Positions 1-59,678 of a stretch of DNA of 59,678 nucleotides are shown here, in pieces. Location: positions 1 through 59,678 of the forward strand of contig JAAYUV010000040.1 in assembly GCA_012517475.1 (NCBI GenBank), written 5' to 3'. Below the pieces are notes generated by a model that was not told where the DNA came from, made no database searches, and was given only the letters and a program-made list of their open reading frames with translations. The stretch is from Peptococcaceae bacterium (GTDB lineage Bacteria > Bacillota > Desulfitobacteriia > Desulfitobacteriales > Syntrophobotulaceae). Within the stretch, counting starts at the first letter, position 1. The number at the start of each line of letters is the position of its first letter. The position numbers and the translations under genes were made by a program.

Positions 1-390
1 ATCCTGGAAGGACCGCCGGAAGAAACACCGGGCTGGCATGCCGGTGAAATGGAAACAGCTCAAATGATGGCACACGATATGAGCCTGGTAGACATGAGCC
101 GTGCAGTAAATGACAGAGCGCATGCTCCGGCCTGGATGGGTTCTGAGTTTTCCAAGATTGACGGAACCATCACGGTTAAGTTCCGCGGTTCCGAAAACAT
201 ATATGTTCCAATGGAACATCATGAGTACAGCGATCATGCAACCATCGGCAACCCGTTCCGCGGCACTCCGGAAAAAGGTCTTGCTTTGTTCGAGAAAGAA
301 GCCGAACATCTCGCTGCGTTTATTAACGAAGTCAAGAAATTCCCATTCAAAGTTAAAGACGAGGATCGTGCATTCCCTGAAAGAGCTTAA
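1..390 (+). CDS. Creatininase-family hydrolase, C-terminal part
   Basis: The reading frame is open from base 1 to the TAA at 388-390, so this is the last 129 codons of a gene starting outside the window. The stretch GWHAGEMETAQMM (codons 11-23) matches the D/W-HAG-x-ETS metal-site motif of the creatininase family, whose members are metal-dependent amidohydrolases or related ring-opening hydrolases. The substrate cannot be read from this fragment. The neighbouring LacI regulator and sugar-permease remnants suggest a carbohydrate role, for example an inositol or keto-sugar hydrolase rather than true creatininase; this is inference. A structured repeat begins 58 bases after the stop. Confidence 0.75.
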   Translation: MLEGPPEETPGWHAGEMETAQMMAHDMSLVDMSRAVNDRAHAPAWMGSEFSKIDGTITVKFRGSENIYVPMEHHEYSDHATIGNPFRGTPEKGLALFEKEAEHLAAFINEVKKFPFKVKDEDRAFPERA

Positions 391-447
391 TTGAATCCTT
401 CTTTTTCATTTATTTAATAAAATTCTACCTTTCCCTTTCCCTATGTA

Positions 448-683
448 GGGGCTGTTGCAAAACTCCTAAGAAGGTTTCCATAATGTATAGCCGCTCTCGG
501 CAGCGTAAAGGCCAGCTAGGCCTTTACGGCCATCCGTGGCCGACGCTCCTTGCCATCCATGGCATCGCGACACTAGGTCATCCATGACCGTTGAAACAGC
601 CGCGCTCCGCATCGCGTTACGCATGCGTAACGCGCTTGACGCTGTCTATACATTACGGAAACTAGTCGTTTTGCAACAGCCCC
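448..683. repeat. Structured repeat element, copy 1 (236 bp, hairpin string with terminal inverted repeats)
   Basis: The ends are a perfect 16-bp inverted repeat, GGGGCTGTTGCAAAAC at 448 and its complement ending at 683. Inside, a second pair (TTTCC-TAATGTATAG / CTATACATTACGGAAA) lies just within the ends. The interior is a row of hairpins: GTAAAGGCC-agcta-GGCCTTTAC (505-527), GGCC-ATCCGT-GGCC (528-541), TGCC-ATCCAT-GGCA (551-564), GGTC-ATCCAT-GACC (576-589), and a perfect 22-bp palindrome at 613-634. A related copy lies at 31031-31318. No transposase is encoded. It behaves like a miniature inverted-repeat element or a structured RNA-like repeat. Confidence 0.85.
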
Positions 684-758
684 GATATTTATTTTAAGAT
701 GTTTTTATGAGATAATGAAAAGGCATAGAATCCGTATACACAATATCCTAAAACAAAA

Positions 759-787
759 TTGACAAAAGAAAATCAGAATGGTAACAT
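759..787 (+). promoter_or_regulatory. Probable promoter of the LacI-family gene
   Basis: TTGACA at 759-764 is followed after 17 bases by TAACAT at 782-787, about 60 bases before the ATG at 850. The -10 box differs from consensus at one position. No clear LacI operator palindrome was identified next to it. Confidence 0.5.
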
Positions 788-849
788 TTTATAAATATTT
801 GAAGATAATGGAATAGAAAAAATTTTAAGTGAGGAAATAGATTAAGAAA

Positions 850-1839
850 ATGGTAACAATCAAGGATGTCGCAAAATATGCCAACGTATCCATTGCTACT
901 GTATCAAGGGCCTTAAACAAGGATGACAATAAAGTGAAACCTGAAACAAGAGAAAAGGTACTTCATGCTGTAAAAGAACTTGGTTTTTACCCCAATGCAA
1001 TTGCCAGAAGTCTTCATCATAAAAAAACTAAAATGATAGGCCTCATTATTCAGGATATTTCTAACCCTTATTATCCGAGGATTGTTCGCGGTGTGGAAGA
1101 TGCTGCTCAAAAACACGGGTATACTGTAGTTTTGGCTAATGTGTATCGTTCACGGCAAAGAACGCAAAACTATTTAAAAATTTTCAGGGAAAAGAGACTG
1201 GACGGAGTCATTATTTGCGGCGGAGGAATTGTAAAAAACGCTGAACAAGATAATTTTTTTAAGGAAAACATTATGAGCACCGTGGTTATTGGTAAACCCC
1301 TGGTTGATGATTTGCATTCCGTTCAGGTCAACAATTTCCTGGCTGCAAAGGATGCCTGCGAATACTTGATAAATTGCGGACATAAAAAAATTGTTACGAT
1401 TACGGGTCCAAAAGAATCAACTACGGCAAACGATCGCCTCGAAGGATATAAAGCTGCTTTAATGAAATATGGGATCGAGCCCAAAGAGGAATGGATCATT
1501 CAAGGTGATTTTCAATATGAAAGTGGTTATAATGCAATTGACTATTTCCCGGGAATCGGAAAAGACAAAATTACTGCCGTATTTTCTCAGAATGACGTCA
1601 TGGCTATTGGTGTAATTAAGGCACTTCGGGAAAGAGGTTTTGAAATTCCTAAAGATATTTCAGTAATAGGATTTGACGATACTTTGTTTACAGCCAGCCA
1701 CGGCTTATCTTCCGTAGCTGTTCCGGTTTATGATCTTGGAAAAACTGCAATGACGATCCTGGCTGATTTACTTGCAGGAAACGATGTTCCGCTTATAACA
1801 ACTTTACCAACAAAATTAATAATTCGGGAAACCTGTTGA
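850..1839 (+). CDS. LacI-family transcriptional regulator
   Basis: This 329-residue protein has the family layout: an N-terminal helix-turn-helix (VTIKDVAKYANVSIATVSRA, residues 2-21), a hinge helix around residues 48-58, and a periplasmic-binding-protein-like effector domain with typical DISNPYYPRI and VIGFDD strands. It should bind a palindromic operator and respond to a sugar or related ligand. The gene is full length for the family. The permease remnants immediately downstream on the same strand suggest it once controlled a YtfT/YjfF-type uptake operon. Since that transporter is now broken, its remaining targets are unclear; they might include the creatininase-family gene upstream. Confidence 0.9.
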   Translation: MVTIKDVAKYANVSIATVSRALNKDDNKVKPETREKVLHAVKELGFYPNAIARSLHHKKTKMIGLIIQDISNPYYPRIVRGVEDAAQKHGYTVVLANVYRSRQRTQNYLKIFREKRLDGVIICGGGIVKNAEQDNFFKENIMSTVVIGKPLVDDLHSVQVNNFLAAKDACEYLINCGHKKIVTITGPKESTTANDRLEGYKAALMKYGIEPKEEWIIQGDFQYESGYNAIDYFPGIGKDKITAVFSQNDVMAIGVIKALRERGFEIPKDISVIGFDDTLFTASHGLSSVAVPVYDLGKTAMTILADLLAGNDVPLITTLPTKLIIRETC

Positions 1840-1892
1840 TTATTGCTCCCGCAAGGATGAAAATAATTATAATTGTAGCCAAAAACTGCTTT

Positions 1893-2219
1893 CTTGGGCA
1901 GAAGATTACTCATAACCAATTAGCCGGTCCAATCTTTGCCTTAATTTTATTATTGCTCTTTAACCTGATTTTCACCAAAGACTTTTTCCTGATTGAAATT
2001 AAAGACGGACATCTTTACGGAAGTCTGATCTTATTTCCGACGGTAACGTTAATAAAATGACAGGCGGCCGTTTCTCATTACCGGCAAGCGTGATTGGAGC
2101 TCTGGTTATACAGACCCTGACAACTACGATTTATGCAAGCGGGGTTCCACCGAAAGTAATTATGCTTGTTAAAGCAATTGTTGTAATCGCCATCATGATT
2201 ATGCAATCCGAAGGCTTTA
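1893..2219 (+). pseudogene. ytfT: YtfT-like sugar ABC permease remnant
   Basis: Two pieces of one permease are fused after an internal deletion. The first (about 1893-2034) reads a membrane segment and then FFLIEIKDGHLYGSLI, as near the N-terminus of YtfT-type permeases. The second, in another frame (about 2039-2210), reads NVNKMTGGRFSLPASVIGAL and a final membrane segment, as near their C-terminus. Roughly the central two thirds is missing. In the galactofuranose transporter family this subunit pairs with YjfF, whose remnant follows directly. No functional product is expected. Confidence 0.8.
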
Positions 2220-2708
2220 AAAAGTGTTTCGATCAGTGCAGTGATTGCCCTTGTCGTACTGGGTGTATTTATATATATTGCTCACTATACAAAATTTGGC
2301 CGGGCAGTGTACGCCATTGGCGGGAATGAACAATCCGCCAGAATGATGGGATTATCTGTTAAGAATACGATTGTAAAAGTGTATATGCTCAGCGGATTAA
2401 CTTCTGCTATTTCAGGAATTATCTTTGGTTTCTATATGCTTTCAGGGTACGGGCTTCATGCATTGGGCCTGGAATTGGACGCTATCGCGGGTGTGGTAAT
2501 TGGTGGAACGCTCATGACAGGCGGAGTTGGATTTGTCGTAGGTACAATGTTTGGCGTTCTCATCGAAGGAATCATGCAGACTTTGATTATGTTCCAGGGG
2601 ACCCTGAATTCATGGTGGACAAAAATTGCAATTGCCGCTTTGCTGTTAATATTTATTGTTGTACAGAGAGTGATTGTTCTAAGAAGAGAAAGTAATAAGA
2701 CAGCCTAA
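2220..2708 (+). pseudogene. yjfF: YjfF-like sugar ABC permease, N-terminally truncated
   Basis: The frame is open from the junction with the YtfT remnant to the TAA at 2706-2708. The C-terminal half is intact, with HYTKFGRAVYAIGGNEQSA, a motif of RbsC/YjfF-type permeases, followed by YGLHALGLELDAIAGVVIGG. The first half of the protein is absent and nothing resembling its own start region is seen. The join to the ytfT remnant at about 2215-2225 suggests one large deletion spanning the ytfT 3' end and the yjfF 5' end. The nucleotide- and substrate-binding subunits are not in the window. Confidence 0.8.
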
Positions 2709-2838
2709 AAATACCTGCTGTTTTTTCAATACTTCTTCGAAGTATAAAACCGCGGCAATGAAGAATTCTATAGGTAATAAAAAAACACGCCTTAAGATTG
2801 TTTTTAATTGAAGAATAATTATTTGATTAAAAAAATGT

Positions 2839-2868
2839 TTGACACATTTAATGGTTTTGCGATATAAT
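2839..2868 (+). promoter_or_regulatory. Promoter of tRNA-Gln
   Basis: TTGACA at 2839-2844 and TATAAT at 2863-2868 are both consensus, separated by 18 bases. The tRNA begins 13 bases after the -10 box. Confidence 0.8.
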
Positions 2869-2880
2869 ACAGTTTGCTGC

Positions 2881-2954
2881 TGGGGTATCGCCAAGCGGTA
2901 AGGCATCGGACTCTGACTCCGACACCGGTGGTTCGAATCCATCTACCCCAGCCA
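2881..2954 (+). tRNA. tRNA-Gln (anticodon CTG)
   Basis: The acceptor arms TGGGGTA and TACCCCA pair, the T-arm carries GGTTCGAATCC, and the anticodon loop CTCTGAC is closed by CGGA/TCCG, giving anticodon CTG, which reads CAG. The 3' CCA is encoded. Length is 74 nt. It has its own consensus promoter and lies about 120 bases upstream of tRNA-Leu, which has a separate promoter. Confidence 0.95.
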
Positions 2955-3017
2955 ATATATTTATTTATTTCCGTTTATTTAAGAATAAGCGGATTTTTTG
3001 TGAATTGCTAAAAAATC

Positions 3018-3046
3018 TTGTAATCTAACTTGAGTTAGGATATAAT
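3018..3046 (+). promoter_or_regulatory. Promoter of tRNA-Leu
   Basis: TTGTAA at 3018-3023 and TATAAT at 3041-3046 are 17 bases apart. The spacer contains the inverted repeat CTAACTTGAGTTAG. The tRNA starts 30 bases after the -10 box. Confidence 0.65.
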
Positions 3047-3075
3047 TTAAAATGCTTTTTTATAAAAAAAATTAT

Positions 3076-3160
3076 GCGGAAGTGGCGGAACTGGCAGACG
3101 CACTGGATTTAGGTTCCAGCGGGTAACTCCGTGGGGGTTCAAGTCCCTTCTTCCGCACCA
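3076..3160 (+). tRNA. tRNA-Leu (anticodon TAG)
   Basis: The 85-nt sequence has acceptor arms GCGGAAG/CTTCCGC, a long variable arm, a T-loop GGTTCAAGTCC and encoded CCA. The anticodon stem CTGGA/TCCAG closes the loop TTTAGGT, so the anticodon is TAG, reading CTA and, by wobble, other CTN codons. Its last 21 bases plus three more are repeated at 3287-3310, showing that the gene has served as an integration or recombination site. Confidence 0.95.
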
Positions 3161-3171
3161 AAAGTAAAGTT

Positions 3172-3200
3172 AAGCTTTATCGAGAGATAAAGCTTTTATT
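3172..3200 (+). terminator. tRNA-Leu terminator hairpin
   Basis: A perfect 10-bp stem AAGCTTTATC/GATAAAGCTT with a GAGA loop lies 11 bases after the tRNA and is followed by TTATTG. The T-run is short, so the terminator is plausible but not ideal. Confidence 0.6.
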
Positions 3201-3204
3201 GTCT

Positions 3205-3310
3205 AAGGGACTTGAACGGGCGGAAAAGGAAATGCGACCTATGGGAGCATTTACCCGCTCCGGCTGATAGCCGCGAAGCGGCGGAGCAAGTCCCTTCTTC
3301 CGCACCAAAA
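3205..3310. repeat. tRNA-Leu 3'-end duplication flanking a small structured insert
   Basis: The 24 bases from 3140 to 3163, covering the T-arm 3' side, acceptor and CCA of tRNA-Leu, recur exactly at 3287-3310. Between them, 3205-3217 (AAGGGACTTGAAC) is an inverted copy of tRNA bases 3137-3149. The remaining insert folds further: AATGC/GCATT, GCTCC(G)/(C)GGAGC and an inner CCGC-GAA-GCGG. The direct repeat looks like attL/attR left by an element that entered the tRNA 3' end, but the spacing of 147 bases is far too short for an intact island, so most of the element must be gone or this is a mini-element. Confidence 0.75.
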
Positions 3311-3318
3311 TTTGTCTG

Positions 3319-3343
3319 AAAACCCGCTATTCATGCGGGTTTT
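3319..3343 (+). terminator. Rho-independent-type hairpin
   Basis: The stem AAAACCCGC/GCGGGTTTT with a 7-base loop lies just after the duplicated tRNA-Leu end. A terminal T-run is formed by the stem itself. It may be the original tRNA-Leu terminator carried with the duplicated copy. Confidence 0.5.
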
Positions 3344-3414
3344 AGAGTTTCTTCAGGAAGTTTTTTGCGCTGTTTCACCGCAAAAAAATCTAAAAATAAA
3401 TTAAAAAAGGGCAT

Positions 3415-3917
3415 TTAAGCCCTCATGGCTGCCACTAACTTCTTTGTTCCAACCATATTGATCGCTCGCTTCAAATTATACACAAGAAAACTAAGCCCCA
3501 GCTCGCCTGTGGCTTTTTGACGGTACAGGATGTGCCTAAGTTCAAATTCGCCATGGATGGCATCAGAATTTGAACTTCCTTTTTTATAACAGATAATGAG
3601 CCCCATGGTGCCATTTAACCGTGCCAAAAGGATGTTCCGACAGACATAATCGCAGTTTCTGTGTTGGGATATCATCTCGAATATGCAAAATCACTTTCTT
3701 CTTAGCCCAGCGCTTAAGTATTTTAAAAGCATTGTAGGGAATTTCCGAAGCCAGATAGACCTGTAATGGTTGATTCGCTATGCCATACATAAAATATGGG
3801 CAGGATGCCCGCTTTAAGACAGCGCTCAATATCTTCGGGCTTGGTCGATGCACGATCCTCCTCTGTGATAATGGCTTCTTCATAATCCTCTTTTGTATAC
3901 TGAAATAAATTAACCAT
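3415..3917 (-). pseudogene. DDE transposase remnant (IS1182-like)
   Basis: Three frames must be joined to read a transposase. From the right come a segment EEDRASTKPEDIERCLKAG (to about 3800), then NQPLQVYLASEIPYNAF, and after a deletion SEHPFGTVKWHHGAHYLL, ending with a C-terminus containing TGELGLSFLVYNLKRAINMV (3415-3500). SEHPFGTVK and YNLKRAINM resemble the C-terminal part of IS1182-type transposases. The N-terminal half with the first catalytic aspartates is missing. A palindromic insert at 3522-3575 sits in frame within it. Its right end overlaps the stop of the DUF4411 frame, so insertion may have altered that gene's 3' end. It is non-functional. Confidence 0.7.
3522..3575 (-). repeat. 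Palindromic insert in the transposase remnant
   Basis: Read on the minus strand, it is a 36-base hairpin with outer arms GTTCAAATTC/GAATTTGAAC (3540-3575) and an inner GCC-ATCCAT-GGC, followed by GGCAC-ATCCT-GTACC (3522-3536). The residues it encodes interrupt the expected run between HYLLC and KATGELGLSFL without breaking that local frame. The second hairpin nearly matches GGCAC-ATCCT-GTGCC in the repeat at 31176-31190. Confidence 0.65.
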
Positions 3918-4478
3918 CAGTCTTCTTCGATCAAGCTCCGAAAAACTTGAACATTATTAAGCTCCGGGATGCCTTGTGATCGGTTTTTCAACATCTGGAA
4001 AAAGCCGTCTCTATTTATGTAAGGCACATCAAACTTAACACAAATACATGGTATTTTCTCTGAATTCGGTTTTGAGTTGCTTTCATTAGTTACCAAAATG
4101 CCACCAACACATTTGGCTTTTGCCACTAAAAATGCGTCAGCTTCAGGAGTTCCTTCCCGGAGGCTACGCTCCTTTACCCCTTCACGAAATTTCTTGCTTT
4201 TATATATTTTCTATTACTAAGGTGCATTCGGCGTTACTAGGATTTTGAAAGGCATATTTATGATCTTTTAACCAATTTCCTTCCTTCTGACGCTTGTCCT
4301 TTGGATTTTCAGCTCCCCATAAAGCATCCAGCTCACGGTACACTTCGTCAACCGATATAATAGAACCCTCTTTCATTCCTTCCGACCATGGGAGATAAAT
4401 ATCATCTTCAAAAACTGATAAGCTTAGGTTTTTAAGCGAAATAGAAAATATGTTAGCATCCACTACAAAAATATTCAT
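3917..4478 (-). pseudogene. DUF4411 (PIN-like) protein, frameshifted
   Basis: Two adjacent frames together make one DUF4411-type protein. The N-terminal part starts at 4478 with MNIFVVDANIFSISLKNL, where VDANIF carries the first acidic residue expected of PIN-like nucleases. It stops at 4200 inside an A/T-rich run. One base away, the other frame continues as KFREGVKERSLREG, then EADAFLVAKAKCVGGILVTN with a conserved AD acidic site. A single-base indel around 4195-4205 explains the break. The start overlaps the stop of the ImmA-like gene by an ATGA-type junction. Members usually sit beside ImmA/XRE genes and are thought to be toxin-like RNases; activity here is doubtful unless the shift is a sequencing error. 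Confidence 0.75.
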
Positions 4479-5308
4479 ACTTCACCCCATCCTTTACGGG
4501 ATGCTAATCCTTGTAAACTCGATATTTTCATGTTCATATAATCAGCCAATTGAAGTAAGCTTATTTTTTTCGAATAGTATTTTGAGAAAGCAAGTTCCAT
4601 ATAATGCTGACCCTTATAACTTGCTTGAGTATTATAGCAGTCTCCACGAGAGTCTTTTTTCTTCTGCTTTTCTATTTCGGTGTAACGAAAATACTCCTGA
4701 TTTATTTCATCCCTTTTAGAATTGTAGTAATCATCAGAAATCCAATTTCGATCTAAACATTTTCGCCAAATGACCTCCATGCTCACCCCATAGAGATTAG
4801 ATAAGTCTTGAACAAAATTATCAGTAAGCTTCTTTCCAGAAGCAACCTTCGTGAAATCGTCATCAGGCACTAAGAAAGCACCGGCAAAACTGTTACAAAG
4901 CCTTTCTTTCGAAGAATCAAAATTATGCGAGAGAAATATACCGCGGTCATCCAGCAAGTCAACACCACTTGTCTTAATTATCAGATGATATATTTCGTGA
5001 AACAGCGTGAAAATTTGTCTGGAAAACGCAAGTGAATTATTGATACAAATGACAGGGAATTCTTCGTCATATATGCAAAAACCCGATACAGAATTATCCT
5101 TAAATGCATTTTTAAACACATAGACACCGATTGAATAGAATCGGTCTCTCCAATATTCGAATGCGTCTTCCTTCTTCTGAATTTTCTTTTGCTCTGTTAA
5201 TGGTGCCTGTAAAAAGCTTCGGAGTTGTTGTGCTGTACTTTCTCTTGCCCAAACAAGCAACTGAGGATTTATAGCAGTTATTTTTTCAGCCACTTTTAGC
5301 GCCTCCAT
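4475..5308 (-). CDS. ImmA/IrrE-type metallopeptidase lacking its usual N-terminal HTH
   Basis: The 277-residue product has the zinc-protease motif HEIYH (in IFTLFHEIYHLI, near residue 105) and a downstream KERLCNSFAGAFLVP segment with the third ligand region, typical of ImmA/IrrE proteins. Relatives with the N-terminus KVAEKITAINPQLLVWARE usually continue into a Cro/CI-type helix-turn-helix of about 60 residues before the peptidase. Here the text passes straight from WARES to a short linker, consistent with an in-frame deletion of that domain. It lies 18 bases after res and overlaps the DUF4411 start. The family cleaves repressors or antitoxins; the target here is unknown. Confidence 0.8.
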   Translation of the reverse strand: MEALKVAEKITAINPQLLVWARESTAQQLRSFLQAPLTEQKKIQKKEDAFEYWRDRFYSIGVYVFKNAFKDNSVSGFCIYDEEFPVICINNSLAFSRQIFTLFHEIYHLIIKTSGVDLLDDRGIFLSHNFDSSKERLCNSFAGAFLVPDDDFTKVASGKKLTDNFVQDLSNLYGVSMEVIWRKCLDRNWISDDYYNSKRDEINQEYFRYTEIEKQKKKDSRGDCYNTQASYKGQHYMELAFSKYYSKKISLLQLADYMNMKISSLQGLASRKGWGEV

Positions 5309-5326
5309 TGCCTAATTAAAGTTATG

Positions 5327-8300
5327 CTACTTCATTACCTTATCCAATAACGCCGCATAACTGTCAACCACGTCATATACAACAGAATCCGTACTGATAG
5401 CCTTAAAATGTTCGCGGGCGCAGTGGATTTTTGCTTCCTCGACCATACGCAGCTGCATTGTGGACATGGAGCCTTTCGTCTCGGCAACAAAGTAGATATG
5501 CTTCACTTTGCCCTCGTGAAAAGCTATCGCCCAGTCGGGGTTATATTTTCCTACAGGTGTGCTAATGAAAAAGCCATTCGGCAGCTTTACATAGACCGCC
5601 ACTTCATTGCTGGTATCAACGCTTTCCGCAAAGACTCTCTCATTTGAGGAATCATAAAGGATATGGTCATATAGATGCTTCTTCGCGGCCATTGCGTTCA
5701 CGCCAAGCTGTCCCTTTAATGATGGCTCGGTAAAAATGGTGGTGTCATAAACAGCATCCAGCTTATTATAAGTGATGTGCTGAATGATGGTCGTTGCTTT
5801 TTGCTCGTTAATGATCTGAGCTGCCTTGATAATGAATTCCTCCGGATTGTTCGCAAACTGACCAAAGACAGTCTGTTCTATTCCACGTAGGATGCTTACA
5901 ACAGCTTTTCTGGTAAGCCCTGTTTCGGTGACTACTTTACCGACGAGGTCATATTTTACCGCAGCAGTGGAGGAAATTTCAGCTTTATAAACCTCGTTTT
6001 CCTCCTTCACGAAGGCTGACCCCTGTTGCAGTTGTTCGCGTGATTGAATATCGGTCATCGACCCGGTTTCTACCTTAAAAAATATTTTAGATACACGCAG
6101 TTCCCGGTTCAGTGCCGATATTGCTTTCTGAATCAATTCATCCTGGTCGAATTCCACCACATATACAGACTTGGCGTTTATATTAGCCCATAACTTCTGG
6201 AATTCCGGCAAGCCCAGTTTGGATTTGTCAATCTTCAATTCAACATTGTTTTTTCGTGCGTTCTCAGGCTGCATGGCCCGGCTGTCGTAAATAGAATCGA
6301 GTATCGCTATAACGGACTCTTTGCAATCCGCAGCTTCTTCGGCGATTTCAAGACTGCCGTTTTTCTTATCCTCATAATATTTGTCTGTAAGGATACCTTT
6401 CTTTACATATCCGCTGGTGATAAGTCCCTCGTAAATACTCTGGGCAAGGTCGATATCAACGACCTGTTCAGCGCCACTGGCATCTTTAATAACTTTGTTC
6501 TTAAAGAGATCTATGGTTACCATGCGAGGCCTGTCAGCTACCGCCTCGGCAAGCTCGGTTTGAAGCCCCTTGGCAAAGCTGTCATAGCTTTCGTTGGCAA
6601 CAACGGTAAGAACATTCACGTTGTGGACATCCTCTCCCAGCAGGTTCGTATCCATACGTTCTCCGTTTTGATTTACGGAGAGACGTAAGCCCCGCCCGAC
6701 TTCCTGACGTTTGCGGACATCGCTGCCACTCTGCTTGAGGGTGCATATCTGAAACACATTTGGATTGTCCCAGCCCTCGCGTAAAGCAGAGTGAGAGAAA
6801 ATAAATCTCACCGGCTCCCGGCGATCCAGCAATCGCTCTTTATTTTTCATAATCAGGTCATAAGCGTCTGCATCGTCGGAGGTGCGTTCCTGCCTGTCGC
6901 CCAGCTTGCTGTCTATCATACGATGGCTCTTTTTGTCTATAGAAAAATATCCTGCATGGGTTTCCTCAGCGGTTATACCGTCAAGATATTTAAAATACTC
7001 ATCGCCATCACCAATTTCAAGCTGAAGGTTACTGATCACTTGTTTGTATTCTTCCTCGAACATATCGGCATACAGACCATTAAAGGCAAGACCTGCAGCG
7101 TCGTACTGCTTGTATTTTGCCACCTCATCAATGAAGAAAAGCGACAATACCTTGATGCCTTTATAGAACAACTGCCGTTCCCGTTCGATGTGAGAGAGGA
7201 TGGTCTCGCGGATTTGTATGCGCCTGAGCTGCTCCTCGCTGACCGCCCCGATAACATCACCGGCAAAGAGCTTGATGCCGTTTGTAAACTCGATGGAGCT
7301 GTCTCTTCCGTCAATCCGCAACACGGTGTATCCGTTTTTGTATTCTGCAAGCTCACCGGAATTGGGAAACAGATTATACCCCTCGCCGACGGTACGCCGG
7401 GTCTTGCGGACACCGCTTGAACCTTTTACATCAAACTCAATGGTTGCAGTAGGGTTGCCCCTGGAGAGGTTGATGCTTTCCAGATATACATACCCCTCTG
7501 TCGCTGTGCTGCCGGTGACGGATATTCCTTTGACGGCAATCTTTTTGACCAGCTTCTTGTTGTAGGCTTCCATGGCATCCAGACGGTAGATCATATTGTA
7601 AACGCTGTCTTTCTTATGCGTCGCAGAGTAGCGTAGGGTGACCAGCGGATTGAATTCCTTTAAGCGCTCTTTTGTAGCTGCACCTTCCACAGACTGAGGC
7701 TCGTCAATAATCAAGATGGGGTTCGTTTTCGCAAGAATATCTATAGGCTTGCGGCTTCTGAACTCGTCCAGCTTCATATAAATACGGCGGGCATCCTTGC
7801 CGCGGGCATTAAAGGCCTGAGAATTAATAATCATCACATTGATGGCGCTGTCGGAGGCAAAGCGGTCTATCTCAGTCAGCTGTGCGGAATTGTAGATGAA
7901 ATACCGGATTTTCTTTCCGTATTCCTCAGCAAAATGCTCTTCTGTAATCTGAAATGACTTATATACGCCCTCGCGTATGGCGACGCTAGGCACAACGATA
8001 ATAAACTTGCTCCAGCCGTATCGCTTGTTTAACTCGTACATGGTTTTGATATATGTATAGGTTTTGCCGACACCGGTTTCCATTTCCACTGTTAGATTAT
8101 ACCGCCCCTCCAAGTGCTTGGACGGCTCAATCTGATTACTGCGCTGGATTTTATTTATGTTTTCAAGGATAACTCCGTCGTTTAATTCGGGTACGAGCTT
8201 GGAATTGCCAAAGCCGGTGAAGCGTTCCGCTTCATCAATGGTCATCTGTTCATTTTTTACATATCCCTTGTCCATCATATAGCTGGGCGTGAGGTAGGGC

Positions 8301-8374
8301 TGTCCGGCAAATACATCACAAACAGCCTTGGCCGCATCCGCCTGAAATTTTTGATGCTTAAATTGTAGCTTCAT
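5327..8374 (-). CDS. res: Type III restriction endonuclease subunit Res
   Basis: This 1015-residue protein is the ATP-dependent helicase-nuclease of a type III restriction system, acting with Mod on unmethylated DNA. Walker A is ETGVGKTYTYIK (near residue 100), the Walker B/DExx box is LIIDEPQSVEG (near 224), motif III is RYSATHK, and a motif VI-like RQEVGRGLRLSV follows near 560. Near the C-terminus PDWAIAF followed by FVAETKG forms the PD-(D/E)xK nuclease core, so both activities look intact. Length is normal for the family. The start overlaps the RhuM-like stop by 4 bases, implying translational coupling. It is the seventh gene of the minus-strand defence operon. Confidence 0.93.
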   Translation of the reverse strand: MKLQFKHQKFQADAAKAVCDVFAGQPYLTPSYMMDKGYVKNEQMTIDEAERFTGFGNSKLVPELNDGVILENINKIQRSNQIEPSKHLEGRYNLTVEMETGVGKTYTYIKTMYELNKRYGWSKFIIVVPSVAIREGVYKSFQITEEHFAEEYGKKIRYFIYNSAQLTEIDRFASDSAINVMIINSQAFNARGKDARRIYMKLDEFRSRKPIDILAKTNPILIIDEPQSVEGAATKERLKEFNPLVTLRYSATHKKDSVYNMIYRLDAMEAYNKKLVKKIAVKGISVTGSTATEGYVYLESINLSRGNPTATIEFDVKGSSGVRKTRRTVGEGYNLFPNSGELAEYKNGYTVLRIDGRDSSIEFTNGIKLFAGDVIGAVSEEQLRRIQIRETILSHIERERQLFYKGIKVLSLFFIDEVAKYKQYDAAGLAFNGLYADMFEEEYKQVISNLQLEIGDGDEYFKYLDGITAEETHAGYFSIDKKSHRMIDSKLGDRQERTSDDADAYDLIMKNKERLLDRREPVRFIFSHSALREGWDNPNVFQICTLKQSGSDVRKRQEVGRGLRLSVNQNGERMDTNLLGEDVHNVNVLTVVANESYDSFAKGLQTELAEAVADRPRMVTIDLFKNKVIKDASGAEQVVDIDLAQSIYEGLITSGYVKKGILTDKYYEDKKNGSLEIAEEAADCKESVIAILDSIYDSRAMQPENARKNNVELKIDKSKLGLPEFQKLWANINAKSVYVVEFDQDELIQKAISALNRELRVSKIFFKVETGSMTDIQSREQLQQGSAFVKEENEVYKAEISSTAAVKYDLVGKVVTETGLTRKAVVSILRGIEQTVFGQFANNPEEFIIKAAQIINEQKATTIIQHITYNKLDAVYDTTIFTEPSLKGQLGVNAMAAKKHLYDHILYDSSNERVFAESVDTSNEVAVYVKLPNGFFISTPVGKYNPDWAIAFHEGKVKHIYFVAETKGSMSTMQLRMVEEAKIHCAREHFKAISTDSVVYDVVDSYAALLDKVMK

Positions 8375-9423
8375 TTGCCGTCACCTGCTTTCTTTGCCTG
8401 CTCTTCAAGCTCACGGATATATCTGTCGTAATCGGACTCAAAGAGTCTATCCTGAATAATGCGATATTTTTCAAATTCACTTTCGGCGTGTAATTTTGCT
8501 ATTTCCGCAGATACTTTCCCTGCATCTTTCAGTAAACCGTATTCAAACATTTCAATAAAAGAATTCAAGCGCGTTTCCCAATCCTGCATCGTTAAAGGAA
8601 TTTTGCGCTGCGTCATATTTTCCGCAAAATCCAGGTAGGAGTTTACCATACGGTTTAATTGCCCCAGCTCAAATTCGGACAAATAGTTTTTAGCAATTGA
8701 CACGTCTGTTATTTTGATTTTGCCATCGGGAGCGTCCTGCCAGGTCGTAAGCCCCATATGCGCTTTTTCACTGTTCGCCCTGTCAACGATAAGTTCCGCC
8801 GCAGTGTGACCGTGGACGGCATAGTGCATTTTGTTCTGCACTGTTGCGTAAAACCGCTTTGTTGATTTTGCGTTTTTATCATAATCAATCGCCGTAGCGT
8901 ATAAGTCAGTTACTTTTTGATAGAACTTTCGCTCGCTCGCCCTGATTTCCCTTATCCTGGCAAGCTGTTCCTCGAAATATTTGTCGGTTAAGTATGAACC
9001 TCTTTTTATACGTTCATCATCCATAACCCAACCTTTAATCGTATAGTCTTTGGCAATTTGGTTCACCCATTTGCGGAACTGCACAGCTCGTTCGGAGTTG
9101 ACCTTAAAGCCCACGGCAATAACCATCTGAAGGGCATAATGCTTGGTGTCGTAGGTTTTACCATCGGCGGCAGTTATTCGAAAATTTCGAATAACTGAGC
9201 ATTCCTCTAATTCCGAGTCCGCAAAAATCTTTTTGATATGATAGTTGATTGTATGCGTTTCCACATCGTACAGCGTAGCCATCATTTTTTGCGTCAGCCA
9301 GATATTCTCGTCCTCGTACCGCATTTCAAAGCTGTCTTGACTGTCGCCCGTTGATGCGATAAAAGTCAGATACTCAGCGGCGGAACTGCGGATTGTAATT
9401 TCGTTTTTCTTTTTCTTTGCCAT
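8371..9423 (-). CDS. RhuM-family protein
   Basis: The 350-residue product matches the RhuM family, named after a Salmonella pathogenicity-island gene of unclear function. After a short lysine-rich start it has ENIWLTQKMMATLYDVETHT, a winged-helix-like segment, then the family text AVQFRKWVNQIAKDYTIKGW and a second conserved block GHTAAELIVDRANSEKAHMG. The C-terminal 60 residues are charged and helical. RhuM genes are frequent passengers in restriction-modification loci, where a modulatory or Fic-associated role has been proposed. Here it sits between mod and res, overlaps the res start, and lies 14 bases after the mod stop, so it is clearly part of the operon. Confidence 0.85.
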   Translation of the reverse strand: MAKKKKNEITIRSSAAEYLTFIASTGDSQDSFEMRYEDENIWLTQKMMATLYDVETHTINYHIKKIFADSELEECSVIRNFRITAADGKTYDTKHYALQMVIAVGFKVNSERAVQFRKWVNQIAKDYTIKGWVMDDERIKRGSYLTDKYFEEQLARIREIRASERKFYQKVTDLYATAIDYDKNAKSTKRFYATVQNKMHYAVHGHTAAELIVDRANSEKAHMGLTTWQDAPDGKIKITDVSIAKNYLSEFELGQLNRMVNSYLDFAENMTQRKIPLTMQDWETRLNSFIEMFEYGLLKDAGKVSAEIAKLHAESEFEKYRIIQDRLFESDYDRYIRELEEQAKKAGDGK

Positions 9424-9437
9424 ATTGCCTCGCCCCC

Positions 9438-11279
9438 TTACAGCACTTTTACGCTCGTATTGGGCGCAAGCAGCTTGAAGATTTCTTCCACATTGATTTT
9501 TTCGGGCGAGCTGGCAAAACCGCTGTCACGGAATACGGCGCGAAGCGGCTGGCGCCTGGCGATTTCCTTGATCACCGCATCGCTGATGTGCTTATCAAAG
9601 CAGGCGATGAGGTCGCCGTTATTGTAGGTATGCACGGCAAAGCCGCCTATTTTCTCCTGTGTATGAGGCATGGAGAGGGGCAATCCCCAATCCAAAAGGC
9701 AGGCATAGAGCAGGTCCATATCGGTGCGGCCGTCTTTGATGTTGTCTTCCATCATTGAAAGCAAGTCCTGGGTATATTCGCTTGCCGCATAGTACACATC
9801 TTTCATATTCGTATCGTCCAATTTGAGCACGCGGAAGCCGATGTCGAGGTTCTGAGCCGTCAGACCGGCATCTTCTTTTATTTTCTCTCCGGCGCGGCGG
9901 ATTCGCTCCTTGCCGATTTCACAGATGTTTTTATAGCCGGCCTTGGCAGCCTCGCTGCCTTCGGGGCAGGGTTCAGGCAGCTGCACCATGATGAACTTGC
10001 GCTTGCCGCCGTCCTCGGCATTAAGCTGCATTACCGCATGGGCGGTGGTTGCCGAGCCGGAGAAGAAGTCGAGGATTATTGAATCATTATCAAGATTAGA
10101 AAGGGTCAAAAAGCGGCGTAGCAATCGAATAGGTTTAGGCCCATCAAAAGCACCTGCTTCAAGTAGCGATGTAACCTCTTTGGCGCCTTCTTGGCTGTGA
10201 CCTACTTCTTTGTAGAACAATATTGACGTAGGCGCCATTCCATCATATTTTAGTTCACTTAGAAAACGCTTGATACTTGGCACACTATTTCCATCAGGAC
10301 CAAACCAAATTCTATTATCTTGGAGTCTCTCGAAAAATGCATTTTTCGAGAGCCTCCAGCAGCGACCTGCTGGAGGCTCAATTACACGCCCGGAGGGCGT
10401 TGTAATTGGATAATCCGAGGCCGCATTATATGTTTTTACCGACATATCGCTTGGTTTCCATACACCACGCGGATCATTATCGGGATTTGAGTATCGCGAA
10501 TTTGCTTCTTCTGTTCGAGGAAGCCTCCCTATTTGGAAATTATTGATTGACTTAGCATACATCACCACATAATCATGGCTGTTCGAAATATATTTGGCAT
10601 CATTTTTAGGTGCATATGCTCTTTCCCAAACGAGCTGTGCTACAAAATTGGCTTCACCCAACACCTCATTGCACATTTTCCTCAAATTATCAACTTCATT
10701 ATCATCAATACTTATAAAAATAACCCCATCATCCCGCAGCAAATTCCTTGCCAACACCAGCCTCGGGTACATCATGCTGCACCAGTCGGAGTGAAACCGT
10801 CCATTGCTTTCGGTATTACGGAATAAGCGGTCACCGTCCTCGTCGTATACACCCGCTTCCTCGTTATATTCATCTTTGTCCCGCGTGAAATTATCGCGGT
10901 AAATAAAATCATTACCTGTGTTATAGGGTGGGTCTATGTAAATCATCTTCACCTTGCCGAGATAGCTCTCCTGCAGCAGTTTCAGCACGTCAAGATTATC
11001 GCCCTCTATGTAAAGGTTTTCGGTAGTATCCCAGTTTTTGCTTTCCTCCGGGCATGGGCGCAGCGTCTTGCGAATAGGCCTGCCCGCTTCCGCAATGGCG
11101 GCTTTTTTACCTACCCAGGTAAACTCGTAGGCTTCATCGCCGTACACCTCGTCGCCCAGCAGGGAGCGCAGCAGCTCGAAATTCACTTTCCCTTCAGTAA
11201 CGACACCGGGGAAAAGCTCCGCAATTTTTTCAATATTCGCGGCTGTCAGGTTCGCCGATTCAAAACGCATTTTGTCCAT
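9438..11279 (-). CDS. mod: Type III DNA methyltransferase subunit Mod
   Basis: This 613-residue protein should methylate adenine in one strand of an asymmetric recognition site and supply target recognition to Res. The catalytic motif IV is DPPYNTGNDF (near residue 116) and the AdoMet-binding motif I comes later as DFFSGSATTAHA (near 405), the beta-class order typical of Mod. The region between, about residues 190-390, is the probable target recognition domain. The ATG at 11279 is preceded by an AGGGAGGATAA ribosome-binding region. Three strong consecutive hairpins lie in its coding sequence at 10327-10408. Neither the length nor the motifs suggest decay. Confidence 0.93.
   Translation of the reverse strand: MDKMRFESANLTAANIEKIAELFPGVVTEGKVNFELLRSLLGDEVYGDEAYEFTWVGKKAAIAEAGRPIRKTLRPCPEESKNWDTTENLYIEGDNLDVLKLLQESYLGKVKMIYIDPPYNTGNDFIYRDNFTRDKDEYNEEAGVYDEDGDRLFRNTESNGRFHSDWCSMMYPRLVLARNLLRDDGVIFISIDDNEVDNLRKMCNEVLGEANFVAQLVWERAYAPKNDAKYISNSHDYVVMYAKSINNFQIGRLPRTEEANSRYSNPDNDPRGVWKPSDMSVKTYNAASDYPITTPSGRVIEPPAGRCWRLSKNAFFERLQDNRIWFGPDGNSVPSIKRFLSELKYDGMAPTSILFYKEVGHSQEGAKEVTSLLEAGAFDGPKPIRLLRRFLTLSNLDNDSIILDFFSGSATTAHAVMQLNAEDGGKRKFIMVQLPEPCPEGSEAAKAGYKNICEIGKERIRRAGEKIKEDAGLTAQNLDIGFRVLKLDDTNMKDVYYAASEYTQDLLSMMEDNIKDGRTDMDLLYACLLDWGLPLSMPHTQEKIGGFAVHTYNNGDLIACFDKHISDAVIKEIARRQPLRAVFRDSGFASSPEKINVEEIFKLLAPNTSVKVL
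10327..10408. repeat. Three consecutive hairpins inside mod
   Basis: A perfect 26-bp palindrome occupies 10327-10352, with TGCATT-type A/T arms centred on TGCA. It is followed without gap by an 11-bp stem GCCTCCAGCAG/CTGCTGGAGGC with loop CGAC (352-377), then by CAATTACA+CGCCC / GGGCG+TGTAATTG with a GGA loop and one bulged T (379-408). Together they encode a conserved part of Mod (TPSGRVIEPPAGRCWRLSKN), so the folding is built into coding sequence. Confidence 0.85.
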
Positions 11280-11299
11280 ATTGTTTATCCTCCCTTTCT

Positions 11300-11735
11300 C
11301 TCACAAAGACACAAAGGTCACAGAGTTATTGTATCTGCCCGTTGATAATCCTGACGATACCGTTTTTCATCAGGGCATCCCCAAAGTTTATTATATATCC
11401 CAGTTTCAGACCGGTCAGCTTCAGATAGGTCAATAGTTGTTTTTTATGAACAGGTTTTAGTGTCTCGACGGATTTCAGTTCCAATATCACTTTCTTTTCA
11501 ATAATCAGATCTGCCCGGAATCCTTCCTCAAAAAATTCACCCATAAAATGGATGGGAATACCGACCTGCCTTTCTACAAAAAGGCCTCTCTTTTCAAGCA
11601 GGCGGGCAAACAGCGTCTCATAAACCGATTCAAGCAGTCCCGGCCCCAATTCTTTATGTAGTTTAACCGCGACATCTACTGCCATGGCGCCTATCTCATT
11701 TTCATTCATCTTCGTGTCCTTCGTGTCTTTGTGAG
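11300..11735. repeat. Inverted repeat bracketing the GxxExxY gene
   Basis: CTCACAAAGACACAAAGG at 11300-11317 and the complement of 11718-11735 (CTCACAAAGACACGAAGG) match at 17 of 18 positions and enclose the GxxExxY frame almost exactly. The right arm is read as the last codons of the DUF4391 gene. This arrangement suggests the GxxExxY gene arrived as a small cassette. Confidence 0.75.
11326..11709 (-). CDS. GxxExxY protein
   Basis: The 127-residue product carries the family signature GPGLLESVYE near residue 18 and a central FRADLIIEKKVILELKSVE that resembles a PD-(D/E)xK nuclease core (D, E-x-K). The family's function is not established; a nuclease-like fold is the usual inference. The gene overlaps the 3' end of the DUF4391 gene by 8 bases and lies 46 bases before mod. 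It is bounded by an inverted repeat, and in many genomes such genes appear as isolated insertions, so its place within this operon may be accidental rather than functional. Confidence 0.85.
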   Translation of the reverse strand: MNENEIGAMAVDVAVKLHKELGPGLLESVYETLFARLLEKRGLFVERQVGIPIHFMGEFFEEGFRADLIIEKKVILELKSVETLKPVHKKQLLTYLKLTGLKLGYIINFGDALMKNGIVRIINGQIQ

Positions 11736-12397
11736 GGACTTAACCCCTCCAATTCCTTCCTCAGCCGCTTTAACTCTCCATTGAGCGCAACCTGTATATT
11801 GAACTGCTTTTCGCGGCGCACCTTGTTCTCAAGCGCAGCGATTTCCTTTTGCAGCTTCTGCCGCCGTTCATCGCGGGCGACCGCATCTTTCAAACCGCCT
11901 CCGGTTTTGTCCTCCAGCCTTTCCCCGGCAATCTGCCGGATAAAGCCTTCATATACGGCATCCATGCTGAGTCCGTCTATCCGCAGCGATATCTCATTCA
12001 CAGGCTGCCATTCGGTGTTATAATAAGTCCCCGGTTTGAAAGCCGCCGTACCGCCCCGGCTTTGTTCCTTATAGCCGATCCATGCCTGTACTTGCTCCTC
12101 ATGCACAAGCAGGAAAAGGATGTGATAGGGGATTTCCCTGTCAATCAGCTGCAGCACCCGCTTGTCAAGGCCGGGCTGGTTCAGGCGTATTTCTATGACC
12201 TCAATTTCCTTGACTGTTTCCCCGGCGGCAATATTCACCGTGGAGGGCGCAATTTTATTTCTCCAGTAAATAACGTTGATCTGTTCCACAAATACCCGCT
12301 TAAGCTCCGCAGTAACGGAGAGGTTTTCATAGAACTTCTGCTTCGGTATTCGCCGGTTGAATGCCGTACTTCCTGGTAAATCAATCATGCATGGCAC
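11702..12397 (-). CDS. DUF4391 domain protein
   Basis: The 231-residue protein opens with MIDLPGSTAFNRRIPKQKFY after three residues and continues KRVFVEQINVIYWRNKIAPS, matching the DUF4391 family, which accompanies SNF2-type helicases and type III restriction genes. No catalytic motif is recognisable. The C-terminal 50 residues form a charged coiled coil (ALENKVRREKQFN...). The last dozen residues (SPSQRHEGHEDE) are encoded by the inverted repeat that brackets the GxxExxY gene, so the native C-terminus has probably been replaced. It lies 6 bases after the helicase stop. An adaptor role between helicase and Mod/Res is speculation. Confidence 0.8.
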   Translation of the reverse strand: MPCMIDLPGSTAFNRRIPKQKFYENLSVTAELKRVFVEQINVIYWRNKIAPSTVNIAAGETVKEIEVIEIRLNQPGLDKRVLQLIDREIPYHILFLLVHEEQVQAWIGYKEQSRGGTAAFKPGTYYNTEWQPVNEISLRIDGLSMDAVYEGFIRQIAGERLEDKTGGGLKDAVARDERRQKLQKEIAALENKVRREKQFNIQVALNGELKRLRKELEGLSPSQRHEGHEDE

Positions 12398-12403
12398 CTC
12401 TGG

Positions 12404-15400
12404 TCAGCGTATTACAAGAAAGCATATCAGCTCGAAATCATCCAGCCCCGTAATATTTGTGTTCAGAGCTGAGGTACCCCCGCTTTTGAACAGGCTGTCT
12501 ATATCGCTTTCTTCGTTTACGTCAATAATGGAGTTGATAGCATCGCTCAACAATTCAGAAAGACGGCGCATATCCCTGCCGTCCTTGGTTTCCTGATTAA
12601 AAGCGCGGCACAGTTCTGCACAAGGTTTTGCCTTTCCCTTGCAAAGATATCTCATCTTATCCAGCATTTCTTTTGGGGACAGATGGTCACAGACGACCTC
12701 GCCGTCATCCGCTATATACACCATATAGAACGGGTGAAGCCGGTTCTGGTTGTCGATGTTCACGCCGCCGTTGATGTTTTTCAGCACAAATATCACGCCG
12801 GGCGGCGCATCGCCCTTCGCGGGAACAACCGCATGGAGACCGAGAGGGGTCTTGTCCAAATCACCGTTATTCTTGATGTAGTCAAGCAGGTCAAGACGGA
12901 ATTCATTCAATCCCAAGTCCATAATGGAAATGCCGCTGGACATATCCTCGATATCAACGACCTCCTCCTGCAGGCGCTTGAGCTGTGCTTTGCGGTATTC
13001 GAGATCGCCTTTTTCCTCCGGGTTGATAAGGTCGTCGTCTCCGGTGGAGGTCATGACGGATATTTTCATTCGGGTTTCTACACGGCTTTTCAGGTTTATG
13101 TAATCGTCAAGCGTCAAATCCGGCCAGAAGTTCACCAGCTGTATCCGCGCATTCCGGCTGCCGATACGGTCAATACGTCCGAACCGCTGGATGATGCGGA
13201 CAGGGTTCCAGTGGATATCGTAATTAACCAAATAGTCGCAATCCTGAAGATTCTGGCCTTCGGAAATGCAATCAGTGGCAATGAGGATGTCGATACAGTC
13301 GGCTGACCCCGGCATAAGCAGCGCTTTATCTTTGGAAACAGGTGAAAAACAAGTCAGAACATTGTTGAAAGTCGCCCTGAATTTCGGGATCGTTGTTTTT
13401 CCATCCACCGTGCCGGTTATCATGGCGGTGTTAAGACCGTATTTCTCCTTTATATATCCGCTCACATTCTGGTACAGGTATTCGGCAGTGTCGGAAAATG
13501 CTGAAAACACAAGTACCTTTTTATTGTTTGTGTTGATGGGCCTTTCGATTTTTTCCGAAATGAGCGCAAGCAGGGTTTGAAGCTTGGTATCATGCTCCGG
13601 TGTAATATCTGCAACCATAAGCGTCAGCAGCTCCAGTACTTCTGAATCCTGCTGAAGCGAGTCACGCCAGGTAACATAGTCCATATCGTTAAGATCGATT
13701 TTTACTTTTTTACCGGAGGTGAAGAATTCGGTGTTCTGATCATCATAATCGAATTCGGTTTCTTCACTGAACTTAAGAATCTCAATATCAGCGTCTCCGC
13801 CGGCCTCGAACATATCAATTTCAGCGATCGTATCATCAATCAGCTTCTTTATGCGCTGGAGAGTCAGACGGAAAGAATAGACGGAGCTTTCCAGCCGTTT
13901 GAGAAGGTTGATGCTCATCAGGCGGCGGATGCCCTGCTCTCGCCCCGCACGGTTGATATTGACGTCAGGGTCGACATACTTGTCCCGTTTGCTCTCAAAA
14001 ACAAAATCTGTTGGAATATAGACTGCAAGATTAAGCTTCATAAGCTCGTCATATATCTCGTTATAATTTATGGCATTGTCCAAATCGGTCAGGCTTGGCC
14101 GCAGAGACACAGGCTTGAGCCTTTCCGGGAATTTTCCGATGTCATTCACGTTATAATACTTTTCAATATGCTTTCGGGAGCGCGCAATGGTCACACTGTC
14201 CAATACTTCAAAGAAGTCAAAGTCCAGCATCTTTAAAAGAGCAGCTGTTGTTCTTTTTTCCGGTCCTAAATCGCTCCAGATATTAAATGCCCTTTGTGCG
14301 TTGCGGAAAATCTCATCAATTGGTTTCGATGTGTTCAATTTTTCATTTATCAGGCTGGGTTTTCCCTCATAAGCGAGTGCAAGCTGGTTGCGCAAATCTA
14401 CAAAACGATTATTTACCGGTGTTGCAGACAACATGAGTACCTTTGTTTCCACACCTGGACGAATAACCTTATTCAAGAGTCGGAGATAACGGTTTTCACG
14501 CGCATCATCTCCATAAACTTCGCCGCCATTGCGGAAATTGTGAGACTCATCTATGACAATAAGCCCGTAATTCTCCCAATATATTTTTTCCAAGTCATTG
14601 CCGTTTGATATGCCGTGTTCGCGCGAAAGGTCGGTGTGGTAAAGAACAGTGTATCCAAGCCGATCCGAAATGAGCGGATTATTTTTATAGTGGCTCCTGA
14701 AAGTGTTCCAATTGTCTGTCAGTTTCTTCGGGCATAGCACAAGTACTGATTTATTCCTTTTTTCGTAATATTTGATAACAGCAAGGGCGGTAAATGTCTT
14801 GCCAAGGCCAACACTATCGGCCAAAATACATCCATTATATTTTTCAAGCTTATTTATAATTGCAAGCGCCGCATCTTTTTGAAAATCATATAACATACTC
14901 CAGATTTTACTTTCTTTAAACCCGGTTGCTTCGTTGGGAAGCACGTCCTCGGATATGTCCTCAAGAAATTCACTGAAAATGTTGTAAAGCGCCACGAAAT
15001 AAAGAAACTCCGCCGAGTTTTCATTATAAGCGGCGGTGATACTTTCGATGACCTCTTCAGTTACGTCCTGTAATTTCGTTCTGTCATTCCAGACACTTTC
15101 AAACAGCCGGACGAATTCCTGACTGTGCGGTGCGGGGAACTTGGTAACCATGTTATAGCTGTTATTTCCCCGTTCACATCCAATGTCTACTGTAGTGAAA
15201 CCGCTAAGCGGCATATATGTAATCTGTTCATTGCCGGAATCTATGTTGAGGAAACCACCCATGTTCTCCGGCGTAGTATTTGACTTGAACTTAACCTTTT
15301 TTCTGATCCAATCGGCGCATTCACGGGCGATTGCCTTCTGCGTTAATTCGTTGCGCAGCTTCACTTCAAATTCTGTTCCGTAAAGGCTGCGCTCACGGTT

Positions 15401-15628
15401 GAGGCGGGGGATATAAAATTCGCGTTTTGCTTTAGGTGCTTTTTCGGTGACAAAAGCAGGCGATGTGAAAATGAAACGAAGCTCATCAATATGGTCAAAC
15501 TGTTTCTTTAAGACTTGGTATGCGTATATGGAAAAACAAGCAGCAGCAATTGAAAGGCGGCTGCCCTTTTCGATTGTAACCGCTAAATCATTCTTCACAG
15601 TTTTTGTTATGTTATCAAATATCTCCAT
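12404..15628 (-). CDS. SNF2-type helicase with PLD-like N-terminal region
   Basis: This 1074-residue protein contains a complete superfamily 2 motor: Walker A ADSVGLGKTFTALAV (near residue 270), DEAH-like box LIVIDESHNFRNGG (near 360), motif III LMLSATPVNNR (near 400), and in the second RecA domain ATDCISEGQNLQDCDYLVNY with motif VI RIIQRFGRIDRIGS (near 815). The first 250 residues resemble the PLD-like module that precedes some defence helicases, but no HKD catalytic pair was identified. A long insert lies between the two motor halves. It is the first enzyme gene of the defence operon, directly after the XRE regulator, and probably remodels or translocates DNA. Confidence 0.87.
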   Translation of the reverse strand: MEIFDNITKTVKNDLAVTIEKGSRLSIAAACFSIYAYQVLKKQFDHIDELRFIFTSPAFVTEKAPKAKREFYIPRLNRERSLYGTEFEVKLRNELTQKAIARECADWIRKKVKFKSNTTPENMGGFLNIDSGNEQITYMPLSGFTTVDIGCERGNNSYNMVTKFPAPHSQEFVRLFESVWNDRTKLQDVTEEVIESITAAYNENSAEFLYFVALYNIFSEFLEDISEDVLPNEATGFKESKIWSMLYDFQKDAALAIINKLEKYNGCILADSVGLGKTFTALAVIKYYEKRNKSVLVLCPKKLTDNWNTFRSHYKNNPLISDRLGYTVLYHTDLSREHGISNGNDLEKIYWENYGLIVIDESHNFRNGGEVYGDDARENRYLRLLNKVIRPGVETKVLMLSATPVNNRFVDLRNQLALAYEGKPSLINEKLNTSKPIDEIFRNAQRAFNIWSDLGPEKRTTAALLKMLDFDFFEVLDSVTIARSRKHIEKYYNVNDIGKFPERLKPVSLRPSLTDLDNAINYNEIYDELMKLNLAVYIPTDFVFESKRDKYVDPDVNINRAGREQGIRRLMSINLLKRLESSVYSFRLTLQRIKKLIDDTIAEIDMFEAGGDADIEILKFSEETEFDYDDQNTEFFTSGKKVKIDLNDMDYVTWRDSLQQDSEVLELLTLMVADITPEHDTKLQTLLALISEKIERPINTNNKKVLVFSAFSDTAEYLYQNVSGYIKEKYGLNTAMITGTVDGKTTIPKFRATFNNVLTCFSPVSKDKALLMPGSADCIDILIATDCISEGQNLQDCDYLVNYDIHWNPVRIIQRFGRIDRIGSRNARIQLVNFWPDLTLDDYINLKSRVETRMKISVMTSTGDDDLINPEEKGDLEYRKAQLKRLQEEVVDIEDMSSGISIMDLGLNEFRLDLLDYIKNNGDLDKTPLGLHAVVPAKGDAPPGVIFVLKNINGGVNIDNQNRLHPFYMVYIADDGEVVCDHLSPKEMLDKMRYLCKGKAKPCAELCRAFNQETKDGRDMRRLSELLSDAINSIIDVNEESDIDSLFKSGGTSALNTNITGLDDFELICFLVIR

Positions 15629-15646
15629 ACTACGCTCCTCTAACGG

Positions 15647-15880
15647 TTATAGGTTATCTTGTTTCGTGTTATCCTGCATATCTGGAACCAACTCCATAAT
15701 GTCACCAAAATCAACGCCGAGAGTGGCACATACCTTAATCAAGACTTCCATGCTGACATTCTCATGATTTGAGAGCTTGGCAATGGTGGTTGAACTTAAT
15801 CCCGATGCCAATTGCAGATCCTTCTTTTTCATATCTCTATCAATAAGGAGCTTCCATAATTTTTTATAACTTACTCGCAT
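15647..15880 (-). CDS. XRE-family (Cro/CI-type) regulator
   Basis: The 77-residue protein begins MRVSYKKLWKLLIDRDMKKK and continues with a helix-turn-helix, QLASGLSSTTIAKLSNHENV, then VCATLGVDFGDIMELV, a compact stand-alone repressor typical of restriction-modification operons. I chose the ATG at 15880 over one 27 bases upstream because it matches the family start and has GGTGG/AGGA upstream. It lies 18 bases before the helicase start and just after a consensus-like promoter with a symmetric operator candidate, so it probably autoregulates and controls expression of the whole operon. Confidence 0.85.
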   Translation of the reverse strand: MRVSYKKLWKLLIDRDMKKKDLQLASGLSSTTIAKLSNHENVSMEVLIKVCATLGVDFGDIMELVPDMQDNTKQDNL

Positions 15881-15910
15881 ATTCGCCACCCATTTCCTAA
15901 GTTTCAACTT

Positions 15911-15962
15911 ATTATACCAAAATTCGCATGTGCTTTACAATATATTTTACGCATTTGTAAAG
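15911..15962 (-). promoter_or_regulatory. Promoter and operator candidate of the defence operon
   Basis: On the minus strand TTGTAA (15940-15935) and an extended -10 TGGTATAAT (TATAAT at 15916-15911) are 18 bases apart. The -35 box lies within an inverted repeat CTTTACAA (15933-15940) / TTGTAAAG (15955-15962) with a 14-base spacer, a likely site for the XRE repressor 31 bases downstream. Confidence 0.65.
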
Positions 15963-16064
15963 ATTCCGTTTATGTTTATTCTACATTTAAGCAGTTTTAA
16001 AAAAATATATCCAGCTATCTCCCTCAATCTGTGGTAGTGTCTGTTGCTGAAGGGAGATGGTATA

Positions 16065-16458
16065 TTGAAAAAGCAAATAATCACCGGAATAGGCATTATC
16101 GCCTGTGTCGCATTGTATGCCGCTGTGTGGCCTCGGAACGCATTTACCCGCCGAGCCTGCAAAAACCGCCGTAATCGCTGAAATGGTAAGCCACATATAT
16201 GGGTACCCGGCTTCTGTTGGATTGAGGATCATGGAGGCGGGAGTATCGGGATCACCATTGACGGTGAAGGCGATATTAATAAGCAGGTTGCGCATCATGG
16301 GCGGCAGTGAATCATCATCAAGAGAGGCAACCTCTCCGTCGTCTGAGCAGTCGGAGCCGGTCAATGGAGAAATTTATATCGTGTTTGTCGAAGTGCCGGA
16401 GAAGAATAGCACCCCGCCTCCATATAAGCCAAACACAACACCTCCAACAAATCCGTAA
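16065..16458 (+). pseudogene. Remnant of a small membrane-anchored protein
   Basis: A TTG start at 16065, with AGGGAGATGG upstream, opens KKQIITGIGIIACVALYAAV, a single membrane anchor or signal segment, but that frame stops near 16180. One frame over, PAEPAKTAVIAEMVSH follows and runs through a serine/proline-rich tail (SSEQSEPVNGEIYI, then TPPPYKPNTTPPTNP) to 16458. The layout of anchor plus low-complexity acidic/proline tail is like small proteins carried by Firmicute integrative elements (DUF6550-like), but the match is weak. A frameshift at about 16140 is needed to join the parts. Confidence 0.4.
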
Positions 16459-16549
16459 GAAATACCGTCAGTTACATTCCAATCTGTTCGTCTCCGATGG
16501 ATTTAGTACGCTGTCAGCGAACCTTTATGTCTTAAAAATCTGCATCATC

Positions 16550-17146
16550 TCACATTTTGTCGTAAATCTCCTTAAGCTCGGAATCGGATATCTTTCCGGC
16601 TTCAGCTTTGTCCTTATATTCAAGAGCCAGTGCAACGGCGGCGTTCCATTCATCGACAGATAGCTTGCCTCTTGCGCGGCGTGTTTTTAACCGGTTATAA
16701 ACCTTGTCATACTCAAGTCGCGCAGGTGTTTTTCCTTCCTTGCGCGCTTCCTTTTTATGAGCTCCAATCTTGCGGCAAGTCTTTCCCGTTTCGCCAGGCG
16801 CGACATTATTGCAGTAGCAGGCATCATACCCTTTGTTCAAGAGGAAATAGCGCCCGCAGTTGTGACAGCGGCGCGGCATGTTTCCCGCTATAAGTCCCCG
16901 GTAGAAATCCATATACAGAAATTGTGAAAGATAGGAAAACTCCACTTCTTCTGCTATCATAGGCTTTCCTTTGCCTTGCGGATGCCGTAATGGAGTAAAC
17001 CTGACCTTGACAGGAAACCTCTGCTCAAAAGGCAAGTCACCAAATAACAGCGCACCGGCATCTGCCATGTCCCGATAATAATTTGAATAAGCTTGTGCAT
17101 ATGCCTCGCTGTTACGTCGCGGCAGGTTTTCAAAATACAATTCCAG
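16550..17146 (-). pseudogene. DUF6076-like protein, 5'-truncated
   Basis: The frame from 17146 to the stop at 16550 encodes about 198 residues with a C4-type zinc-binding motif, RRCHNCGRYFLLNKGY followed by ACYCNN, and a basic helical tail. This matches the C-terminal half of DUF6076 proteins carried on Firmicute mobile elements. The only near-start is TTG at 17140, with no ribosome-binding site. Homology breaks off at 17146, where a recombinase fragment in the opposite orientation begins. The missing N-terminal half and the sharp junction make this a truncated gene. Confidence 0.7.
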
Positions 17147-17825
17147 CTACTGCGCAGAGTGCGGCGGGACGATGGTACTCCACCGGGCACATACCATGGA
17201 CGCGGTGAAAAACAACTTCATGTGCTCTACCTACAAGAAGCGCGGCAAGGAAATGTGTATCGCTCATTACATCCGGGAAATCCAGCTGGCGGCAATCGTT
17301 CTGGACGATCTGCGCCGGGTGACCCACTTCGCCAGACAGCAGGAGTCGCTATTTGTGCAGCACATCAACCAAAGAAACAGTGCCGAAACCAGACGAGAGA
17401 TCGAGCGGCACTAGAGGGAGCTGAATGCTATGCGCCGGAGGGATACCGAATTATCCTCACTGTTTAAACGGCTTTATGAGGATAACGTGCTTGGCAGAAT
17501 CACAAATGAGCAGTTCCGGATGCTGTCCGCTGATTACAACGACGAACAAAACAGCCTGAAGGAACGAATCCCACAGACCATGAAACGGATCGAAAAGCTG
17601 CAGGCTTCCATCGCCAATGTCTCACGGTTTGTTGAGAAAGCCAAACGCTATACCGAGATTCCGGAGCTGACCGGCGAACTTCTGAACCTGTTTATTGAAC
17701 GGATTGAAGTAGGCGAACGTGAAGAACGCTATTCCAGAACGGCAGAGCAGAAGATCGTCATCCACTACCGTGACATCGGCGTCCTCGGCGCATTTGCGGA
17801 AGAAGCACAGAAAATAGCCGTCTAA
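17147..17825 (+). pseudogene. Large serine recombinase, C-terminal fragment
   Basis: Starting abruptly at the junction, the frame reads YCAECGGTMVLHRA, the zinc ribbon of large serine recombinases, then NFMCSTYKKRGKEMCIAHYI with the second cysteine pair. A TAG at 17412-17414 interrupts the helical region, after which ELNAMRRRDTELSSLFKRLY and a coiled coil lead to GELLNLFIERIEVGERE, the usual C-terminal DUF4368 region of integrases from conjugative transposons. The catalytic N-terminal resolvase domain with its serine is absent, so it cannot act. It marks the former presence of an integrative element. Confidence 0.85.
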
Positions 17826-17830
17826 CGGCA

Positions 17831-17861
17831 AAGGCAGACAGCCAAATCTGGTGTCTGCCTT
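17831..17861 (+). terminator. Hairpin after the recombinase fragment
   Basis: A perfect stem AAGGCAGACA/TGTCTGCCTT with an 11-base loop follows the recombinase stop by five bases. No T-run follows, but the arms are A- and T-ended, so it may work in either direction. Confidence 0.45.
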
Positions 17862-17924
17862 CCCAAAAAACCACGGTTCAGTTTGTGTCCCTATGGACAC
17901 GGGCATAATACCCCGGACTTATTT

Positions 17925-18311
17925 TTATTGAATACCAAGACGCTCTTTTAAGGCATCTTGCAGGATTTGTGAAAAATTAACCCCTGCCTTTTCCGCTTGG
18001 ATATTCAACCAACTTGGAATGGTTAGGTTTTTTCTGATTGTCCTATTATCATTTGCTCTACGGTAAGCATCAAAATCAATATCCACCAGAGTAGCAATTT
18101 GATTAGGCTCGTGTCCAGGGAGTTCCAAGGAAGGTTCAGGAATTGAGCGTCCCATATCTTGTTCAGTTATTCCCCATAGACCAATAGCATCCCTAGCCAT
18201 ATCAATAGCGTTTGCAAGGTCTGTGCCCTGGGTGTTGATATCGAGATCTGGTACATAAACCACATATCCAATATTAGATGGGGTTAGTATTACTGGATAA
18301 ACCTTTTTCAA
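17925..18311 (-). CDS. hicB: HicB-family antitoxin
   Basis: The 128-residue protein has the HicB fold pattern: a degraded RNase H-like N-terminal half (YPVILTPSNIGYVVYVPDLD, then DLANAIDMARDAIGLWG) followed by a ribbon-helix-helix-like C-terminus (RKNLTIPSWLNIQAEKAG). It would neutralise a HicA mRNA interferase and repress the operon. The start is TTG at 18311 with GGAGGTG seven bases upstream. Its partner hicA directly upstream has shrunk to 29 codons, so HicB now has no functional local toxin. It could serve as an anti-toxin against HicA elsewhere or simply persist. Confidence 0.87.
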   Translation of the reverse strand: MKKVYPVILTPSNIGYVVYVPDLDINTQGTDLANAIDMARDAIGLWGITEQDMGRSIPEPSLELPGHEPNQIATLVDIDFDAYRRANDNRTIRKNLTIPSWLNIQAEKAGVNFSQILQDALKERLGIQ

Positions 18312-18350
18312 TTAAAACACCTCCATTTATTTAAAGGATAGACAAAACAC

Positions 18351-18440
18351 TTATTTTAGTCCCTGTCGCTTGATAATTGCATTTGCTAACAATTCATCAA
18401 TTTCAGTGTGGCGAGGAATAGGCTCTGTTTTACGCCTCAT
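18351..18440 (-). pseudogene. hicA: HicA toxin stub (29 codons)
   Basis: An ATG at 18440, preceded by AGAGGTGAGGAA, opens MRRKTEPIPRHTEIDELLAN and ends IIKRQGLK before TAA at 18351-18353. PIPRHTEIDE and the final IIK-GL resemble the C-terminal strand and helix of HicA. The N-terminal half, with the glycine-rich segment and catalytic histidine, is missing. Start, ribosome-binding site and promoter remain, so an internal deletion has joined the beginning of the gene to its end. It lies 39 bases upstream of hicB. Confidence 0.65.
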
Positions 18441-18459
18441 TTCCTCACCTCTTAATTAT

Positions 18460-18488
18460 ATTATACGCATTTAATGCGCATGAGTCAA
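18460..18488 (-). promoter_or_regulatory. hicAB promoter with palindromic operator
   Basis: On the minus strand TTGACT (18488-18483), a 17-base spacer and TATAAT (18465-18460) form a near-consensus promoter 20 bases upstream of the hicA stub. The spacer contains the palindrome CGCATT-A-AATGCG (18466-18478), placed as expected for autoregulation by HicB. Confidence 0.75.
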
Positions 18489-18643
18489 ATAAGAATGTGA
18501 GCATTTTTAGAAACATATTAAAATTTATTTAAAAGGAGATTATTGTATCCTAAAAAGGAAAGCCACCAACATAGTTTGTTAGCGGCTGGATAGAGGATTT
18601 CTTTTCTTTTTGATTCATAAAGATTTGAATACATGCCACATAA

Positions 18644-19056
18644 TTATTTTACGAGCGAATACGCCCATTTTTTGAAAACAGCTTCAGCCGGTTTATTGCG
18701 AATACTGGGATGGATGCTGATTCTAACTTTGGTATTATCCGGGTCCATGGCGTCATCCCACCAGTACCCCGCTACGATGATCTTGTTGATCCGCTTTCTG
18801 TTTTCCGCTGCCTCAAAAAAGGTTTCGTATAAGTCAGCCTGGTACTGCCAGTCGGAGACGGCATTTTTGGTACCGGTTTTGTCATTTCCTGTTCAGTACC
18901 GTTTTCAATGGCTAATTTAATATTGCTTGAATCAGAAAGGGTATATGGTAAGGTTACGCTTAAAGTGATCTTAGCCGGCTGTCCGGATTTGATCGTTCCG
19001 CTTGCCCATAAGTATTCTCCTCTCTCTCCGGAAGGAATTTTACACATGTTTAGCAA
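18644..19056 (-). pseudogene. Glycosidase-like C-terminal remnant
   Basis: On the minus strand, 18850-18644 reads DWQYQADLYETFFEAAENRK, then VAGYWWDDAMDPDN and ISIHPSIRNKPAEAVFKKWA before TAA. This resembles the last strands of a TIM-barrel glycoside hydrolase (in particular families with a terminal YWWDD and RNKPAE text). Upstream, another frame (19056 to about 18870) reads YLWASGTIKSGQPAKITLSV, possibly a beta-sandwich fragment of the same or another protein. The frames do not join, and no start for the barrel is present. No activity expected. Confidence 0.5.
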
Positions 19057-19156
19057 ATTAATTATCTACTAAGGCGGCTTTCATGACACCACCCAAAAGG
19101 GGTAGTATTAACCGGTCTGAGCATATTCTTTATCGGAAAGGAAAGAAAAATGATAA

Positions 19157-19363
19157 GTAAGAGAAATCAAGATATTATCAGCATGTGGGCTAACCCAAAG
19201 GGAAAAAGAATTAACGGTCATGATACTGCAAGGGTATAGTTATTCCCAAATTGCAGAGCAGCTTTTTGTGACACCGAATACAGTAAAATATCATGTGAGA
19301 AATATTTTAAGGAAAACCGGAGTAAATAACCGGTACGAACTATGCATTATTCTGCGGGAATAG
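19157..19363 (+). pseudogene. LuxR-type HTH regulator remnant
   Basis: An open frame without a credible start reads CGLTQREKELTVMILQGYS, then QIAEQLFVTPNTVKYHVRNI and ends KTGVNNRYELCIILRE at TAG 19361-19363. This is a complete GerE/LuxR-type DNA-binding domain. The only nearby ATG (19150) is in a different frame, so whatever receptor or sensor domain preceded the HTH has been lost. Most likely a C-terminal fragment of a larger regulator, with a small chance of a stand-alone HTH protein using a non-standard start. Confidence 0.7.
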
Positions 19364-19426
19364 GTATAAAATAAAATCAAGTTTTAGAGGGGTTTTTAGC
19401 CCAAATTGTGTTTTTCGGAGGAGCCG

Positions 19427-20593
19427 GTGCACGAAAGGATTCTTATCTTGTCTTCCAAATTTGGGGAAGGTCATTATCAGGCAGGTCAAGCGGTAGCTTC
19501 CGTGTTAGAATCCCGGCTTTCTTCCAAGGTAGTCGTTAAGCATCTTGATTTTGGTTCATTTTTCTTTAGGAGAACAGACTATCTGATGAGGAAAGCTTAT
19601 TTCAATATGGTCACAAAGACACCTGAACTTTGGAAGTTTATCTATGAGAAGACAGCTGAGATTACGGCGGAAAGCTGCCGCAAAATTGTCAATGGACTTG
19701 GATCTAAAAATCTGCTCAGCTTCATCCGGGAATTCCATCCTGATGTCATTGTCAACACACATTTCATTTCTGCAGGATTGTTGGCGGAGTACAAAAAAAA
19801 GGGACTCATTAATACTCCGTTGGTTACTGTGGTAACGGACTATCTTGTGCACGGGGTTTGGATTCATACCGGGGTGGATCTCTATCTTGTCGGCTGCAAG
19901 GCAGCGATATCAACGCTTATAGACAGGGGGATACCGCCTGAGAAAATTATTTTGACAGGGATCCCGGTTAGACCATGTTTTAATGTACCCCTCTCCCAAA
20001 ATGATGCCAGAAAAAGTCTGCAACTGGAGCAAGACAAAAAAACAGTTCTGATTATGGGAGGATTCGGGGGAATATCCGGAAAAAATCCGGATATTATTGA
20101 TTTTCTGGAAGATATGAGTGGCAATCATTCGGTGCAGTTCTTAGTTGTATGCGGAAATGATGAAGACTTATATCATTCCTTACTCTTGAAAACAGGTAAA
20201 ATAGGTGTTAAGGCAAATCTTTACCGGTATAGAGAAGATATTCAGGAATTGATGGCTGCAGCTGACATTCTCATTACAAAGGGAGGGGCTTTAACAATTT
20301 CTGAGGCGTTAACGCTTGGATTACCTTTACTTATTTATAAGCCCATCCCTGGTCATGAAAATGGTAACGCTCTTTTTATTGAACAAACGGGGGCGGGGAT
20401 CAGAGCCCACACCCCCCAGGAACTTCAAAGCCTGGCAAAAGAGCTGCTGTCTAATCCAATCAGGCTGCAGGAGATGCGTTTGGCGGCAAAAAGAGCAATA
20501 CCTGAAAACACCGCATTGGTGACGGCCAAATCTATATTGGGCTTGGCCAATAATGGAAAACCAAAAGAATATGAGAATCAGGCAATCATATAA
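19427..20593 (+). CDS. Diacylglycerol glucosyltransferase-like GT28 enzyme
   Basis: The 388-residue product resembles MGDG synthase/UgtP-type enzymes, which transfer sugar from a UDP-sugar to diacylglycerol for glycolipid and lipoteichoic acid anchors. The N-terminal domain has ILSSKFGEGHYQAGQAV, the typical GxGH loop; the C-terminal domain has VVCGNDEDL and ILITKGGALTISEALTLGLP, the donor-binding region shared with MurG. I prefer the GTG at 19427 because GGAGGAG (19417-19423) is well placed; an upstream TTG at 19406 is also in frame. It is monocistronic, with a terminator 74 bases after the stop. Membrane-peripheral location is inferred from the family. Confidence 0.85.
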   Translation: MHERILILSSKFGEGHYQAGQAVASVLESRLSSKVVVKHLDFGSFFFRRTDYLMRKAYFNMVTKTPELWKFIYEKTAEITAESCRKIVNGLGSKNLLSFIREFHPDVIVNTHFISAGLLAEYKKKGLINTPLVTVVTDYLVHGVWIHTGVDLYLVGCKAAISTLIDRGIPPEKIILTGIPVRPCFNVPLSQNDARKSLQLEQDKKTVLIMGGFGGISGKNPDIIDFLEDMSGNHSVQFLVVCGNDEDLYHSLLLKTGKIGVKANLYRYREDIQELMAAADILITKGGALTISEALTLGLPLLIYKPIPGHENGNALFIEQTGAGIRAHTPQELQSLAKELLSNPIRLQEMRLAAKRAIPENTALVTAKSILGLANNGKPKEYENQAII

Positions 20594-20666
20594 TTAATCG
20601 GGTTTTTCTTGATTCTTTGGACGAGTTCTGATAGAATTAATTGGCCAAATCTTCAAGAAGCTCGAA

Positions 20667-20692
20667 AAAGGGGAAGCGGAAGTTTCCCCTTT
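20667..20692 (+). terminator. Terminator after the glucosyltransferase
   Basis: The stem AAAGGGGAA/TTCCCCTTT encloses an 8-base loop and ends in a short T-run, between the glycosyltransferase stop and trigger factor. Confidence 0.7.
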
Positions 20693-20887
20693 CTGAAATT
20701 ATCTATATTTCAGACACTTTTTTATTTTTTGTAAAACTTATAATCTAGAATAGAATATAAACAATTTTTATATTATTCTCTAAGCAGGTTTGTTTGTAAA
20801 ACGATTAGGGAAGAATAGTTATGGAAAGAAATACAAATAATAAATAAATATACAAAAAAGCAAAGCTAAATCCAAGGAGGAGCAGAC

Positions 20888-22228
20888 ATGGCTGTCAAAG
20901 TGGAGCAAATAGAAAAAAACAAAGTCGGTTTGGAAATCGTGGTACCCGCTGAAGAATTTTCCTTAGCGGTGAACCGTGCTGCCAAGAAAATTGCCGGGGA
21001 AATAAATATTCCGGGTTTTCGCAAAGGAAAAGCCCCGCGGCATATAATAGAAAGGTATGTAGGTAAAGAATATCTTCAAAATGAAGCGGTCGATCCTGTA
21101 CTTGGTCCGGCCTACGCGCAAGCAGTTGATGAAAGCGGGATCTGGCCTGTTTCCAGGCCGGAGGTCGAGTTAATACAAGTAGAAGAAGGCAAGGATTTTA
21201 TTTTTAAAGCTGTTGTTGAAGTAAAACCTGAAGTCGAACTTGGCGAGTACACAGGACTCAATGTGGAAAAGAAGTCTCCCGATATCTCAGAACAACAAAT
21301 CGATGACGAATTAAAACGGCGTCAAGATATGCATGCCAAACTAATTCAGGTTGATGACGGCGAGATTATTGATAAAGATATTGCTACGATTGACTTTGAA
21401 GGATTCATTGACGGAGTACCTTTCCCCGGAGGCAAAGGGGAAAACCATGAACTAACCATTGGTTCGGGTACTTTTATTCCGGGGTTTGAAGAGCAGTTGA
21501 AAGGCGCCCGCAAAGATCAGGAAGTAAATGTGAATGTTCGTTTCCCTGATGAATATCATAGTAAGGACCTTGCAGGAAAGGATGCTCTTTTTAAAGTAAA
21601 AATTAATGGCATTAAACGCAAGGAATTAGTTCCTCTGGATGACGAGTTTGCCAAAGATGTCAGTGAGTTTGAAACCCTGGCAGAATTAAGGGAAGACATT
21701 AAAAAGAAGATGATCTCAGCAGCTGAGATCAGGCTTAATAATGAATTCCGGTCAGAGATTGTAAAAAAAGCCGTTGATAATGCCAGTGTAGAAATTCCGG
21801 AGGGAATGATCCAAAGCCGTATTGATTCCATGATTGCAGATTTGCGTTCCAATCTTTCCTATCAGGGAGTCAGCCTGGAACAATACTATGAGTATATTAA
21901 CTCTAACGAACAACAATTGAGAGAAAATTACAGACCGCAAGCTGTTGAAGGCGTTAAAACTGAACTCGTGCTTGAAGCCATAGCTAAGAAAGAAGGCATT
22001 ACGGTTTCGGACGAAGATGTAGAAAAAGAGATGGTAAAACTATCTGAACAATATGGACGGAAAGCAGAAGAGTTAAAACAGGCCCTGGCTGCACGGGGTG
22101 AACTGGAATGGTTCAAAATCGGTATTGTTTCAGACCGCACCATTGATATGTTAGTTGAAAATAATAACCTCAAAAAGAAGGAACCAGAGGAAGAGACGGA
22201 GAATACCGATACAGGGAAAAATGAATAG
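20888..22228 (+). CDS. tig: Trigger factor
   Basis: At 446 residues this is a full-length ribosome-bound chaperone and prolyl isomerase. The N-terminal domain contains NIPGFRKGKAPRHIIERYVG, holding the GFRxGKxP ribosome-docking signature (residues 42-49). The middle FKBP-like domain contains TIDFEGFIDGVPFPGGKGEN, and a helical chaperone domain follows, ending in a lysine/glutamate-rich tail. The ATG at 20888 has AAGGAGGAG upstream. ClpX follows 49 bases downstream; in many Firmicutes clpP lies between the two but it is absent here. Confidence 0.97.
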   Translation: MAVKVEQIEKNKVGLEIVVPAEEFSLAVNRAAKKIAGEINIPGFRKGKAPRHIIERYVGKEYLQNEAVDPVLGPAYAQAVDESGIWPVSRPEVELIQVEEGKDFIFKAVVEVKPEVELGEYTGLNVEKKSPDISEQQIDDELKRRQDMHAKLIQVDDGEIIDKDIATIDFEGFIDGVPFPGGKGENHELTIGSGTFIPGFEEQLKGARKDQEVNVNVRFPDEYHSKDLAGKDALFKVKINGIKRKELVPLDDEFAKDVSEFETLAELREDIKKKMISAAEIRLNNEFRSEIVKKAVDNASVEIPEGMIQSRIDSMIADLRSNLSYQGVSLEQYYEYINSNEQQLRENYRPQAVEGVKTELVLEAIAKKEGITVSDEDVEKEMVKLSEQYGRKAEELKQALAARGELEWFKIGIVSDRTIDMLVENNNLKKKEPEEETENTDTGKNE

Positions 22229-22277
22229 CGTTTAATGCACTACATTGATGGTATTTCCATGTAAAGGGGTGAGCAAT

Positions 22278-23537
22278 ATGGCAAAATTCAACGACGACAA
22301 GAACCAGTTAAAATGTTCTTTTTGCGGGAAAACTCAGGAGCAGGTAAAAAAATTAGTTGCCGGACCTGGGGTCTATATCTGCGACGAGTGCATTGAACTG
22401 TGCAATGAAATAATTGAGGAAGAGCTTCAAGATGATGCTGGGGCTGAGATTGGCGAGATACCGAAACCCAAGGAAATAAGAAGTATATTGGATCAATATG
22501 TTGTTGGCCAGGATGAAGCCAAAAAAGCTTTATCAGTTGCCGTCTACAATCATTATAAGCGGATTAGCCTCGGAATGAAAATTGATGATGTGGAATTGCA
22601 AAAATCAAACATCATTATGCTCGGACCCACAGGCTCAGGGAAGACGCTTCTTGCTTCCACCCTTGCTAAAGTTCTGAATGTGCCGTTTGCAATTGCGGAT
22701 GCAACCTCTCTTACAGAAGCGGGATATGTTGGGGAAGATGTTGAAAATATCCTCCTTAAACTTATTCAGGCTGCAGATTATGATATTGAAAAAGCCGAAA
22801 GAGGTATCATCTATATTGATGAGATCGATAAAATAGCCAGGAAATCTGAAAATCCCTCCATTACCAGGGACGTTTCCGGTGAAGGGGTACAGCAAGCTTT
22901 GCTTAAAATCCTGGAAGGTACAGTAGCCAGTGTTCCTCCTCAGGGAGGACGCAAACATCCACATCAGGAGTTTATCCAGCTCGATACCACCAACATTCTT
23001 TTTATTGTTGGCGGAGCATTTGACGGGATTGATAAATTAATTCAAAACCGTATTGGCAAAAAGGTTATGGGTTTTGGAGCTGAGATACAGAAGAAAAATG
23101 AGAAAAACGTGGGTGAAATATTAAGGCAAATTCTCCCGACAGATCTGCTGAAGTTCGGCTTGATTCCGGAATTTGTCGGCAGGCTTCCGGTCATTGTCAC
23201 CTTGGATGCCTTAGACCATGATGCGCTTGTTAGTATTCTGACCCAGCCTAAGAATGCTCTTGTAAAACAGTATGAAAAACTGCTCGAAATGGATGGGGTT
23301 GCTCTGGAATTCAAAGAGGATGCGCTTAAGGCTATTGCTGAAGAGGCGATCCGGAGGAATACGGGAGCAAGAGGGTTGAGGGCGATTATGGAGGAGATCA
23401 TGATGAATGTGATGTATGATCTTCCCACGAGAACGGATGTCACCAAGTGTATTGTTACTAAGGATACGATTCTCAAACGAATTGAACCTGAACTGGTTAC
23501 AGTTGAGCCGAAGGTCAAAAAAGAGGAATCGGCGTAA
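22278..23537 (+). CDS. clpX: ClpX, ATP-dependent unfoldase subunit
   Basis: The 419-residue protein has the N-terminal zinc-binding domain ([10 protein letters not shown] ... CDECIELC), Walker [13 protein letters not shown] (near residue 118), Walker [12 protein letters not shown], the pore-loop region [10 protein letters not shown] and a C-terminal small AAA+ domain ending MYDLPTR...VTKDTI. The loop used to dock on ClpP reads [13 protein letters not shown] in place of the common IGF. The ATG at 22278 has AGGGGTG upstream; an upstream in-frame ATG at 22245 lacks one. It recognises tagged proteins and feeds them to ClpP, which must be encoded elsewhere. Confidence 0.97.
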
Positions 23538-23574
23538 CGACTTGCTTTTTTGAGAATATTACTTTGAGTTATAA

Positions 23575-23609
23575 GGAGCCTGCATGAAGTGTCAGGCTTC
23601 TTGTTTTTA
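23575..23609 (+). terminator. clpX terminator
   Basis: GGAGCCTG/CAGGCTTC (8 bp with one G-T pair) is followed by TTGTTTTTAC, 37 bases after the clpX stop. Confidence 0.8.
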
Positions 23610-23655
23610 CTTTGGAAGAAAATATTTTCATTTATATAATGGCTTCAGTGATAAT

Positions 23656-23690
23656 AAAAAACTTCTGCCTTTTTCAGCAGAAGCTTTTAT
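23656..23690. terminator. Terminator between convergent clpX and small RHH-like gene
   Basis: CTTCTGC/GCAGAAG is flanked by an A-run on the left and TTTTAT on the right, so it can serve both strands. It lies just downstream of the minus-strand gene ending at 23697. Confidence 0.65.
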
Positions 23691-23696
23691 TTCATT

Positions 23697-23885
23697 CTAG
23701 TTTTCTTCCGTTTCAACTCCCTCTGCACTCATTTTCCTCGGAAGTCTGCCTGCTTTTTTTACGCTTTCCCGTAAAAGGTATTCTATATGGGAATTGACGC
23801 TGCGAAATTCATCGGCTGCCCAGCCTTCTATGATTTGAAACAATTTGGGGTCGATTCGAAGTGGGAAATTTTTCTTTGCAGTCAT
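23697..23885 (-). CDS. Small CopG/Arc-like protein
   Basis: This 62-residue protein reads [20 protein letters not shown], then [20 protein letters not shown], the strand-helix-helix pattern of Arc/CopG ribbon-helix-helix proteins, with a final acidic tail. Small genes like it commonly follow SPFH/band 7 genes in Firmicutes, as here, where its ATG overlaps the SPFH stop by four bases. Whether it binds DNA or a partner protein is not known. No toxin gene is nearby. It is intact. Confidence 0.75.
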
Positions 23886-24346
23886 TGGCGTAACTTCCTG
23901 GTTTGAATTTCCACAAACTGTTCATAATGGTCAACATCAAAGACAGCTTTCGCTGTATCGATTACTTTAATCACAACAACCGCGGCAATTTCTATGGGGT
24001 TGCCGTCTACATCATTGACTTTAAGTTTTTCACTATTGAAGTTGCGTACTTTCAGTGAAACTTTCTTGCCGGAGATAAACGGGACGGTCATCCAAAAGCC
24101 TGGTTCGCGGATACTGCCCAAATAGCTTCCAAAGAAAGTTAATACTTTAGCTTGATTAGGCTGAACAATCTGGATACCGGTCATCAGAATTAGTGCCGCC
24201 AAAAACGGGATTACGGAAAAAACAATATTCATTACTTCCGGATTTCTTATTGCACTTATGAAATTATAAATTGCCGCAGCCAATAAGGCAAGAATTACGA
24301 GAAGAGCTATAAAACCATTGATTTTCCATGCTTTTGTTTCTGTCAT
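23882..24346 (-). CDS. SPFH/band 7 protein, apparently truncated
   Basis: The 154-residue product has two N-terminal membrane segments ([19 protein letters not shown] and [20 protein letters not shown]) and the start of a band 7 domain ([20 protein letters not shown], then [20 protein letters not shown]). Normal members run to 280-300 residues with a long helical C-terminus. Here the frame ends shortly after HYEQFVEIQ with TRKLRQ, directly coupled to the next gene. The missing C-terminal region implies a deletion or frameshift; the shortened protein might still anchor in the membrane but should not form the usual ring assembly. I chose ATG 24346 (GGGTGA upstream) over GTG 24355. Confidence 0.75.
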
Positions 24347-24551
24347 GTGAATCACCCTTCCTGAAAAAAGTTTTTTTATTAACTGGAAAAGGAGCTCTGG
24401 AAAAGTAATATCTGAATGATACTAAAATGATATCACTGCGGAATGAAAATTGCAAGATATCATCCCGGGATTAAGCTTTACAGAAAAAAATGTTTTGAAT
24501 TTCCTAGGACGGTAAATACTAGATGAAGAATTTTATGCAGGAGGGACACTC

Positions 24552-26288
24552 ATGGAGAATTTAGGTGGGCTGCTGGTAGTTGTACAGCTCGTTTTTGTGT
24601 TTGTCATCGGTATGTATTTTTGGACTATGCTTAGGCAGCAGTATGCCACGAAATCAGCGGTAGAGAAGGAGTCACAGAAACAAAAAGAAAAGTTGGATAA
24701 AATGAGGAAAATATCTCTGACCATACCGCTTTCCGAAAAGACCAGACCGACAAACCTTTCTGAAATCGTTGGACAAAGAGAAGGAATTAAAGCTTTACGG
24801 GCAGCATTATGCGGGCCTAATCCTCAGCATGTACTGCTTTATGGTCCGCCAGGGGTCGGGAAAACGGCAGCTGCCAGGCTCGTACTGGATGAAGCATCCA
24901 GGAATCCGTTCTCCCCTTTCAAGCCGGATTCCAAGTTTATTGAAATTGATGGAGCAACTGCAAGGTTTGATGAAAGAGGGATAGCAGATCCGCTTATAGG
25001 GTCCGTACATGATCCAATTTATCAGGGTGCGGGTGCCATGGGGATGGCCGGCATACCTCAACCTAAGATGGGTGCCGTAACCAAAGCTCACGGGGGAGTA
25101 TTATTCATTGACGAGATTGGAGAGCTCCACCCGATCCAGATCAATAAGCTGTTAAAGGTACTGGAAGACAGGAAAGTAATCCTGGAAAGTGCTTATTACA
25201 GCTCGGAAGACAGTAATATACCCGAGCATATTCATGATATTTTTCAGAACGGGCTGCCCGCTGATTTTCGAATGATTGGGGCTACTACCCGCAGTCCCGA
25301 AGAAATCCCGCCTGCTGTCCGGTCCCGCTGCATGGAGATTTTTTTCCGATCCCTGCAGCCGGATGATATTGCGGCGATTGCTCTTAACTCGGCGGAGAAG
25401 GTAAATATGAACATTACCGAAAATGCGCTGGAAGTGATAAAAAAATATGCCACCAACGGCAGGGAAGCGGTCAATATTATCCAGCTGGCTGCCGGAGTAG
25501 CTCAAAATGAAGGACATGCAGAAATTGATGAGGAAATCATCGAGTGGGTGGTGACAACCGGTCAATATGCACCCAGACCTGAGAAAAAAATTCCTCCGCT
25601 TCCCCAAGTAGGGGTTGTAAACGGGCTGGCGGTCTATGGTGCGAATCTGGGAATGCTCTTGGAAATGGAAGTTACGGCTTATCCTGCCCATCATAGAAAA
25701 GGGGAACTCTATGTCACCGGTATTGTTGAAGAAGAGGAGTCAGGTTATGGAGGGAAAAAGATCCGGCGGAAAAGTATGGCCCGTTCTTCTTTGGAAAATG
25801 TCTTAACCGTATTGCGCCGGGAGCTAAAGATTGAGCCGCGTCATTATGATATTCATGTCAATTTCCCGGGCGGTATTCCCTTGGACGGACCTTCGGCGGG
25901 AATTGCCATGGCAACTGCGGTATATTCTGCGATCAAAAAACGCAAAGTAGATAATACGGTTGCCATGACAGGTGAATTATCAATTAGGGGAAAAGTTAAA
26001 CCGGTAGGCGGGGTAGCCGCCAAGGTAGAAGCTGCTATACAAGCCGGCTGCAAAAGAATTTTTATCCCTAAGGAAAACTGGCAGGTCCGTTTTGCGCATC
26101 TGGATAAAGAAGTGGAAATAATCCCGGTAGATACATTGGAGGAGGTTTTATGCACGGTACTGGAAGCAGATGTATTAATGGAAACTGTCGAAGTGAATTT
26201 GACAGAAAAGGGCACTTCCTTGCATAAAGTTCTAAATAGGATAAAATTACCGGTCTCCAATTTGCCTGAGCAGGGTAAAACATGTTAA
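24552..26288 (+). CDS. lonB: ATP-dependent protease LonB
   Basis: The 578-residue protein starts with a membrane segment (LVVVQLVFVFVIGMYFW), then an AAA+ module with Walker A GPPGVGKTAAARLV and Walker B FIDEIGELHP, and a Lon-type protease domain with the catalytic serine in GIPLDGPSAGIAMA and the partner lysine downstream near GCKRIFIPKEN. This is the LonB paralogue of endospore formers, found next to lon and associated in Bacillus with the forespore. ATG 24552 has GGAGGGAC upstream. Lon follows after 40 bases in the same orientation. Confidence 0.95.
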   Translation: MENLGGLLVVVQLVFVFVIGMYFWTMLRQQYATKSAVEKESQKQKEKLDKMRKISLTIPLSEKTRPTNLSEIVGQREGIKALRAALCGPNPQHVLLYGPPGVGKTAAARLVLDEASRNPFSPFKPDSKFIEIDGATARFDERGIADPLIGSVHDPIYQGAGAMGMAGIPQPKMGAVTKAHGGVLFIDEIGELHPIQINKLLKVLEDRKVILESAYYSSEDSNIPEHIHDIFQNGLPADFRMIGATTRSPEEIPPAVRSRCMEIFFRSLQPDDIAAIALNSAEKVNMNITENALEVIKKYATNGREAVNIIQLAAGVAQNEGHAEIDEEIIEWVVTTGQYAPRPEKKIPPLPQVGVVNGLAVYGANLGMLLEMEVTAYPAHHRKGELYVTGIVEEEESGYGGKKIRRKSMARSSLENVLTVLRRELKIEPRHYDIHVNFPGGIPLDGPSAGIAMATAVYSAIKKRKVDNTVAMTGELSIRGKVKPVGGVAAKVEAAIQAGCKRIFIPKENWQVRFAHLDKEVEIIPVDTLEEVLCTVLEADVLMETVEVNLTEKGTSLHKVLNRIKLPVSNLPEQGKTC

Positions 26289-26328
26289 AATAGAGCACTG
26301 ACAAGTCTTTTGAGGGGAGATAAACTAA

Positions 26329-28710
26329 ATGAGTCAACGAGAAATACCGATCCTTCCGCTTAGAGGAATCCTTGTCTTTCCCTATATGGTCATACACCTG
26401 GATGTTGGCAGGGAACGATCCATGGCCGCCATTGAGGAAGCGATGCTAAGGGATCGCCAGATTCTTCTTTTGTCGCAAAAGGAAATGGAAATTGACAGTC
26501 CAAATGCGGATGATTTGTATACCATAGGAACTATTGCAGAAATCAAACAACTTCTGAGACTCCCCGGAGGGACCCTGAGGGTTCTTGTTGAGGGTATTTG
26601 CAGGGGCAAGGTCGAGGATTTCATTGCAGAAGAACCTTATTTTAAGGCCAAGGTACTAAAGGTTTTAGGGAACGAGCGGAGGACTTCCGAGCTGGAGAAT
26701 ATGACACGCAGTCTCTCCCATCAGTTTGAAGAATATGCAAGACTGGGTAAGAAAGTTTCTCCTGAGACAATCGGGACTGTTTTATCAGTCAAGGAACCGG
26801 GAAGAATGGCTGATTTGGTAGCATCACACCTGAACCTTAAGATAGAAGATAAACAGGCGATTCTGGATGCGATTGATCTCTCGGAGAGACTTGAAAAGCT
26901 GACGGAATTTATTATGCGAGAAATAGAGATCCTGGAGTTGGAGAGGCGAATTGGACTCCGGGTTCGCAAACAAATGGAAAAAGCCCAAAAAGAGTACTAT
27001 CTTCGTGAACAGATGAAGGCAATCCAAAAGGAATTGGGCGACAAAGACGAAAAACAGGCCGAAATTGAAGAATATAAAGAAAAGATAGAAAAAGCAAAGC
27101 TTACCAAGGAAGCAAAAGAAAGGGCATTGAAGGAAATAGAGCGCCTGGACAAAATGCCCCCCGCTTCGGCGGAAGGAACCGTTGTCAGGACTTACATCGA
27201 TTGGATTCTCGCCCTTCCCTGGGTTAAAGCAAGCAAAGACAAGATTGACATTCCCAAGGCAGAAACAATTCTGGAAGAAGATCATTATGGTTTGGAAAAA
27301 ATTAAAGAGAGAATTATTGAGTTTCTCTCTATCCGTAAACTGGCTTCTGATATGCGCAGTCCGATCCTCTGCTTTGTGGGGCCTCCGGGCGTTGGGAAGA
27401 CATCACTTGCAAAATCCATCGCCAGGTCTCTGGACCGCCAGTTCGTGAGGATGTCGTTGGGCGGAGTGAGAGATGAGGCAGAAATACGAGGACACCGCAG
27501 AACTTATATTGGTGCGCTTCCCGGCAGGGTTCTTCAGGGAATCCGGAAGGCCGGCACAAAGAACCCGGTTTTCCTTTTTGATGAAATTGACAAGATGTCT
27601 TCAGATTTTCGGGGTGACCCCGCTTCAGCATTACTGGAAGTCCTTGATCCGGAACAGAATTGTAATTTTTCCGATCATTATTTGGAGATTCCGTTTGATC
27701 TTTCCAGAGTCATGTTTATCATGACCGCAAACTATTATGAGAATATTCCCCGGCCTCTCCTGGACAGGATGGAAGTCATCCATCTGAGCGGGTATACTGA
27801 ACATGAAAAGGTCAATATCGCTATGAGACACCTCGTTCCAAAGCAGATGAAAGCACATGGATTAACGGAAGAAAATGTGATATTGGATAAAGAAGGCGTT
27901 CTGAAAATTGTTCGCGGGTATACCAGAGAGTCCGGAGTACGTAATCTGGAAAGAGAAATAGCCAATGTACTCCGAAAGGTTGCGGTTCGGATTGTGAAGG
28001 AAGAATGGGAGTCAAAAACCCTGGGAGCTGAGGAAGTAGAGATGTTGCTGGGAGCCCCCCGTTATTATTACGAGACGGTGGGAATTACGCCGGAGATTGG
28101 GGCTGCTGTGGGGTTAGCCTATACCGAAGTGGGCGGTGATGTTCTAACCATTGAAGTAACACCGTTAGCAGGAAAAGGAAGACTGACATTAACCGGCAAG
28201 CTGGGCGATGTCATGAAAGAATCTGCTCAGGCAGGCCTGACCTTTGTCCGTTCTCACGCATCGGAACTCGGAATACCGGAAGACTTTTATGAACAGATTG
28301 ACCTGCACATTCATGTGCCAGAAGGAGCAGTACCCAAGGACGGTCCTTCAGCCGGAATTACCATGGCTACAGCGATGGCCTCGGCTTTAGCGGCAAGGGG
28401 TGTACGCCAGGATGTGGCCATGACCGGAGAAATTACTTTGCGCGGAAATGTTCTTCCTATTGGAGGGGTTAAGGAGAAAGTTCTTGCTGCACACAGAGCC
28501 GGCATCAAAACGGTGATTTTACCGGAAAAAAACCGGAAAGATCTTGAGGAGATTCCCGAAGAAATCAGGAAAGAACTTGACTTCAGATTTGTCAAAAGGA
28601 TGGAAGAAGTGATTGAAATTGCTCTTCTTCCTGTTTCCGAACCGGATAAATTTTTACCCAGGGTACCTGTTTACAACGAATTTCAGCAACCCGAGACAAG
28701 ACCTCTTTAG
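26329..28710 (+). CDS. lon: ATP-dependent protease La (Lon)
   Basis: This 793-residue protein is full length: substrate-binding N-terminal domain (REIPILPLRGILVFPYMVIH), helical linker with coiled coil (residues 200-260), AAA+ domain with Walker A GPPGVGKTSLAKS (near residue 350) and FLFDEIDKMS, and protease domain with serine in VPKDGPSAGITMATA (near 668). It degrades misfolded and regulatory proteins in the cytoplasm. AGGGGAG lies upstream of the ATG. No CIRCE or CtsR-like operator was recognised in the 40-base gap from lonB, so the two may be co-transcribed. Confidence 0.97.
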   Translation: MSQREIPILPLRGILVFPYMVIHLDVGRERSMAAIEEAMLRDRQILLLSQKEMEIDSPNADDLYTIGTIAEIKQLLRLPGGTLRVLVEGICRGKVEDFIAEEPYFKAKVLKVLGNERRTSELENMTRSLSHQFEEYARLGKKVSPETIGTVLSVKEPGRMADLVASHLNLKIEDKQAILDAIDLSERLEKLTEFIMREIEILELERRIGLRVRKQMEKAQKEYYLREQMKAIQKELGDKDEKQAEIEEYKEKIEKAKLTKEAKERALKEIERLDKMPPASAEGTVVRTYIDWILALPWVKASKDKIDIPKAETILEEDHYGLEKIKERIIEFLSIRKLASDMRSPILCFVGPPGVGKTSLAKSIARSLDRQFVRMSLGGVRDEAEIRGHRRTYIGALPGRVLQGIRKAGTKNPVFLFDEIDKMSSDFRGDPASALLEVLDPEQNCNFSDHYLEIPFDLSRVMFIMTANYYENIPRPLLDRMEVIHLSGYTEHEKVNIAMRHLVPKQMKAHGLTEENVILDKEGVLKIVRGYTRESGVRNLEREIANVLRKVAVRIVKEEWESKTLGAEEVEMLLGAPRYYYETVGITPEIGAAVGLAYTEVGGDVLTIEVTPLAGKGRLTLTGKLGDVMKESAQAGLTFVRSHASELGIPEDFYEQIDLHIHVPEGAVPKDGPSAGITMATAMASALAARGVRQDVAMTGEITLRGNVLPIGGVKEKVLAAHRAGIKTVILPEKNRKDLEEIPEEIRKELDFRFVKRMEEVIEIALLPVSEPDKFLPRVPVYNEFQQPETRPL

Positions 28711-28883
28711 AACGAAATTGCGGGGAACAATTTCCTTGTGAAATCAAAGGCTGTGCCAAAGGCTAATTTGATTAGTTTTTAGGTCAGCCTTTTACTTATT
28801 GTTTGGAAAAACATCCTCATTTGGGGTAAAATAGTAGCAGTCTTTATCTAATTGAGTTTTTATAAAAACTGAGGTGACAAGGA

Positions 28884-29507
28884 TTGATCCTGCGCAAAAC
28901 TGAATTCATGATTTCGGCCGTTAAGCCTGAGCAGTATCCGGAAGGAAACCGGCCTGAACTGGCTGTTTCGGGCCGATCTAATGTTGGCAAATCAACATTA
29001 ATCAATAAGTTTGTAAACCGTAAAAACCTTGCTAAAGTAGGGAACACTCCAGGCAAAACTCAAACAATCAATTTCTTTAATATGAATGATGAATGGTATT
29101 TGGTCGATCTTCCCGGATACGGTTATGCCAAGGTTCCTCAACAAATAAGGGCACAATGGGGCAAAATGATGCAAACCTATTTCCGAACCCGAGAAAACCT
29201 CAGGGGAGTCATTCAACTGGTGGATATCCGCCATAAACCGACGGAAGATGACCGGATAATGGTGAATATGCTTTGGGAAAATGAAATACCCGCCTTGATT
29301 GTTGCAACCAAAGCGGATAAGATTTCGAAAGGGCAGCGGCCGAAATACCTCAAAATCATTGCCGATACGTTAGATATGCAAGACTGGAAGGAGATCATTC
29401 CTTTCTCATCGATGGACGGAACCGGATTAAACGAGCTGCATGAAGCCATTGAGCATATTATCCGGGGTGAAGCCGCGGAAAGTCTAAATTCGAATGAACA
29501 GGAGTGA
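28884..29507 (+). CDS. engB: Ribosome biogenesis GTPase EngB (YsxC/YihA)
   Basis: The 207-residue GTPase has G1 GRSNVGKSTLINKF (residues 32-45), G2 region GKTQTINFF, G3 DLPGYG, G4 ATKAD and a C-terminal conserved FSSMDGTGL (G5). It assists late assembly of the large ribosomal subunit. The start is TTG at 28884 with GAGGTGACAAGG upstream. In Firmicutes it typically follows lon, as here. The next gene begins within 10 bases of its stop and is probably co-transcribed. Confidence 0.96.
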   Translation: MILRKTEFMISAVKPEQYPEGNRPELAVSGRSNVGKSTLINKFVNRKNLAKVGNTPGKTQTINFFNMNDEWYLVDLPGYGYAKVPQQIRAQWGKMMQTYFRTRENLRGVIQLVDIRHKPTEDDRIMVNMLWENEIPALIVATKADKISKGQRPKYLKIIADTLDMQDWKEIIPFSSMDGTGLNELHEAIEHIIRGEAAESLNSNEQE

Positions 29508-29515
29508 AATACAGT

Positions 29516-29971
29516 ATGGCAGTTAACCAGGAAGATAAGCAAATGAAAGAACTGATGGGCCAAATTTTTCCCGGGTGTGAAGATTTCAAAATTGATTCCG
29601 TAACCCCTTCCATTTCCGGGCAGGATCCTATTGTGTCCTTCTTGGTGGTATGCAATGATGAGGCGTCAAAAGACTTCATGGAAAATCAGGAAGTATCCGT
29701 TGAAGTAATTCCCAGTGTGGATGAAAAACAGGATCTGGGGATGGATTTGAATTTGCGCATTGAGTTTTCATTTCCGGTATTTAGTTTACAGTTTTTCACC
29801 ACAGTTCAGGGAGAAAACCCCAGACAAGGTGATTTTGCCAGGGTTCTTTCTATTGTTGATTTTTTTGTTGTATGGTTAGTCGATAAAAATAAGGACGTGT
29901 TAAAAGTCCTCAAGGTACAGTGGGATGCAAAAAAATATCAAGAAATACTTTCAGCTTTAACCAAAAAATAA
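29516..29971 (+). CDS. Conserved hypothetical protein
   Basis: I do not recognise a named family. The 151-residue protein is acidic in its first half (EDKQMKELMGQIFPGCEDFK) and contains beta-rich segments with no membrane helix and no cysteine pairs; LSIVDFFVVWLVDKNKDVLK near residue 115 is its most hydrophobic stretch. ATG 29516 is preferred, with AGGAG 11 bases upstream; an in-frame GTG at 29504 overlaps the engB stop. Tight linkage to engB suggests a housekeeping role, but nothing in the sequence shows which. Confidence 0.7.
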   Translation: MAVNQEDKQMKELMGQIFPGCEDFKIDSVTPSISGQDPIVSFLVVCNDEASKDFMENQEVSVEVIPSVDEKQDLGMDLNLRIEFSFPVFSLQFFTTVQGENPRQGDFARVLSIVDFFVVWLVDKNKDVLKVLKVQWDAKKYQEILSALTKK

Positions 29972-30031
29972 TAATAATCGGATGAACCTAAGCTTATAAT
30001 ATTATGAACCAACTATAGGAGAGAAAAGAGA

Positions 30032-31027
30032 TTGAAAGACGTTTTTTTCTTGGTTTTAAGCTTAGGTATTATTCTTTTAGGGGCCGACTTATTTACCAAC
30101 GGGGTAGAATGGCTTGGGAAAAAGCTGAATCTGGGTGACGGAGCGGTTGGGAGTGTCCTTGCAGCCGTAGGTACAGCCCTGCCGGAAACGATTATCCCGA
30201 TTATAGCTATTTTTTCCCACAGCGGGGCGGCAGGACAGGATGTAGGAATTGGGGCAATATTAGGAGCGCCGTTTATGCTCGGAACATTAGCCCTTTTTGT
30301 GATAGGGAGCGCTGTCTTTTTTTTCCGCCGTTCAAACAGAGCGATGTATATCAATTGTCAGGTCATGCTGAGAGATATCAGATTCTTTTTATTGGTTTAT
30401 TCCCTGGCGATTATTGCGTCGTTCATTCCGGTATATTCTCTTAAACTTGTGGTCGTAGCGGTTCTGTTAGGGGCCTATATTACTTATGTTTTCAAAACGG
30501 TCAGATCCAGTTATGGGGCGGTGGATACGCATGAAGACCTGCTCCCGTGTTATTTTGCCAAAAGATCAAAGAAACCGTCAATGCTTACGATTCTAAGCCA
30601 GATTCTCTTTTCTGTTCTCATTATTGTGGCCGGCGCCGAGCTTTTTGTCAGTTCCGTTCAGGAGGTATCCCTATCTGCAGGAATACCGGTTCTGGTTCTT
30701 TCCCTGATCATCACCCCTGTAGCGACAGAACTGCCCGAAAAGTTTAACAGTATACTCTGGGCACGCAGAGGTAAAGATACCCTTGCCTTAGGAAACATTA
30801 CCGGGGCTATGGTTTTTCAGAGTTCGGTTATTCCGGCTTTGGGTATAGCTTTTACGCCGTGGGTTTTGGAGCCGCTGGCTTTGATCAGCGCTTTATTGGT
30901 TTTGGGATCAGCCGCCTTGCAGTACTTTTTTCTTTCAAAAAACAGGACTCTTTTTCCGGCAGGGCTGCTGTTAGGTGGAGTATTCTATGGGTTGTTTATT
31001 TTATCTGTAATTCGAAATATGGCTTAA
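30032..31027 (+). CDS. Sodium/calcium exchanger family membrane protein
   Basis: The 331-residue protein has about ten membrane segments and two repeated alpha motifs characteristic of the Ca2+/cation antiporter family: GSVLAAVGTALPETIIP (residues 40-60) and SLIITPVATELPEKFNSILW (near 230), each with the acidic residue used for ion binding. It probably exports Ca2+ or another cation in exchange for Na+ or H+. The start is TTG 30032 with AGGAGAG upstream. A structured repeat element begins three bases after the stop, so transcription may run into it. Confidence 0.88.
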   Translation: MKDVFFLVLSLGIILLGADLFTNGVEWLGKKLNLGDGAVGSVLAAVGTALPETIIPIIAIFSHSGAAGQDVGIGAILGAPFMLGTLALFVIGSAVFFFRRSNRAMYINCQVMLRDIRFFLLVYSLAIIASFIPVYSLKLVVVAVLLGAYITYVFKTVRSSYGAVDTHEDLLPCYFAKRSKKPSMLTILSQILFSVLIIVAGAELFVSSVQEVSLSAGIPVLVLSLIITPVATELPEKFNSILWARRGKDTLALGNITGAMVFQSSVIPALGIAFTPWVLEPLALISALLVLGSAALQYFFLSKNRTLFPAGLLLGGVFYGLFILSVIRNMA

Positions 31028-31030
31028 GAT

Positions 31031-31318
31031 GGGGTTGTCGCAAAACTATTTAAGAAGGTTTCCGTAATGTATAGCCGCCCTTGGCAGATTGTGAAGGCCA
31101 CTAGCCTTCACGCATCCGTGGCGAGCCGCTCAATGCCATCAGCCATTTATGCCCTCCATGGCATGGCTGAAATTAGGCACATCCTGTGCCGTTTCCATGG
31201 CATCGCGGCACTAGTCCATCCATGGACGTCGAAACAGCCGCGCTCCGCATCGCGTTACGCATGCGTAACGCGCTTTACACTGTCTATACATTACGGAAAC
31301 TAGTCGTTTTGCAACCCC
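31031..31318. repeat. Structured repeat element, copy 2 (288 bp)
   Basis: It is related to 448-683. The ends are GGGGTTGTCGCAAAAC and GTTTTGCAACCCC, with inner arms TTTCCGTAATGTATAG/TCTATACATTACGGAAA. Hairpins inside include GTGAAGGC-cacta-GCCTTCAC (31091-31111), ATGCC-CTCCAT-GGCAT, GGCAC-ATCCT-GTGCC (31176-31190), GTCC-ATCCAT-GGAC (31214-31227) and the same perfect 22-bp palindrome as copy 1 (31251-31272). Compared with copy 1 it carries roughly 50 extra bases of hairpins, and shared hairpins differ by paired changes. It supplies the last codons of the convergent EamA gene. Confidence 0.85.
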
Positions 31319-32211
31319 TTTTTTATGCTGCTGAATTCGGCAATAAGAATTCCGGCCAGTACAAGGGCCGCTCCGGCATAACCCCTTGAAGTTAGAACTT
31401 CTCCGGCTAACAGGTAAGCGAATACCGCCGAGAAAACGGGTTCTGCAGCAAAGATAATGGCAGTATGGGAAGCAGATGTAAACTGCTGCATTTTGCTCTG
31501 AAGAAAGAAGGCCAGAGAAGTGCATATAAGGGCGGTTAACAAGAGTCCAAACCATACATAACCTGAAAAAAGGACCTGGGGCTGGGGGATAGCAATGGAA
31601 CCTATCCCGCTAAGCAAAAAGACGCTAAGAATTTGAAAAGAAGTAAGGACTGTGGCATTTACGTCAGGAGCGAAGCGGCCAACGAAAAAAATTTGAGCAG
31701 CAAAACAAAAAGCGCAGAGAAGAACAATCGGATCCCCGCTGTTTACAGTAAAATTTTCACCAATGGAAAGCAAGGCCAGTCCGACCGCAGAGAGTATGGC
31801 ACCCGTAATGATAGCCGCCGGAGGAAATTTTCTTTTATAATAAGCAACAAGCATTGGGACAATAACCACATTGAGCCCTGTAATGAACCCGGCATTGGAT
31901 GCGGATGTGTATTGGAGGCCAATTGTCTGGGAGGCATAACCTAAAAAGAGAAACACCCCGGTTAACAAGCCTTTGCCAACAGCGTTCCGATTCAGATGCC
32001 GGCGCTGCATCCAAAGAAAAGGCAGAAGAGTTATAAAAGCGATGCCGAACCGGGCAGCCAGGAAAGGCAAAGGGGGAAGATCCTGAACCGCAGTCTTAAC
32101 AATAATAAATGTAGCTCCCCAGCTTAAGGCCACAAAAAGAAGGGAAAAATCCGCCGCCAGCTGCGGGATTTGCTTTTTCTGCTGCTTTACTTGCACAATG
32201 CAGTCCTCCAT
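31300..32211 (-). CDS. EamA-family (DMT) transporter
   Basis: The 303-residue protein has ten membrane segments and two EamA repeats, with FSLLFVALSWGATFIIVKTA at the first and TALICTSLAFFLQSKMQQFT plus AEPVFSAVFAYLLAGEVLT in the second. It is a drug/metabolite-type exporter or permease of unknown substrate. The last residues, KKGLQND and the TAG stop, are encoded by the end of the structured repeat at 31031-31318, so the natural C-terminus was probably replaced by the insertion. The membrane core is intact. Start ATG 32211; the upstream region holds another repeat. Confidence 0.87.
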   Translation of the reverse strand: MEDCIVQVKQQKKQIPQLAADFSLLFVALSWGATFIIVKTAVQDLPPLPFLAARFGIAFITLLPFLWMQRRHLNRNAVGKGLLTGVFLFLGYASQTIGLQYTSASNAGFITGLNVVIVPMLVAYYKRKFPPAAIITGAILSAVGLALLSIGENFTVNSGDPIVLLCAFCFAAQIFFVGRFAPDVNATVLTSFQILSVFLLSGIGSIAIPQPQVLFSGYVWFGLLLTALICTSLAFFLQSKMQQFTSASHTAIIFAAEPVFSAVFAYLLAGEVLTSRGYAGAALVLAGILIAEFSSIKKGLQND

Positions 32212-32229
32212 ACAACTTACAAATACTCA

Positions 32230-32440
32230 AATGTAAATATTATTCTGCGAAGCGACCTTTGCAGATTTCTTTAGTAAACTCGGCGAACATAGTGTCTGGA
32301 AGCCGGAGTTCAGCCCGGATGGCTGAACTAGGAGCAATGAACCATGGACGGTTCATTTGCCCCGCCGGTAACCAGACACGAAGTGAGTCGTTAGGTTTAC
32401 TGGAAATCTGCAATTAAGCGAACAGAATAATATTTACATT
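32230..32440. repeat. Inverted-repeat element (211 bp) with internal hairpins
   Basis: The ends are a perfect 18-bp inverted repeat AATGTAAATATTATTCTG and its complement, extended imperfectly inward through TGCAGATTTC and AGTAAAC. Inside, GTGTCTGG/CCAGACAC encloses two hairpins: AGTTCAGCC-cggat-GGCTGAACT and ATGAACC-atggac-GGTTCAT. Read on the minus strand their loops are ATCCG and GTCCAT. There is no coding capacity. It fills most of the gap between the divergent EamA gene and the next gene, so it may also carry their promoters. Confidence 0.8.
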
Positions 32441-32592
32441 GGTCACTTCTTGTAAATTAAATCCACCAGGCTCTTTTTGTCAAGGGGAAAAGTCCTTTGG
32501 GAAAAAAGTTGGACAAATCAGAAAAAAGATGAATAAACTATGCCTGTTTAAATATACATATAGAAAAAATACAGGAATGGGTGATTTTTAAC

Positions 32593-33246
32593 ATGGGTAC
32601 AAGCATTTTAAAAGGGATCACCACTGGTTTGCTGGTAACGGTATTGACGCTCCTGGCTGTTCTGGGGGCTACATTGGCCGGGATGGATAAAAGTATTATT
32701 TCATATATAGTGGATTTTGGTCTTTTGTTGAGTTGTTTAGCGTCGGGATACAGAGCAAGCAGGAATTCAGGAAGAATCCTTCCGGCCGGACTCGCATCAG
32801 GAGGGTATGCGATTGTTGGGGTTCTGCTTTTGGCTCTTTACTTTCCCATTAATTTAATTGGCGCAATCAAAATTATATCTGAAGGTACCGGGTTAGGATT
32901 GCTTGCGGGTGTATTGGGAGCCGGAATATTGAGTTCGGATCCGGATCCCTATGACTATATGGAAACAACAGCTTATCCCCGCAGAGAGATTTTCGATAGA
33001 AAAGATCATTTCCATATCATTAATAAGGAAAGGCCTGAAAGACATGGGCCGGTTTCTGTCAGTTATATGAATTCTGAGACTTCAGACTTCTTCGGGGACT
33101 CAAGGTCAAGCATCGGCAATTCCGAAGAGGAGAGAGCTAAAATTTACGAGATTTGTGGTCAGCATTCTGAAAGAATAGAAGAAGATGAAGAGGATGCTTT
33201 TGACTGGTGGAGAGTGGAAACGAAAAAACAGTTAAAAAGCCGTTAA
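32593..33246 (+). CDS. TIGR04086-family membrane protein with long acidic tail
   Basis: The N-terminal half (residues 1-115) has four membrane segments, including GITTGLLVTVLTLLAVLGAT and YAIVGVLLLALYFPINLIGA, and matches the small YrzE-like TIGR04086 family of unknown function. Usual members are about 120 residues. This one is 217 long, with an extra hydrophilic C-terminal half rich in Asp, Glu, Arg and Ser (SSDPDPYDYMETTAY; RIEEDEEDAFDWWRVETKKQ), presumably cytoplasmic. I chose ATG 32593, though GTG 32581 is in frame. Transcribed toward the glycosyltransferase set but separated by about 100 bases. Confidence 0.65.
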   Translation: MGTSILKGITTGLLVTVLTLLAVLGATLAGMDKSIISYIVDFGLLLSCLASGYRASRNSGRILPAGLASGGYAIVGVLLLALYFPINLIGAIKIISEGTGLGLLAGVLGAGILSSDPDPYDYMETTAYPRREIFDRKDHFHIINKERPERHGPVSVSYMNSETSDFFGDSRSSIGNSEEERAKIYEICGQHSERIEEDEEDAFDWWRVETKKQLKSR

Positions 33247-33350
33247 GTTCGAAAAACAACTCCGGAATTCTTTCATGGAAATGGGTTTTTTGGAAATACT
33301 AAAGGAAAGTGAATTGCATAAACCGATAAAAAATTAACCCAGGAGAAACC

Positions 33351-34781
33351 ATGAAAAAACAGGAGAAAATCTTGCTATTTTTTTTGCTTTTTATCATTGC
33401 GGCAGTAAGACTATACCATATCGGTGCTCCCCCTTTGGAGATCGAAGAAAGCTGGCGTCAAGCAGATACAGAATCCATGGCTTGGAATTTTGCCAATTAT
33501 GACCGTAATCCGTTTCATCCCAATCTGAATTATGACGGACCACTTCCGAATATTCCCGCGCTGGAAATCCAAGTAACCACTTACGTCATTTCTATTTTGT
33601 ACCGGTTGTTTGGGCATCATTATTTCTTTGCAAGGCTTGTCCCGCTCACGTTCTTTATTATATCAGGGTTATTCCTCTATCTCTTCGCCAGAAACCATAT
33701 GGGAAAAGGGGCTGCGGCAATAGGCCTGGCTGTTTACGGCCTTTTGCCGATTAACGTATATTATTCAAGGGCAATTATGCCCGAATCAGCGGCGTTGATG
33801 TTTTGGATCGCCGGATTTTACTTTTTCGAAAAATGGGTTATCCATAAAAAGAATTGTCATCAAGAAAAAAGATATCTCATAACAAGCTCCATATTCCTGG
33901 CCTTCGCTATTATGACCAAACCCCCGGTAATTGTTATTGCTGTCCCTATGCTTTTCCTTTGTTTCCGGCATTTTAAATGGGGATGGGCAAAGTTCCCTGA
34001 ACTCTGGGGATATGTTTTGGCTACTTTGGGCGTTCCCGCTGTTTACTATTATTTGAGCGGCAGGATTGCGGAGTTTAAGTTTACTGTTGGAATTACACAT
34101 TCCCTTATTGTCCAAAATGATTTGTTCACGCTTAAAACCTGGCAGTTCTTTTCTGACAATATTCCCAGGACCTTAGGGCTTATTGGGCTCCTGCTGGTCT
34201 TGATCGGAGTTTTTTCTATTACGAAAAAAGAGATCATTATCCTGGTTTGGTTTGCAGCCATGCTGTTCGAAGTAATTGTCTTCGTTGGTCTTATCAGGTC
34301 GGCATATTACCTGATATTTTTCGCGGTCCCTTGTTCACTCCTGATAGGAAATCTTTTGTACCGGATGTTGTCCGAGCCAACGGGAAAGATTTTAGCCGTA
34401 TTGTTGATCTTTGTAATGACTTTAGAGAGCTTATACCAGGTTAAACCTATGTTCAAACTAAATTCAGTCATGCAAAACCAAGTAGAAGTGGTACAAAGGG
34501 CAACAAATCCAGATGATCTTCTTGTGGTCGGAGCGTTGGAGCCATGCCTTCTGAGCCTGGCTGACCGTAGGGGATGGCGTTATAATTTAAGGATTTATGA
34601 AGAGACACCGGTGGACCCCCGGCAAGAGTTAGCCGGATATATTGAAAAAGGAGCAAAATATTTTGTGCCGATTCAGGGAAAAATATATGGAGATGAAAGT
34701 GGGCAGCTGATGAGGAGTATTGAGGAACGGTATACAAAGATTGAACCGGTTCAAGGCTATCCCATTTTTCAATTGCAGTAG
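33351..34781 (+). CDS. GT39/ArnT-like membrane glycosyltransferase
   Basis: The 476-residue protein has about eleven membrane segments and an N-terminal external loop with IEESWRQADTESMAWNFANY, where acidic residues correspond to the catalytic loop of PMT/ArnT-type (GT-C) glycosyltransferases. Such enzymes take sugar from a polyprenyl-phosphate donor and transfer it outside the membrane. The next genes, a GT2 polyprenyl-phosphate sugar synthase and a small ArnE-like membrane protein, would make and flip that donor. The acceptor could be a protein or a cell-wall polymer; the sequence does not say. AGGAGAAACC precedes the ATG. Confidence 0.8.
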   Translation: MKKQEKILLFFLLFIIAAVRLYHIGAPPLEIEESWRQADTESMAWNFANYDRNPFHPNLNYDGPLPNIPALEIQVTTYVISILYRLFGHHYFFARLVPLTFFIISGLFLYLFARNHMGKGAAAIGLAVYGLLPINVYYSRAIMPESAALMFWIAGFYFFEKWVIHKKNCHQEKRYLITSSIFLAFAIMTKPPVIVIAVPMLFLCFRHFKWGWAKFPELWGYVLATLGVPAVYYYLSGRIAEFKFTVGITHSLIVQNDLFTLKTWQFFSDNIPRTLGLIGLLLVLIGVFSITKKEIIILVWFAAMLFEVIVFVGLIRSAYYLIFFAVPCSLLIGNLLYRMLSEPTGKILAVLLIFVMTLESLYQVKPMFKLNSVMQNQVEVVQRATNPDDLLVVGALEPCLLSLADRRGWRYNLRIYEETPVDPRQELAGYIEKGAKYFVPIQGKIYGDESGQLMRSIEERYTKIEPVQGYPIFQLQ

Positions 34782-34795
34782 AAAGAGGGAGAACC

Positions 34796-35527
34796 ATGAA
34801 GGTGCTTATCGGTTTACCGGCTTTTAACGAGGAAACAGGGATTGCCAATGTGCTTGAAAGCATCAGGCGTTATCGAAATTGCAGCAGGTATTCTATAGAG
34901 GTTTTGGTTGTAAATGACGGTAGTACCGATCAAACTGGTCAAATCGTTCTGAATTTTGCCAATAGCTATGATTTTGTCAAGATGATTGACCATGAAGGAA
35001 ATAAAGGTTTGGGAGAAGCGATAAAAACTATCCTGCGGTACACAATTGATAACATGGAAGATCAAGACATTCTGGTAACCATGGATGCAGATAATACGCA
35101 TAGTCCTCTTCTGATTGAAAGCATGATTGGCAGTTTGATTAGTCATGATCTCGATTTGGTGGTGGCCTCGCGATTTACCGACGGCGGATGTGAATTAGGA
35201 CTGAAAGTATTACGAAAATTATACAGCCGGGGCGCAATGTGTTTTTTTAAAATCTTTTTCCCTATAAAAAATCTAAATGATTATTCGTCCGGGTTTAGAG
35301 CCTATCGGGTGCGAATTATTCGTCAGGCTCAAGAAAGATGGATTGATTTAATCACGACCAACGGCTTTGACTGTATGGCCGAAATTGCCGCGAGATTCAG
35401 CAGGATGGGGATCAAAGCAGGAGAAGTTCCTTTGATCTTAAACTATGGCTTAAAGGAAGGAGCCAGTAAGATGAAGGTCGCAAGAACTGTAAAAGGTTAT
35501 TTTTCATTGCTGGCCAAAGTGAGGTAA
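34796..35527 (+). CDS. GT2 glycosyltransferase, polyprenyl-phosphate sugar synthase-like
   Basis: The 243-residue single-domain GT-A enzyme has VLIGLPAFNEETGIANVLES at its start, EVLVVNDGSTDQTGQ with the nucleotide-binding aspartate, and VTMDADNTHSP, the DxD-type metal site. It lacks the C-terminal membrane helices of many relatives. This looks like the dolichyl/undecaprenyl-phosphate mannose or glucose synthase branch, which charges a lipid carrier for GT39-type enzymes. It lies 14 bases after the GT39 gene and 3 bases before the ArnE-like gene, so the three form one operon. Confidence 0.88.
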   Translation: MKVLIGLPAFNEETGIANVLESIRRYRNCSRYSIEVLVVNDGSTDQTGQIVLNFANSYDFVKMIDHEGNKGLGEAIKTILRYTIDNMEDQDILVTMDADNTHSPLLIESMIGSLISHDLDLVVASRFTDGGCELGLKVLRKLYSRGAMCFFKIFFPIKNLNDYSSGFRAYRVRIIRQAQERWIDLITTNGFDCMAEIAARFSRMGIKAGEVPLILNYGLKEGASKMKVARTVKGYFSLLAKVR

Positions 35528-35530
35528 AAC

Positions 35531-35878
35531 ATGATATATTTGATCGCAGTGATTTCCATCATGCTTGGAGCCGTTGGACAATTCGGATTAAAACTTGCGG
35601 CTGCTACTATACAAACGGGAAGCGGCCTGTGGAAGTTAGGATTATCTATGCTCAACATACAAATGATATTCTCTGTGGTTTGTTTTGTTACAAGTATGAT
35701 TATGTGGATTTTTGTATTAAGGAAAATGGAGTTAAGTATAGCCTATCCCATGGTAAGTTTGGGATATGTTTTTGTGATGTTTCTTTCATTCTATTTTTTA
35801 CAGGAGAGTATCGTTCTTACCAAACTCCTGGGGACAGGACTAATTGTTTCCGGGGTAATTGTACTGAATCTAAGATAG
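35531..35878 (+). CDS. Small ArnE/SMR-like membrane protein
   Basis: The 115-residue protein has four membrane helices (starting MIYLIAVISIMLGAVGQFGL) with IAYPMVSLGYVFVMFLSFYF in the third and fourth, as in the ArnE/ArnF and SMR/EamA half-size families. Its position after a GT39 and a GT2 gene suggests it flips the lipid-linked sugar to the outer face, the role proposed for ArnE/F. A drug-efflux role of the EmrE kind is less likely in this context. Its stop codon and last three codons lie inside the first unit of a 42-bp tandem duplication. Confidence 0.8.
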   Translation: MIYLIAVISIMLGAVGQFGLKLAAATIQTGSGLWKLGLSMLNIQMIFSVVCFVTSMIMWIFVLRKMELSIAYPMVSLGYVFVMFLSFYFLQESIVLTKLLGTGLIVSGVIVLNLR

Positions 35879-35948
35879 GGACAAGAGAACCGTCCCCCTG
35901 TTCCCTTGAATCTAAGATAGGGACAAGAGAACCGTCCCCCTGTTCCCT
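35865..35948. repeat. 42-bp tandem duplication
   Basis: Two identical 42-base units (35865-35906 and 35907-35948) each contain GGGACAAGAGAACCGTCCCC followed by CTGTTCCCT. The unit resembles REP-like sequences scattered through Clostridia and can fold as GGGA.C...G.TCCC. The first unit includes the last codons and stop of the ArnE-like gene, the second repeats them outside it. Confidence 0.9.
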
Positions 35949-35994
35949 TTGACATTTTTAGGGAGGATAAGTATAATATTCTAAGAATTGAAAA

Positions 35995-36295
35995 GAAAAT
36001 TATAAACCCAAAGATTGTAAGGAACGGCAAAACGGTCGCCCAGAGAGAAAACTACCTCGGATTTAATATAACCAGAGAAAGGATTTGAGGGCTGAAAGGT
36101 TTTCCGAATACGTAGCCGGGGTCGTACAGGAGGGGTAGGAGGGAACAGCTGCTTGCAGTGATGTACTTCTTTACGGGGAGCCCGTTATTGCCAAAGAGAG
36201 CCGGATGTTCTCAGTATGAAGATGAATACCGGAATAAAGGTGGTACCGCGAGTCTTTCGTCCTTTGGATTGGAAAGACTTTTTGCATTTTTATAT
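35995..36295 (+). promoter_or_regulatory. T-box leader of valS
   Basis: The conserved T-box AGGTGGTACCGCG lies at 36238-36250, preceded by AAGATGAATACCGG and followed directly by a terminator stem AGTCTTTC (36251-36258) / GAAAGACT (36272-36279) with a T-run. The upstream part is long enough for stems I to III. A GTC triplet in CGGGGTCGTACA near 36120 could be the valine specifier but I could not fold stem I fully. Uncharged tRNA-Val should stabilise the antiterminator and allow valS transcription. Confidence 0.88.
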
Positions 36296-36328
36296 TTATT
36301 TTACTTGGAAGATGAAAGGAGCCTTACA

Positions 36329-38983
36329 ATGTCGGAAGAGCAACAATTGGCCAAAGTTTATGATCCCAGTCAGGTAGAGGAGAAATGGTATGGTTATTGG
36401 GAAGAAAACGGTTTCTTTACTCCTCAGGTTGAACCGGAAAAGAAGCCTTTCAGTATTGTTATGCCTCCGCCGAATGTCACCGGTTCTCTCCATCTTGGTC
36501 ATGCTATGGATAACACCCTGCAGGATATTTTAACCCGGTTTAAGAGAATGCAGGGGTATAATACACTCTGGCTTCCGGGAACGGACCATGCCGGGATTGC
36601 CACCCAAGCTAAAGTGGAAGAACAATTGGCCCAGGAAGGGACCAACAGGCATGCATTAGGACGGGAGAAGTTTTTAGAAAGGGTCTGGGCCTGGAAAGAA
36701 CAATACGGCGGGACGATCACCCGGCAGCTAAGAAAATTGGGGGCTTCCTGCGACTGGTCGAGGGAACGTTTCACGATGGATGAAGGCTGCTCCCGGGCGG
36801 TCAGGGAGGTATTTGTCAACCTTTATGAAAAGGGCCTGATCTATCGGGGGAACTATATCGTTAATTGGTGTTCAAAATGCCATACTACCATTTCCGACAT
36901 TGAAGTCGAGCATACGGAAAAAGAAGGCAGCTTGTGGCATATCCGTTATCCCGCAAAGGATGGGGGAGAAGGGGTTGTTGTAGCTACGACCCGTCCTGAG
37001 ACTATGCTGGGTGATGTTGCTGTTGCCGTTCATCCCGAAGATGAGAGATATCATAATCTGTTAGGGAAAACAGTGATTCTGCCCTTAATGAACAGGGAGA
37101 TTCCGGTTATTGCGGATGAATATGTGGATAAAGAGTTCGGAACAGGGGCTGTAAAGATTACGCCTGCCCATGACCCCAATGATTTTGAGATGGGACTCCG
37201 TCATCAATTAGAGCAGATTAATATTATGAACAGTGATGCTACGATTAATGAAAACGGAGGAAAATACCAGGGTCTGGACCGGTATGACGCGCGCAAACAA
37301 ATAGTCAAAGACCTGGAAGAATTAGGTCTTCTCGTAAAAGTTGAACAGCATAATCATGCTGTTGGAGAGTGTTATCGCTGCTCTACTGTCGTTGAGCCTA
37401 GAGTAAGCAAACAATGGTTTGTAAAGATGAAACCGCTTGCCGAACCCGCCATTAAAGTCGTTGAAGACGGGAAGCTGCAGTTTGTTCCGGAACGTTTTGC
37501 CAAAATCTATATTGGTTGGCTGGAAAATATCCGGGACTGGTGTATTTCCCGGCAACTCTGGTGGGGTCACCGTATCCCGGTTTGGTACTGTCCGGATTGC
37601 GGTGCTGAAATTTGCGTGAAAGAAGATCCCGCTCATTGTCCAAAATGCGGCAGCGGGAAGATAGAACAGGATCCGGATGTCCTGGATACCTGGTTTTCAT
37701 CCGGACTCTGGCCTTTTTCAACAATGGGGTGGCCGGACAGCACTGGGGAACTGAAGCATTTCTATCCGACAAGTGTCCTTGTGACAGGCAGAGATATTAT
37801 CTTTTTCTGGGTTGCCAGAATGATTTTTATGGGCCTGAAATTTCAAAAAGAGGTTCCATTCCATAAGGTAATGATTCATGGACTGATCCTTGATTCCCAG
37901 GGCAGGAAAATGAGCAAATCCTTGGGTAATGGAGTGGATCCGATCGAAGTGATTAATCAATATGGTGCAGATACGCTGCGATTTATGCTGATTACGGGCA
38001 ATACACCCGGAAATGATCTTAGATTCCATTTTGAAAGATTGGAAGCAACCAGGAATTTTCTCAACAAGATCTGGAACGCATCCCGTTTTGTGATGATGAA
38101 CCTGGAAGACTATAAGAATATTCCCAGGGGAGAATTGACGCTTGCGGATAAATGGATCCTATCCCGTTATGAAGACACGGTCCGAAGTGTTACGGCTGCT
38201 TTGGAACGGTATGATCTGGGAGAAGCGGGCCGTCTGCTCTATGAATTCATCTGGAATGAATATTGCGACTGGTATATTGAATTAACAAAGAAGAGACTGT
38301 ATAACAAGGAAAACATTCCTGAGCGCAATACTGCCCAAAGCGTACTCTTTGAGATTTTGGAAGGGACGATGAGACTTCTTCACCCGTTTATGCCTTTCCT
38401 GTCGGAGGAAATCTGGCAGCATCTCCCCAATCATGGGAAGACCATCATGTTAAGCTCCTGGCCGGAGGTTAGCGGATATAAAAATGAACGGGCAGAAAAA
38501 GAAATGACAGTTTTGATGGAAGTTATCCGCTCAGTCCGGAATATCCGGGCAGAGATGAATGTGGCGCCCGGGCGCAGGGCAGACATCCTTTTGGTAGCCC
38601 CTGAGGCCGAGACCATGAACACGCTTGAAAGGGGAATTGAGGATATTCGCCAATTAGCGGTTGGAGAGAAAATCACAATTTTGCAGAAGATAGAAAATAA
38701 TCCCCCTCAATCCGCAAGTGCAGTACTCAACGGGGTGACTGTTTACCTGCCGCTTAAGGGCTTGCTTGATCTGGATAAAGAAATTGCCAAGGTCCGTAAG
38801 GAAATTCAAAATGCAATCACTGAACAGAAGAGGCTTGAGGGCAAACTGGGTAACCCTGGATTTACGGGTAAGGCGCCTGAAGAGGTCATAGCAAAGGAAA
38901 AAGAAAAACTTGAAGCGGTTTTAATAAGACTGCGTTCTCTGAAAATCAGGCTTTCTGATTTGACCGAGGATCTTGAATCCTAA
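36329..38983 (+). CDS. valS: Valyl-tRNA synthetase
   Basis: This 884-residue class I synthetase charges tRNA-Val. The HIGH motif appears as PNVTGSLHLGHAMDN, the KMSKS motif as GRKMSKSLGNG, the editing domain contains VATTRPETMLGDVAVAV, and zinc-like cysteine pairs occur at YCPDCG and CPKCG. The C-terminal coiled coil (LDLDKEIAKVRKEIQN onward) binds tRNA. The ATG at 36329 has AAGGAGCC upstream; the frame is open further upstream only because it runs through the T-box terminator. Expression is controlled by that T-box. Confidence 0.97.
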   Translation: MSEEQQLAKVYDPSQVEEKWYGYWEENGFFTPQVEPEKKPFSIVMPPPNVTGSLHLGHAMDNTLQDILTRFKRMQGYNTLWLPGTDHAGIATQAKVEEQLAQEGTNRHALGREKFLERVWAWKEQYGGTITRQLRKLGASCDWSRERFTMDEGCSRAVREVFVNLYEKGLIYRGNYIVNWCSKCHTTISDIEVEHTEKEGSLWHIRYPAKDGGEGVVVATTRPETMLGDVAVAVHPEDERYHNLLGKTVILPLMNREIPVIADEYVDKEFGTGAVKITPAHDPNDFEMGLRHQLEQINIMNSDATINENGGKYQGLDRYDARKQIVKDLEELGLLVKVEQHNHAVGECYRCSTVVEPRVSKQWFVKMKPLAEPAIKVVEDGKLQFVPERFAKIYIGWLENIRDWCISRQLWWGHRIPVWYCPDCGAEICVKEDPAHCPKCGSGKIEQDPDVLDTWFSSGLWPFSTMGWPDSTGELKHFYPTSVLVTGRDIIFFWVARMIFMGLKFQKEVPFHKVMIHGLILDSQGRKMSKSLGNGVDPIEVINQYGADTLRFMLITGNTPGNDLRFHFERLEATRNFLNKIWNASRFVMMNLEDYKNIPRGELTLADKWILSRYEDTVRSVTAALERYDLGEAGRLLYEFIWNEYCDWYIELTKKRLYNKENIPERNTAQSVLFEILEGTMRLLHPFMPFLSEEIWQHLPNHGKTIMLSSWPEVSGYKNERAEKEMTVLMEVIRSVRNIRAEMNVAPGRRADILLVAPEAETMNTLERGIEDIRQLAVGEKITILQKIENNPPQSASAVLNGVTVYLPLKGLLDLDKEIAKVRKEIQNAITEQKRLEGKLGNPGFTGKAPEEVIAKEKEKLEAVLIRLRSLKIRLSDLTEDLES

Positions 38984-39010
38984 GCACATGGCAAGGGACA
39001 TACCATTAAA

Positions 39011-39050
39011 AAAAAGCCGTAAAAGACTGGTTCTTTCCGGCTTTTTCTTT
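39011..39050 (+). terminator. valS terminator
   Basis: AAAAAGCCG/CGGCTTTTT with an inner AAAGA/TCTTT extension and a following T-run, 28 bases after the valS stop. Confidence 0.85.
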
Positions 39051-39108
39051 CATATTTGGAATCATGATTGTGAGTATATAAGGTATACCCATAGCAGTGG
39101 AGGAACAC

Positions 39109-40473
39109 ATGAAGGACAACTATTCCTTGAATAAAAGCGACAATCAGCTTGATCCTGTTTATCTTGAAACAATGGCATTCATAAAAAATCTTACCAAATT
39201 CGGAATCAATCTTGGACTTCACCGGATCAGGTCTTTGCTGCAAAGACTTGGGAATCCTCATCAAAGACTGAGAATAATCCACATTGGGGGAACCAACGGC
39301 AAAGGATCTACTACCGCTATCCTTCAGTCAGTCCTCCAACAGGCCGGATACCGGGTTGGAATGTTTATCTCGCCGCATCTCCATGATTACAGGGAAAGAA
39401 TCCGTATTAATGACGAATTGATTTCTCGTGCGGATATTGTAAGGGGAATTTCGACAATGAGACCGGTCTTAGAAGAGATGGTTGCTGATGGTATGGAGCA
39501 TCCGACGGAGTTCGAGGTTAGTACGGCGCTGGCTCTGTATTATTTTGCTGAAAAGAGGCCGGATTTTGTTCTGCTGGAAGTAGGGCTCGGCGGGGAGATT
39601 GATTCCACCAATGTGGTAACCCCGGTGATTTCAGTTCTTACCAGCATAAGCATGGATCATATGGATTATCTGGGGGAGACGCTGGAGGAAATTACGCGGG
39701 TCAAGGCAGGCATCATCAAAGAAGGGGTTCCTGTCATTACTTCAGTCGATAAACCGGAGTCATTGCAAATTATAAAGCAATTTTCAACGAGAAAAAGATC
39801 AAGATTACTTCAGGTCGGCAGGGATGTCCGGTGGGAAAAAGTTGAAGGGCAAATCCTTGCATTTCATTATCTTGGGCTGAAACATCATTATTTGGGGCTG
39901 GAGTTATCTTTGTACGGGGAACACCAGTTTATCAATGCTTCCGTTGCTCTGGCAGTATGTGAGATGCTTGAAGAACTTTTTCATATCGATATAGATGAGA
40001 ATGCTGTCCGCAAAGGACTTGAGACTGTTAGATGGCCCGGAAGGTTGGAGATGATTTCCCAAAATCCTAAGATCCTTCTGGACGGAGCCCATAATACAGA
40101 CGGGATGAAAACACTTGTTAAGGCACTTCGAGATTATGAGGGAGGCCCCTTTCAAAGAAACAAACTATTGCTCTGCATAGGGATTTTACAGGATAAGGAA
40201 GTTGAAAAAATAGTAAATCTCATCGCCCCTCTGGCAAATGAGATTATCGTAACAAAACCCGATTCACCCCGGGCCGGGGATTGGAAAGCTGTTGGCCGGC
40301 TTGCAGAAAAGTATCTTGATCCCGGTAAGATTCATGTAGTGGAAGATCCGGTTCTTGCAGTTGAAGAGGGAATAAGGCGGATGGAAACAGACGATATGCT
40401 TTGTGTTACAGGTTCTCTTTACATGATTTCCGCAGTCAGAAAGTACTTGCTGCAATATTTTGGAAGTTTATGA
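39109..40473 (+). CDS. folC: Folylpolyglutamate synthase/dihydrofolate synthase
   Basis: The 454-residue Mur-ligase-type enzyme adds glutamate to folates, and probably also makes dihydrofolate from dihydropteroate. The ATP loop is IGGTNGKGSTTAILQS (near residue 65), followed by ISPHLHDYRERI, LEVGLGGEIDSTNVV and LLDGAHNTDG in the second half, all family signatures. ATG 39109 has GGAGG five bases upstream and is chosen over the in-frame GTG 39097. Its stop is two bases from the end of the convergent GGDEF gene. It follows valS, an order common in Firmicutes. Confidence 0.95.
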   Translation: MKDNYSLNKSDNQLDPVYLETMAFIKNLTKFGINLGLHRIRSLLQRLGNPHQRLRIIHIGGTNGKGSTTAILQSVLQQAGYRVGMFISPHLHDYRERIRINDELISRADIVRGISTMRPVLEEMVADGMEHPTEFEVSTALALYYFAEKRPDFVLLEVGLGGEIDSTNVVTPVISVLTSISMDHMDYLGETLEEITRVKAGIIKEGVPVITSVDKPESLQIIKQFSTRKRSRLLQVGRDVRWEKVEGQILAFHYLGLKHHYLGLELSLYGEHQFINASVALAVCEMLEELFHIDIDENAVRKGLETVRWPGRLEMISQNPKILLDGAHNTDGMKTLVKALRDYEGGPFQRNKLLLCIGILQDKEVEKIVNLIAPLANEIIVTKPDSPRAGDWKAVGRLAEKYLDPGKIHVVEDPVLAVEEGIRRMETDDMLCVTGSLYMISAVRKYLLQYFGSL

Positions 40474-40475
40474 AG

Positions 40476-41372
40476 CTATTTCTGCCACTCTGCACGGTTT
40501 CTGCCTTTATGTTTGGCCTCGTATAAACCTTGATCCGCTTTTTCCAAAAAACTGCGCGATGTCTGATTATACTTAGGAATGGAGCTGTACCCTCCCAAAC
40601 TGATTGTGAGATAGGGGGCAATCTCAATACCCTCATGGGGAATTTTGATATTGCGAATTGCCTGAAGGATATCTTCGGCTATTTTTTTACCGCCTGCTTC
40701 ATCGGTATCAGGCAGAATGATGGCAAATTCCTCTCCGCCATACCTGGCCAGGAAGTCATCCGGCCTTTTTAAACAGGACATAATCGTTTTGGCAATTCGT
40801 ATGAGGGCTTCATCCCCCTTGGAGTGTCCGTAATAATCATTGTAGTGTTTAAAATAATCCACATCGAGCATGAGCAGGGCGAAATATCTTTTATTGCGTA
40901 TCGCACTGCCAAACTCTTTTTCAAGGATTTCCTCGAAATACCGGCGATTGGGAACTTCTGTCAGCCCATCGATATGTGCCATCTTTTCGAGCAGTCTTTG
41001 CTTATGCACAAATCTCAGTGTATTTTTTACCCTGGCCCTGACAATACTCGGATTAAAAGGCTTAGTAATATAATCAACGGCTCCTAAATTAAAGCCTTCC
41101 TCTTCTTCTTCAGCAGAATCAAGCACGGTGACAAAGATTACTGGGATATGTCTGGTCCTCTCGTCGGATTTTAAAATCTTGATTAAGTCGTAACCGTTCA
41201 TACCTGGCATGATCACATCTAATAAGATCAGATCAGGCAAAGTGGTTTCCAGAAGGGCTAAAGCTTCTTTTGCATCGGCAGCGCCTATAAAGTTGTACTG
41301 ATGGAGTGTCTGCTTTAGAAAGTGAAGATTAAAGTCCTGGTCATCAATCGCTAAGATTGTATAGATGTCCAT
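40476..41372 (-). CDS. Response regulator with GGDEF diguanylate cyclase domain
   Basis: The 298-residue protein joins a receiver domain (ILAIDDQDFNLHFLKQ; phospho-acceptor in LILLDVIMPGMNG near residue 55; VDYITKPFNP with the conserved lysine) to a GGDEF domain (HIDGLTEVPNRRYFEE, LDVDYFKHYNDYYGH, and active site RYGGEEFAIILP). The GGEEF form is competent for making cyclic di-GMP. An RxxD inhibitory site is not obvious. Its sensor kinase is not in the window. It is monocistronic, convergent with folC, and lies alone on the minus strand here. Confidence 0.95.
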   Translation of the reverse strand: MDIYTILAIDDQDFNLHFLKQTLHQYNFIGAADAKEALALLETTLPDLILLDVIMPGMNGYDLIKILKSDERTRHIPVIFVTVLDSAEEEEEGFNLGAVDYITKPFNPSIVRARVKNTLRFVHKQRLLEKMAHIDGLTEVPNRRYFEEILEKEFGSAIRNKRYFALLMLDVDYFKHYNDYYGHSKGDEALIRIAKTIMSCLKRPDDFLARYGGEEFAIILPDTDEAGGKKIAEDILQAIRNIKIPHEGIEIAPYLTISLGGYSSIPKYNQTSRSFLEKADQGLYEAKHKGRNRAEWQK

Positions 41373-41509
41373 TTTAATGAGCCTCGCACTTTTATATAAA
41401 ATTTATGCCCTATTATAACATATCTGGAAAATAATTTTAATTTAAAAAGATTTTTTATATAAAAGATTTAGGGTAGTTGCCTTTCGTGCAAAGTACTAAT
41501 TTTTTCCAA

Positions 41510-41552
41510 ACCTTCATATGCTTGAACCAAAGAGCATACTGAAGGGGTTTTT
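41510..41552 (+). terminator. Hairpin and T-run immediately before the SPOR gene start
   Basis: CCTTCATATGCT and AGCATACTGAAGG form a stem with one mismatch and a 9-base loop, followed by GGTTTTTTT and, within three bases, the ATG at 41555. The only Shine-Dalgarno-like sequence (GAAGGGG) is in the 3' arm, so the same structure could terminate transcription and hide the ribosome-binding site. Confidence 0.6.
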
Positions 41553-41554
41553 TT

Positions 41555-42265
41555 ATGAAAAAAAAATTTAATGCGATAAAAGTTTTGATTACTGCGATCG
41601 TGGTAATACTAGGAATAAGTGGAATTGGCTGGTTTACTTGGTATTTTGGCAAAATGTTTGTTGGGTTGGTTTCTGCAGGTACGCCTGAACCCCAGATGAA
41701 GATGGAGCAGACCGGCAGTGAAATCCTGTCCCTGTCTAAGATAGGCTTATGGACTTGCCAGGCAGGAGTGTATCAAGAGCAAAAAAACGCAAACTCTATG
41801 GTGGATTTACTTAAACTTAAAGGCTGGAAAGCGGAGGTTATCAAAACAGGACCTTATACGGTGGGGATAGGTGCATTTAACAATAAGGAGACGGCTGTTT
41901 TACTATGCAAGATACTGGGTGAGCAGGGTATTAAAACCTGGATAAAAGAGGAAACCTTTCCCGCTTTGCACTATAAAGTCAGCGGAAAAAATGTCGAAAT
42001 AATAACATCAATGCTGGAGATCACAAATTCTTTGCTCAATGGTAAGGAAAAAGATAAGGTTAAAGAGGAACTGGCAGGTGATGTAGAGACCATTTTTGCC
42101 GGTGAATGCCCGGCAGACTTTCAGAAATTAAATGCAATACTTCAAGGAATCCTGCGTAAAGAATATGAAAATAAGGATTCCAATAATCTTTACGGTCAGG
42201 ATTTGCTTGGACTATATGCGGAATACAAAACTGTTACGACAAAATACTTCAAAAATACCAAATAA
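41555..42265 (+). CDS. SPOR-like domain protein
   Basis: The 236-residue protein has a lysine-rich start, one membrane anchor (VLITAIVVILGISGIGWFTW), and an outside portion with WTCQAGVYQEQKNANSMVDL and IKTGPYTVGIGAFNNKETAV, two beta-alpha repeats as in SPOR domains that bind denuded peptidoglycan. The C-terminal 90 residues are helical and charged, without a recognised domain. It is probably a cell-surface or sporulation protein. A hairpin with a T-run lies directly before its start, and the gene stands alone. Confidence 0.75.
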   Translation: MKKKFNAIKVLITAIVVILGISGIGWFTWYFGKMFVGLVSAGTPEPQMKMEQTGSEILSLSKIGLWTCQAGVYQEQKNANSMVDLLKLKGWKAEVIKTGPYTVGIGAFNNKETAVLLCKILGEQGIKTWIKEETFPALHYKVSGKNVEIITSMLEITNSLLNGKEKDKVKEELAGDVETIFAGECPADFQKLNAILQGILRKEYENKDSNNLYGQDLLGLYAEYKTVTTKYFKNTK

Positions 42266-42330
42266 AGAACAAAATATTTTGCTTATTTATGGCAAATAAT
42301 ACATCATATCTTAAGCTCTCTCGCGTTTAC

Positions 42331-42358
42331 TTGCTTTATCTTTAGGTAGTGATATAAT
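42331..42358 (+). promoter_or_regulatory. Probable rex promoter
   Basis: TTGCTT (42331-42336), 16 bases, then TATAAT (42353-42358), 48 bases upstream of the rex start. A clear Rex operator (TTGTGA-type palindrome) was not found in it. Confidence 0.5.
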
Positions 42359-42406
42359 TAACTTATCTTTTGACATCAATGAACTTTAGCGAAATGGGGG
42401 ATTTAT

Positions 42407-43039
42407 TTGAAAACCTTAAAGATACCTGAAGCAACAATTATGCGTCTTTCCGTTTATTCACGTTATCTTGCGGAAATTGACCGAAAAGGAATAATTACGA
42501 TCTCTTCAGGCGATATTGCTGAGGGTGTTGGAGTTAGTCCTGCCCAAGTGCGTAAAGATCTTGCATATTTTGGAGAATTCGGTATACGTGGCGTCGGGTA
42601 CAATGTCAAGGATCTTCATCGAAATATATTGAGAATCTTAGGTTTAAGCAATGAATGGAGTATGTGCTTAGTAGGGTTAGGCAACCTTGGTTTGGCATTA
42701 AGTACCTATAGAGGATTCAAAGAACGAGGGTTTTCTATCACCAGTATCTTCGATAATGATCCGGGAAAAATTGGGATGCTGATTGATGGGGTAGAAGTAA
42801 TGCCCGTAGATCGCATCGAAGAAGTGGTTTCGGAAAGACAGACGCAGATAGGAGCGATAACCGTTCCAGCCGTTTCTGCTCAAATGATTGCAGACAAATT
42901 GGTGAAAAGCGGGGTCAAAGCTATTTTGAATTTTGCGCCTGTTGTTCTCAATGTACCTCCTGAGGTGGAACTGAGAAATGTAGATCTTTCCGTCAATCTG
43001 GAAGTCCTGACTTTTAACCTGGGCGGCAAGATGGCTTAA
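42407..43039 (+). CDS. rex: Redox-sensing repressor Rex
   Basis: The 210-residue protein has the winged-helix DNA-binding domain ([20 protein letters not shown], then [20 protein letters not shown]) and a Rossmann NADH-binding domain ([19 protein letters not shown]). Rex releases DNA when the NADH/NAD+ ratio rises, switching on fermentation and hydrogen-related genes in anaerobes. The start is TTG 42407 with GGGGGA upstream, giving the family-typical length. The gene has its own promoter and terminator. Confidence 0.96.
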
Positions 43040-43065
43040 TACAGAAACCGCAAAAGAAATCAATG

Positions 43066-43099
43066 AAACCACCCTGCATAAGGTGGTTTTAATTTTTTA
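43066..43099 (+). terminator. rex terminator
   Basis: AAACCACC/GGTGGTTT with an 8-base loop followed by TAATTTTTT, 27 bases after rex. Confidence 0.9.
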
Positions 43100-43204
43100 G
43101 GTCGGTTTGACTTTATTTATGGAACGATTCTATGTAAAATAAATAGAATAAGTAGAACTAAAGCACTTGTCAGAACCGTATGAATAATCTTTGGAGGGAA
43201 AAGA

Positions 43205-44815
43205 ATGGCTGGTACTGTAATCAGTATTTATGATACAACTTTGAGAGATGGAGCTCAGGGTGAAGGAGTTCATTTTTCAGTCAAAGATAAGCTGGTCTAC
43301 TTGCAAAAGATTCAGGAATCGGGTATCCATTACATTGAAGCGGGTTGGCCGGGATCAAATCCCAAAGACGATGAATTTTTTCGGCAGCTTTCTTTGAACA
43401 GACCTTTCAACGGTAAGGAAAATTCAATAACAACAAAAATTGCAGCCTTTGGCAGTACCTGCAGGGTGAATGAATCTCCCGAGAAAAGCGAGGTACTGGC
43501 TGGGCTTCTATCTTCAGGGGCTGATACTTTAACGATCTTCGGGAAAACATGGAAATTGCATGTAGGAGAGGTACTTCGTACAGATAAAGATGAAAACTTA
43601 AGAATTATCAGGGAATCCATCTGTTACCTGGTTAGCGCGGGGAAAGAGGTTTTCTTCGATGCCGAACATTTTTTTGATGGCTGGGTGGATAATCCTGATT
43701 TTGCCCTAAGCTGTCTTAAAGCTGCCCTGGAAGGAGGGGCCAGGGGATTAATTCTCTGCGATACCAACGGAGGTGCTTTTCCTAGGGAAATTTCCAGGGG
43801 CGTAGAAACTGTATTGAAAGAGTTTAACCCGGAAATTTTAGGGATACATGCTCATAATGACGGGGGGTTGGCAGTGGCAAATACACTGGCCGCAGTGGAG
43901 TCGGGCGCCAATCAAATACAGGGCAGCTGGAACGGGTTTGGGGAACGTTGTGGAAATGCCAATTTGAGTACGCTCATTCCCTGGCTTCAGATTAAACTCG
44001 GTTATGACATCCTTCAACCCGGTGTTCTCCAAAAACTAACCCATTTAAGCCGTTATGTCGCAGAACTGGCGAATTATCCTTTTGATGAGAAACAACCTTT
44101 TGTGGGGAAGAGCGCGTTTGCTCATAAAGCCGGCATGCACGCGGATGCCGTGCTGAAAAATAAAAGGACATTTGAGCATATTGAACCATCTCTCGTTGGA
44201 AACGAGCGCCGCATCCTTGTTTCGGACCAGTCGGGGAGGGCAAACATCTGTGAACGGATGCGCCGTTTCAGGCCGGAAATAGAAAAAGATGACCCGTTGG
44301 TGGAAGAGGCCATGGACAAAATTAAAAAGGCAGAAAACGAAGGGTTTCAATTTGAAACTGCCGAAGGTAGTCTTGATCTTCTCTTAATGGATATTCTTGG
44401 TGAATATCAACCGCCTTTCAGCCTGGAAGATTATCATGTCTGGAGTGATCCGCTCCGGGGAGAGCTGGATTCTGTGGCTGTTATTAAAATCCGGGTTGAA
44501 GATAAATCCGTACATCTTGCCGCAGAAGGGGACGGACCGGTTCATGCTTTGGACAGAGCTTTAAGGCGGACATTAAGTGCCTTTTTTCCTGTAATTGATG
44601 AGAGTGAATTAGTTGACTATAAGGTGAGAGTTTTAGACGGATCCCGCGGAACAGGCGCTTTTGTACGGGTTATCGCTGAGACCCGGCACGGGCTGAATAC
44701 CTGGGGAACAATAGGGGTTTCAAGTAATATTCTTCGGGCAAGCGCCAAGGCGCTCTTGGAGGCGTTATATCTTGTCATTCTCAGTGACCAGGGAAAATTA
44801 ACAAGGAAAGTTTAA
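43205..44815 (+). CDS. cimA: (R)-citramalate synthase
   Basis: The 536-residue protein belongs to the alpha-isopropylmalate/homocitrate synthase family. It has the metal-binding DTTLRDGAQGEGVHFSVKDK at the N-terminus, HAHNDGGLAVANTLAAVE with the conserved histidines, and a C-terminal regulatory LeuA-dimer domain (after residue 380) ending with GLNTWGTIGVSSNILRASAK. The SVKDK and GAQGEG text is typical of CimA, which condenses pyruvate and acetyl-CoA as the first step of threonine-independent isoleucine synthesis, common in anaerobes. ATG 43205 has GGAGGG upstream. No T-box precedes it and no ilv/leu gene is adjacent. Confidence 0.92.
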   Translation: MAGTVISIYDTTLRDGAQGEGVHFSVKDKLVYLQKIQESGIHYIEAGWPGSNPKDDEFFRQLSLNRPFNGKENSITTKIAAFGSTCRVNESPEKSEVLAGLLSSGADTLTIFGKTWKLHVGEVLRTDKDENLRIIRESICYLVSAGKEVFFDAEHFFDGWVDNPDFALSCLKAALEGGARGLILCDTNGGAFPREISRGVETVLKEFNPEILGIHAHNDGGLAVANTLAAVESGANQIQGSWNGFGERCGNANLSTLIPWLQIKLGYDILQPGVLQKLTHLSRYVAELANYPFDEKQPFVGKSAFAHKAGMHADAVLKNKRTFEHIEPSLVGNERRILVSDQSGRANICERMRRFRPEIEKDDPLVEEAMDKIKKAENEGFQFETAEGSLDLLLMDILGEYQPPFSLEDYHVWSDPLRGELDSVAVIKIRVEDKSVHLAAEGDGPVHALDRALRRTLSAFFPVIDESELVDYKVRVLDGSRGTGAFVRVIAETRHGLNTWGTIGVSSNILRASAKALLEALYLVILSDQGKLTRKV

Positions 44816-45042
44816 AATAAATCCGTTGATTCTAAAGGATTTCGTATTAATTACGTCGAAACTAATATATATTATAAGAAATAACATGTATAAACGAGAA
44901 TCACAATAATCATGAATAAAAAATGGAAAAAAACCCGTCATCTTGCCAAAGAAAACCCAAGGTGCTAAACTGAAGCAAGGATCATATCAGCCGGGGATGA
45001 AAACCCTGGCTTGTTGTAATTTCATGCAGGATGTGATATGAA
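44816..45042 (+). other. Intergenic leader before maf with a strong hairpin
   Basis: The 227 bases between cimA and maf contain no credible gene. AGCCGGGG-atgaaaa-CCCTGGCT (about 44990-45014) is a stable hairpin without a T-run, preceded by AAGGTGCTAAACTGAAGCAA. The purine-rich, loop-conserved look is reminiscent of a riboswitch 3' half, but no known class could be fitted. The maf ribosome-binding site is weak. Confidence 0.4.
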
Positions 45043-45642
45043 GTGCTGGTCTTAGCATCATCTTCCCCGCGGAGGAGTGAACTTCTGCAAGAATGGGGTT
45101 TTGATTTTCGCTTAGTTCATGCACCGGTTTCTGAAGAACTGCCTGAAGGAATAATTCCGGAAGAAGGAGTTCAGGAGCTGGCTAAACGCAAGGCATTTGC
45201 CGGGTACCGGGCCTGGAGAAACCGGAACGGTTCGGCTCATGACCTGATTTTAAGTGCCGATACTATCGTCGTCTTAGACCAAAATATCCTCGGTAAGCCC
45301 TCGGACGAAAAAGAAGCAGAGGTTATGCTTCGAGCTTTGAGCGGAAAAACCCACAGGGTTATGACTGCAATCGCTTTAGCAAGTTTGGATCATCATCAAA
45401 ATATTATAGTTGAAACGGAAGTAGAAATCTCCATCGTATCTTTCAGGGAATTGAGCAGGCTGGAAATCCTTAATTATATTGCATCAGGGGAGCCCATGGA
45501 TAAAGCTGCGGCTTACGGCATCCAGGGAGAGGCCGGAAAATTTGCTGTAGAAGTGAAAGGTTCATTTACCAATGTTATCGGTTTGCCTATGGAACTTGTA
45601 ACAGCAAAGCTCAAGGAAAAAGGAATTTTACCAAAAAAATAA
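45043..45642 (+). CDS. maf: Maf-family nucleotide pyrophosphatase
   Basis: The 199-residue protein begins LVLASSSPRRSELLQEWGFD, the Maf signature, and has LSADTIVVLDQNILGKPSDE and a C-terminal DKAAAYGIQGEAGKFAVEVK. Members hydrolyse dTTP/UTP or modified nucleotides and influence septum formation in Bacillus. The start is GTG 45043 with only a weak AGGA upstream. RadC follows after 24 bases and mreBCD beyond that, a conserved Firmicute order, so the group is probably one operon. Confidence 0.94.
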   Translation: MLVLASSSPRRSELLQEWGFDFRLVHAPVSEELPEGIIPEEGVQELAKRKAFAGYRAWRNRNGSAHDLILSADTIVVLDQNILGKPSDEKEAEVMLRALSGKTHRVMTAIALASLDHHQNIIVETEVEISIVSFRELSRLEILNYIASGEPMDKAAAYGIQGEAGKFAVEVKGSFTNVIGLPMELVTAKLKEKGILPKK

Positions 45643-45666
45643 GATATTGTGGTAGGAGAGATCGGG

Positions 45667-46350
45667 ATGGCTTACCGTCGACTGAAGGACCTTTCTGAGG
45701 ATCTGAAACCAAGAGAGCGTCTTCATCGCTTTGGAGCCGAGGTCCTGTCCAATAAAGAAGTCCTTGCTATTCTTTTGCGGATTGGGTCCAAAGGGGAAAA
45801 CGTACTGGAACTGGCCGAAAGGATTTTAGAAGATGCCGGCGGTATTAAAGGACTATCGAAACTCTCTGTTTTCGAACTGGAACAGATTCATGGAATAGGT
45901 CCGGCTAAAGCAGCTCAGGTCAAAGCCGCTCTGGAATTGGGCAAACGAAGTGTTTGTTCAGACCCTCTGGCAAGACCTGTGATTAATTCTCCCGGCGATG
46001 TGGCAGATCTGGTGATGGAAGAGATGAGGAGCCTTGATCGGGAACATTTTCGCATTATGCTTCTTAGTACCCGTAACAGCGTCTTGGCGATCAGTCCGGT
46101 GTCTGTAGGGTCACTCAATTCCTCCATTGTGCATCCCCGGGAATGTTTTAAAGAAGCAATCCGGCGCAATGCCAATACAATTATTCTCCTGCATAATCAT
46201 CCGAGCGGGGACCCTGCACCCAGCAAGGAAGACTTGGATATAACTAGACGTTTAGCAGAAGGAGGAAGAATTCTGGGTATTGAAGTTTTGGATCATGTCA
46301 TTATTGGGGACAAAAGATTTGTAAGCCTCAAAGAGCAGGGGATTATTTAA
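45667..46350 (+). CDS. radC: RadC-family JAB-domain protein
   Basis: The 227-residue protein has an N-terminal helix-hairpin-helix region (FELEQIHGIGPAKAAQVKAA) and a C-terminal JAB/MPN metalloprotease-like domain with metal site HNHPSGDPAPSKEDLDIT. Despite the name, its role in repair is not established. ATG 45667 with GGAGAG upstream is chosen over GTG 45649. It lies between maf and mreB. Confidence 0.94.
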   Translation: MAYRRLKDLSEDLKPRERLHRFGAEVLSNKEVLAILLRIGSKGENVLELAERILEDAGGIKGLSKLSVFELEQIHGIGPAKAAQVKAALELGKRSVCSDPLARPVINSPGDVADLVMEEMRSLDREHFRIMLLSTRNSVLAISPVSVGSLNSSIVHPRECFKEAIRRNANTIILLHNHPSGDPAPSKEDLDITRRLAEGGRILGIEVLDHVIIGDKRFVSLKEQGII

Positions 46351-46463
46351 ATACGGTGTTTTGGAAAAAAATATAAATTAATGCACAAACCAAGCATGAA
46401 AAATGGTTGAAGTGGTAAACTAAGTAAAGTTTGGATATTATAGGATGAAGGGAGCTTATTGCC

Positions 46464-47480
46464 ATGTTTTTTTCCAAGGATTTAGGAATTGATTTAGGAA
46501 CAGCCAATACTCTTGTACATATGAAGGGAAAAGGTATTATCGTACGCGAACCTTCCGTGGTTGCGATGGATATAGAAAAAAATGAGCCTCTTGCCGTCGG
46601 AGACAGAGCGAAAGAAATGATAGGCAGAACCCCGGGAAATATCGTAGCGATCAGGCCATTGAAGGACGGGGTTATATCGGACTTTAACGTTACCCAAAAG
46701 ATGCTGAAGTATTTTATTAACAGGGCTTTAGGATCCAAATTTCAGTTTGCCCGTCCCAGAGTAGTCATCTGTGTTCCTTCCGGAGTAACCGCGGTAGAAG
46801 AAAGAGCGGTAAAAGAAGCAGCTTTGGCCGCAGGGGCAAAAGATCCGATCATTATGGAAGAACCTATGGCGGCAGCAATTGGAGCCGGACTGCCCGTCAG
46901 TGAGCCAACCGGAAATATGATTGTGGATATCGGGGGAGGAACAACGGAAGTTGCGGTAATTTCCATGGGTGGAATTGTAACCGCCGGTTCTATTCGGGTT
47001 GCCGGTGACGAGATGGATGAAGCAATCATCGCATATATTAAGAAAACGTATAATTTGTCTGTTGGTTATCAGTCTGCAGAAACCATTAAAAAAGAAATCG
47101 GCGCCGCTTATATGCCGTCAAAAGGGTCGGTCTATGTGATTAAGGGAAGAGACCTGCTTACCGGACTTCCCAAAAATGTGGAGATTACCTCGGAAGAGAT
47201 TGTCGAGGCGTTAAGTGAACCGGTAACAGCGATTGTAGAGGCTGTCAAGACTTGTCTGGAAAAAACTCCTCCTGAACTGGCTGCAGATATTATGGACCGG
47301 GGTATTATCATGGCCGGAGGAGGATCACTGTTAAGGAACCTGGATCGGTTGATCTCTGATCAGACCGGTATACCTGTTCATTTGGCAGAGGACCCGCTTT
47401 CCTGCGTCGCCCTGGGAACCGGTAAAGTTTTGGAGAATGAGGAAATCTTAAGGAAGATTGCCGCTTTGCAGAAGAATTAA
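46464..47480 (+). CDS. mreB: Rod shape-determining protein MreB
   Basis: The 338-residue bacterial actin has the phosphate-1 loop [19 protein letters not shown], phosphate-2 [18 protein letters not shown] and adenosine motif [13 protein letters not shown]. It forms membrane filaments that guide lateral wall synthesis with MreC, MreD, PBP2 and RodA, all encoded just downstream. AAGGGAGC precedes the ATG. Confidence 0.97.
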
Positions 47481-47500
47481 AAAGCGGGGGGAGAAAATAG

Positions 47501-48370
47501 GTGGGGAAAAAGATCAATCCTATGGGGATTGCTGTCTTGGTATTTGCTGTTATCTTAATCACCCTTACGGCGATCCGTCTGACAGGAATAGGTAGCGAAT
47601 TTCCCAACCCTGTTGGGAAGGCCCTGGATAGAGTTCTATCCCCGGTAGAAAGAACGATTTGGTATATTGGAGATGGAATTAAGGATAATTTCCGGGCCAT
47701 CTTCAGTTTTCGTACGGTAAAAGCCGAAAACGAAGAATTAAGAAAACAAGTTGAACAGCTTAAGGGAGATAATCTTCAGCTGAAACAACATGTCTTGGCT
47801 GCTTTGCGATATCAGGAACTGGATAAAAACGTTTTTCAAAGTCCGACTCTGGAGAAATTTCCTAAGATTGGGGCAACTGTTATTAACCGGAACCCAACCG
47901 TTTGGTATCAGACCGTTACCGTTAACAAAGGCAGCAAAGATGGGGTGAAGGTGAATGATCCGGTAATTGCCAATCTGGGTCTTGTGGGTAAGGTTGTGTC
48001 GGTTTCACCTACAACCGCCGATGTCTTGCTGATTCTTGACGGGGAAGGACAGGTTGGCGCCCTGGTTCGTGATAATAAGGGAAAAGCGATTTTTGGAATT
48101 TTAAAGGGAACGTATAAAAAGGATTCAAGATTAAATGTTTCCGGAAGTTTGGAGATGAATTTCCGCCAGGAAGACGAAGTGAATCCTGGGGATCTGGTAT
48201 TTACCTCCGGTTTTGGCGGCGTTTTTCCAAAAGATATTCCAATTGGTGTCGTCACCGGAGTAAGGGTAGATTCAACCGGACTGATGAAGGCGGCAACGAT
48301 AGAACCCATTGTAAATTTTGATTCCCTGGAGGAAGTATACTTGGTGGATATGCGTGGGGTGAATCAATGA
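47501..48370 (+). CDS. mreC: Rod shape-determining protein MreC
   Basis: The 289-residue protein has one N-terminal membrane segment (NPMGIAVLVFAVILITLTAI), a coiled coil (VKAENEELRKQVEQLKGDNL) and a beta-rich extracytoplasmic domain (ATVINRNPTVWYQTVTVNKG; later PGDLVFTSGFGGVFPKDIPI). It links MreB to PBP2. The start is GTG 47501, 20 bases after mreB, with GGGGGGAG upstream. Its stop overlaps the mreD start by four bases. Confidence 0.95.
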   Translation: MGKKINPMGIAVLVFAVILITLTAIRLTGIGSEFPNPVGKALDRVLSPVERTIWYIGDGIKDNFRAIFSFRTVKAENEELRKQVEQLKGDNLQLKQHVLAALRYQELDKNVFQSPTLEKFPKIGATVINRNPTVWYQTVTVNKGSKDGVKVNDPVIANLGLVGKVVSVSPTTADVLLILDGEGQVGALVRDNKGKAIFGILKGTYKKDSRLNVSGSLEMNFRQEDEVNPGDLVFTSGFGGVFPKDIPIGVVTGVRVDSTGLMKAATIEPIVNFDSLEEVYLVDMRGVNQ

Positions 48371-48879
48371 AACGGTTATTTCTCATGCTGATCATCTTTT
48401 TGTTTTGTCTCACTCTGCCGGGCACATTATTTCATTATTGGTCCTGGGGCGGTATAAAACCTGATTTGGTCATGCTTTGGGTAATATACATAGCCCTCCA
48501 CCATCGTCCTGTTCAAGGAATCGCCTATGGCTTTACGTTGGGACTGATTGAAGATCTTTATTTTGGAAGATATTTAGGTTTAAATGCCATCAGTTTAGCG
48601 GTAGTCGCTTTACTCATCGGTTTTCTGCAGCAAAGGTGGTACAGGGAAAACATTCCTCTGACCATGGTACTTGTTTTCATTGTCTCTATATTAGGACAGA
48701 CATTAATCATGCTTTTTGCTGCGACATCCGGATTAAACTGGTTTTACAGTGATTCCTTTAATATCATTTTTGGAATTTCATTGTATAATGCCCTGCTTAT
48801 CCCGTTGACTTATCCTCTTATTCACAGGTCATTTACCGGTGGTTTTTTGTATCAAAAACCTAAATTTGAGCATCAGTGA
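48367..48879 (+). CDS. mreD: Rod shape-determining protein MreD
   Basis: The 170-residue integral membrane protein has five or six helices (beginning RLFLMLIIFLFCLTLPGTLF) with the family text IKPDLVMLWVIYIALHH and AYGFTLGLIEDLYFGRYLGL. It belongs to the elongasome. It is translationally coupled to mreC by an ATGA overlap and lies 22 bases before mrdA. Confidence 0.93.
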   Translation: MKRLFLMLIIFLFCLTLPGTLFHYWSWGGIKPDLVMLWVIYIALHHRPVQGIAYGFTLGLIEDLYFGRYLGLNAISLAVVALLIGFLQQRWYRENIPLTMVLVFIVSILGQTLIMLFAATSGLNWFYSDSFNIIFGISLYNALLIPLTYPLIHRSFTGGFLYQKPKFEHQ

Positions 48880-48901
48880 ATTATATCAGGAGTGAGCACA
48901 G

Positions 48902-50965
48902 ATGGAAAGGAAAGAGCGTCAACCTTATCACAGAAGACTCGTGGGACTCGGTGTTGCTGTTGTCCTTATTTTTTTAATTCTTGGATTTAACCTTTGGCGG
49001 TTACAGATTGCCAAAGCCACGTACTACGCAGGACTGGCAGCCGGCAATGTTATGAAGAATGTCACTACCCCGGCTGTCAGGGGGGAAATTGTTGACCGCA
49101 ACAATGTGGTGTTAGCCAGAAGCATTCCAAAATTCGCTCTGGTTTTGGACTGGACAGACCTTCAAAAGGTAAATCAGGATTGGAAAAACGTTGTAGGAAA
49201 ATTAGCTGAATATATCAAGCCCTACTGGCCCAATGCGAATCAATCGGTGGAGCTGATTACAGAAGATATCTTTGTGATGATTCGAAACCAGCAGTGGAAA
49301 AGTTATCGTCCGGTAGTAATTATGGAAGATGTACCTTCTCAGCTGCAGGCAGTGATAGCTGAACACAGCAACGAACTCCCTGGGGTGAGCATCGAACCAA
49401 TCCCAATGAGGGTTTATACCCAGAACACAACACTCGGACAGGTCTTAGGTTACGTGCGGGAAATCAGTGAAAATGAAATCGAGCAATTTAACCAGCAGGC
49501 AGAGGCTAAAGGGGACACCTATCGATATGCCCAAGGGGATTCTGTCGGTAAAATGGGTGTCGAGAAAAGCTATGATGCCTGGTTAAGAGGAAATCACGGA
49601 ATAGACAGTGTAGGAATTGATAGTAATGCCAGGCCGGTGGATCGCGTAACTCTGCAGGAAGCCCAGCCGGGAAATACGATTAAACTGACAATTGACAGTG
49701 AACTCCAAAAAGTGGTGGAACAAAAATTGGATGAAGTTGTGAAAAATATTTCGCTGGTTCATCCGGATGCCCAAGCAGGCGCTGCCATCGTGATAGATGT
49801 CAAGACCGGAAAGATCCTGGCAATGGCTTCACGTCCATTTATGAACCCAAATGAGCTGATTGGCGTAATTTCCGACGAAACTGCCCAAAGATATTTTAGC
49901 AGCGAGGATGCCGCATCGTTTAACCGTGCTCTAACCGGTTTATACCCTCCGGGCTCAACATTTAAAATGATTACGGCCATGTCCGCCCTGCAGGCAGGAG
50001 TAATTACACCTGAAGACTCCTTCTATGATTCGGTATCCATACTAGGGCCTCAGGGAATAGAGGAATGGGGAGGCAATAACTTTGGTTCTGTCAATCTTTA
50101 TCGCGGATTGGCTAAGTCCTCCAATATTTATTTTCAAGTAGTCGGACGGAGGGTATTTGAGAAACAGCCTGAACTGATCAGGCAGATTGCCCATGAGTTC
50201 GGTCTTGGGGTTGCTACCGGTATTGATATCCCGGGAGAAGGAACCGGGATAGCGCCTTCACCTCAGTGGAAAAAAGATTATTATAAACCAACCTATGATA
50301 AAAGGCGGGAAGACCAGCTCAAGGCAATTGATCAAAAGTATTCTGAACTTCTGGCTAATACTGCTGATGAAAAACAAAAACAGAATCTGCAAAAGCAGAA
50401 AAATAATGAGATTGCCCGCGTAGAGGCTGATTATAAAGAAAAGACACAATTCTACGTCGACTGGAGATTATTTGACAGTTATAACAACTCTATCGGACAA
50501 GGCTATAATTCTTATTCCCTTATTCAGATGGCAAATTATGTGGCTACCATTGTCAACGGCGGAAAGCATTACAAACCATATCTTGTTGATAAAATTATTA
50601 ATCCGGTGACAGGGGAAGTGGTTAAAGAGAATCAACCTGAATTGATTAACCAGGTCTCGGTTTCCAAAGAAAATCTGGAAATTGTAAAGAAAGCAATGTC
50701 CGGCGTAACCAGCGGAGAAGGAACTGCCAATTGGCTCTTTTCGGATGTTCCGCAATTCAGCGGCGGAGGAAAGACGGGAACAGCCCAGATTGGATCTAAA
50801 GGGACTTCCAAAGGTGAAAGCTATAACGGAATGTTTGTTGCCTTTGCGCCTTACGACGATCCTCAAATTGCTTTCGCGGGGGTTGTCGAATATGGCGGAC
50901 ATGGTGGAGATACAGCAGGTCTTGTCGCCAAAGCGGCATTTATAAAATATTTCGGTTGGAAATAG
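48902..50965 (+). CDS. mrdA: Penicillin-binding protein 2
   Basis: The 687-residue class B transpeptidase cross-links peptidoglycan during elongation. It has an N-terminal anchor (LGVAVVLIFLILGFNLW), a dimerisation/pedestal domain with RGEIVDRNNVVLA, and a catalytic domain with SxxK in PPGSTFKM (near residue 352), SxN in SSNIYF, and KTG in GGGKTGTAQ (near 623). Between SxN and KTG lies a charged insert of about 70 residues predicted as coiled coil (YDKRREDQLKAIDQKYSELL and DEKQKQNLQKQKNNEIARVE) that most PBP2 proteins lack. Confidence 0.95.
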   Translation: MERKERQPYHRRLVGLGVAVVLIFLILGFNLWRLQIAKATYYAGLAAGNVMKNVTTPAVRGEIVDRNNVVLARSIPKFALVLDWTDLQKVNQDWKNVVGKLAEYIKPYWPNANQSVELITEDIFVMIRNQQWKSYRPVVIMEDVPSQLQAVIAEHSNELPGVSIEPIPMRVYTQNTTLGQVLGYVREISENEIEQFNQQAEAKGDTYRYAQGDSVGKMGVEKSYDAWLRGNHGIDSVGIDSNARPVDRVTLQEAQPGNTIKLTIDSELQKVVEQKLDEVVKNISLVHPDAQAGAAIVIDVKTGKILAMASRPFMNPNELIGVISDETAQRYFSSEDAASFNRALTGLYPPGSTFKMITAMSALQAGVITPEDSFYDSVSILGPQGIEEWGGNNFGSVNLYRGLAKSSNIYFQVVGRRVFEKQPELIRQIAHEFGLGVATGIDIPGEGTGIAPSPQWKKDYYKPTYDKRREDQLKAIDQKYSELLANTADEKQKQNLQKQKNNEIARVEADYKEKTQFYVDWRLFDSYNNSIGQGYNSYSLIQMANYVATIVNGGKHYKPYLVDKIINPVTGEVVKENQPELINQVSVSKENLEIVKKAMSGVTSGEGTANWLFSDVPQFSGGGKTGTAQIGSKGTSKGESYNGMFVAFAPYDDPQIAFAGVVEYGGHGGDTAGLVAKAAFIKYFGWK

Positions 50966-50980
50966 GCGCTTTTGTAAGAA

Positions 50981-51010
50981 AAACCGGGGAATTTAAACCT
51001 CGGTTTTTTC
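50981..51010 (+). terminator. mrdA terminator
   Basis: AAACCGGGG/CCTCGGTTT with an 8-base loop followed by TTTC, 15 bases after mrdA; it separates mre/mrdA from minDE. Confidence 0.8.
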
Positions 51011-51201
51011 CTTTTTCTGGAGGAAAAGAAAGGGGTATTGTAGAATCATTTCTCCTAAAGCCTAAAGATTTCATGGTAAATCTTCAGGATGATTTCCAGG
51101 TTAAATGGGGAATTATTTTTTTAAATATTGTATGTAAAATTTTTCCTGGAATGGTTGTTGGTGGAAGTGCTTTGCATATTTGATGAAAGGTAGGCTTGGA
51201 T

Positions 51202-51996
51202 ATGGGTGAAACAATTGTAGTAACTTCAGGGAAAGGTGGAGTAGGGAAAACTACTACAACTGCAAATTTAGGCACCGCGTTGGCCTTTGCGGGATTTAAA
51301 GTAGTTTTGGTTGACACGGATATCGGTCTTCGCAACCTTGATGTTGTTATGGGTTTGGAAAACCGGATCGTCTATGACATTGTTGATGTTACCAGCGGAA
51401 ATTGCCGGCTAAAACAGGCCCTGATTAAAGACAAAAGATTTGATAGTCTTTACTTGCTTCCGGCCGCCCAGACGAAGGACAAAACTGCGGTAAGTCCGGA
51501 CGAGATGGAAGCCCTGTGTGAAGAATTGCAGGATGAGTTTGATTATACATTAATCGATTGCCCTGCGGGGATCGAACAAGGGTTTTATAATGCGATTGCC
51601 GGAGCCGATAAGGCTATAGTGGTTGCCACTCCGGAGGTAAGCGCGGTCCGCGATGCGGACAGGATCATAGGATTACTCGAAAGTGCAGATTTGCGAAATC
51701 CTAAGCTCATTGTAAACCGGATTCGCCCCCGAATGGTGAAGCAAGGAGATATGATGGATATTGAAGACATCGTGGATATCCTGGCGATTGATCTTCTGGG
51801 GGTTGTACCGGAAGACGAAAAAATCATCGTTTCGACCAACAGAGGGGAACCTGCCGTAATGGATGTAGTTTCCCAGGCTGGAGAAGCATATCGCAGAATA
51901 GCTCAAAGAATAAGAGGAGAAGAGGTTCCTCTGATGAATCTTGATGTATCCAACAGTATTATGAATAAGCTCAGAAGATTAGTCGGCATGCGCTAG
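51202..51996 (+). CDS. minD: Septum site-determining ATPase MinD
   Basis: The 264-residue ParA-type ATPase has the deviant Walker A SGKGGVGKTTTTANLG (residues 10-25), switch VLVDTDIGLRNLDVVMGLEN, Walker B DYTLIDCPAGIEQG and a C-terminal amphipathic membrane-targeting helix (SNSIMNKLRRLVGMR). It positions the septum with MinE, encoded next. MinC, usually adjacent, is not present in the window. ATG 51202 with AAAGGTAGG upstream is preferred to the in-frame TTG 51196. Confidence 0.96.
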   Translation: MGETIVVTSGKGGVGKTTTTANLGTALAFAGFKVVLVDTDIGLRNLDVVMGLENRIVYDIVDVTSGNCRLKQALIKDKRFDSLYLLPAAQTKDKTAVSPDEMEALCEELQDEFDYTLIDCPAGIEQGFYNAIAGADKAIVVATPEVSAVRDADRIIGLLESADLRNPKLIVNRIRPRMVKQGDMMDIEDIVDILAIDLLGVVPEDEKIIVSTNRGEPAVMDVVSQAGEAYRRIAQRIRGEEVPLMNLDVSNSIMNKLRRLVGMR

Positions 51997-52022
51997 CCCT
52001 GCACAGAAGGGAGGTAATAATC

Positions 52023-52310
52023 TTGTGGGAGCTTTTATTTCGAGTGCTGGGCAAACACACTCCAAATAGCCGTATTCATGCTAAGGAACGTTTACGCCTG
52101 GTTCTGGTTCATGACAGGGCAAGTATTTCGCCCTACCTGATGAACAGGCTAAAGGAGGATCTCATTCGTGTAATATCGAACTACATGATTATTGATGAAG
52201 AGGGTATGGAGGTGCATTTAGACCAGGATGAGCAGGAAGTTGCTCTGATTGCCAGTATACCAATAAAAAAGATTCGAAGAGATTATATGGAAAGGGCGCA
52301 GACTTCATAG
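52023..52310 (+). CDS. minE: Cell division topological specificity factor MinE
   Basis: The 95-residue protein has HAKERLRLVLVHDRASISPY, the anti-MinCD helix region, then RLKEDLIRVISNYMIIDEEG and VHLDQDEQEVALIASIPIKK of the topological domain. It stimulates MinD ATPase. Start TTG 52023 with GGGAGGTAATAA upstream. It forms an operon with minD. Confidence 0.94.
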   Translation: MWELLFRVLGKHTPNSRIHAKERLRLVLVHDRASISPYLMNRLKEDLIRVISNYMIIDEEGMEVHLDQDEQEVALIASIPIKKIRRDYMERAQTS

Positions 52311-52362
52311 TGCAAAGATGGATATTGAATTGATTGTTCAGTTTAAAAATGGGTGATTGATG

Positions 52363-52415
52363 AAAAGCTCGGAATTTTGAGGACAAAAATAGTAAAATTC
52401 CGGGCTTCTTTTTTA
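52363..52415 (+). terminator. minE terminator
   Basis: AAGCTCGGAATTTT/AAAATTCCGGGCTT (14 bp, one G-T) followed by CTTTTTT, 53 bases after minE. Confidence 0.9.
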
Positions 52416-52511
52416 TCTCTTATCCCGCTTCGACCTTCTGCAAAACGGCTACCTATGATATAATTTAAAAGAATCTTTTTAAAAATATACTAATTTTGAG
52501 GGAAAAAGCAG

Positions 52512-53684
52512 ATGGCGAAGAAATCGGACAGGAAATTTCTACAGGGTTTTGATTTCGGAATGATTTTGGCATTGGCATTATTGCTGGGTGCCAGCCTGCT
52601 TATTTTGAGTACTGCATCCATCAATGTTTTGAAGTCCGATCCTTATCATTATGTAAAAAGCCAGACGATCTGGATCATTACCGGGATCATCATGGCCGTG
52701 GTTGTTGCTGCCATAGATTACGAGCACTGGAGAAAACTGAATTGGTGGATTTACGGATTCAATATTTTGCTGCTTCTTCTGGTTTTCTTCGTTGGCTCAT
52801 CAGCTAAAGGAGCCCAGCGCTGGATTCCGATTACTTCAACCCAAAGTATTCAGCCTTCGGAATTCGCAAAGATCCTGCTGATTATTACGTTTGCTAATTT
52901 TCTTTCAGACCGGAGGGGCAAGCTGAATGAAATCAAAGACTTTATCCTTCCGCTCTTGTTTGTTATGCCGCCCACGCTGCTGATATTTCTCCAGCCGGAT
53001 TTGGGAACGGCTTTAGTATTTGGCGCAATTTTTGTTGGAATGATGTTTGTTGCCGGCGCCAATCCAATCAAGTTCGGGGGTATCATCGTCGGCACGATAG
53101 CAACAACGATCACGGCTATCTACTTGCATATAGCCACCAACCTGCCATGGCCCCTTAAATATCTGCAAGGTCTGCCGTTGCCGCTTAAGGATTACCAAAT
53201 AAACCGTTTAATTGTTTTTATTGATCCTTCCCGGGATACCTCAGGAGACGGATACCATGTTATGCAATCAGTCTGGGCGATTGGATCGGGAGGTCTTTGG
53301 GGCAAGGGCTACCAGCACGGAACACAAGGGCAATATAATATTTTACCCGAACATCATACCGATTTTATTTTTTCTGTCGTTGGGGAGGAGTTCGGTTTTA
53401 TTGGAACATCTATTTTACTTTTTATCTTCTGTATCCTTCTGCTAAGAATGCTTAATGTGGCTATGAAATCCAGAGATAATTTCGGAACGCTCATTGTGGC
53501 CGGAGTTGTATCCATGATGGCTTTTCATATTTTTGTTAATGTAGGTATGGCTTCCGGAATTATGCCGGTTACAGGAATCCCTCTTCCTTTTATCACCTCG
53601 GGCGGAAGTTCTATGTGGGCGAACATGTTGGCGGTAGGCTTGGTAATGAGTGTGGGGTTAAGGGGAGACCGGCCAATGTTTTGA
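52512..53684 (+). CDS. rodA: RodA, SEDS-family peptidoglycan polymerase
   Basis: The 390-residue protein has ten membrane helices and the SEDS signatures: KGAQRWIPITSTQSIQPSEF with the family WI and PSEFAK text, FLQPDLGTALVF, HTDFIFSVVGEEFGFIGTSI, and the catalytic-region GIPLPFITSGGSSM at the C-terminus. It polymerises glycan strands with PBP2. It has its own likely -10 TATAAT (near 52460). The TGA stop is the left end of a perfect palindrome. Confidence 0.95.
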   Translation: MAKKSDRKFLQGFDFGMILALALLLGASLLILSTASINVLKSDPYHYVKSQTIWIITGIIMAVVVAAIDYEHWRKLNWWIYGFNILLLLLVFFVGSSAKGAQRWIPITSTQSIQPSEFAKILLIITFANFLSDRRGKLNEIKDFILPLLFVMPPTLLIFLQPDLGTALVFGAIFVGMMFVAGANPIKFGGIIVGTIATTITAIYLHIATNLPWPLKYLQGLPLPLKDYQINRLIVFIDPSRDTSGDGYHVMQSVWAIGSGGLWGKGYQHGTQGQYNILPEHHTDFIFSVVGEEFGFIGTSILLFIFCILLLRMLNVAMKSRDNFGTLIVAGVVSMMAFHIFVNVGMASGIMPVTGIPLPFITSGGSSMWANMLAVGLVMSVGLRGDRPMF

Positions 53685-53709
53685 GGATATTTGAGTACTC
53701 AAATATCCT
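53684..53709. repeat. 26-bp perfect palindrome at the rodA stop
   Basis: From the last base of the rodA TGA, AGGATATTTGAGT is followed by its exact complement. It lies 16 bases before a separate terminator hairpin and has no T-run of its own. Confidence 0.8.
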
Positions 53710-53724
53710 AAAATATGCGATATG

Positions 53725-53753
53725 AAAAGAACATTTTTGATGTTCTTTTTTTC
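53725..53753 (+). terminator. rodA terminator
   Basis: AAAGAACAT-ttttg-ATGTTCTTT followed by TTTTTCTTT. Confidence 0.9.
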
Positions 53754-53821
53754 TTTACTTGCACATATCTTTTAGCAGGGTTGTCTCAATCAGAAGAAAA
53801 CCCTTAAAAGGTGGTGGGTGA

Positions 53822-54565
53822 ATGAATCCCTTTGAACGTTGGGACGATTGGGAGTGGGAAAAAGCCGCTCAGGAGATAGGACGGGACTATCCCCTTAGCA
53901 GGAGGGATAACAAGAAAGGGAAAAGATATTATTTTAACGGGCAAACTTCCAAGGAATTTCTTGATCTCCTGAATGGGAGTCAGAAAAGGGTGATTTTATC
54001 GGCACTTTTGTTTTTGACCATTGTTTTTAGCGCCAGGGGAGAAGATTTTCTATCTCAAAGCGTCCATTCCCTTTATAAAAATGGCATGGACAGCGGCAAT
54101 CTGTATACCGCTCTTAATTCTATGGCAAAAGAAGCGATGGGCGTTCCTAGTCAGGAAAGTGCGCCTGTAAATAATCAGATTCAAGGGATATTTTATCCCC
54201 CGGTTGCCGGGGCGGTAAAAGTAGGATTCCAGGGCAAGACTGTTCAGGGGGCAATTAGCCAGGGCATTGAAATCGAAAGCTCCCTCGGAACACCGGTGCT
54301 TTGCCTGAAAGAAGGGGTTGTGGTCGAAGTCAGCCAAAATGAAAGTACCGGTAAATTTATTAAAATTAATTTTGGGAATGGATGGGAAGGCGTGATCGGT
54401 AATCTTGGCGAGGTATTCGTTAAGCAGGGCGACCCGGTTTCCATGGGTTTAAAGATCGGGACAGTAGGCATTTCCGGGGCAAGACAGAAACCCTGGCTTT
54501 ATCTTGAATTATTAAAAAACAATAAACCTGTAAATCCCCTGCCTTATCTGATTCAAAGCAAGTAA
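53822..54565 (+). CDS. SpoIVFA-like M23-domain membrane protein
   Basis: The 247-residue protein has a charged N-terminal cytoplasmic part, one membrane segment (QKRVILSALLFLTIVFSARG, residues 58-77) and an outer LytM/M23-like domain with GIEIESSLGTPVLCLKEGVV and IKINFGNGWEGVIGNLGEVF. The M23 zinc ligands (HxxxD...HxH) are absent, so it is probably a non-catalytic regulator, as in SpoIVFA. The next gene is a SpoIVFB-like S2P protease, the partner that SpoIVFA inhibits in Bacillus during sigma-K activation. Confidence 0.8.
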   Translation: MNPFERWDDWEWEKAAQEIGRDYPLSRRDNKKGKRYYFNGQTSKEFLDLLNGSQKRVILSALLFLTIVFSARGEDFLSQSVHSLYKNGMDSGNLYTALNSMAKEAMGVPSQESAPVNNQIQGIFYPPVAGAVKVGFQGKTVQGAISQGIEIESSLGTPVLCLKEGVVVEVSQNESTGKFIKINFGNGWEGVIGNLGEVFVKQGDPVSMGLKIGTVGISGARQKPWLYLELLKNNKPVNPLPYLIQSK

Positions 54566-54632
54566 AAGGGATAATTCCCTTTGACTCCGCATAAGTTTGT
54601 ACTGAAGTACAAGTTTAGGGCAGGGATAAAAA

Positions 54633-55502
54633 ATGCAGTGGAGAGGAATAAGAATTAGAATCCATCCTACTTTTATTGGACTTTTACTGATTTGTGCTCT
54701 ATGCGGTTTTGCTGCGAGAGCCATAATTGTTTTTGGACTTGTTTTTCTTCACGAGTTTGTTCATATGCTTGCAGCCAGGGGTTATGGAGTAAAAATACAA
54801 AGTATTGAACTTTATCCATACGGAGGAACCGCCGTTCTGGAAGACACTTTCGAAGGAAAGAAGAAGGAAGAGACAATCATCGCTTTTTCAGGGCCTGCTT
54901 TCAACTTCGCTCTTTTCCTCATCATACAGTGGTTGCGCTGGGAAGGGATATTCCGTGGAGAGTGGGCCCTTGAACTTGTGAAAATCAACTTTTGGTTAGC
55001 CTTCTTTAATCTTATTCCTGTCCTGCCTCTGGATGGAGGAAGAATCATGAGAGCCTGTTTTTCAGGAACTTTTGGTTTTGTTAAAACAACAAAAGTATTG
55101 GCGATGGGGGGAAGATGGCTTGGAGGTATTTTTATCTTATTGGGATTTATACTGCAGGCATTCGGTTATTATCTGTATGAACCGACTCTATTCATCATAC
55201 TGGGAGTATTTTTCTGGATAGGAAGCGGGAAAGAGCTTACGAAGGCCAGGATTGTTTTCCTTAAACAACTTTGCCGCAAGAAAGAGCAGCTTTTAAGCAA
55301 GGGGCTTATGCGCAGCAATTCTTTTACTGTTTCCCAAGATACTCCTCTTGGCAAGATTGTCGATGAGCTTACTTCAGACCGGTACAGTCTGGTCAGCGTT
55401 CTGGGGGGAAAGGACAAAATAGAAAAGACATTCAGTGAGACGGAAATCGTTCAGGGAATGATGGATTGGGGATTAAACCATAAGATAGGGGATCTGCGTT
55501 AA
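54633..55502 (+). CDS. SpoIVFB-like site-2 metalloprotease (M50)
   Basis: The 289-residue membrane protein has the zinc motif FLHEFVHMLAARG (near residue 35) and the second ligand NLIPVLPLDGGRIM (near 130), defining an intramembrane M50 protease. Helices GIFILLGFILQAFGYYLY and LFIILGVFFWIGSG follow, and a C-terminal CBS-like domain contains SFTVSQDTPLGKIVDELTSD. In sporulating bacteria this enzyme releases sigma-K from its pro-sequence. It follows its presumed inhibitor gene by 67 bases. Confidence 0.9.
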   Translation: MQWRGIRIRIHPTFIGLLLICALCGFAARAIIVFGLVFLHEFVHMLAARGYGVKIQSIELYPYGGTAVLEDTFEGKKKEETIIAFSGPAFNFALFLIIQWLRWEGIFRGEWALELVKINFWLAFFNLIPVLPLDGGRIMRACFSGTFGFVKTTKVLAMGGRWLGGIFILLGFILQAFGYYLYEPTLFIILGVFFWIGSGKELTKARIVFLKQLCRKKEQLLSKGLMRSNSFTVSQDTPLGKIVDELTSDRYSLVSVLGGKDKIEKTFSETEIVQGMMDWGLNHKIGDLR

Positions 55503-55507
55503 AAGAT

Positions 55508-55543
55508 AAACCGCCACAATGTCTGATTGACCTGAGGCGGCTT
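55508..55543. terminator. Convergent terminator candidate
   Basis: AAACCGCC/GGCGGCTT with a 20-base loop lies between the convergent protease and catalase genes. The T-run is weak. Confidence 0.4.
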
Positions 55544-55561
55544 ATTTGCAGTCTTATTTCA

Positions 55562-56113
55562 TTATTGGGCCGGAAAACTCATTCTATACTCTGTAATTAA
55601 TTTCTGAAATTGTTCCGGTCCGGCTCCCTGAAGAATGAGCATTTGGGATTTTTCAAAAAGGTGTTTATGAACATCTTCCCGGCTGCCTAGAAAACCAATC
55701 ATTTTCCTTAATCCTGGATCTTGCGTCATGGCAAAATGCTGATCGTATAGTTGACGTGCTCGAATCTCTGCTTCAGCATCAGCTTGCAGCATGGCAATAG
55801 GATCAAGGCTTTGATCAACATATCCGAGATTCCAAGGCACCCCCTCCGAGTTGACGTAACAAAGCGGAGGTCCTCCCAGTTTGCGGATGGAAACAGCGAC
55901 CATTTCCATATGGCTATGTTCTTCTGCGGCGATCATGCCCAAAAGTTCTCTGACATAAGGATTGGGCATGTTGGAACGGTGATTCAGATATTGGGTTGCT
56001 GCCGAAAACTCGCTGTCCTTTCCCCCGTAATGCTCAAACATGATCTGTCCAAAGCCGGGGTCCGGATAGCTTACTTCAACCGGATACAATAATCCGTTGG
56101 CGAACTTAAACAC
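55562..56113 (-). CDS. Manganese catalase/CotJC-like protein
   Basis: The 183-residue ferritin-like protein has FGQIMFEHYGGKDSEFSAAT, MIAAEEHSHMEMVAV with the Glu/His metal pair, DAEAEIRARQLYDQHF and FLGSREDVHKHLFEKS with the second pair. It fits short manganese catalases and the spore-coat protein CotJC, and would remove hydrogen peroxide in spore or cell. The start is GTG 56113 with AAGGAGGG seven bases upstream. No cotJA or cotJB is adjacent. Confidence 0.88.
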   Translation of the reverse strand: MFKFANGLLYPVEVSYPDPGFGQIMFEHYGGKDSEFSAATQYLNHRSNMPNPYVRELLGMIAAEEHSHMEMVAVSIRKLGGPPLCYVNSEGVPWNLGYVDQSLDPIAMLQADAEAEIRARQLYDQHFAMTQDPGLRKMIGFLGSREDVHKHLFEKSQMLILQGAGPEQFQKLITEYRMSFPAQ

Positions 56114-56386
56114 ACTTATCCCTCCTTAATTCTAAGTTAGTGTATTATATTGTTAGGGTTGCGGGTTGGTCACCTAACAGAATTGTACTTTTCTCTTATT
56201 GGCTTTTTGTTTTTTCTGTCAACCATAAGGTGATCATATTAAATGGTCTGGGAGATATTATTGAGAATAATCCCCCCCAGGCGGATTGTAAAACGCATTT
56301 CCGTTATTATAATTAATTCTTGGTGGGGTAATATTATTTTCACTACATAATATCATTGGGGAACTTTTATAAGGAGATGAATTAAA
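56114..56386. promoter_or_regulatory. Divergent intergenic region with cbiM promoter and operator candidate
   Basis: On the plus strand TTGTAA (56286-56291), 16 bases, TATAAT (56308-56313). Just downstream a perfect inverted repeat ATATTAT (56331-56337) / ATAATAT (56347-56353) with a 9-base spacer sits where a repressor would block transcription. Upstream, GTTAGG/CCTAAC (about 56150-56176) and CTGGG...CCCAG around 56257-56281 could fold. No cobalamin riboswitch boxes were seen. Confidence 0.5.
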
Positions 56387-57445
56387 ATGCACATGGCAGA
56401 TGCTTTGATATCGCCTGCAGTTGGTGGAGCAATGTGGGCTGCGACTGGCGGCTTGGCAGCTTATTCTATAAAAAAAGTTCAGTCCGATATGGATGAAAAG
56501 AAAGTTCCGTTAATGGGAGTCATGGGGGCTTTCGTTTTTGCAGCACAAATGGTTAACTTTACGATTCCGGGAACCGGCTCAAGTGGACATATTGGAGGAG
56601 GCTTACTACTTGCTATCTTGCTCGGACCCTATGCCGGATTTTTGACGATGTCGGCTATTCTGACGATTCAGGCCTTGTTTTTTGCTGACGGAGGCCTGCT
56701 GGCTCTTGGGTGTAATATATTTAATCTGGGCTTTTTTACGTGCTTTGTTGCTTATCCTTTCCTATACAAAGGGATTATCCGGCAAGGGTATACTCAGAAA
56801 CGCATTCTCCTGGCTTCCATGATCGCAGTGGTGCTTGGCCTGCAAATGGGGGCTTTTGGGGTAGTGCTTGAGACTTTGTTCTCAGGGATCACGCAACTGC
56901 CTTTCAGTACGTTTGTCTTACTCATGCAGCCGATTCACCTGGCTATCGGTATTGTTGAAGGTCTTGTCGTAACTGCTATAGTTTCTTTTGTCTGGAAAGA
57001 ACGTCCTGAAATTATTGAAAGGGCTGCTTTAGGGAAAACAATAGGGGATATCTCCATTAAGAAGGTTTTGACAGGCTTCGTTATTATGGCTATGATAACA
57101 GGAGGAGTATTATCCTGGTTTGCTTCAGCCAATCCCGACGGGTTGGAGTGGTCGATGTTTAAGACAGCGGGAGTGGAAGAGCTTGAGGCATCAGATGGGA
57201 TACATCAGACCTTAGCGGATATTCAAAGCGGCACAGCCTTTTTGCCTGATTATGGTTTTAAAGCGCCAGAGAGTGAAACTGCTTCCGAAGAAGCCGCAGG
57301 CGGCGGTGAAGAAGCCTGGCCGACAGTCAGTGTCGGAACCAGTGTGTCCGGGTTTGTTGGCGGTTTCTTGACTCTTGCTCTGGCGGCGCTTACCGGATTG
57401 ATTATTACTCGGGTTAAAAGTAAAAAAGGACGTGTTGCTGCTTAA
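56387..57445 (+). CDS. cbiM: ECF-type cobalt/nickel transporter CbiM with fused PDGLE domain
   Basis: The 352-residue membrane protein begins MHMADALISPAVGGAMWAAT, where the extreme N-terminal Met-His form the metal-binding site of CbiM/NikM. The core has seven helices (GHIGGGLLLAILLGPYAGFL). After residue 220 a helix leads to ASANPDGLEWSMFK, the PDGLE motif of CbiN/NikN, then an acidic linker and a final helix, so the small accessory subunit is fused here. It imports Co2+ or Ni2+ with CbiQ and CbiO downstream. ATG 56387 has AAGGAGATG upstream. Confidence 0.93.
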   Translation: MHMADALISPAVGGAMWAATGGLAAYSIKKVQSDMDEKKVPLMGVMGAFVFAAQMVNFTIPGTGSSGHIGGGLLLAILLGPYAGFLTMSAILTIQALFFADGGLLALGCNIFNLGFFTCFVAYPFLYKGIIRQGYTQKRILLASMIAVVLGLQMGAFGVVLETLFSGITQLPFSTFVLLMQPIHLAIGIVEGLVVTAIVSFVWKERPEIIERAALGKTIGDISIKKVLTGFVIMAMITGGVLSWFASANPDGLEWSMFKTAGVEELEASDGIHQTLADIQSGTAFLPDYGFKAPESETASEEAAGGGEEAWPTVSVGTSVSGFVGGFLTLALAALTGLIITRVKSKKGRVAA

Positions 57446-57528
57446 TAAGTATTAATCTCTTTGGAATTACCCGTTAGATAGACTATTATTGACAGCAGGA
57501 ATTAATATAATAGGATTTGATTATAAAA

Positions 57529-58338
57529 ATGTCTGGCATGATTAATTCTTTGTATAATTTGAGGTTATTGGATGACCTGGCCAAAAAGGGAACCTCTATT
57601 CATAGGGTACATCCTCTGATAAAGCTGTTGACCACAGTTGTATATTTGACTGTGGTCGTATCCTTTGGCAGATATCAGATATCCGGTTTAATGCCGTTTC
57701 TTTTTTATCCGGTGTTGATTTTTGCCTTGGGTGAGGTTCCGGTGCTTCCGATACTTAAAAGAATCATTATCGTAGAGCCGTTGATCATTGGAATTGGTAT
57801 TTTAAATCCAATTTTTGACCACCAGACATTTATGTTTGGTGGCTTTACTGTATCAATGGGATGGGTTACTTTTCTTTCCATTATGATAAAATGCGCCTTG
57901 ACGGTTACGGTTGCGCTTTTGCTTGTTGCCACGACGGGGATGGATGGTCTGGCCGCAGCTATGAGGATGTTGAAAATACCCAAAGCGTTTGTCCTGCAAT
58001 TGGTGCTGACCTACAGATACATTGCGGTATTGCTGGAAGAGGCAGCCAGAACTTTGCGGGCTTATTCTCTCCGGGCGCCCGGACAGAGGGGTATTCATCG
58101 AAGCGCTTGGGGAACACTGGCAGGCCAGCTGCTGCTCAGGACATTTGACCGGGCTGAGCGAGTGTATCAGGGTATGTGTTTAAAGGGTTTCACAGGAGAA
58201 TATTATACAGGAAAGTCTAACAGGATTAGAATCATAGATCTTTTTTTTCTGGCAGGCTGGATATCTTTTTTTGTTATAGCGAGAATTTATAATATACCTA
58301 TGTTGTTAGGGTCATTGTTGACGGGAGTGTTGAATTAG
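57529..58338 (+). CDS. cbiQ: ECF transporter transmembrane component CbiQ
   Basis: The 269-residue T-component has five membrane helices and the two coupling helices with Ala-Arg-Gly-type text (LRAYSLRAPGQRGIHRSAWG and RAERVYQGMCLKGF). It transmits ATP-driven movement from CbiO to CbiM. I chose ATG 57529; TTG 57517 and ATG 57538 are in frame and the ribosome-binding site is weak, so the start is uncertain. The stop touches the cbiO start. Confidence 0.9.
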   Translation: MSGMINSLYNLRLLDDLAKKGTSIHRVHPLIKLLTTVVYLTVVVSFGRYQISGLMPFLFYPVLIFALGEVPVLPILKRIIIVEPLIIGIGILNPIFDHQTFMFGGFTVSMGWVTFLSIMIKCALTVTVALLLVATTGMDGLAAAMRMLKIPKAFVLQLVLTYRYIAVLLEEAARTLRAYSLRAPGQRGIHRSAWGTLAGQLLLRTFDRAERVYQGMCLKGFTGEYYTGKSNRIRIIDLFFLAGWISFFVIARIYNIPMLLGSLLTGVLN

Positions 58339-59118
58339 ATGAGTCATCATAAGCTGGAGGCAAAGGAATTGCATTTTACTTACCCTGATGGGAATAAGGC
58401 GGTGAATGGGATATCTTTTATGGTCAGTCATGGAGAGGCCGTAGGGATTATTGGAGCCAACGGGGCAGGAAAATCAACGCTCTTGATGCTGCTGATGGGG
58501 GTCATTTTTCCTCAAAAAGGAGAGGTTATTGTTGGTGATGTTCATGTGACTAAAAAGACCCTGTCCATGATCCGTCAGCGATTGGGGATGGTTTTTCAGG
58601 ATCCTGACGACCAACTGTTTATGACTACGGTTTATGATGATGTTGCATTTGGCCCGCGCAACTACAAGCTTGAGGAGAAGGAAGTTGAGGAGCGTGTGCT
58701 CAAAGCGTTGGAACTGGTCGGAATCCTTCACTTAAAAGACCGGTCGCCCTATAAACTGTCCGGCGGAGAAAAGCGTGCAGCGGCAATAGCCTCCGTTCTT
58801 TCTATGCAGCCTGATGTCCTGATTATGGATGAACCGACAGCTGCTCTTGATCCAAAATCAAGAAGAAGGGTAATACAATTGCTTAAAAGCTTTAAGCATA
58901 CGAAAATTATTACAAGTCATGATTTAGATATGATTCTGGAAATTTGCGAGAGAATTCTAGTTATTAAAGAAGGGGAAATTGTAGCGGATGGAGAGACAAG
59001 AGAGATTCTTTCCAATGCCGAATTGCTTGACAGTTGTGGTTTGGAAATGCCGTTTTCACTGCAGGACTGTCCTCTTTGTGGTTCCCAAAAACAAAGCCTA
59101 AAGAAATTGAACTCGTAG
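58339..59118 (+). CDS. cbiO: ECF transporter ATPase CbiO
   Basis: The 259-residue ABC ATPase has Walker A IIGANGAGKSTLLML, Q-loop VFQDPDDQLFMTTVYDDVAF, signature KLSGGEKRAAAIA, Walker B VLIMDEPTAALD and H-loop IITSHDLDMI. It energises cobalt/nickel uptake. The last 30 residues hold three cysteines (DSCGLEMPFSLQDCPLCGSQ), with a CPLC pair, which may bind metal. It starts immediately after the cbiQ stop and is followed by a terminator. Confidence 0.94.
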   Translation: MSHHKLEAKELHFTYPDGNKAVNGISFMVSHGEAVGIIGANGAGKSTLLMLLMGVIFPQKGEVIVGDVHVTKKTLSMIRQRLGMVFQDPDDQLFMTTVYDDVAFGPRNYKLEEKEVEERVLKALELVGILHLKDRSPYKLSGGEKRAAAIASVLSMQPDVLIMDEPTAALDPKSRRRVIQLLKSFKHTKIITSHDLDMILEICERILVIKEGEIVADGETREILSNAELLDSCGLEMPFSLQDCPLCGSQKQSLKKLNS

Positions 59119-59188
59119 ACCATAGGATAGTATTAACAAATAGCTTTTGAGGATAATTTATTTCAGGCAGGCTATAAAAGATAAAGTT

Positions 59189-59245
59189 AACCACGAAGGT
59201 TGAGGAAATAATCCGCAGGAGCGGAACTTCAACTTCGTGGTTTTT
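59189..59245 (+). terminator. cbiO terminator
   Basis: AACCACGAAG(G)TTGA/TCAACTTCGTGGTT forms a long stem with one bulge, enclosing an inner TCCGC-agga-GCGGA hairpin, followed by TTTTTGTT, 70 bases after cbiO. Confidence 0.9.
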
Positions 59246-59492
59246 GTTGCTTGTGGAAGCGGATGACATGTCAATAATGAGAATGCACGATAAAGTGGAA
59301 CGGTAGAAAAACATATATTTTTTCTGATTAATCCCCCGTGGTAGGATTGTGCGGATCATATCATAGTATATATTATGTTAAATATACTTTCATATTGATA
59401 TATCATATACCCCTCAAGTATTTATGATATTGGAGCCGTCTTTGTTTTTAAAATTTAGGAATTTTACCATTGTTCGGGAAAGCGAGAAGAGT

Positions 59493-59678
59493 ATGAGAAA
59501 ATCCAAACTCATTCTAAAACGGTTGCTACAAATAATTCCCATGCTCGTTATCGTTTCAATTTTGGCCTTTGCCTTAAGCAACATGTCATCAGGTGATGTG
59601 GCGGAGATAACCATACGCAGCCACGGTATGGAGGTTACGGAAAAAAATGTTGCAGTCGTTAAGGAAGAGTTGGGGCTA
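59493..59678 (+). CDS. Peptide/nickel-type ABC permease, N-terminal part
   Basis: An ATG at 59493 opens a frame running to the window end, 62 codons. The sequence RLLQIIPMLVIVSILAFALS followed by MSSGDVAE matches the first membrane segment and the conserved start of DppB/NikB-type permeases. Preceding bases AGCGAGAAGAGT give a modest ribosome-binding site. Next to cbiMQO, a nickel or metal-chelate role is plausible but the substrate cannot be read here. The 374 bases upstream hold the cbiO terminator and A/T-rich sequence with likely promoters but no other gene. Confidence 0.85.
   Translation, partial: MRKSKLILKRLLQIIPMLVIVSILAFALSNMSSGDVAEITIRSHGMEVTEKNVAVVKEELGL

Follow-up and report, generated by a model that had tools for sequence, protein, structure and literature searches.

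The two hairpin-rich elements in the window, the whole stretch of 59,678 nucleotides analysed here, are members of a large dispersed family that was previously unnamed. Copies of this family are dispersed, turn over rapidly, gain, lose and nest modules, and keep Watson-Crick pairing whilst their stems change. In our judgement the balance tips slightly towards non-autonomous chromosomal mobile palindromes, similar to REP elements and MITEs, with DNA-level dynamics that preserve loops and correct stems. Each element would consist of small hairpins strung together within an outer inverted-repeat stem, and its double-hairpin core of ~50 bp would also move or be lost as a unit.

Structure of the elements in the window

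Copy 1 is intergenic, starting 58 bp past an ORF that ends at 390 and ending 167 bp before an ORF at 850, the product of which appears LacI-like (named from its own sequence, without a family search), with copy 2 neighboured by a plus-strand ORF ending at 31027 and a minus-strand ORF ending at 31300 (Table 1). The single-strand folding energies of copies 1 and 2 are -111.9 and -127 kcal/mol respectively, with z-scores of -8.7 and -8.65, and 0 of 200 shuffles as stable. The first-pass annotation had located both elements correctly and had read their stems and loops as we do, with its quoted stem pairs CGTAAAGGCC/GGCCTTTACG and GTGAAGGC/GCCTTCAC, and both its S2 hairpins, exact. Versions related to the first of these hairpins occur elsewhere, as GTGAAAGCC..GGCTTTCAC in locus L153 and GTTAAGGCC..GGCCTTAAC in locus L144. 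The 22-bp palindrome described as conserved is indeed present in both copies, however it is itself a local variant, found in 19 of the 32 distinct elements of the source genome, with GTGCTCCGC or GTGCTTCGC holding its position in other copies. The greater length of copy 2 results from an extra 55-bp double-hairpin unit inserted in a loop, which has its own S1, linker, and S2, and is missing from the aligned loci L006, L060, and L002. The window also holds two tRNA genes (2881-2951 and 3076-3157), the only matches in the window above the gathering score of Rfam 15.

Table 1. Features of the two elements
Feature	Position	Strand	Remarks
Element copy 1	448..683	+	236 bp; TCC loops on the plus strand
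Left outer arm GGGGCTGTTGCAAAACTCCTAAGAAGGTTTCCATAATGTATAG	448..490	+	Predicted to pair with 646-683
Hairpin CGTAAAGGCC-AGCTA-GGCCTTTACG	504..528	+	Covaries with GTGAAGGC..GCCTTCAC of copy 2
Hairpin GGCC-ATCCGT-GGCC	528..541	+	Predicted fold
Conserved core double hairpin (S1/H1, linker ACTA, S2)	542..593	+	Covariance model R1
Core hairpin H1 TGCC-ATCCAT-GGCA	551..564	+	Fold and covariation
Core hairpin S2 GGTC-ATCCAT-GACC	576..589	+	Fold and covariation
22-bp perfect palindrome CGCGTTACGCATGCGTAACGCG, copy 1	613..634	.	Self-match in DNA search
Right outer arm CTATACATTACGGAAACTAGTCGTTTTGCAACAGCCCC	646..683	+	DNA search and predicted fold
Element copy 2	31031..31318	+	288 bp
Hairpin GTGAAGGC-CACTA-GCCTTCAC	31091..31111	+	Sequence and fold
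Nested double-hairpin unit	31141..31195	+	In the loop of TGCCATC^CATGGCA; aligned with L006, L060, L002
Core hairpin S2 GTCC-ATCCAT-GGAC	31214..31227	+	Sequence and fold
22-bp perfect palindrome CGCGTTACGCATGCGTAACGCG, copy 2	31251..31272	.	DNA search

A dispersed family with a conserved core

DNA searches place related sequences at dozens of positions in the source genome (90 and 86 aligned pieces), with near-identical copies dispersed at unrelated loci, and the left outer arm tip GGGGYTGTYGCAAAAC occurring 45 times, compared with 0 for the reversed pattern used as a control. These copies range from remnants of 33 and 62 bp, through base forms of ~150 bp, to elements of up to 290 bp. Several contigs of the assembly (G000 C5, C12, C36, C44, C74, C84, C95, and C108) end inside element copies, so the draft probably undercounts them. 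The order and orientation of the interior are constant in most copies, with TCC found in 55 of the 109 hairpin loops of 32 elements and GGA in none (0/109), while the outer ends differ between subfamilies, being GGGGCTGTTGCAAAAC or AGGTCTCTGTAATGGATAG in the source genome and GTCTGCGTGCCACAAT or GTCTCCATAATGGATAG in related genomes. At one locus (L029; G000 C113, 87962-88836), two ~160-bp copies ~540 bp apart flank a small gene, the minus-strand reading of which resembles a small acid-soluble spore protein.

Within these varied surroundings recurs a double hairpin of ~50 bp, both loops of which are ATCCNT, with the layout S1 [GTCGC TCCT (TGCC ATCCAT GGCA) YC GCGAC], a linker AYTA, ATCA, or ATAC, and S2 [NNCC ATCCNT GGNN]. 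This core is present in 29 of 61 relatives, and a covariance model finds it in 22 of the 348 phylum genomes surveyed and in 38 of 248 genomes of the Colwellia order; copy 1 is itself matched by model R1 (C9:542-593, E 5.8e-16), although its core was among the 29 sequences from which the model was built. A pattern scan of named genomes returned 92 stretches, those listed including Desulfosporosinus, Syntrophomonas, Gracilibacter, and Ca. Formimonas, and, among the Gammaproteobacteria, Colwellia, Ferrimonas, and Psychrobium. The gammaproteobacterial core agrees nearly letter for letter, and a nearly identical 30-base core spans two phyla. Searches of plasmid, phage, and viral collections, including 2.9 million viral contigs, gave no match to the element, nor did the element from 15 sources score above the gathering score of any Rfam family, or at relaxed thresholds, and the family is not described in the open literature searched.

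The nesting seen in copy 2 extends to Desulfosporosinus, where a similar unit invades the S2 loop (GTCCATC^CATGGAC), the unit being whole in the sequences as read and starting at the loop in alignment A5, with nested units found at several loci. The insertion of units into the loops of other units indicates that the conserved loop is itself an insertion target. In Desulfosporosinus loci such as L104, L107, and L162 the core lies within larger palindromes, whole stems of which vary from copy to copy around constant joints such as AACCTCTGGG.

Compensatory change in the stems

The compensatory change proposed by the first-pass annotation from two copies proved strong and general across genera. 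In a set of 29 distinct cores from many genera (A3; 13 pairs, 377 cells), 96.8% of stem cells are paired, compared with 84.3% in shuffles. Two-sided changes number 43, compared with 9.1 in shuffles (0/500, the shuffles ignoring relatedness), the covariation score is 0.345 against 0.112 (0/500), and slid registers of the same alignment give at most 4 two-sided cells. Some rows of A3 came from a pattern search in which H1 and most of the 3' arm of S1 were fixed, however the positions left free, namely S2 and the 5' member of the second S1 pair, also covary. With compensatory change real and general across genera, the alternative that copies differ only by gain and loss of whole hairpins and random mutation did not come about, and module gain, loss, nesting, and replacement are as prominent as compensatory change.

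Compensatory change is usually taken as evidence that proves a functional RNA, and RNA under selection normally tolerates G-U pairs. Only 2 of the 377 cells of A3 are G-U, and the TCC hairpins near elements comprise 830 Watson-Crick, 8 G-T, 13 C-A, and 29 other pairs, with a comparison of the G-T and C-A mismatch counts giving no signal of a transcribed strand in either direction. Since the changes preserve Watson-Crick pairs almost throughout and are symmetric between the strands, DNA rather than RNA is indicated, which narrows the earlier proposal of a fold acting as RNA or as extruded DNA towards the DNA level. These sequence patterns favour a DNA-level process, with which both selection of the fold and mechanical correction of the stem are compatible. 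Of the further suggestion that the fold is selected or copied by a structure-dependent mechanism, the excess is borne out, two-sided repairs lying far above expectation, with selection and mechanical correction inseparable here.

Turnover between closely related genomes

Genomes G012 and G002, both probably Dehalobacter, are collinear over 400 kb at ~96% identity, and reveal the short-term behaviour of the elements. In two elements the core of 50-51 bp is cleanly gained or lost at the same junction (GGCGC^AAA), whole elements of roughly 200-300 bp are present or absent (the direction of either event, gain or loss, being read without an outgroup), and the same site can hold elements with different outer stems, one of them with an inverted interior. 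In a 600-kb comparison, 8 of the 18 elements of G012 have a counterpart alignable over at most 27%, and a ninth (884532) aligned only in a widened search, apparently to another copy, with no counterpart in place.

Over the nine alignable elements, including 884532, 220 pairs show no change, 17 carry a one-sided change, and 7 have changes on both sides that keep Watson-Crick pairing; two-sided changes thus make up 7 of 24 changed pairs, compared with ~0.3 expected, although most changed pairs are broken. A stricter set of four elements shows 6 one-sided and 4 two-sided changes (4/10, compared with ~0.1 expected). The substitution rate over the nine elements is 0.065 in stems and 0.080 outside them, and this near equality, together with the excess of two-sided changes, indicates that the stems mutate nearly freely and are quickly repaired or replaced. 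Some of the paired changes may represent replacement by a diverged copy, and not correction in place.

Template switching is known to generate and mend hairpins, and paired stem changes are among its documented results (PMC8794818). It could be supposed that the palindromes have no mobility of their own, and that template switching during replication, along with recombination among copies, makes, extends, and exchanges them where they stand, as would suit the stem replacement and inner inversion at the same site between G012 and G002. We consider this improbable as a full account, with the 30-base core shared almost unchanged by two phyla, the discrete unit boundaries, the near-identical copies at unrelated loci, and the loops, which stay TCC and are not inverted, all speaking against it.

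Proposed mobility of the elements

The favoured reading, that of mobile palindromes with loop-preserving and stem-correcting dynamics, would have single-stranded DNA fold, for example at the replication fork, with stem mismatches corrected from the opposite arm by template switching or converted from another copy. The ATCCNT loops would persist through being recognised, as a target or binding site, by a putative enzyme. Stem correction alone hardly explains the conservation of the loops between phyla, for which a recogniser appears to be needed, and the persistence of one loop pattern in two phyla, with the stems left to vary, implies that some protein recognises it; the searches tied no transposase to the core and found no loop recogniser.

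Elements with GGGGCTGTTGCAAAAC-type outer ends may use a borrowed transposase, that of an insertion sequence bearing PF05598, since one such insertion sequence of G002, with a 551-aa PF05598 gene, has the tip GGGGCTGTTGCACAAC, one base off GGGGCTGTTGCAAAAC. Judged from these sequences, this may account for the GGGGCTGTTGCAAAAC end type only, and no PF05598 insertion-sequence partner of the elements was found in the source genome. The tips of PF05598-type insertion sequences (L333 and L337 of G002, and L348) are hairpins themselves (GGGGCTGTTGCACAACGAACG..CGTTCGTGGGCAATAGCCC). The elements may have arisen by the filling of such a terminal hairpin. No constant target-site duplication was found in the copies read or at the G012/G002 indels, the single candidate being a 10-bp repeat, AAATATAATA, that may flank the copy at L090.

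As REP/BIME sequences, the elements would be mobilised by a transposase of the Y1 tyrosine type (RAYT) or by a relative of IS200/IS605, and their small palindromes, high copy number, intergenic position, dimers, and arrays would fit, as would CGTC, one of the two REP tags (PMC3733652), which ends many cores (after S2 in 16 of 29 A3 rows). The tag is inconstant, however, being missing from the Desulfosporosinus and gammaproteobacterial copies, and the single hairpin of CGTC REPs, with its AT-first stem and loop of 4-5 bases, is absent. Furthermore, Y1_Tnp (PF01797) is missing from the element-rich genomes G012, G017, G023, and G007, and from the Colwellia genome G400, all of which have core matches, and the Y1 gene of the source genome (C44) adjoins an unrelated repeat, GGGACAAGGGGACGGTTC. 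With Y1 genes missing from several element-rich genomes, a RAYT/IS200 mover is not needed, and we regard this origin as very unlikely. The C44 locus itself (L096, G000, about 49.3-52.6 kb) holds a 268-aa Y1-type transposase gene beside GGGACAAGGGGACGGTTC, a direct repeat that forms a separate family.

Possible recognition of the loops by CsrA

Read on the minus strand, every core loop is A-N-G-G-A-U closed by C-G (CANGGAUG; ACAGGAUGU in gammaproteobacterial copies). CsrA has the SELEX consensus RUACARGGAUGU and binds GGA in six-base hairpin loops, with CsrB carrying the repeat CAGGA(U/A/C)G (PMC7652899). The minus-strand loops match this consensus (CANGGANG) and hold GGA in the loops of short hairpins, with TCC invariant in both core hairpins and the most variable loop base corresponding to the N of the consensus. 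The elements could thus be CsrA-binding RNAs, either dispersed CsrB-like sponges or 3'-UTR sites, which we view as a possible but unlikely reading. In the phylum survey, csrA is carried by each of the 22 genomes with elements, compared with 248 of 348 overall, an association that is only modest because the element-bearing genomes are related, and the gene is also present in 10 of 10 gammaproteobacterial genomes tested; csrA is common, many csrA genomes lack elements, and among relatives its presence does not discriminate the element bearers. The near absence of G-U pairs and the lack of strand asymmetry also weigh against such RNAs, as does the inconsistent orientation relative to genes in the three sets counted (40 TCC-sense and 19 GGA-sense in Clostridia, and about even in G012 and G002), with both orientations mixed within some gammaproteobacterial arrays. 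To our knowledge, no CsrB-like RNAs are known in Clostridia. It is conceivable, although we would not expect it, that a mobile family with CsrA-site loops, through dozens of chromosomal copies, forms a dispersed CsrA sponge in Clostridia from a module shared with Gammaproteobacteria.

Comparison with known systems

The first-pass annotation recognised no known class, which holds in that Rfam gave no match and the elements failed the REP definitions tested, however the family does belong with the dispersed mobile palindromes (REP/BIME/MITE). The elements resemble the GTAG and CGTC superfamilies of REP/BIME sequences in being small, intergenic palindromes in many copies, with dimers and arrays, some inside larger palindromes, and stems that vary by complementary changes (PMC3733652). 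They differ in their fixed double-hairpin core, ATCCNT loops conserved between phyla, CGTC in only part of the copies, units nested in loops, and several hosts without a Y1 transposase. Membership of the GTAG/CGTC REPs as defined (PMC3733652) was rejected, with the core being a two-hairpin unit of ~50 bp and not a single stem-loop of 20-40 bp tagged by GTAG or CGTC, and with the Y1 tyrosine transposase that accompanies GTAG REPs missing from the five genomes named above.

Like bacterial MITEs, which measure 70-300 bp, the elements are short (236 and 288 bp) and lack coding capacity, with terminal inverted repeats in the form of imperfect outer arms of 38-44 bases. A tie to an autonomous insertion sequence may exist for one end type, which nearly matches a PF05598 insertion-sequence tip found in a relative. 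In contrast to MITEs, the same interior occurs under several unrelated outer ends and is a structured hairpin string, and no constant duplication was found in the copies read. Mitochondrial double-hairpin and repetitive hairpin elements (RHEs) are likewise mobile and lie between genes as hairpins or double hairpins, however sponge RHEs have conserved helices and variable loops (PMC2800124), whereas here the loops are conserved and the helices variable. CsrB/RsmZ-type sRNAs share the string of hairpins with GGA loops, here on the minus strand, but differ from this family in its many dispersed copies, Watson-Crick-only stems, and Clostridial hosts, and in that no promoter and no constant orientation were found.

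Compensatory change is here found in dispersed mobile palindromes from which G-U intermediates are almost missing. Covariation of this kind makes the family a natural test bed for distinguishing correction at the DNA level from selection on RNA. Additionally, the loop-recognising protein implied by the conserved loops can be looked for, and if this recogniser were CsrA, mobile DNA would be titrating a global regulator.
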